DNA from: a virus
Length of the DNA: 23,010 nt
Virus record (IMG/VR): IMGVR_UViG_3300030101_000795
Location: 1-23,010 of that record
Reading direction: 5' to 3' (one strand)
Below are positions 1 to 23,010 of the stretch, in pieces. Position numbers and translations under genes: made by a program. Position 1 is the first letter of the stretch; each line of letters starts with the position of its first letter. The notes beneath the pieces are model-generated. The model worked only from the letters and a program-made list of their open reading frames with translations. It was not told the DNA's origin and made no database searches.

Positions 1-1296
1 ATCACCGCCTGTCATCAATGGTAGATCAGTTTGATCACTAAGTTCTCCTGATTCGCTATCGACATATTGTTTTAAGTCTCTAGCTATCTTTCTGTATAAA
101 GAAGTAAGATCCATTTCTTTTTCTGTATTCTCTTCCATCAGCTTTTGCTCTAGGTCGTAAATACATTTTGGCATCTTTTCTTTAAACTCTTCTCTCCACA
201 TCGGGATAAGTTCTCTGTACTCTTTACCTTCAGGTCCAAATAAAGTTACTCGTTTTTCATCTGGTGTATGATTTAAAGGTTCAACAATAAGCACGATTTG
301 TTTATGTGAAAATGTTAGTCCCCAATCTTTTAATGGACACTTCATACCTTCACGATTCCATTCTAAACGAATCATCTCTTGTTTATGCATAAAACCTAAA
401 TGACTTTTAACTAAACAAGTGCTTTGTCTTTGAGCAGGTGAAGCTGTTCTCATACCTTTTCTTGCATCGTTTTCTGAAACAATCCAGTAATGAAGTTTAG
501 CTCCTGTTAGATTCAACACACCTCTTTCATTAGATTTAGAATAAAAATCTAAATGATGTTTATGTCCCTTCGCAACTCTAAACGTTTTTTCAGCCGCTCT
601 ACATTTTAATGTTATGTATTCTGGAACAGTGAAAAAAGTTGCATTTAATTTAGCTAGCAACCAGTGCTCTGCTCCTGTTCTTCCACACAATAAACTGTTT
701 GTCATGTAATCTTCCGGCATTGAAGTTGTATCTTCTTGTTGAGATTGACCTAACAAACTTACAATAGTTCCTGACCCACCATTTTGTTTTATAAAACTTG
801 GTCTTTGATCCATGGTTAAATCTAATCTATGATCGTTTGAAGTATCAAAATACTGTGCCCCGTAATAACCTTCTTTTGCTTTATGTATTCTTACAAAGCT
901 GCCCTCTGATTCGCCATCGTGCCAAGTTTGATACGCGATACCTTCTTTATTTCTAGCGTAGGCTGATACTTTAGTTCCGTAACCAAAATTACCATCCACA
1001 GACTGTTCACCTGTTTCTGCAAGATTATTAACGTAGTCAACAACTTTGTCTTTTGACATACCGTCTGCATTATCTATGCAACTAAACTTATGTTTAAATT
1101 CTCCAGGTAAATCTAATCTACCGACCATGACTTGCCCTATGAATTTTTTATTTTTTCTTTTCATTCTAGCGCATGCTTCAAATGAATTTTTAACAAGCTC
1201 TCTAATAACTTGATCACATCTTACTGTCCTAGCATGATTCTCAAATATAGCTGCTTGTTGTATTGGGTTGATACCCGTTGGTTTTGCTTTTTTCAT
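1..1296 (-). CDS. GHKL-fold ATPase, 3' end outside window
   Basis: An open minus-strand frame of 432 codons runs off the left edge, so the C-terminus is missing. The N-terminal part carries the GHKL (gyrase/Hsp90/histidine kinase/MutL) ATP-binding signature: N-box RELVKNSFEA (residues 32-41, Mg-binding Asn37), G1 box IDNADGM (74-80, Asp75), G2 box GNFGYGTK (102-109) and a later GGSGTIVSLLG strand near 173-183. These residues bind ATP-Mg under the lid. I start it at the ATG at 1294-1296, because AGGAG lies 5 bases upstream; an in-frame ATG at 1320 has no such site. The role is unknown. T4 rIIA and several anti-phage and chaperone proteins share this fold, but nothing here shows which, if any, is a relative. 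It is the last gene visible in the leftward operon, behind the LAGLIDADG gene. Confidence 0.88.
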   Translation of the reverse strand, partial: MKKAKPTGINPIQQAAIFENHARTVRCDQVIRELVKNSFEACARMKRKNKKFIGQVMVGRLDLPGEFKHKFSCIDNADGMSKDKVVDYVNNLAETGEQSVDGNFGYGTKVSAYARNKEGIAYQTWHDGESEGSFVRIHKAKEGYYGAQYFDTSNDHRLDLTMDQRPSFIKQNGGSGTIVSLLGQSQQEDTTSMPEDYMTNSLLCGRTGAEHWLLAKLNATFFTVPEYITLKCRAAEKTFRVAKGHKHHLDFYSKSNERGVLNLTGAKLHYWIVSENDARKGMRTASPAQRQSTCLVKSHLGFMHKQEMIRLEWNREGMKCPLKDWGLTFSHKQIVLIVEPLNHTPDEKRVTLFGPEGKEYRELIPMWREEFKEKMPKCIYDLEQKLMEENTEKEMDLTSLYRKIARDLKQYVDSESGELSDQTDLPLMTGGD

Positions 1297-1365
1297 CTCT
1301 TCTCCTGTATTAGTTGGCATCGGATTTTTACGTAACCGTACGCGTATCCAATGTTAAACGCGATT

Positions 1366-1725
1366 CTATTTAGAATTTGGCTCATAGTGTTTTATAATCT
1401 TTTCTAACTGTTCCCTTTTAGTTATTGAGTATGGCATCAATGATTTAGCGACTTTGAGCGCATCTCTGTGACTACACCTCCATCTATATTGTCCATAGTT
1501 CTGGTGTGGGTACGGTGGTCGGTGGTCCGTGCTTCCACATTTTAGTATCTTGTGCACATAATCTATAGTCGGTTTATCAATCATATTTATCTCAATTCGT
1601 ATGTTCCAGTACTTGTAGGCCTTGGGCTTTCCTTTTCTATGTTCGGACCGTTGCTTGTAAGTGATGCAACCTTCACCATCAAATAGACCAGCAAGATATG
1701 CCATAACTTCACTTGGTAATGCCAT
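1366..1725 (-). CDS. Free-standing LAGLIDADG homing endonuclease
   Basis: A 119-aa protein. Residues 10-20 (YLAGLFDGEGC) match the LAGLIDADG motif, which forms the dimer interface helix and supplies the metal-binding acidic residue at the end of the motif. The remainder has the expected alternating strand/helix pattern and basic, aromatic content for DNA contact. Only one motif is present, so it should act as a homodimer cutting a near-palindromic site. The length is close to a minimal single-motif enzyme, so it looks complete. The start at 1725 is supported by AGGAT about 5 bases upstream. It lies in a 400-bp gap between the GHKL gene and a zinc-finger gene, and no intron or intein boundary is visible, so it is a free-standing mobile gene. 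Confidence 0.85.
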   Translation of the reverse strand: MALPSEVMAYLAGLFDGEGCITYKQRSEHRKGKPKAYKYWNIRIEINMIDKPTIDYVHKILKCGSTDHRPPYPHQNYGQYRWRCSHRDALKVAKSLMPYSITKREQLEKIIKHYEPNSK

Positions 1726-1769
1726 AAGTTATCCTGAATATACCTTTTATTGGATCCCAATATAACTTA

Positions 1770-1952
1770 TCAATCTTCCTTTCTACTTGGCTGCAGCTCA
1801 TCAGCAACAATAGGAGTATAATCCCTAGCCCAAATTGTTTCATCTATTTCTCCTTCCGACCAGCAGTTTAAACACTGGACTATTGTATTCATTTCTGTTC
1901 TCACATGTCCGTTGCCTTTGCACTCTGGACATATTTTTTTACCTGTCGACAT
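1770..1952 (-). CDS. Small DnaJ-type zinc-finger protein
   Basis: About 60 aa. It holds a CPECKGNG box (CxxCxGxG, as in one DnaJ zinc repeat) followed after about 11 residues by CLNC, so four cysteines are placed to bind one zinc. The acidic C-terminal half has no recognisable domain. The start is uncertain. ATG at 1952 overlaps the upstream gene by 14 bases, in keeping with other junctions here. An in-frame ATG at 1988 would add 12 residues but gives a 50-base overlap. Neither has a good ribosome binding site, so translational coupling is likely. Function is unknown; single DnaJ-like zinc modules occur in several marine phages, sometimes fused to replication proteins. Confidence 0.7.
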   Translation of the reverse strand: MSTGKKICPECKGNGHVRTEMNTIVQCLNCWSEGEIDETIWARDYTPIVADELQPSRKED

Positions 1953-2355
1953 AGTCGTGAGTTTGTTTAGGCAACCATTTGTAGTCATAGACTCTTTTCT
2001 GTGTGCCTGGAACAGGTCCTCTCTTTTTTAGTTTTAATTTTATTATATTGCTCACACCTGTCTTGATTCGTTTGTGTTCTGCTAAAATCGATGCTTCTCT
2101 TTCAATCACTTTATCTAACATTCTCTTTCTAACATATCTTGGATCTCTGCCCGCTAGTCCGCATACATAATTGAAATCAATACCGTGTCTAATCCAGCTT
2201 AAAGCCTCTAATGCGGCCCTGTTATCTGTTGAGTAAAATGCATCATCAAAAGCTTTTGCTAGAACAGCGATCCAAAGCTTTTGCTCTGGTTCTTTATTGT
2301 ATTCAACTAAACGTATTACGTCGTTATTTAGAAATGGTGCTCTGTGCTTTCCCAT
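1939..2355 (-). CDS. Uncharacterised phage protein, possible HTH
   Basis: 138 aa. The N-terminal two thirds look helical: an AKAFDDAF segment, then a conserved-looking WIRHGIDFNYVCGLAGRDP stretch leading into YVRKRM (about residues 54-79). That segment has the helix-turn-helix-like spacing of a small DNA-binding unit, and proteins with this pattern are common, unnamed phage genes. The C-terminus is strongly basic (KLKLKKRGPVPGTQKR). The start at 2355 has AGGA 8 bases upstream. It overlaps the ribbon-helix-helix gene upstream and the zinc-finger gene downstream, so the three are probably one transcript. A regulatory or DNA-binding role is inference only. Confidence 0.72.
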   Translation of the reverse strand: MGKHRAPFLNNDVIRLVEYNKEPEQKLWIAVLAKAFDDAFYSTDNRAALEALSWIRHGIDFNYVCGLAGRDPRYVRKRMLDKVIEREASILAEHKRIKTGVSNIIKLKLKKRGPVPGTQKRVYDYKWLPKQTHDYVDR

Positions 2356-2506
2356 TTAATTTCCTAACTTTTTCGTTCGCTAACTTCTCAATTGTTTTCG
2401 AAATGGACAAAGTGACATCAGGGTCAATAAGTTTAGACAATGTCTCTAGTTTCTTGTATGTTGAGTGAGATAACGAAGCGTTTCTATATTTTGTTGTGTC
2501 TGTCAT
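2324..2506 (-). CDS. Ribbon-helix-helix (Arc/CopG-like) regulator
   Basis: 60 aa from the ATG at 2506, chosen because AAAGGA lies about 8 bases upstream; a longer in-frame start at 2554 would overlap the -35 box. The residue pattern fits ribbon-helix-helix proteins: a short strand (NASLS, 8-12), a first helix (STYKKLETLSKL), a loop around IDPDVTLS, a second helix (SKTIEKLANEKV) and a basic tail. Such dimers insert the strand into the major groove and bind tandem short repeats. A strong promoter lies just upstream, with two ATATAGGA repeats inside it, which would suit autoregulation. No toxin gene is adjacent, so a transcription regulator seems likelier than an antitoxin. The family call rests on pattern alone. 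Confidence 0.65.
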   Translation of the reverse strand: MTDTTKYRNASLSHSTYKKLETLSKLIDPDVTLSISKTIEKLANEKVRKLNGKAQSTISK

Positions 2507-2525
2507 ACTGTATTTCCTTTCACAC

Positions 2526-2554
2526 AATATAGGATAATCATATAGGACTGTCAA
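2526..2554 (-). promoter_or_regulatory. Sigma70-type promoter for the RHH gene
   Basis: On the minus strand TTGACA (2554-2549), a 17-base spacer and TATATT (2531-2526) give a near-consensus promoter. The predicted start near 2519 leaves a short leader containing the AAAGGA ribosome binding site of the gene starting at 2506. The -35 box shares its last base with the start codon of the plus-strand gene at 2554, so the two divergent units overlap. Confidence 0.75.
2527..2547 (-). repeat. Two ATATAGGA direct repeats, candidate operator
   Basis: ATATAGGA (plus-strand reading) occurs at 2527-2534 and again at 2540-2547, 13 bp apart, covering the -10 and spacer of the promoter. The same box is at 12748-12755 and a one-mismatch copy is at 3281-3288, both also at promoters. 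Ribbon-helix-helix dimers commonly bind tandem repeats of about this size, and the downstream gene looks like one. Operator function is inference. Confidence 0.45.
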
Positions 2555-2769
2555 TGATTAAATACATAATGATGATAAAAGTGTGTGCTGCAACCTACGG
2601 AGATTGTATGCCTGAATTTCAACACCCAGTTGTACATAATGATTGGTATAGCTGTGCCCAGGCTGGATTAACAGAAGTAAAAGATTTAATGACAGAAGTA
2701 GGACCCGAAGTGGTCAATAAAGATAAGATAACCGTTTCATTTGTATGTAAAGAATCTAGTGAGACTTGA
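2554..2769 (+). CDS. Small exported-type cysteine protein
   Basis: 71 aa, one of only two plausible plus-strand genes in the window. A short hydrophobic N-terminus (about 1-12) precedes a soluble part with Cys18, Cys34 (WYSC) and Cys65 (SFVC). Proteins with a leader, a WxxC and a C-terminal FxC are common unnamed small genes in marine phages, and two more with the same pattern lie at 2857 and 4253. Export followed by a disulphide is plausible but unproven. The start at 2554 is preceded by AGGA 7 bases upstream; ATGs at 2569 and 2572 are alternatives. It has its own terminator at 2820 and is convergent with the 2857 gene. Confidence 0.7.
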   Translation: MIKYIMMIKVCAATYGDCMPEFQHPVVHNDWYSCAQAGLTEVKDLMTEVGPEVVNKDKITVSFVCKESSET

Positions 2770-2780
2770 CATTGTGTCAA
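2766..2780. repeat. Inverted repeat TTGACA-ttg-TGTCAA
   Basis: A perfect 6-bp inverted repeat with a 3-base centre spans the stop codon of the plus-strand gene. It could be a protein-binding site or a -35-like element, but no well-placed -10 follows at the usual 17 bases (GATAAT at 2791 is 19 bases away). A second small palindrome, GATAATAATTATC, lies at 2791-2803. Purpose unknown. Confidence 0.4.
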
Positions 2781-2819
2781 AAATATGACAGATAATAATT
2801 ATCTTTTCTCACCTTTAAT

Positions 2820-2861
2820 AACCTATCCCCTTTTTCCCTCGTTGGGATAGGTTTGTTTATT
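2820..2861 (+). terminator. Rho-independent terminator
   Basis: A perfect 10-bp stem (2820-2829 with 2844-2853; half-site AACCTATCCC) with a 14-base loop is followed by TGTTTATT on the plus strand. It lies between the convergent genes ending at 2769 and 2857 and best serves the plus-strand gene. The minus-strand side lacks a T-run. Confidence 0.8.
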
Positions 2862-3081
2862 GTGGAATATTATCACTACAAACATAGCCAATAACTTTTT
2901 TACCATCATACAAATGATATGTGTGACTACTAAATAAAGTTCTTTTTTTATTTTCTTTTACTTTTACGTTGTAGTGAAACCATGATTCGCAACTTTCCTT
3001 CGATGGGATTTCAAAAGAAGTCATTTCGATTTTACCCAACAGAGTTAAGTACAATAAAGTTATCGTCACTATATGCTCCAT
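2857..3081 (-). CDS. Small exported-type two-cysteine protein
   Basis: 74 aa. Residues 3-16 are hydrophobic (IVTITLLYLTLLG) and resemble a leader or membrane anchor, though without a positively charged N-terminus. The soluble part has only two cysteines, Cys31 (KESC) and Cys68 (GYVC), which could form a disulphide outside the cytoplasm. The layout matches the genes at 2554 and 4253. The start follows the stop of the upstream gene by 3 bases and has no clear ribosome binding site, so coupling is likely. Function unknown. Confidence 0.68.
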   Translation of the reverse strand: MEHIVTITLLYLTLLGKIEMTSFEIPSKESCESWFHYNVKVKENKKRTLFSSHTYHLYDGKKVIGYVCSDNIPQ

Positions 3082-3084
3082 TTA

Positions 3085-3261
3085 TCATTTTGGTTCTTTA
3101 CCACGTACTACGGTAGATATAAAATTGCCATGTTTATTTGTATATTCTACAGCATATTCTTTTTTATGGTCAAGTTTTGCTTTTAATTTCTTAAAAGACA
3201 TGGCCTCCATATCTTCTGATGCTTCTTTACTTAGTTCTCTAACTTTGTATTTGTATCTCAT
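3085..3261 (-). CDS. Small charged hypothetical protein
   Basis: 58 aa from the ATG at 3261, which has AAAGGAAA 7 bases upstream; the in-frame ATG at 3321 lies upstream of the promoter and overlaps another gene. The protein is Lys/Glu-rich, begins MRYKYKVRELSKEA and ends with a strand-rich segment (YAVEYTNKHGNFISTVV). There is no membrane segment or cysteine. It has its own promoter (3280-3308) and is probably co-transcribed with the two-cysteine gene downstream. I do not recognise it. Confidence 0.7.
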   Translation of the reverse strand: MRYKYKVRELSKEASEDMEAMSFKKLKAKLDHKKEYAVEYTNKHGNFISTVVRGKEPK

Positions 3262-3279
3262 ATTTTCCTTTCTAATATT

Positions 3280-3308
3280 AATGTAGGATATTATTTGACC
3301 GTTGTCAA
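3280..3308 (-). promoter_or_regulatory. Sigma70-type promoter before the 3261 gene
   Basis: Minus strand: TTGACA (3308-3303), a 17-base spacer and TACATT (3285-3280). The spacer ends in ATCC just before the -10, as at the 2526 promoter, giving the shared ATCCTAyATT string. The -35 overlaps the stop codon of the 44-aa gene upstream (TGA at 3305-3307). Confidence 0.7.
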
Positions 3309-3439
3309 CGCCCCTGGCCAATATATTTTTTACGATGAGGTTTTCTTTTATTCAACCTCTTGGTGTGTACGCCTGGTCGTTTTTTAGGAGTTCGTTTGTG
3401 ATAATTACTTACACCAAATAAAGGTTTCTTTTTAGCCAT
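3305..3439 (-). CDS. Very basic 44-aa protein
   Basis: A 44-codon gene that overlaps the end of the zinc-ribbon gene by 8 bases. It begins MAKKKPLFGVSNYHKR and carries 17 Lys/Arg with several His and no acidic residue, so it is strongly cationic and probably disordered when free. It could bind nucleic acid (ribosomal-protein-like or DNA-compacting) or an acidic host target. Basic proteins of this size and beginning recur in marine phage genomes to my knowledge, without an assigned role. There is no strong ribosome binding site, so coupling to the upstream gene is likely. Confidence 0.75.
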   Translation of the reverse strand: MAKKKPLFGVSNYHKRTPKKRPGVHTKRLNKRKPHRKKYIGQGR

Positions 3440-3650
3440 GGTCTTCTTCGTCTAATGTATTTGACTTAAACTGAGTATGTTCGTTGGCAATAACATATTT
3501 AATAACACCGTTTACTTTTTGCTCAAGATCATGACCACAATTTACACATCTGTATAAATATGGTTCAAAAGAAACAAGAAGAGTTTCTGATTTACACTCT
3601 GGGCATTGTCCTGTTACGATTTGTGATGTTAATGTTCCTATTCTAGCCAT
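3432..3650 (-). CDS. Zinc-ribbon protein
   Basis: 72 aa. CPEC (16-19) and CVNC (35-38) knuckles, 15 residues apart, form a classic zinc ribbon with strands between (TLLVSFEPYLYR). The C-terminal half (EQKVNGVIKYVIANE) has no known domain. Such stand-alone ribbons bind nucleic acid or act as adaptors on host RNA polymerase or other proteins; which applies here cannot be told. It overlaps the M15 peptidase gene upstream by 13 bases and the basic 44-aa gene downstream. Confidence 0.75.
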   Translation of the reverse strand: MARIGTLTSQIVTGQCPECKSETLLVSFEPYLYRCVNCGHDLEQKVNGVIKYVIANEHTQFKSNTLDEEDHG

Positions 3651-4108
3651 GGTTTGTATACGACTTTACCATCTTCCCTCATGGCACGCAATGATTGGTT
3701 TCTATTTGCGTTAGTCGAATACGAACAATGTATCCACCCTGATGATGGTTCGTTGTCGCGGTAAAATTCTAAGATGAGCTGGTCATACTCAAGTTCATTC
3801 TTGATCCATGTTGCGAGCTCCCTGTTGTCCACACCAGGTATCTCAAAGTCTGCTGCAGCTGCACTGTCGTCTGCCACGTGCTGACTGTTCACACTGCTGC
3901 CTATTTCTACACATAGCTGTGCGCATCTAAAACCAGAGGATATAATTAATGGTCTATCAAAGTGTGAGCGAACCGGTTGCAGTATATTCACTGCTAATGC
4001 TTTTAAATTCTCAATTTGTTGTGGATTAGGATTATTGTTTATACCTTTTCTCTCCGCAACCTGAGACTTTGTTAACTCATCAAGAGTTATGTTAGCTGTA
4101 AGTTTCAT
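3638..4108 (-). CDS. M15 peptidase, putative endolysin
   Basis: 156 aa, similar to the M15 (D-Ala-D-Ala carboxypeptidase/endopeptidase) family that cuts peptidoglycan cross-links. Visible family features are SSGFRC (57-62), NSQH (74-77), AADFEIPG (85-92), the DQLILEF strand (109-115) and GWIHCSY (124-130). The expected zinc ligands are His77, Asp87 and His127. The His-to-Asp spacing is 10 residues instead of the usual 7, and the glycine of HxxGxAxD is missing, so activity is less certain. No signal peptide is visible, so release would need a holin; tiny hydrophobic genes lie directly upstream, the nearest overlapping this ATG by ATGA. The middle of the gene is richer in G+C than its neighbours. 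Confidence 0.85.
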   Translation of the reverse strand: MKLTANITLDELTKSQVAERKGINNNPNPQQIENLKALAVNILQPVRSHFDRPLIISSGFRCAQLCVEIGSSVNSQHVADDSAAAADFEIPGVDNRELATWIKNELEYDQLILEFYRDNEPSSGWIHCSYSTNANRNQSLRAMREDGKVVYKPWLE

Positions 4109-4197
4109 AATTTGTCGTTATCTTTTAACCCTACATAAATCACAACGCAAAGCAAGACAAAAGCTATTAGTGTATTTATAGGAAAAAATGGCTCCAT
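4105..4197 (-). CDS. 30-aa single-pass membrane peptide
   Basis: A micro-gene beginning MEPFFPINTLIAFVLL, with a hydrophobic stretch of about 17 residues and the charged end KDNDKL, so one membrane span. Its stop overlaps the start of the M15 peptidase (ATGA), and its start overlaps the stop of an 18-aa hydrophobic frame (TAATG). GGGAA lies about 11 bases upstream. Position next to the endolysin suggests a holin, anti-holin or other lysis role, but single-span 30-aa peptides are too small to assign by sequence. It could also be a translational coupling device. Confidence 0.5.
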   Translation of the reverse strand: MEPFFPINTLIAFVLLCVVIYVGLKDNDKL

Positions 4198-4253
4198 TAT
4201 TCAGATATTCCCATTAGCCATAGCATTAAAAATATATAACAGATGGGTTCCAT
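4197..4253 (-). CDS. 18-aa hydrophobic micro-ORF
   Basis: An 18-codon frame, MEPICYIFLMLWLMGISE, fully hydrophobic between residues 4 and 16. Its ATG overlaps the stop of the 4253..4462 gene as TAATG, and its own TAA overlaps the next ATG as TAATG. The first three residues (MEP) match those of the following 30-aa peptide. No independent ribosome binding site is visible, so it would depend on termination-reinitiation. It may be a real membrane peptide, a decayed duplicate or only a coupling bridge. Confidence 0.35.
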   Translation of the reverse strand: MEPICYIFLMLWLMGISE

Positions 4254-4462
4254 TATGGTAATATTTTAACAATTTTTTTTCGATCCATGTATACTTCTGT
4301 TTGAGCATTTACTTTCTTACAAGTAAATACAACTCTCTCAGGATTGACCTCGTTCTGCGCGATCCGCTTTGATTTCAAACAATCGCTGAGGTTGTTTTTG
4401 TATACATGCTCTATCATATTTCCGTTTAATGTTAAGATAAGTGCAAATACAGTCTCTATCAT
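4253..4462 (-). CDS. Small exported-type two-cysteine protein
   Basis: 69 aa with a hydrophobic start (residues 1-12) and two cysteines, Cys28 (LSDC) and Cys48 (VVFTC), then a basic C-terminus. It shares with the proteins at 2554 and 2857 the order leader, xxxC, variable linker, aromatic-x-C. GGAAGG lies about 6 bases before the ATG, and the ATG overlaps the stop of the 55-aa gene upstream (ATGA). It heads the small membrane-peptide/endolysin cluster, so an envelope role is plausible. Function unknown. Confidence 0.7.
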   Translation of the reverse strand: MIETVFALILTLNGNMIEHVYKNNLSDCLKSKRIAQNEVNPERVVFTCKKVNAQTEVYMDRKKIVKILP

Positions 4463-4626
4463 CTTACTACCTTCCCTCTGTTTGGTCCGTATTTAATTCT
4501 GTACTTATGTGTACCTGTGCCATTTATATCTACTTCTTTTTTGAGATCTTTGACATAGCTCATTTGCTTTGCCTTTTTCTCCATATCAGAGATATAATCT
4601 AAAATTTTTCTAGTGATTCGATCCAT
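4459..4626 (-). CDS. 55-aa hypothetical protein
   Basis: 55 codons, starting MDRITRKILDYISDMEKK and ending in a basic HKYRIKYGPNRGKVVR. The N-terminal half is predicted helical and charged, and the C-terminal half is strand-like around a GTGTHKYRIKYG turn. There is no cysteine or membrane segment. It overlaps the coiled-coil gene upstream by 17 bases and the next gene downstream by ATGA, so it fits the continuous coupled series. I do not recognise a family. Confidence 0.7.
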   Translation of the reverse strand: MDRITRKILDYISDMEKKAKQMSYVKDLKKEVDINGTGTHKYRIKYGPNRGKVVR

Positions 4627-4999
4627 TTCTAATTAGTTTCTCCACATCTTCAGTTAACTTCTCTGTTCTTTTCTTTAAAAATTCTATGTTAACAGCGTTG
4701 TTTCTCATGCCTTTAATCTCTGCTTCTACATCTTCTAATAAACCACTAACGTGCTCTACAATCATAAAAAGTTCTGCTTCTCCAGCTGATTGACCTAACT
4801 CACCTCTTGGATATTTAATTCTAAACTCTGAGTTAGCTTCTAAATCTTTTTGCATCAACTCTATTTGAGTTGAGTGTTGATTAAGTGTTTCCTGTACTCC
4901 AAAAAAAGCCCAGGTCCCGATGGCGACCATCGCGATCAAACTAGCAACCGTCTTCATTGGCATTTGTACGGATGCGGATTCAGAAATTTTTAGGGCCAT
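4610..4999 (-). CDS. Membrane-anchored coiled-coil protein
   Basis: 129 aa. A hydrophobic helix near residues 15-35 (core VASLIAMVAIGTWAFFGV) is followed by a long charged helix, with heptad-like spacing from NQHSTQIELMQKDL to the C-terminus and a short break at FRIKYPRGELG. This predicts one membrane anchor with the coiled coil on one side. It is a common unnamed type in marine phages. Its place between the Trp-rich peptide and the M15 peptidase cluster would suit a spanin-like or holin-associated role, but no lipobox or partner is visible. The start is 3 bases after the upstream stop, without a clear ribosome binding site. Confidence 0.72.
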   Translation of the reverse strand: MALKISESASVQMPMKTVASLIAMVAIGTWAFFGVQETLNQHSTQIELMQKDLEANSEFRIKYPRGELGQSAGEAELFMIVEHVSGLLEDVEAEIKGMRNNAVNIEFLKKRTEKLTEDVEKLIRNGSNH

Positions 5000-5002
5000 A
5001 AA

Positions 5003-5104
5003 TTACTTATAGAAACCTTTAAAGATCCAATTGACCCATTTGTTCCATAGTCCTTTAATCCAATTCCAGACTTTACAACAAACGTTTTTACATTGTTCAA
5101 TCAT
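5003..5104 (-). CDS. 33-aa Trp-rich cationic amphipathic peptide
   Basis: A 33-codon gene with a strong ribosome binding site (GAGGAG, 7 bases before ATG) inside the end of the 216-aa gene; the two overlap by 8 bases. The peptide has Cys5, Cys9 and Cys10, then Trp at 13, 15, 20, 23 and 26 plus Phe28, Phe31 and Tyr32. It has six Lys and one Glu. On a helix, Lys11, Asn14, Gly18, Asn21, Lys22, Asn25 and Lys29 fall on one face and the Trp/Ile/Leu/Val residues on the other. That is the layout of an interfacial, membrane-active peptide. It could aid lysis, disturb the host membrane or bind a membrane protein. No known family is recognised. Confidence 0.68.
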   Translation of the reverse strand: MIEQCKNVCCKVWNWIKGLWNKWVNWIFKGFYK

Positions 5105-5747
5105 GTTTCTTCTCCTCAATTTCGTAGAAGAACCTATCAGTATCTTCAGTCTTCCACTTGCTTGTGTTCTCTACGTTCCACTCAGATGTTTGCACTTTCC
5201 ATTTAGGTATCTCATCTTTCACTGTGAAGGACGGTATATCCCAAATGCATCTATTGTTAGGTTGTGCTGCATAGTTCCCATCATCGAGAGCTATGATGTG
5301 AGCACATTTATGCTCGTGCGGAATCTCTGAATGGTCCGTATCTAGAATATTAGGCTCTGGATGAGCAAAGTCAACAGTAAATAAGTATTTACCAGGGTGC
5401 CATTTTTTGTCTTTTCCAATGTATTTACCGGCTTGTGCTTCTAGAATATCCCAAGAATGAACAGAAGGATAATAACTAAAACAATTCCATAACTGTAACT
5501 CATCAAGTCTACGCTTAGGAACGTCCTCTGGCTTAAAGCCTCTTTGAATGAACGCAGTAATTGGTAGACGGTAGAAGATCGCACCATTTTCCATAATGGC
5601 ATGAAAAAGAAGAGACTTGCCCGTAATGGAACTAATACCAAAGATAATACAATCCTCAACTTCACCATGATGACTCTTAAGATCATATAAGAATTCTCTC
5701 CTTATTTGAGCATACTCTACAGGAATGTTTGCATTTAAATAAGCCAT
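5097..5747 (-). CDS. Conserved phage hypothetical protein (216 aa)
   Basis: 216 aa, starting MAYLNANIPVEYAQIR. It has several His, Trp and Cys residues (KSHHGEVEDC, HEHKCAHII, NNRCIWDIP) but no clear metal site. The segment FGISSITGKSLLFHAIMENGAIFYRLPI is sheet-like. The C-terminal region is Trp- and charge-rich (PKWKVQTSEWNVENTSKW). I know this beginning from marine phage genomes, where it follows DNA polymerase and has no assigned function. Here it starts 9 bases after the polymerase stop, with GAGGT upstream, so it is probably expressed with the replication genes. Confidence 0.75.
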   Translation of the reverse strand: MAYLNANIPVEYAQIRREFLYDLKSHHGEVEDCIIFGISSITGKSLLFHAIMENGAIFYRLPITAFIQRGFKPEDVPKRRLDELQLWNCFSYYPSVHSWDILEAQAGKYIGKDKKWHPGKYLFTVDFAHPEPNILDTDHSEIPHEHKCAHIIALDDGNYAAQPNNRCIWDIPSFTVKDEIPKWKVQTSEWNVENTSKWKTEDTDRFFYEIEEKKHD

Positions 5748-5756
5748 AGTTAAACC

Positions 5757-7610
5757 TCATTTTATACTGCCCCAGTTATCACCCTCTTCATAGTCTACTT
5801 TGTTAGGTACTTCAAGTGACACTGTTGACTCCATTATTTCTTTAATCTTATCAGCTTCTTTTTTATTTTGCACAGATATGTCAAGCTCGTCGTGAACCTG
5901 TAAGTGGGGTAGTATACCCTCAGCATGTAAATCTATCATAGCTTTCTTTGTCATGTCAGCTGCTGATCCTTGTATCAACCTGTTTAAAGCTTTGTAGGTG
6001 TAGGCTCTTTTTATTCCTGGTCCGTGTTCCGCCAGTGCCTCATCATGAGGCAAGGCCTTATGAATACCAAACTGATTCGGTTCCCATAGATGAAATCTAC
6101 ATAGCCTACCAAGTAAAGTTCTAACTTTACCTCTACGCTGTGCTCTATCCATGACAGCGTCCATAAGTTGTTTAACAAAAGGCACCTTTGTGTGGTATTG
6201 TTTAAACAAATCCTCAGCTTGTAATTTATTTATACCCAACTCTGCTTGTAATTTATTTTTACCCATACCATAGAAAAGACCCAAATTGATCGTCTTAGCT
6301 TGTGTCCTGTTAATACCAGCCATATCCGATACAATTTGGTGAAAGTCTGCATTTTCATTTTTGTATGCATCAACAACATCTTCTACAGAAAAGAATCCTT
6401 GAAGCGCAGCATAGTGCACTACAAGTCTTGGCTCTTGTTGATTGTAATCAAAGCAACCCCATTTACAACCGTCCTCTGGAATAAACAAAGATCTTATCCG
6501 TGGTCCAAGGTCTTTGTTCCTTGCAGGTATCTGCTGTAAGTTTGGATTGTTCATACTGAACCTACCGGTAACTGTGCCACCGCTGTCACCACGTAGTTGG
6601 TTTATCTCTGCATGTATTCTACCGTTTGATGAATATTTTAATATTGTATCTATAAAAGTTGTGTGTGCTTTATTTATCTCTCTAGCTTTTGCAATGGCTT
6701 TTACAATATTGTGTGGATGATTTGATAAAAAATTTTTAGTAAAGCTTGGAGCTCCTGTCTTTACAGTCCTTTCGTATGGTAGTCCTAACTTATCAAATAC
6801 TTTTGCGATAGATCTTGCTGCCCATATCTGAACTTCTAGTTTTGTTTCAGAATAAATAGCACCTAATAATCTATTCTCTTCTTCAATCATTCTTTGTTTT
6901 TCTCTAGCTGCTCTATCTTTGTCCACTCTTACACCTAAAAATCTCATGTCAACTAACACAGGAAATAATTTAGTTTCCATGTTAAAAATATTTTCTATGT
7001 CTTGGTGCATTATTTCTTTTTTTAATTCTTGCCACAACTCCAGTGTGAGTTGGGCGTCACGCTCCGCGTAAGCTCCAACGTACATAGCTGGTAACTTATA
7101 CATTTCTGCTTTAGGATCTACACCCCAAGATTTTGCTGTCTCTTGTAACACACTTTCATCTTTACCTTTACCAAGGTAGTCTCTTGATAAACCATTTAAA
7201 TCATATCTAAATCTATTTTCATCAACTAATGAAGCGGCTATCATTGTATCTACAATCTGACCTTTTACATTAATACCAAGAGCTCTAAGCCAACAAATAT
7301 CGTACATTGCATTGTGAAATATTTTTATCGAATCAGTATTCATTTGATCTTGTAGCCAGTTTAGAACCATTCTACGATCCATATTACCACCACCCTCGTG
7401 TGCAATAGGGTAGTACGCACACCAATCATGCGTGGCCAATGATATACCAACCACATCACCTTCACCTACAACAGAACCAGATCCCATTCTTTTATTTAAG
7501 TTTGGATCTTTTGTTTCTAAGTCGATAGCTATCTCGTCATACTTGCCAAGATCTGGAAAGTCTGTCGGTGGTATCCACTCTGTTTGTGGTTTAAATAGAA
7601 GTGTCTTCAT
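5757..7610 (-). CDS. polA: DNA polymerase, family A, with 3'-5' exonuclease
   Basis: 617 aa, phage-type length without the 5'-3' nuclease domain. The DEDD exonuclease has Exo I AIDLET (Asp30, Glu32), Exo II NAMYD (Asp104) and Exo III YAERD (Asp185). Polymerase motif A is FDYNQQEPRL (Asp388). Motif B is RTQAKTINLGLFYG (Arg435, Lys439, Leu443, Tyr447). Motif C is QVHDE (His573, Asp574, Glu575). All catalytic residues are present, so it should copy phage DNA with proofreading. The residue matching E. coli Phe762 is leucine (Leu443). The gene overlaps the DUF6378-like gene upstream by 20 bases, and GGAAGA lies just before the start. Confidence 0.97.
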   Translation of the reverse strand: MKTLLFKPQTEWIPPTDFPDLGKYDEIAIDLETKDPNLNKRMGSGSVVGEGDVVGISLATHDWCAYYPIAHEGGGNMDRRMVLNWLQDQMNTDSIKIFHNAMYDICWLRALGINVKGQIVDTMIAASLVDENRFRYDLNGLSRDYLGKGKDESVLQETAKSWGVDPKAEMYKLPAMYVGAYAERDAQLTLELWQELKKEIMHQDIENIFNMETKLFPVLVDMRFLGVRVDKDRAAREKQRMIEEENRLLGAIYSETKLEVQIWAARSIAKVFDKLGLPYERTVKTGAPSFTKNFLSNHPHNIVKAIAKAREINKAHTTFIDTILKYSSNGRIHAEINQLRGDSGGTVTGRFSMNNPNLQQIPARNKDLGPRIRSLFIPEDGCKWGCFDYNQQEPRLVVHYAALQGFFSVEDVVDAYKNENADFHQIVSDMAGINRTQAKTINLGLFYGMGKNKLQAELGINKLQAEDLFKQYHTKVPFVKQLMDAVMDRAQRRGKVRTLLGRLCRFHLWEPNQFGIHKALPHDEALAEHGPGIKRAYTYKALNRLIQGSAADMTKKAMIDLHAEGILPHLQVHDELDISVQNKKEADKIKEIMESTVSLEVPNKVDYEEGDNWGSIK

Positions 7611-7923
7611 TCTGTTTCTTCCATTTTTTATGTCCCTCTAACCAACCTTCTATCTCCTGATCTTCATGTTTACACTCACCAGCTATTGCCATGTAAGCTG
7701 CTGCATCAACATAAGTATCTTCAGTTGGTTGTCCAAATTTAGTTCTCGCTACTTTTAATAGAGCCATCATCACAGCAGCATCGTGAGCTGTGATCTCTTT
7801 ATCTAAATATGCTGTCCATAGCTTTGCTATGTTTGCATGATTTACTATTTTATCGCCGTAAGTTTTTGCTCTAGGTCCAGCGATTAATTCTTTTGCCAGT
7901 TGTAACGCTTCTTCTGTTTTCAT
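7591..7923 (-). CDS. DUF6378-like phage protein
   Basis: 110 aa. The pattern AKTYGDKIVNHANIAKLW, then AYLDKEITAHDAAVMMALLK, VARTK and DTYVDAAAYMAIAGE matches the phage DUF6378 group as I know it. These are small helical proteins encoded near nucleotide metabolism or replication genes, with conserved His, Asp and Tyr in positions reminiscent of MazG-like all-alpha folds. The biochemical role is unknown. It starts by an ATGA overlap with the end of the helicase and runs 20 bases into the polymerase gene, so it is made with the replisome. Confidence 0.8.
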   Translation of the reverse strand: MKTEEALQLAKELIAGPRAKTYGDKIVNHANIAKLWTAYLDKEITAHDAAVMMALLKVARTKFGQPTEDTYVDAAAYMAIAGECKHEDQEIEGWLEGHKKWKKQNEDTSI

Positions 7924-9410
7924 ATTTTATATCCTTTGTATATGTCTTTTGGTCTGATGACATGTAAATGATTTTTAGTTCTAGTTGCGCCAACATAGAA
8001 TAATCTATTTTCATCATCAGGATTGTTTTCGTAGTTTCTTTGTGTGTTTCTAGATAAGTCAGTCAGGAGCACTACGTTATCCTGCTCACCACCTTTTGCA
8101 CCATGTATTGTAGATAAAGTTATTCTAGGACTAGAATTTAACTTCTCACCGTTTTCCCTCATCCTTCTAATATACCTTACTTTTGAAGCAGGTGCACCAT
8201 CAAAAGCGTCATACCAAACCTTATCTGTTTTAAGTCCTCGACTCATTTGTAAATCTCTTATGGTGTAAGATTTATCTTTGTCTAGATATTTTAATTCTTC
8301 TTTCTGATAATTTTTCGGCGTCATGTAAGACGCTATACGAATCACTTGGTCCGTGTTTATATCCACACCTTTACGTAGATTTTCCCAATCAGTTATAGCT
8401 TTGTACAAATCCTGTTCCCGATTTGTCTTAAATTTGTTCTCATAATACAATCCTTGAGAATATAAATGATCCTCTAAATCATTCAGCATAAACCTAGTTC
8501 TAGCTAACACTAGCCAGTTACCTTTTTTCATGTTAACTTGTTCAAAGTCATCATAATATGAAAGCAATCCTCTTTGTGTTTTTGGTCGCCACTCTTTTGG
8601 TAGTCTGTGCTGTATCTTATTTACTATGCGTGATGCCACATCATGAACTACCTGCGGTATTCGGTATGACTGTGTCAACTGCATTATCTTTCCCGTTTGT
8701 GCTATAAAACTATCTACATCTGCACCAGCCCATCTAAATATAGCTTGATCATCATCACCTGCTATATAAGTATGTTCTGTTTTATCCCATATAGATTTTG
8801 CCATACCCCATTGTGTTTGTGATAAGTCTTGCGCTTCATCTATAAACACAACATCAAATCGTGGCGATCTATCAGATTTAATAAAGTCTGTAATCATATC
8901 TGTAAAGTCAATTAAATTATATTCCTTCTTGTATTGATTAAGATCATGTACAAACTGTTTTAATTGTTCTACTGACACATCTTGTGTGTGTTCTTTTAAA
9001 TTAAATTGTTGTTCCGGTGTGATTCCTCGTAGTTTAGCTAGTTGAACTATACGTAGTAAATCACTTTTAGTTGTAAATAATCCTGTGTGTTCGTTATCGT
9101 ATTCATGATAGTCTACTATCAATCCCATTTTTTTACCTAAGTCTTCATAGTGTCTACGTTGCATAACTTCATCTTTTCTAATACCAAGTCTTCTAAAAGC
9201 CAGTGAGTGTAAAGTTCTAAAGTATGGTAGATCATCCTCTGATAAATTAAATTTAGACATGGCTCTGTCTCTAGCTTCATAAGCTGCTTTTTGTGTAAAA
9301 GAAAAATACCCGATCTTATCTGGGTCTGTTTGTTTTAAATACATGTCTACTTCATTTAGTAGAGTGGTAGTTTTACCTGTGCCTGGTGGTCCTAATACAA
9401 TAGTTTTCAT
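7920..9410 (-). CDS. UvrD/Rep-like superfamily 1 DNA helicase
   Basis: 496 aa from the ATG at 9410. Motifs in order: Walker A GPPGTGKTTT (7-16), DEAQD (motif II, in VFIDEAQDLSQTQW), GDDDQAIFRWAG (III), TQSYR (IV), STIHGAKGGEQDNVVLL (V) and LFYVGATRTKNHL (VI). This is a complete SF1A ATP-driven 3'-5' type helicase. A longer start at 9482 (in frame) would add a Tyr-rich, unlikely extension and has a ribosome binding site touching its ATG. The 9410 start sits exactly at the beginning of the conserved fold and overlaps the stop of a 22-aa peptide gene (ATGA). It probably unwinds DNA for replication or recombination with the polymerase and primase. Confidence 0.93.
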   Translation of the reverse strand: MKTIVLGPPGTGKTTTLLNEVDMYLKQTDPDKIGYFSFTQKAAYEARDRAMSKFNLSEDDLPYFRTLHSLAFRRLGIRKDEVMQRRHYEDLGKKMGLIVDYHEYDNEHTGLFTTKSDLLRIVQLAKLRGITPEQQFNLKEHTQDVSVEQLKQFVHDLNQYKKEYNLIDFTDMITDFIKSDRSPRFDVVFIDEAQDLSQTQWGMAKSIWDKTEHTYIAGDDDQAIFRWAGADVDSFIAQTGKIMQLTQSYRIPQVVHDVASRIVNKIQHRLPKEWRPKTQRGLLSYYDDFEQVNMKKGNWLVLARTRFMLNDLEDHLYSQGLYYENKFKTNREQDLYKAITDWENLRKGVDINTDQVIRIASYMTPKNYQKEELKYLDKDKSYTIRDLQMSRGLKTDKVWYDAFDGAPASKVRYIRRMRENGEKLNSSPRITLSTIHGAKGGEQDNVVLLTDLSRNTQRNYENNPDDENRLFYVGATRTKNHLHVIRPKDIYKGYKI

Positions 9411-9475
9411 AATAAATGTGTCATTAAAATAGTTGCTATACAGATAACTGTAATAAGCGTAACGTCTTTTTTCAA
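9407..9475 (-). CDS. 22-aa hydrophobic peptide, TTG start
   Basis: A 22-codon frame starting at TTG (9475-9473), KKDVTLITVICIATIL onward, ending THLL: positive start, then about 16 hydrophobic residues. AAGGAGG lies 7-8 bases before the TTG, the best ribosome binding site in this operon. The TTG overlaps the primase stop (TTGA), and the TGA overlaps the helicase ATG (ATGA), so it bridges the two exactly. It could be a membrane peptide that tethers or is made with the replisome, or only a leader that carries ribosomes to the helicase start. The alternative is that the AGGAGG serves a longer helicase from 9482. Confidence 0.5.
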   Translation of the reverse strand: MKKDVTLITVICIATILMTHLL

Positions 9476-10968
9476 AATGCATCCTCCTTTTTAAATTTTC
9501 TCTCTTTAACTTTGAATTGTTCTTTTTCAAATTGTTTTAATTTTATCACTGATAATTTCTTTTTACCTATGTTCATCCTAACATGTTCACACTCGCAATG
9601 TTCTAACAACCACAGTATTGTAATGTCATATTTTTCTGTCCATTTATGTCTGTGTAAAAATTTGTGATAAAAGTGTGTAAATATAAAATGATGATTGTTA
9701 TCTTTGTTCCAAACATTTCCTGATTCCATATCCTCTTTTGTTGCGCCTTCTGCAGTTCTACTTGTGCAATAATTTTCTAAATGCTGTGCAAGTTGTTCTA
9801 GTTTAGTAGCTCCTGTTGGTGCCTCTATAATTTCTGGATTAGCCATAAGCATCGCTACCATGTCTTTATAGTCTTTTGGTTTTATAGTTGGTGGAAATTT
9901 ATGTATTTGATTCATACATGCTCTAACAAAAAGTCTTTGTTCTTGTAGCTCCTCTGCTTTTAATTCTACTCTTTCTCCATCAACGTTTAGTCTAAATATT
10001 TTAGGATCTAATTCTATGATTTGTAGATCAGATAATTGTGGGAACATAGTTTGTGTTCCTATACCATATTGTCTTGTTTTGCAAAGCTGCTTGTCACAAT
10101 GATTACACATTGGATCTTCGTTACACTTGAAACCATAATCTTTATTATCCTTTCTAAATTTTGCAATCTCATCGTGTCGATAGGGATGAACAAAATGTTT
10201 AAAATTAAATTCATCTAGTTTGTCAGCCCAACTATCTGGCCATTTCTTTTTAGCATATACTCTAAACTGAAACATAACTCTGTCTCTACCGTCGTCTAAT
10301 TTTTCTTTTGTTAGTGATTCGAGGCAAGGAGGTCCATCATCAAACTCTGATGGCGGTCTTTTTATTTTTAAATCTTGTAATTGTTTAGGTGTGAGGGCGC
10401 CTTGTTTTATAGAATCTAAAAAAGCCGTAATTGTAACAGCTTGTCCCTGACTATTGAAGCAATATCTTGTTGTATTTTTAGAATTAAAATATGGTAAATT
10501 AAGAAAATTTCCTGTATCATCTTGCGATTTTAATTCAATTTGTTTTGGAAACACCTCAGCATTACTAAATCCTAACACAGCACTAACAGACATAAGTTTA
10601 TCTCTCATGAGTTTTGCTGGGACATAATCTGTTGTAAATAAAAATATATGTGCGCCACCGCTTTTTGATCTACATACCCAAAGTGGCAATGTGTATTGAT
10701 TTACTTTTGTAATAATTTCTTTGTGATCCAGAGTGTATTTGTCTACGTCTATACACCCCCATCTACATTGGTTATCTTCGTTTATTGGCACTATACCAAG
10801 ACTTGGTTCAATACCATTTAGATGATCTTGCCAATGTTTTTCAGTGACAGTTTCTCTTTTGACAAAAGACTTGCCTTTTATCTTTAGTCCATCGGCACCT
10901 TTCTTGTCTACATAAGTGCACCCATGGGCGCGCTTTAATCCTGTAAATATCTTTCTAAAATCTTCCAT
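9472..10968 (-). CDS. Archaeo-eukaryotic-type (AEP) primase
   Basis: 498 aa. The N-terminal half has AEP catalytic motifs: GCIDVDKY (Asp74, Asp76, metal binding) and CRSKSGGAHIFLF (SxH-type motif II, His107). They are followed by a GNFLNLPYF segment (153-161), typical of phage and TOTE-type primases. A cysteine/histidine cluster (CNEDPMCNHC, then KQLC; about residues 278-296) looks like a zinc site. The C-terminal part is helical and basic, with no ATPase motif. It should make RNA or DNA primers for the family A polymerase. It ends in the AGGAGG-bearing overlap with the 22-aa peptide gene. A GC-rich hairpin lies upstream of the start. Confidence 0.85.
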   Translation of the reverse strand: MEDFRKIFTGLKRAHGCTYVDKKGADGLKIKGKSFVKRETVTEKHWQDHLNGIEPSLGIVPINEDNQCRWGCIDVDKYTLDHKEIITKVNQYTLPLWVCRSKSGGAHIFLFTTDYVPAKLMRDKLMSVSAVLGFSNAEVFPKQIELKSQDDTGNFLNLPYFNSKNTTRYCFNSQGQAVTITAFLDSIKQGALTPKQLQDLKIKRPPSEFDDGPPCLESLTKEKLDDGRDRVMFQFRVYAKKKWPDSWADKLDEFNFKHFVHPYRHDEIAKFRKDNKDYGFKCNEDPMCNHCDKQLCKTRQYGIGTQTMFPQLSDLQIIELDPKIFRLNVDGERVELKAEELQEQRLFVRACMNQIHKFPPTIKPKDYKDMVAMLMANPEIIEAPTGATKLEQLAQHLENYCTSRTAEGATKEDMESGNVWNKDNNHHFIFTHFYHKFLHRHKWTEKYDITILWLLEHCECEHVRMNIGKKKLSVIKLKQFEKEQFKVKERKFKKEDAF

Positions 10969-10981
10969 AATAGTTTTCTTG

Positions 10982-11030
10982 GGGGCGGGTCCAGTCTCCC
11001 ATCACCGCCCCTAGGTCCTTCCAATGGAAG
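10982..11030 (-). promoter_or_regulatory. Two hairpins between SSB-like gene and primase
   Basis: The 65-base intercistronic stretch holds CTTCCA/TGGAAG (11018-11030) and then a 7-bp all-GC stem, GGGGCGG (10982-10988) with CCGCCCC (11005-11011) and a 16-base loop. It is the most G+C-rich patch around. No U-run follows on the minus strand, so it is not a standard terminator. It may limit readthrough, block RNase decay or tune primase translation, since the primase ATG lies 14 bases beyond it. Confidence 0.5.
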
Positions 11031-11033
11031 TCT

Positions 11034-11786
11034 TTAATAAGGCGAATCGGATTTGGATTCTTGTTCTCCGTGTTTTACATTAACGTCACCCTTTGAAACG
11101 TTTGCTCCAAAGTCTTTGGCGATTTTGTAAATACCAGGATCACTAATGGGTCCAACTCTAGACACGTCCCAGCCAAACCACGTGCCTTTGTCATTTGACT
11201 GTTGCACGGTTTTTAACTTGTAAATGTGGCTATATGTTGGCGGTGTGAACATACCGTTTTTACCTTGCATTTTTAAACCCATCATCATTGAGTTCCATTT
11301 TCTACTCACTTTTAATTGAGTAGCTTTCATGGAAATCAAAGCTGTAGTTGGATTTTTTCCAAGGATAACTACAAAGTGACTCGCTGTGTTTTCAAGATAG
11401 TTACCATTTGATAACCTGTCTTTGTTAAACTTATCTCTTGTAGTTGCAGGTAGATCATCTCCAGCTTCATATATTTTTACTGGAGCACCTTGACTCTCAC
11501 CTCTGTCTTGCCATTCAATGTGCTGTCTCTTGTAATGCACTGGCACGACATCTATCCCCTTAACGCCATCATAAATCTCGTTTGTAACGGTATTTATAAT
11601 CATGCCAGGTTCTGCCCCCTCGACATATTTAGCGTCCCTCTTGTTACACTCAGGAGATAGTTGACCAAGCACTTTTAAAAACGGTAACGCAAGATCTTCT
11701 TGCGTCATGTTTAAGCCTTGGCCTGCATCAGCTTCAAAATTAACTGCAGCTAATGCGCCTTGTTTTTTCTTTGCTACTTCGCTCAT
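11034..11786 (-). CDS. Putative ssDNA-binding-like phage protein
   Basis: 250 aa, without cysteine clusters except Cys47. After a disordered N-terminus it has LALPFLKVLGQLSPECNKRD (33-52). A strand-rich core follows: PGMIINTVTNEIYDG, GIDVVPVHYKRQHIEW, SHFVVILGKNPTTALISMK, QLKVSRKWNSMMMG. The polar C-terminal tail is EQESKSDSPY. Proteins of this kind occur beside primase or recombination genes in many phages and are sometimes labelled ssDNA-binding; I cannot confirm the fold from sequence. Its place just before primase, and abundant strands with aromatic and basic residues, agree with such a role. AGAGG lies upstream of the ATG, overlapping the end of the preceding gene. Confidence 0.7.
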   Translation of the reverse strand: MSEVAKKKQGALAAVNFEADAGQGLNMTQEDLALPFLKVLGQLSPECNKRDAKYVEGAEPGMIINTVTNEIYDGVKGIDVVPVHYKRQHIEWQDRGESQGAPVKIYEAGDDLPATTRDKFNKDRLSNGNYLENTASHFVVILGKNPTTALISMKATQLKVSRKWNSMMMGLKMQGKNGMFTPPTYSHIYKLKTVQQSNDKGTWFGWDVSRVGPISDPGIYKIAKDFGANVSKGDVNVKHGEQESKSDSPY

Positions 11787-11788
11787 GG

Positions 11789-12343
11789 TTATTTATTCCT
11801 CTTTATTGTTGTTTTGTTCCCAACATAAATGTTGAAAAGTTCCGTTGGCATTTCTTTACCTGCCTCCATACGCTCACGGACTAGCGCTTTTAGGGTCATG
11901 GGCTCGACCTTCAACTTTTGTGTCGGTTCAAGTCCTTGACCCTTTGCAAGGTTGGCATAATCAGCCGCCTTGTTGTCCTCGTTACGACCGAACGATACGG
12001 ATATCTCATTTTTGATTATATCGCCCAGGCCATTCTCACGAAGCCAGTTAAACGCCTCCTCTTTTTTTGCTTGAGTTATAGTGGCGCTGTAATTTGTTTT
12101 AACTTCTACAGAAGATCCATCCTGTAGTTTTAAATATGATAAACCCATTTCAGACAACATTGTAGGAATTACCTCTCCTGATATGTAATCTAAATGTTTT
12201 TTCTTTTGTTTGATTTGTTCTTCGTCCAACTCTATTGCTTTTTGGACGGCTTGCATTTCTTTTATCTTATCTGCAAGTTTATTTATATTTGTAGTTTTAT
12301 CTATTATCTCTTCTTGGTCTTTCTCAAAATCAATCGTACTCAT
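11789..12343 (-). CDS. Phage coiled-coil protein of replication operon
   Basis: 184 aa from the ATG at 12343, which has AAGGAA about 9 bases upstream; an ATG at 12373 is in frame but lacks a site. Residues 15-65 form a charged helix or coiled coil (INKLADKIKEMQAVQ, EEQIKQKKKHL). A compact domain follows, with IPTMLSEMGLSYLKLQDGSSVEV, FNWLRENGLGDIIKNEISV and a TLKALVRERMEAGKEMPTELFNIYVG end. This arrangement recurs in phages of many groups near recombination or replication genes, without a settled function. It ends 2 bases before the SSB-like gene starts. Confidence 0.75.
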   Translation of the reverse strand: MSTIDFEKDQEEIIDKTTNINKLADKIKEMQAVQKAIELDEEQIKQKKKHLDYISGEVIPTMLSEMGLSYLKLQDGSSVEVKTNYSATITQAKKEEAFNWLRENGLGDIIKNEISVSFGRNEDNKAADYANLAKGQGLEPTQKLKVEPMTLKALVRERMEAGKEMPTELFNIYVGNKTTIKRNK

Positions 12344-12737
12344 TTTTATTTTTCCTTGTTCCGTAAACATCAATCTCTATTGGGTAATATTTTTTTTCTT
12401 GTCTATCCCATTTCAAGAGATTAAATTTACCGTTTGTTATGTCTGATATCAAACAACAAACTACACCTATTATAGCAGGGTCACCTGTTAATAACAAGTA
12501 GTCTGTTGATTTGAAATCTTTTAAAAGACTTTTAAGTTTGATTATCAGTGGACCAGGAGAAAAAATCATTTGTGATCTTTCGTCTAACAAAAATTCTAGT
12601 TTACCAAATTCTGATGCACCCATGATATTAAATTTAGGACGACCTTCTCTTGTGCCTGCAATTTCTTGCACGACATAAACTTTCGGCACTCTATCTTTTT
12701 TTGCCTCTGAATAACTTATACTTTCTTTATCTTTCAT
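12330..12737 (-). CDS. First gene of replication operon, unknown
   Basis: 135 aa. Features are VPKVYVVQEI (strand), FNIMGASEFGKLEFLL, SLLKDFKSTDYLLLTGDPAIIGVVCCLI and a C-terminal LLKWDRQEKKYYPIEIDVYG. The GDP-x-I-I-G turn and the WDRQ..YY end are, to my knowledge, a repeated pattern in marine phage proteins of unknown role. The gene begins right at the predicted transcription start of the leftward promoter, so its message may have no leader; no ribosome binding site is visible. It overlaps the next gene by 14 bases. Confidence 0.75.
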   Translation of the reverse strand: MKDKESISYSEAKKDRVPKVYVVQEIAGTREGRPKFNIMGASEFGKLEFLLDERSQMIFSPGPLIIKLKSLLKDFKSTDYLLLTGDPAIIGVVCCLISDITNGKFNLLKWDRQEKKYYPIEIDVYGTRKNKNEYD

Positions 12738-12738
12738 A

Positions 12739-12767
12739 TTGACTTATATATAGGATTTTGCTAGAAA
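12739..12767 (+). promoter_or_regulatory. Rightward promoter of the SNF2 gene
   Basis: Plus strand: TTGACT (12739-12744), 17 bases, TAGAAA (12762-12767), a weaker -10. It occupies the same DNA as the leftward promoter. Both -35 boxes lie in a perfect 8-bp inverted repeat, ATTGACTT (12738-12745) and AAGTCAAT (12766-12773). The expected start near 12774 leaves about six bases before the ATG at 12780. Confidence 0.5.
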
Positions 12768-12772
12768 GTCAA
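12744..12772 (-). promoter_or_regulatory. Leftward promoter of the replication operon
   Basis: Minus strand: TTGACT (12772-12767), a 16-17 base spacer and a TATATATAA run (-10 taken as TATATA 12750-12745 or ATATAA 12749-12744). The expected start is near 12738, one base before the ATG of the first gene at 12737, which predicts a leaderless or near-leaderless message. An ATATAGGA box (plus-strand reading) lies at 12748-12755. Confidence 0.6.
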
Positions 12773-12779
12773 TAGAAAG

Positions 12780-14210
12780 ATGAAATATAAATTTCAAACT
12801 AAGCCGTATGCGCACCAATTAACTGCGTTGGAAAAATCTTGGAACAGAGATACGTTCGCATATTTTATGGAAATGGGTACTGGCAAAACAAAGGTACTAA
12901 TAGATAATTTAGCCATGCTTTACGACAAAGGTAAAGTAGATGGTGCACTAATAGTGGCACCTAAAGGTGTTGTAGGGACTTGGTACAATCAAGAGTTGCC
13001 TACACATCTACCGAATCACATAGAAAATGTGACCGTATTATGGCAATCAAACATTAACAAAAAACAGCAGGATAAACTAGACCAACTGTTTAAAACGGGT
13101 CAAGATTTACATGTATTAATAATGAATGTTGAGGCTTTCAGCACTGATAAGGGATTGTACTTTGCTAAAAAATTTTTACGTTCACATAAATCTCTAATGG
13201 CCATAGACGAATCAACCACAATTAAAAACCCAAAAGCAAAAAGAACTAAAAATATTTTGGAACTAACTAACCTCTGTAAGTACAGAAGGATAATGACAGG
13301 CTCTCCTGTAACAAAAAACCCATTAGACTTATACACACAATGTTATTTTTTAGATCCTTTTCATTTAAATCACGAATCATATTATTCTTTTAGAATGAGG
13401 TATGCTGTGATGAAGACAGCTCACATATCTGGTAGGTCTATACAACTGGTGACAGGTTTTAAAAATCTAGCAGAGTTGTCTGATAAATTAAAACCTTTTT
13501 CATACAGAGTATTGAAAGAAGATTGTTTAGATCTACCGAGTAAAATTTACATGAAAAGAGAAATACAATTAACAGCAGAACAGAAAAAACTATACGAACA
13601 AATGCGTAAAGAAGCTTTAGCTACATTAAATGGAAAAACTGTGACTACTATGACAGCTCTAACACAGTTAATGAGATTACATCAAATAACTTGTGGTCAT
13701 TTTTCTGCAGATGATGGAACAATACAAGAGATTAAAAATAACAGACTTGCAGAATTGTTAGATGTGTTAGAAGAAGTAGAAGGCAAAGCTATTATATGGG
13801 CTCACTATCAACATGATGTTAAAAATATCTTTAAATTATTAGAGGACAAATATGGTCAGGGTTCCGTGGTCCATTATTATGGCAAGACGCTGCCTGATCA
13901 ACGGGACTATGCTATACGTAATTTTAAAGATAATGACAAGGTAAGATTCTTTGTAGGCACACCACAAACAGGTGGTTACGGTATCACGTTAGTGCAAGCT
14001 AATACTGTGATTTATTACTCTAATGGATATGATCTTGAAAAAAGAATGCAATCAGAAGACAGAGCACACAGAATAGGGCAAAAGAAAGTAGTGACATACG
14101 TAGATATTATAGCTGAAGATACTGTAGATACAAAAATTGTAAAGTCTCTTCGTAAAAAGATTAATATTGCATCTAAAGTTATGGGTGAAGAATTAAAGTC
14201 TTGGATTTAA
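12780..14210 (+). CDS. SNF2-family helicase/translocase
   Basis: 476 aa, a complete superfamily 2 motor. Motifs are the Q-like PYAHQLTALEK (9-19), Walker A MGTGKT (32-37), DEST (143-146, motif II), TGSP (173-176, motif III), the lobe-2 IIWAHYQHDV, a GTPQTGGYGITLVQANTVIY region (V) and QSEDRAHRIGQ (VI). The RAHRIGQ signature is typical of SNF2 proteins. It lacks the accessory domains of chromatin remodellers and matches compact phage versions that act in replication or recombination by moving on DNA. It is alone on the plus strand, with its own promoter overlapping the leftward one, and its stop overlaps the stop of the convergent 64-aa gene. No clear ribosome binding site is visible. Confidence 0.95.
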   Translation: MKYKFQTKPYAHQLTALEKSWNRDTFAYFMEMGTGKTKVLIDNLAMLYDKGKVDGALIVAPKGVVGTWYNQELPTHLPNHIENVTVLWQSNINKKQQDKLDQLFKTGQDLHVLIMNVEAFSTDKGLYFAKKFLRSHKSLMAIDESTTIKNPKAKRTKNILELTNLCKYRRIMTGSPVTKNPLDLYTQCYFLDPFHLNHESYYSFRMRYAVMKTAHISGRSIQLVTGFKNLAELSDKLKPFSYRVLKEDCLDLPSKIYMKREIQLTAEQKKLYEQMRKEALATLNGKTVTTMTALTQLMRLHQITCGHFSADDGTIQEIKNNRLAELLDVLEEVEGKAIIWAHYQHDVKNIFKLLEDKYGQGSVVHYYGKTLPDQRDYAIRNFKDNDKVRFFVGTPQTGGYGITLVQANTVIYYSNGYDLEKRMQSEDRAHRIGQKKVVTYVDIIAEDTVDTKIVKSLRKKINIASKVMGEELKSWI

Positions 14211-14401
14211 ATTATAAATCTTTCTAATAATAGTATGGCTACGGACCCCACCGCAGCTAAAAGAACCCAATAGATTTTGTCTATCTTGCCACCCAATTCG
14301 TGAATACCTTTGTGCATGTGATTAATGTTCTTTTTAACACCTGATATGTGTCCATACAGGGATACAATATGTTCTCTAGTAGTTTTGGGTTCCATAGCCA
14401 T
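14207..14401 (-). CDS. XhlA/holin-like small membrane protein
   Basis: 64 aa. A charged N-terminal helix (KTTREHIVSLYGHISGVKKNINHMHKGI with the continuing ELGGKIDKIYW) is followed by one C-terminal membrane span (VLLAAVGSVAILLLE). This order, amphipathic or coiled-coil helix then a single span, fits haemolysin XhlA-type proteins, which work with holins in lysis. The similarity is by pattern only. It starts by a TAATG overlap with the end of the 1262-aa gene (a second ATG is 6 bases further in) and ends on a stop that overlaps the stop of the SNF2 gene. Being the last gene of the virion module suits a late-expressed lysis accessory. Confidence 0.72.
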   Translation of the reverse strand: MAMEPKTTREHIVSLYGHISGVKKNINHMHKGIHELGGKIDKIYWVLLAAVGSVAILLLERFII

Positions 14402-17400
14402 TAAGTTCTAGTCCTTTGTCTTATAATTTGTTCTTCGGGTGATAATAATGCAGCTTCAGTTTGTGTCAAGCCACCAGTTTGTGGCAGAGCTTGAGCAACT
14501 TGTGTTGGTTGTACGTTTGGCATAGGATTAGTAGCCATTGGTCCTGGTAATTCTGCTTCACGAAAAAAGTCTGGAAATACATCATCTAAATATAATTGAT
14601 TTAGTTCTCTTAATATTTCATTAAGTTCTTGGAAAAACTCTGGTGTCATAGGATTATCGTAACCATTTTCTTCTGCGTTTCTTATGTACTCGTCTACTAA
14701 TCCATCAGGTATATCAAAAGGTTTAAATTGACCATTTGATAATGCGTTAAAGTCTTTCGATAGATTACGTTTATCAAATATTTGTCCTATCTCTTTATCA
14801 TCGTAACCAAGATCTCTCATTGCCTCTATGTCTTTATTCATTTCTCTAGATGCTTTGAACCAGGACCTGTTTCCTTCAACGAATCGTTTTAATATGTTTT
14901 CTTGTGTAGTATCTTTTGATCCTCTTGGTCTAGGCAAGAATCCTCTACTTTGACGTAAAGCTTTACTGTATCCTGTAATTTTATAACCAAGTGATTCGGG
15001 TATATCCATTTTAATATTTCTAAATCCAAAGAAACCAGCTAACTCACCGGCAAAACTTAAATCTCTACCTGTTTTAGGATCTTCTCCAAGAGCTGCTGCA
15101 TAACCTAACCTTCTTAACTGAGCTGCTGATAAAGGTAAAAGCGCTTCAGATAAATGTCGTAAACCTTTAAACATTTTATCACCTGCTGGATCTCTTGGAT
15201 TCCATACTTGTGATCCTGTGTCCGTACGGCCTCCTCTAGCGTATAAATCTTGTAATGCTTGTATCCATATAGATTCACTAATGAATGGCTCTACAAGTCG
15301 TCCTATGGCCTTGTATGACCCCTCTACCATGCCTTTTATAAGTGGTTCTTCATCATTACCCTCAACATTTGCTATAACAGACTGTATTGGGTTTACTACT
15401 GTATCGTAAGCAAAACCATGACTAAAATCTGTGTAGTATAAATTACCGTCTTTGTCTTTGTTTGGTATAATTGTAGATTCTCTAGACCACTCCGGTAAAA
15501 ATCTTCTAAGAGCTGCAACTTCATCTCTTGTAAAACCATAGATACCTCTAAATATTTCTGTGACTGCAGGGGGTATAATAGATACAGCTGTTCCATATCC
15601 AATTAATCTTCTTGCACCAATACTACGTAGTGCAGGATTTTTCATTTCTTTTATACCTTGTTCAACAATATTAAATGATGTTCTGATAATCTCTGCAGGA
15701 AAAGATACGAAGTTACCAAGTGGTGATCTACGTAAACCTTTTACAAAGTTAGATACATAAGCATAATTAGGCACTGTGTTTCTAACTATCTTGGCAGCTT
15801 CTCTTGCTAATTCTAAATCTGGTCTTGTACCTCTGAAAGCATTTTTTAAATTATCAAACTCTGCATAGAAATTATAGATCTTGTAAAAGTCATCTTCTGC
15901 AACGTACAAGTCCTGGGCACCTTTAAATAATTTATTGGTAGTTTTACCAAGTTTACCAAATACTCTTTCAATAACATCTCCACCTTTTGCAATATCTTTT
16001 AATAATCCTTGCACGTCTTGAAATGTAGAACTTGAATTTACTACACCTTCTTCTAATAAGAATCTATATTCTGCTTGGTCCTTTGGTAAGTTTCTGTATA
16101 GCAACTGTGGTTGTATAGTATTAAATGATTTTTTAAAATTACTTAATACAAACCTAGGATCTTTAAATAAATTACCTGTGCCTAAACTAAACGCTACGGC
16201 ACTTGTAAAGTTACGCATGTGTGTAAATGGTCCTAAAACTGTTTTAGATACTTGTGCTAGTCCTTTTGGTATTGCCACTAAATATCTATAAATGGCGTTC
16301 TTCATCAAACTTTCACCAGGTAGTTGTTCTGCAAATTTTATTGCGTCCTCAAACTCTCGTGTTGTAAATTTACCGTTTAAAGGATTTGTATAAAACTGCT
16401 CGCCTAGTGGTGATGGTATTTGCATACCTTCTCTAGCTCTTGTGCCAAGTTCTCTATTAGGTAAATTTCTAGACACTGCATTTGGTGTATCAAAAACTAT
16501 TTTACCATTTCTTAGTATTGTATTAAAAAATTGATCTTTAGCTGCGACTGATGACAAACTTTGCATCGTGTTTGTAATTGTTCTTCTTGCATCTTTTATT
16601 TCACCAAACAATTCTCTAAATGCTTTTAGATCTTTTTGTCCTGTAATTAAGTCTTTCTTATCAAACTTATTAAAACTAATGGCTCTAGATATGTTAACTT
16701 CTTGTGTTGCACCATCGTATAATGCACTTTTAGTTTCAAACCTAAACACAGGAGACCTAGTAACTTTATCCATCTTAACAGTTTTAAGTATGTCGTCTAC
16801 TTCTAGTAGGGCTTCTTTTTTTGTTAGTGACGTGTTATTTGCTTTTGCGTAATTAACAAATAGTTGTGCTACTTTTTCTTTTGATTCGTTGGTTGGCACA
16901 TATTGATTTATTTTAATTAGTTTTTTGTTTTCGAATATCTTGTAATCGTTACTCATTGTATATTTCAAACGATTACTAAAAAAATCAGATAGTTCTTTAT
17001 TGCCTTTTTGTAAGTTACCGCCTTGTAATAAATTAGTTTTTAATGCGTTAAATGCATTTCTAGAATTAGTTAATGTTGATACTAGTTCTTGTTGTTGCTT
17101 TTTTGGTATCTTGATATTGTCTAGTGAATTATAAAACTCTTTTAATTCTTTTTTACCAAAGTTAACAAATTTAAAAGTATCTTTACCACCTACTTTTTTA
17201 ACAGCGTCTGTACCAGATTTTAATAACTCGTCCATTCTAGTTACAATCTCATCTGTATTTTTTGTTCTCGCAGCTACATCTGTTGATTTATTAAATATAC
17301 CTTTGAATGATTCGTCTACATCTCTTAGTAAATCTTTTGCTACAATGGCAGAAGCTCCTTCTTGACCCTCTACTTTCATTTGCGCTTCAAATAATTCTTG

Positions 17401-18189
17401 TGTTTTTTTACCTCTTGGTCTGAAGGGTGCAGCTACATATTTATCTACTAATCTCTCAAAAGTAGAATTACTGAATGCTAAGTTCTTACCTTTCTCTGCC
17501 AATAGACCAGCGACTTTACCAGCACCATAAGCAAAAGGTGCAATCGCTACGCCTTCTAATAAAAATTTTGCTCTGTTTTCTAATCTACGTAATGCTTCGT
17601 CGTCCGTGTCTCGTCTTGCATCTCTATCTAATCCTGTGCCTAGATCAAAGACATCACCAAAAGTTCCTATATCTTCTACATCATAAACTAAAGAAGCTCC
17701 TGCAGCCCCGCCTGTAGCTGTAGCAGCGAATCGACCTAACCTAGCACCTTTGTTGAGTTGGTCCGCTTTTCGCATACCTTTTGCTAAGTTTTTATTTTTA
17801 AGTGAAACTCTGTTACCGTTCTTAATACCTTTGATAGTTTTTGCTGCGATGTTACCAGCTATCTTTGCACCTCTTGCAGCAGGCACACCTAGTTGTACCA
17901 GTGCTTCTGTGATTTTACCTGCAGCCGTATCTCTTGCTCTGTCTTCTAAACCTTGAACGACTTGACCTACTACACTGTCATCTATAAAATTTTCTAATCT
18001 TGCAACAGCACTTTCATTATAAGGAACACCCTCACCTTGTGTTGCATCATATATTTCTGCTGCAACAGATACTAAACCTAGTGGTATCTTTATTAAACCG
18101 GACCCAATGCCTGATGCTATAGATACTGCTAAACCAGTTTCATTCTCCGGTTTTTCTAACTCGTAAGGATTGTAGCTTTTTACTGCCAT
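14401..18189 (-). CDS. 1262-aa structural/ejection protein candidate
   Basis: The longest gene here, with AGGAGG 6 bases before its ATG. Near the N-terminus there are three hydrophobic Gly/Ala-rich segments: about 20-45 (SGIGSGLIKIPLGLVSVAAE), 153-168 (RFAATATGGAAGASLV) and 209-230 (FLLEGVAIAPFAYGAGKVAG). They are followed by a long, mostly helical, Lys-rich body. The C-terminus is Pro/Gln-rich (PMPNVQPTQVAQALPQ) with a TQTEAALLSPEEQ end. No enzyme motif is visible. Size, low cysteine content, helical make-up and position at the end of the virion genes suggest an internal virion or DNA-ejection protein like the large core proteins of podoviruses. Homology was not established. Confidence 0.75.
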   Translation of the reverse strand: MAVKSYNPYELEKPENETGLAVSIASGIGSGLIKIPLGLVSVAAEIYDATQGEGVPYNESAVARLENFIDDSVVGQVVQGLEDRARDTAAGKITEALVQLGVPAARGAKIAGNIAAKTIKGIKNGNRVSLKNKNLAKGMRKADQLNKGARLGRFAATATGGAAGASLVYDVEDIGTFGDVFDLGTGLDRDARRDTDDEALRRLENRAKFLLEGVAIAPFAYGAGKVAGLLAEKGKNLAFSNSTFERLVDKYVAAPFRPRGKKTQELFEAQMKVEGQEGASAIVAKDLLRDVDESFKGIFNKSTDVAARTKNTDEIVTRMDELLKSGTDAVKKVGGKDTFKFVNFGKKELKEFYNSLDNIKIPKKQQQELVSTLTNSRNAFNALKTNLLQGGNLQKGNKELSDFFSNRLKYTMSNDYKIFENKKLIKINQYVPTNESKEKVAQLFVNYAKANNTSLTKKEALLEVDDILKTVKMDKVTRSPVFRFETKSALYDGATQEVNISRAISFNKFDKKDLITGQKDLKAFRELFGEIKDARRTITNTMQSLSSVAAKDQFFNTILRNGKIVFDTPNAVSRNLPNRELGTRAREGMQIPSPLGEQFYTNPLNGKFTTREFEDAIKFAEQLPGESLMKNAIYRYLVAIPKGLAQVSKTVLGPFTHMRNFTSAVAFSLGTGNLFKDPRFVLSNFKKSFNTIQPQLLYRNLPKDQAEYRFLLEEGVVNSSSTFQDVQGLLKDIAKGGDVIERVFGKLGKTTNKLFKGAQDLYVAEDDFYKIYNFYAEFDNLKNAFRGTRPDLELAREAAKIVRNTVPNYAYVSNFVKGLRRSPLGNFVSFPAEIIRTSFNIVEQGIKEMKNPALRSIGARRLIGYGTAVSIIPPAVTEIFRGIYGFTRDEVAALRRFLPEWSRESTIIPNKDKDGNLYYTDFSHGFAYDTVVNPIQSVIANVEGNDEEPLIKGMVEGSYKAIGRLVEPFISESIWIQALQDLYARGGRTDTGSQVWNPRDPAGDKMFKGLRHLSEALLPLSAAQLRRLGYAAALGEDPKTGRDLSFAGELAGFFGFRNIKMDIPESLGYKITGYSKALRQSRGFLPRPRGSKDTTQENILKRFVEGNRSWFKASREMNKDIEAMRDLGYDDKEIGQIFDKRNLSKDFNALSNGQFKPFDIPDGLVDEYIRNAEENGYDNPMTPEFFQELNEILRELNQLYLDDVFPDFFREAELPGPMATNPMPNVQPTQVAQALPQTGGLTQTEAALLSPEEQIIRQRTRT

Positions 18190-18198
18190 TTATTCCTC

Positions 18199-18996
18199 CT
18201 ACGGTCTTTTTATATCTGCTGATACGTCTTCGAATCCTGCTGGGATTTGATTGTTTGGATCACCTGCAGCACCACTTGATCTTCTTAAAAATTTACCGCT
18301 GCTAGGATCTAAGTATGTATATCCCTCGATGTATTTTTTTCTTTTTGGTGCCCAGAATGGAGCGTTGATATCAAAGCTAGTTTCAGGGTTTGACTTTTCA
18401 AACTTACGATAGTCAACTTCAAACTCTGCTTGGTTATCTGCTACTGGTTTTGATACTCTTTGTTGGTCTTGTATAACTAAAGATCTAGAATCTATTTCTT
18501 TTCTTCTTAATTCACCTGGTTCATTTAACACACCAAATGCTCTTCTATCTAATACAGTTTTCGATGCTGTTGCTCTGTCTTCACCAAGCTCATCCATTCT
18601 TAATTGTATCTCTTGTTCAATAGCACCTACATCTTCATCTGTTAGATCTTTTAAAATATCTTGTGCTAAACCTTGTCTTGATAATCTTGATTGTGCTGTT
18701 TGTGCTTGTAATATTGAAAACGGTTCTTTTGCTGCACCCGCTGCAGTTTGTAATATGTTTCCTGTTGGTGGAGTAGATGCTAAATTTAAACCAAAGTTAA
18801 TTAAAAAATCATTTAAAGGTTGTGAACCAAAACCTCTACCTGGTTGTGGTGCAATTTGATCTATTAGTTTTAATCTATCTCTTACTTTTTTAACAATGTC
18901 TCCATCTTGATAGCTGCCTCTAACACCAGTCATAATACCTTGTGTTTCAACACCACCACCCATTCTGAACATCGGTCTTTTTAATATTCTATTCAT
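18199..18996 (-). CDS. Virion-module protein with RPMFRMGG motif
   Basis: 265 aa. It opens with KRPMFRMGGGVETQGIMTGV, a string that recurs near the start of virion-module proteins in marine phages. A Gly/Ala/Thr-rich helical region follows (NFGLNLASTPPTGNILQTAA), then Glu/Arg-rich helices with TDEDVGAIEQEI and a C-terminal segment with YTYLDPSSGKF. No membrane span or enzyme motif is visible. It starts by a TAATG overlap with the 301-aa gene and ends 9 bases before the 1262-aa gene. A structural or internal virion role is inferred from position and composition. Confidence 0.75.
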   Translation of the reverse strand: MNRILKRPMFRMGGGVETQGIMTGVRGSYQDGDIVKKVRDRLKLIDQIAPQPGRGFGSQPLNDFLINFGLNLASTPPTGNILQTAAGAAKEPFSILQAQTAQSRLSRQGLAQDILKDLTDEDVGAIEQEIQLRMDELGEDRATASKTVLDRRAFGVLNEPGELRRKEIDSRSLVIQDQQRVSKPVADNQAEFEVDYRKFEKSNPETSFDINAPFWAPKRKKYIEGYTYLDPSSGKFLRRSSGAAGDPNNQIPAGFEDVSADIKRP

Positions 18997-19901
18997 TAGC
19001 TTCTTATTCTTACTGGTCCTACTATGTTTCCGTATATTCCAGCTAATGTAGAACCTACACCAAGAGCTGTTTGTAATGGAGTTGGATTAGGCACAGATGT
19101 AAATTGTGTTCTACCTGGGTAGCCACTAATTAATTGTGCGATACCTGATCCAAATGTTCCAAGTCTTTCAAACGGTTCGAAAGTTTCTAATCTTGCAGTT
19201 TCTCTAGCAGCATCTGCTTGAGCTTGTGCCTGTGCTTGTTGGATAGCGCCCACTGATCCTAAAGTACTAATGTCTGCTCTTTGTAAGCCAGGAACTTGTG
19301 ATGCTAGTCCTGTTTGAAATCCTGCTAAACCTAATCTTTGATTCGCTAATGCTTGTCTATTTGCAAAGTCTTGTTGTCTAGCAGCTTGTGCTTGATTAAA
19401 ACCTTGTTGTAATAGTCCTGCTTGTAGTAAAGCTCTTTCTCTATCTGCTCCCGTTCCGAACTCGGCAAGTTGTACTCCTGCTCTACCTGCACCTAAAACT
19501 CCTAGTTTAGCTTGTTGATCTTTGATTTGTTGTTCTTGTATTGCTCTGTTTCTGTCAAACTCTGTAAGTGTTGCATCAATAACTTGTGATTGATACGGAG
19601 ACATGAAGTCTGTAATTTGTTGTGTTGTTGGTGCACCTAATAACGACTCGGCACCTGTAATTCCTGTTCCAGCAGCTGTGGCTTGTGTTTGTGCTTCTGT
19701 TATAAAAGGTTGGAATGAACCAATACCTGATGATGCTAATGTAGCTGCTTGTGTTTGTAATGGGTCTTGAGCTGCAACTGTTGGTGCAAATCTAGACGTA
19801 TCTATGGGTTGTGCTGTTAACGCTGTTAATTGTGTACCGTAATCTTTTGCAAGATCTTCTATAAACTGTGGGGGTAATACACGTGATTCTGTTATTGCCA
19901 T
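18996..19901 (-). CDS. Ala/Gln-rich virion-module protein
   Basis: 301 aa, rich in Ala, Gln and Gly with almost no cysteine. The segment FMSPYQSQVIDATLTEFDRNR (about 108-128), then KLGVLGAGRAGVQLAEF, is a recognisable signature of proteins in marine podovirus virion modules. Long helices (QAGLLQQGFNQAQAARQQ, AIQQAQAQAQADAARETA) dominate the rest. It ends with a Gly-rich segment (PTPLQTALGVGSTLAGIYG). This composition resembles internal core or ejection proteins that must unfold to pass the tail. TAATG overlaps join it to both neighbours, suggesting fixed production ratios. Confidence 0.78.
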   Translation of the reverse strand: MAITESRVLPPQFIEDLAKDYGTQLTALTAQPIDTSRFAPTVAAQDPLQTQAATLASSGIGSFQPFITEAQTQATAAGTGITGAESLLGAPTTQQITDFMSPYQSQVIDATLTEFDRNRAIQEQQIKDQQAKLGVLGAGRAGVQLAEFGTGADRERALLQAGLLQQGFNQAQAARQQDFANRQALANQRLGLAGFQTGLASQVPGLQRADISTLGSVGAIQQAQAQAQADAARETARLETFEPFERLGTFGSGIAQLISGYPGRTQFTSVPNPTPLQTALGVGSTLAGIYGNIVGPVRIRS

Positions 19902-21169
19902 TATGCTACTTTATTCTCCAGTTGTTTCATTGTCTTATACATTAGATCTGCGCCTCTATCAACACTTCCTCCACCTGCTGCTCTAACTGCATCAGCCGTG
20001 AAAACGAACTCATTCTTTGATAATCTAGCTGGCACATCATCTGCCTTCTCTTTTTTACCTATTGGCACAAAGCCACCACCTCTAAGATCCATCTCATTAC
20101 CGCCAAGATCCATCATACCACCTTCAGCAGCTGCGGCTCTTGTAGGTATTAAGAAAGGATATTTAGTTCTTAAACCACTAATATCACCAGCTGAATAAGC
20201 ATCTTGCACTTCTTTTCTAATAGCAGCTATATCAAGACCTGTTCTATCAGCTATTCTTTGAGATAAAGATTCTTGTTCTTCTTCTTTTGGAGCTGTCATA
20301 CCCGCTAGTGCGGAAGCACCTAATATGCCTGTAATGGCTCCTTTAGTAGTTAGTGCGCCATCTTTAATAAAAAAATTTTTAACCGCATCTCCTTGTAAGA
20401 ATGAAGGTAGATTTAAACCACCAAAAGCTCTTTGCGCTAAACTTGCGTTAGTTGCTCCAAAAGGTATTAAAGTTGCTCCAAGTATTGCAGCTTTACCTAT
20501 AGGGCTTTTTGCGACCTTCTTAACTGTTCTAGTTATTTTCTTAACAAGTTTACCTAATCCGTATCTTTGTCTAACATCTCCACCGTCAGCAAAACTACCT
20601 TCGTATGAGGCAGCTGTACCTGGGTCTGAATATTCAGAAAAAGACTGACCTGTATCAGAATCAAAGCCAACACTTAAATCACCAGGATCTATCGTTTGAC
20701 CAAAAGCACTTGTGATTGATCCAGTCTCTCTGTTAGCTAATTGTCTAGCCGCTTCTTCGGCCATTTGTTTTTGTCTAAAATTTTCAGCTATTGTTTCTTG
20801 AGCGATTCGCGCGTCTCTATCTCTAGCAGATTCAAACATACCAAATCCTTGATCCCTACGTCTTCCTAAAAAGCCACCTAAGATTGCTCCAGGTAAACCA
20901 AATATAGCACTACCAAGCACTGAACCTAGTATACCTTGTCTGTTTTCACTAACAAAATCTCTTGCTCTATCTACTATACCCCTATCATCTTCATCATTGT
21001 CAGATTGATTTTGAGTTTGAAAATCCTCATAAAATATAGGTCTACGAAACTCATCATATGCAATAGGCTGACGAAACTCATCGACATTGCTTCCCATTTG
21101 GAAACCTTGTCTAGGAGCTCCTCCTTCTGCTAGTAATTGTCTTGCTATTTGTGATCTAGTTATCGCCAT
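19901..21169 (-). CDS. Gly-rich virion-module protein, 422 aa
   Basis: 422 aa. The N-terminus MAITRSQIARQLLAEGG is followed by a tandem nine-residue repeat (EFRQPIAYD, EFRRPIFYE; about 31-49) and an acidic patch. A glycine-zipper-like hydrophobic segment comes next (about 79-102, ILGSVLGSAIFGLPGAILGG). A basic stretch (KLVKKITRTVKKVAK) leads to two more hydrophobic Gly/Ala segments. The C-terminus has DDVPARLSKNEFVFTADAV and GGSVDRGADLMYK, a signature I know from marine phage virion genes. Membrane-inserting Gly zippers plus basic regions suit an ejection or internal protein. No ribosome binding site is obvious; the 56-aa gene ends 9 bases upstream. Confidence 0.78.
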   Translation of the reverse strand: MAITRSQIARQLLAEGGAPRQGFQMGSNVDEFRQPIAYDEFRRPIFYEDFQTQNQSDNDEDDRGIVDRARDFVSENRQGILGSVLGSAIFGLPGAILGGFLGRRRDQGFGMFESARDRDARIAQETIAENFRQKQMAEEAARQLANRETGSITSAFGQTIDPGDLSVGFDSDTGQSFSEYSDPGTAASYEGSFADGGDVRQRYGLGKLVKKITRTVKKVAKSPIGKAAILGATLIPFGATNASLAQRAFGGLNLPSFLQGDAVKNFFIKDGALTTKGAITGILGASALAGMTAPKEEEQESLSQRIADRTGLDIAAIRKEVQDAYSAGDISGLRTKYPFLIPTRAAAAEGGMMDLGGNEMDLRGGGFVPIGKKEKADDVPARLSKNEFVFTADAVRAAGGGSVDRGADLMYKTMKQLENKVA

Positions 21170-21178
21170 TTTTCCACA

Positions 21179-21349
21179 CTACTTTGTTTTTCCTAGTAAA
21201 TCAAGCGAAGGCATGATTACCTTAATATCTCTTCTTATCTCCTTTTCTGGCACTCCTTTTGCCTTCCAATCACTTTCTGATTCGTATACTTCACCTGTTT
21301 TAAGGTTAGATATAGTTGTTATTATCTTTTCTGGCTTTATTGTTTGCAT
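21179..21349 (-). CDS. 56-aa virion-module protein
   Basis: 56 codons, MQTIKPEKIITTISNLKTGE onward, ending IMPSLDLLGKTK. The NLKTGEVYESESDWKAKGV middle and the PSLDL end recur in short genes at this place in marine phage genomes, in my knowledge of that group. No cysteine or membrane span. It starts by TAATG overlap with the 113-aa gene and ends 9 bases before the 422-aa gene. Function unknown; a small structural or assembly part is likely from position. Confidence 0.8.
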   Translation of the reverse strand: MQTIKPEKIITTISNLKTGEVYESESDWKAKGVPEKEIRRDIKVIMPSLDLLGKTK

Positions 21350-21690
21350 TATGTTGTTACCTCTCTTGGTTCTATTTCTAATATTGAAGCCACCACGTGC
21401 AGCTCATTTGCATCGCTGGCTTGGACTTTTAGAGCTTCACTAGCCTCCATAACAAGAGGTTGTGTCAACAGCTCAACAGTGGTGTTTGAAGATACGGCTT
21501 TACTTTTAAATAAGCTGAATATGTTTCCTGACGCGTCCACTAAAGTCACTGTTATATTAGCTCCTGATCCATAATCTTCAGATACTAAGATAGATTTAAT
21601 TACAGCAGTTTTAAACGACGGCACCGTATATAATGTTGTCAAATTTGTAGTCGTTAGATCTGCTTTTTTATTTATAAAACTATTTGCCAT
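21349..21690 (-). CDS. Small beta-rich virion protein (113 aa)
   Basis: 113 aa, almost entirely predicted strands: LTTTNLTTLYTVPSFKTAVI, SILVSEDYGSGANITVTLVD, NIFSLFKSKAV, NTTVELLTQPLVME and ALKVQASDANELHVVASILE. The repeated Thr/Ser/Val pattern fits a jelly-roll-like or tail/capsid-decorating protein. Similar short proteins with LLVSE and HVVASILEI ends are found in marine podovirus virion modules. There are no catalytic motifs. It is joined by TAATG to genes on both sides. Confidence 0.8.
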   Translation of the reverse strand: MANSFINKKADLTTTNLTTLYTVPSFKTAVIKSILVSEDYGSGANITVTLVDASGNIFSLFKSKAVSSNTTVELLTQPLVMEASEALKVQASDANELHVVASILEIEPREVTT

Positions 21691-21854
21691 TAATTTATAA
21701 AGAAGCTTTCTGCTTCCATCTCATCTTTTAGTTCTTGTTGAAACGTTGTATTTAATTTTTGTATGACACCGTCAAGGTCCCTAACCTGTGCATCTGCAAC
21801 ATCTTGTCTATACGTTTCACTTGGTCTTGTTAATACTTGTACTATCTTTGCCAT
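21690..21854 (-). CDS. 54-aa virion-module protein
   Basis: 54 codons, MAKIVQVLTRPSETYRQDVA onward, ending in ESFFIN. The QVLTRPSETYRQDVADAQ beginning and the DLDGVIQKLNTTFQ helix are a pattern I know from short genes at this position in marine phages. Predicted helical after residue 15; no cysteine. It is linked by TAATG overlaps to the tail-type gene upstream and the 113-aa gene downstream. A minor virion or tail-assembly part is inferred from position. Confidence 0.82.
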   Translation of the reverse strand: MAKIVQVLTRPSETYRQDVADAQVRDLDGVIQKLNTTFQQELKDEMEAESFFIN

Positions 21855-23010
21855 TATCTTCTACCATCTGGTTGTATATCTAATCTAAATGTTCCTAGTT
21901 TCCAGTCTTGACTAGTGCTAGTATTTTCTACTTTTAAAGCTATAGCTCTTGCTCTAGCTCTCGTGTCTACTTTAGTTGTAGATGAACTAACGTCAAAAGG
22001 TCCAAGTGAAGAACTAGCTGCCGAATCATTAGAATAGTTTTTTAAATTTAAAGTCACTCTTGTGTTACCAGTTTGAGATACGAAGTCTGGTACAAATCTT
22101 CTAATCTTCATTAAAAATTCACCATCTCCTCTAAATGTTGGTGTACCAGATAATTGTCCTCTTGCTAGTTGTTGTGTAATATCAAAGTCACCAGACAATA
22201 TATTTGCTGTTATAGCTGTCACTGTTCCACCCTTAACTTGATCTGTTCCTGTTTCGTGTTGATAGTATGTTGTGATACCATCTGTATTTCCTTGCACATA
22301 TGTAGATGAAGTTGCTGGCTCAACACCATCAGCATCATATTCCATAGCGTGTGGTTTACCAAACACTGCCGAATCAGCCCATGATGTTCTAGCTAATGTG
22401 CCCACCGTCCATACAGGTCTTTGTGGTGATGAGTCTTGATAATTATAACAAACCATTTTATTTACAACTCCTGAATTTGCTGTTGGATAAAACCACATAA
22501 TTTCACCAAACAAGTTATTTAATCCTGCTGCAATCATTTGATTACCTGAATCTAAATTAAGATCATCATAAACAAAATCTTCTACTAAACATGGTAGTGA
22601 TTCGAGAGCACCGGCGTATTTAAAGAAACCATTCTCTGACATCCAGTATGCAGCTCCATCTACCTCTACTGCTGCGTTCTTACCTACAAGTCCACAGTTA
22701 GTTCCAACCTGTACGAAAGCAAATGTAAAAGGTTGACCTACGAATCTTTGTAAGAATAAAGCTGTATCTGTATACACATAGATTGCATCTCTACCTCTAA
22801 TAGCTCCCATGATCCGTGATCCGTCGGCCAGTCTTTGTGTACCAGCTGTATTGGTTGCTGTAGGTGTGTATGTATTAATATCTTCTTGAGACGAAAACCT
22901 AATAAACATATCGTCTTGAGTTGATTTATCACCGATCGTTGTTTCTGTGCCAAAGAATACTAAGTGCCTGTCCGGTGTAGATACGAGCATGTGTCTTGAT
23001 GCAGTTGGAG
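21854..23010 (-). CDS. Tail/DNA-stabilisation-type virion protein, 5' end cut
   Basis: At least 385 aa, open through the right edge: the frame continues upstream of the ATG at 22990 as PTASRH, so the true start lies outside. Repeating strand motifs suggest a beta-propeller-like body: HLVFFGT, ADGSRIMGAIRGRDAIYVYT, TALFLQRFVG, AAYWMSENGFFKYAG, LPCLVEDFVYDDLN and MVCYNYQDSSPQRPVWTVG. The WMSENGFFKY and LPCxVEDFVY strings match proteins in podovirus virion modules, sometimes named packaged-DNA stabilisation (P22 gp10-like) or tail proteins. I favour a tail-hub or stabilisation role without certainty. The C-terminal region (LNLKNYSNDS, RARARAIALKVEN) is strand-rich too. It is followed by a TAATG overlap. 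Confidence 0.82.
   Translation of the reverse strand, partial: PTASRHMLVSTPDRHLVFFGTETTIGDKSTQDDMFIRFSSQEDINTYTPTATNTAGTQRLADGSRIMGAIRGRDAIYVYTDTALFLQRFVGQPFTFAFVQVGTNCGLVGKNAAVEVDGAAYWMSENGFFKYAGALESLPCLVEDFVYDDLNLDSGNQMIAAGLNNLFGEIMWFYPTANSGVVNKMVCYNYQDSSPQRPVWTVGTLARTSWADSAVFGKPHAMEYDADGVEPATSSTYVQGNTDGITTYYQHETGTDQVKGGTVTAITANILSGDFDITQQLARGQLSGTPTFRGDGEFLMKIRRFVPDFVSQTGNTRVTLNLKNYSNDSAASSSLGPFDVSSSTTKVDTRARARAIALKVENTSTSQDWKLGTFRLDIQPDGRR

Follow-up and report, generated by a model that had tools for sequence, protein, structure and literature searches.

A short, overlooked gene for a Trp-rich, cationic, amphipathic peptide of 33 residues (MIEQCKNVCCKVWNWIKGLWNKWVNWIFKGFYK) lies on the minus strand at 5003–5104 of the window, the 23,010-nt stretch of viral DNA analyzed here, and stands in a slot whose neighboring genes remain constant while the peptide is exchanged. 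An earlier note on this DNA had proposed that the peptide could be a lysis factor, a host-membrane effector or an inhibitor of a membrane protein. Among these options a lysis or envelope factor appears to fit best, and the reading that we favor – tentatively, placing it a little short of an even chance – is that of a membrane-active factor of the lysis cassette, which would be disruptin-like in action without being a homologue of phiKT gp28. The source of the DNA is a marine phage that probably infects SAR11 bacteria; the nearest annotated relatives of the window are pelagiphage HTVC027P and the genome 023Pt_psg01, with about 66–67% DNA identity in parts of the polymerase region.

The reading frame is a gene under purifying selection

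The peptide gene begins with an ATG at 5104 and its stop codon ends at 5003. The ATG shares 8 bases with the end of an upstream gene encoding 216 aa (5097–5747, minus strand), and 3 bases separate the stop from a downstream gene encoding 129 aa (4610–4999, minus strand). Seven bases before the ATG lies a GAGGAG Shine-Dalgarno sequence (5112–5117, minus strand); both this distance and the 3-base spacing had been given correctly in the earlier note. The Shine-Dalgarno sequence falls within the final codons of the upstream gene, where it doubles as two Glu codons. At these codons GAG is used by 92/95 (97%) and 71/95 (75%) of relatives, compared with a share of 32% over the remainder of the upstream gene, and because GAG is favored over GAA precisely here, the Shine-Dalgarno site itself is evidently selected.

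Relatives were collected by two flank-anchored searches – one via the 129-aa gene and one via the 216-aa gene, not via the peptide. A scan with a DNA pattern for the Trp motif added 62 IMG/VR contigs, and the enlarged set comprised 36 distinct 33-codon genes; loci fetched in this way are biased and were tallied separately from the flank-anchored loci. Among the 36 same-length relatives, with residues of the search motif excluded, dN/dS is 0.155 (bootstrap 0.132–0.182), and every one of the 36 is interrupted by stops in forward frames +1 and +2. Families of the same type found solely via the flanking genes gave ratios of 0.12–0.37, with shifted frames at 0.58 or above; the smallest family (four sequences) was disregarded in these controls, its extreme +2-frame ratio being a product of near-zero synonymous change. 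More generally, a short ORF nearly always follows the 216-aa gene, and the two overlap by about 8 bases, from the ATG of the ORF to the stop of the gene.

The alternative, a chance ORF with a coincidental Shine-Dalgarno sequence, draws on the fact that short ORFs are common and that this ribosome binding site overlaps upstream coding sequence. It is nevertheless ruled out by the selection tests: given a dN/dS of 0.16, a frame kept in dozens of relatives, stops in the other forward frames and the preference for GAG, we assign it a negligible probability, and the 33-aa ORF is a genuine gene. The earlier claim that the frame is really translated thus gains the backing of purifying selection, which emerged from the comparison of synonymous and non-synonymous change in relatives that the note had proposed; loss of the frame beside conserved flanks, or frequent stops within it, was also looked for, and what was found did not overturn the claim. 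Profile searches of the peptide against Pfam and PHROG returned no match.

The peptide is predicted to form an amphipathic helix

The composition of the peptide is as first described: five Trp fall within 14 residues (positions 13, 15, 20, 23 and 26), the charged residues counted comprise six Lys and one Glu, and three Cys occupy positions 5, 9 and 10. AlphaFold2 models MIEQCKNVCCKVWNWIKGLWNKWVNWIFKGFYK as a single helix spanning residues 2–31 (mean pLDDT 80), and its amphipathic moment of 0.71 exceeds that of shuffled sequences (P = 0.005–0.006); together the model and the moment support the cationic amphipathic helix suggested previously. The peptide lacks a membrane-spanning stretch (its best 15-residue hydropathy is 0.22). 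A holin identity for MIEQCKNVCCKVWNWIKGLWNKWVNWIFKGFYK was rejected on this ground; the single-transmembrane peptide that can occupy the same slot (below) does have such a stretch.

These properties extend to the 65 distinct Trp-containing slot peptides (class A), which average 28 residues in length, carry a mean charge of +5.3 (range +2 to +10), contain 10.6% Trp and have a mean moment of 0.66; in 71% of them the moment surpasses that of their own shuffles at P<0.05. Class A peptides are modular. Some have a CKN[IV]CC segment and others lack it, and KGFYK, SRFNR, FTAGLDK and WQK recur as C-terminal modules. Within the CKN[IV]CC subfamily C5, C9 and C10 are invariant (35/35 distinct proteins), an invariance that is partly built in, since the pattern by which the subfamily was picked includes the Cys. 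Because many relatives keep the helix without any of the 7-residue Cys module (for example MIKKIWNKIKDLWNKWVNWIFKGFYK), the three-Cys module is an optional part of the peptide. The Cys cluster singled out by the earlier note as a possible attachment to a partner or metal is therefore a constant of one subfamily and not a general feature.

In L131, L145, L158, L163 and HTVC027P gp12 (L002 6066–6224) the Trp-rich helix is fused to a zinc-ribbon-like module rich in Cys and His. The order is reversed in HTVC106P gp36 and HTVC121P gp52, where the helix comes first and a Cys tail follows.

The slot is conserved and its occupant is exchanged

A census of the slot was made from 73 loci found via the 216-aa gene and having readable sequence behind it. 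The slot is filled in nearly all relatives, and the occupant varies: 50 loci have a cationic amphipathic peptide that contains Trp, and 13 have a single-transmembrane peptide of 33–34 aa (MIDKIKSKAMHYWANHKIESLVFIVLVAALIIK type). In six of the remaining ten a Cys-rich module is joined to the Trp-rich helix. The single-transmembrane peptide is unrelated to the Trp-rich helix and reaches a 15-residue hydropathy of at least 2.65. Exchange is evident even between very closely related viruses: the upstream proteins of L151 and L150 are 98.5% identical over 200 residues, and the slot holds MIKKIWEKIKSWFWTRD in L151 but a single-transmembrane peptide in L150. Since the two kinds of peptide alternate in this manner, membrane action would be the simplest property common to both.

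Replacement of alleles at a locus that is itself nearly fixed is also typical of diversifying pressure, as would be expected of a host-directed effector or a superinfection-exclusion peptide whose swaps reflect an arms race with the host or with competing phages. Each subfamily is, however, under purifying selection, and an effector leaves the co-location with endolysin and coiled-coil genes unexplained; we consider this explanation quite improbable.

The gene that follows the peptide is usually one of two coiled-coil proteins with an N-terminal transmembrane (TM) segment, and all 62 contigs recovered by the Trp motif have the peptide adjoining phrog_3704 (the family of the 216-aa protein), a TM coiled-coil gene, or both. 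In rearranged clusters (for example L179–L181, L189, L214, L216 and L227) the peptide directly precedes one or other of the two coiled-coil genes, which are unrelated to each other. This arrangement gives rise to the main rival of the lysis-stage disruptor, namely that the adjacent coiled-coil protein has in the helix or TM peptide a small, non-disruptive membrane subunit by which it is recruited or regulated. That two unrelated coiled-coil families are both preceded by a peptide, and that the helix also occurs joined to Cys-rich modules, would suit such a subunit. Yet the peptide is also retained at the phrog_3704 end where other small genes come next, and conservation of the coiled-coil protein is strong despite exchange of the peptide, a pattern not usually seen in binding partners. 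We judge a subunit role to be rather unlikely.

Neighboring genes

The 216-aa upstream protein (phrog_3704) is annotated as PurM or ferredoxin in relatives; these labels were not relied upon, Pfam having given no match. The 129-aa protein (phrog_20984) is the membrane coiled-coil protein that had been noted downstream of the peptide: its model (pLDDT 68) predicts an N-terminal TM helix running into a helix over residues 15–62, a linker, and a second long helix over residues 72–127, and the linker is the most conserved part of the protein. In many relatives the coiled-coil gene is followed by a gene for a 55-aa basic protein (4459–4626, minus strand), and a 69-aa protein with a hydrophobic N-terminus (phrog_24646; 4253–4462, minus strand) is a regular neighbor. 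An endolysin gene of the Peptidase_M15_3 type, identified by profile match to PHROG family phrog_894, occupies 3638–4108 (minus strand). Its start is overlapped by 4 bases by an unannotated 30-aa ORF with a single TM segment (MEPFFPINTLIAFVLLCVVIYVGLKDNDKL; 4105–4197, minus strand), a type (MEPF.P.NT.IAF.LLCVVIYVGL) kept in 13 of 60 distinct M15 contexts and possibly representing a holin-like micropeptide.

The M15 endolysin lies within 2.5 kb and on the same strand in 19/31 long contigs, and so, with the coiled-coil neighbors, the company of membrane and lysis-type genes reported earlier is borne out. It is absent within 2.5 kb in the other 12/31, and in 023Pt it is found at the opposite end of the map; these cases speak against a disruptor.

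The second N-terminal-TM coiled-coil family is that of HTVC027P gp13 (L002 5745–6056) and occurs also in L003 and L232. It has weak PHROG matches to holin and hemolysin families (phrog_1296, E = 4.5e-4; phrog_1193, E = 1.2e-4) and to spanin families. The holin and hemolysin matches, together with the single-transmembrane alternative in the slot, are what would be expected if the peptide were a holin-like or holin-modulating factor acting at the inner membrane through depolarization or timing. Against this, MIEQCKNVCCKVWNWIKGLWNKWVNWIFKGFYK does not span the membrane, PHROG matches of this kind are prone to arise from coiled coils (spanins are among them), and another HTVC027P protein, encoded elsewhere in the genome, is predicted to have two TM segments. 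A holin-like function therefore appears improbable.

Directly 5′ of the coiled-coil gene in L025, L035, L139 and L148 are single-TM proteins of 45–47 aa with a Pro-rich tail of the PPPKPK type. The tail is reminiscent of the proline tail of Rz1, and the proteins are without a canonical lipobox.

A possible role in lysis

Phage phiKT is listed as spanin-less (PMC6139136) and uses a short amphipathic peptide, the disruptin gp28 (56 aa), encoded between endolysin and holin (Holt et al. 2022, described in PMC12819732). The peptide described here resembles gp28 in being a short, cationic, amphipathic helix without signal sequence encoded near an endolysin gene. It differs in being Trp-rich and shorter and in its location between phrog_3704 and a TM coiled-coil gene; by the same measure gp28 is the less amphipathic of the two. 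Smith-Waterman comparison of the peptide with gp28 was unremarkable against half-preserving shuffles (P = 0.68), and across the slot peptides P<0.01 was reached in just 2 of 19, so that similarity overall is not significant. By eye the single-TM slot peptides are tempting as gp28 homologues; this too was set aside, the shuffles giving no overall support.

Lambda Rz1 and T7 18.7, as controls, were both picked up by a scan for lipobox ORFs. The same scan found nothing in HTVC027P, and in HTVC121P, Skadi-1 and 023Pt its matches were short ORFs of a chance type, of which nearly all begin with GTG or TTG; in the 23-kb window, which is a genome fragment, it gave nothing beyond one match on the opposite strand. 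Because no credible lipoprotein was found in four related pelagiphage genomes, these phages seem to be without o-spanin or u-spanin. In lambda Rz the order of elements is TM, CC1, linker, CC2 (PMC6139136), and the 129-aa protein, to judge from its predicted topology, shares the outline (though only the outline) of the i-spanins lambda Rz and T7 18.5: an N-terminal TM segment followed by a pair of long helices with a linker between them. Unlike them, it has no lipoprotein partner that we could find and its linker is the most conserved part, in a model of limited confidence.

The disruptor is favored because an endolysin is often near, the neighbor looks Rz-like, no lipoprotein is found and the contents of the slot suggest membrane action. 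Its mode of action might be as follows. The peptide gene would belong to a late or lysis-type cluster of HTVC027P-like pelagiphages, and its product, a helix of ~30 residues in which Trp, Ile and Phe line one face and Lys the opposite one, would bind membranes in the plane of the bilayer and build up in the cell. After the inner membrane has been breached and the wall cleaved by the M15 endolysin, the peptide could reach the envelope, where it would permeabilize or disorder membranes, the outer membrane above all, and so finish lysis in phages without a recognizable spanin. Here we infer the membrane binding, the timing and the outer-membrane target. Several considerations weigh against a disruptor: it is not evident how the single-TM occupant of the slot would target the outer membrane; the fusion of the helix to Cys-rich modules points to an anchoring function rather than to killing; and marine hosts may need no disruption of the outer membrane, an argument made for cyanobacteria (PMC6139136).

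A broader version of the idea is that pelagiphages disrupt the envelope without lipoproteins, by means of a conserved inner-membrane coiled-coil protein and a freely exchangeable, membrane-active micropeptide (of the Trp-rich helix, TM or Cys-module-helix type) that replaces the o-spanin and whose type is swapped among close relatives as a cassette. We regard this as a long shot.

Whether spanin-less phages carry disruptins, and how these might be found, is a stated open question (PMC12819732). Here one fixed gene position provides a large set of candidates that vary naturally and are short and synthesizable, and the question is therefore directly testable. Analysis of gene slots can, moreover, find short genes that similarity searches miss.

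Relatives and distribution

Tblastn of the peptide against 50,697 phage records gave chance-type matches or none, and hence no detectable relative among cultured phages. Scanning bacterial genomes with the motif produced five matches in unrelated bacteria, about the number expected by chance for a 64-fold degenerate 21-base pattern in 257 Gb. Large catalogues of phage small genes have reportedly been assembled (Fremin et al. 2022, cited in PMC11364881), and single members of the peptide family may already be listed in such catalogues; in the papers searched there was no description of this slot or of the exchange of its peptides.

Five pelagiphage peptides – HTVC027P gp12, 023Pt URG13058.1, Skadi1_38, HTVC121P gp52 and HTVC024P gp33 – share the slot or the downstream coiled-coil families. 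They are 33–52 aa long, amphipathic or single-TM, several have Cys clusters, and they are annotated throughout as hypothetical or transmembrane. Their sequences are unrelated except for short MIxK-type starts, and none has the helix of MIEQCKNVCCKVWNWIKGLWNKWVNWIFKGFYK. In T7-like HTVC121P the coiled-coil gene comes after genes for a membrane protein (phrog_2524) and for an amphipathic peptide of 39 aa bearing a Cys-Lys tail, and the cassette sits between tail-type genes and terminase genes. The holin and spanins of T7 are likewise encoded in the region between tail and terminase genes, and this arrangement speaks for a lysis role.

Trp-rich antimicrobial peptides, the subject of a review (PMC6017362), are similarly cationic, Trp-rich and amphipathic; the present peptide differs in being phage-encoded, cytoplasmic and unmodified, and its activity is putative.

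Elsewhere in the window (14207–14401, minus strand) a 64-aa protein with a C-terminal TM segment, for which no confident family match was obtained, adjoins a gene for 1262 aa and has a counterpart in HTVC027P gp86. The proteins labeled "peptidase M15" in HTVC024P and Skadi-1 (L007 3898–4329 and L232 2809–3240) have two predicted TM segments each; they look like membrane proteins of a holin-like kind rather than M15 peptidases, and the annotation may be wrong.
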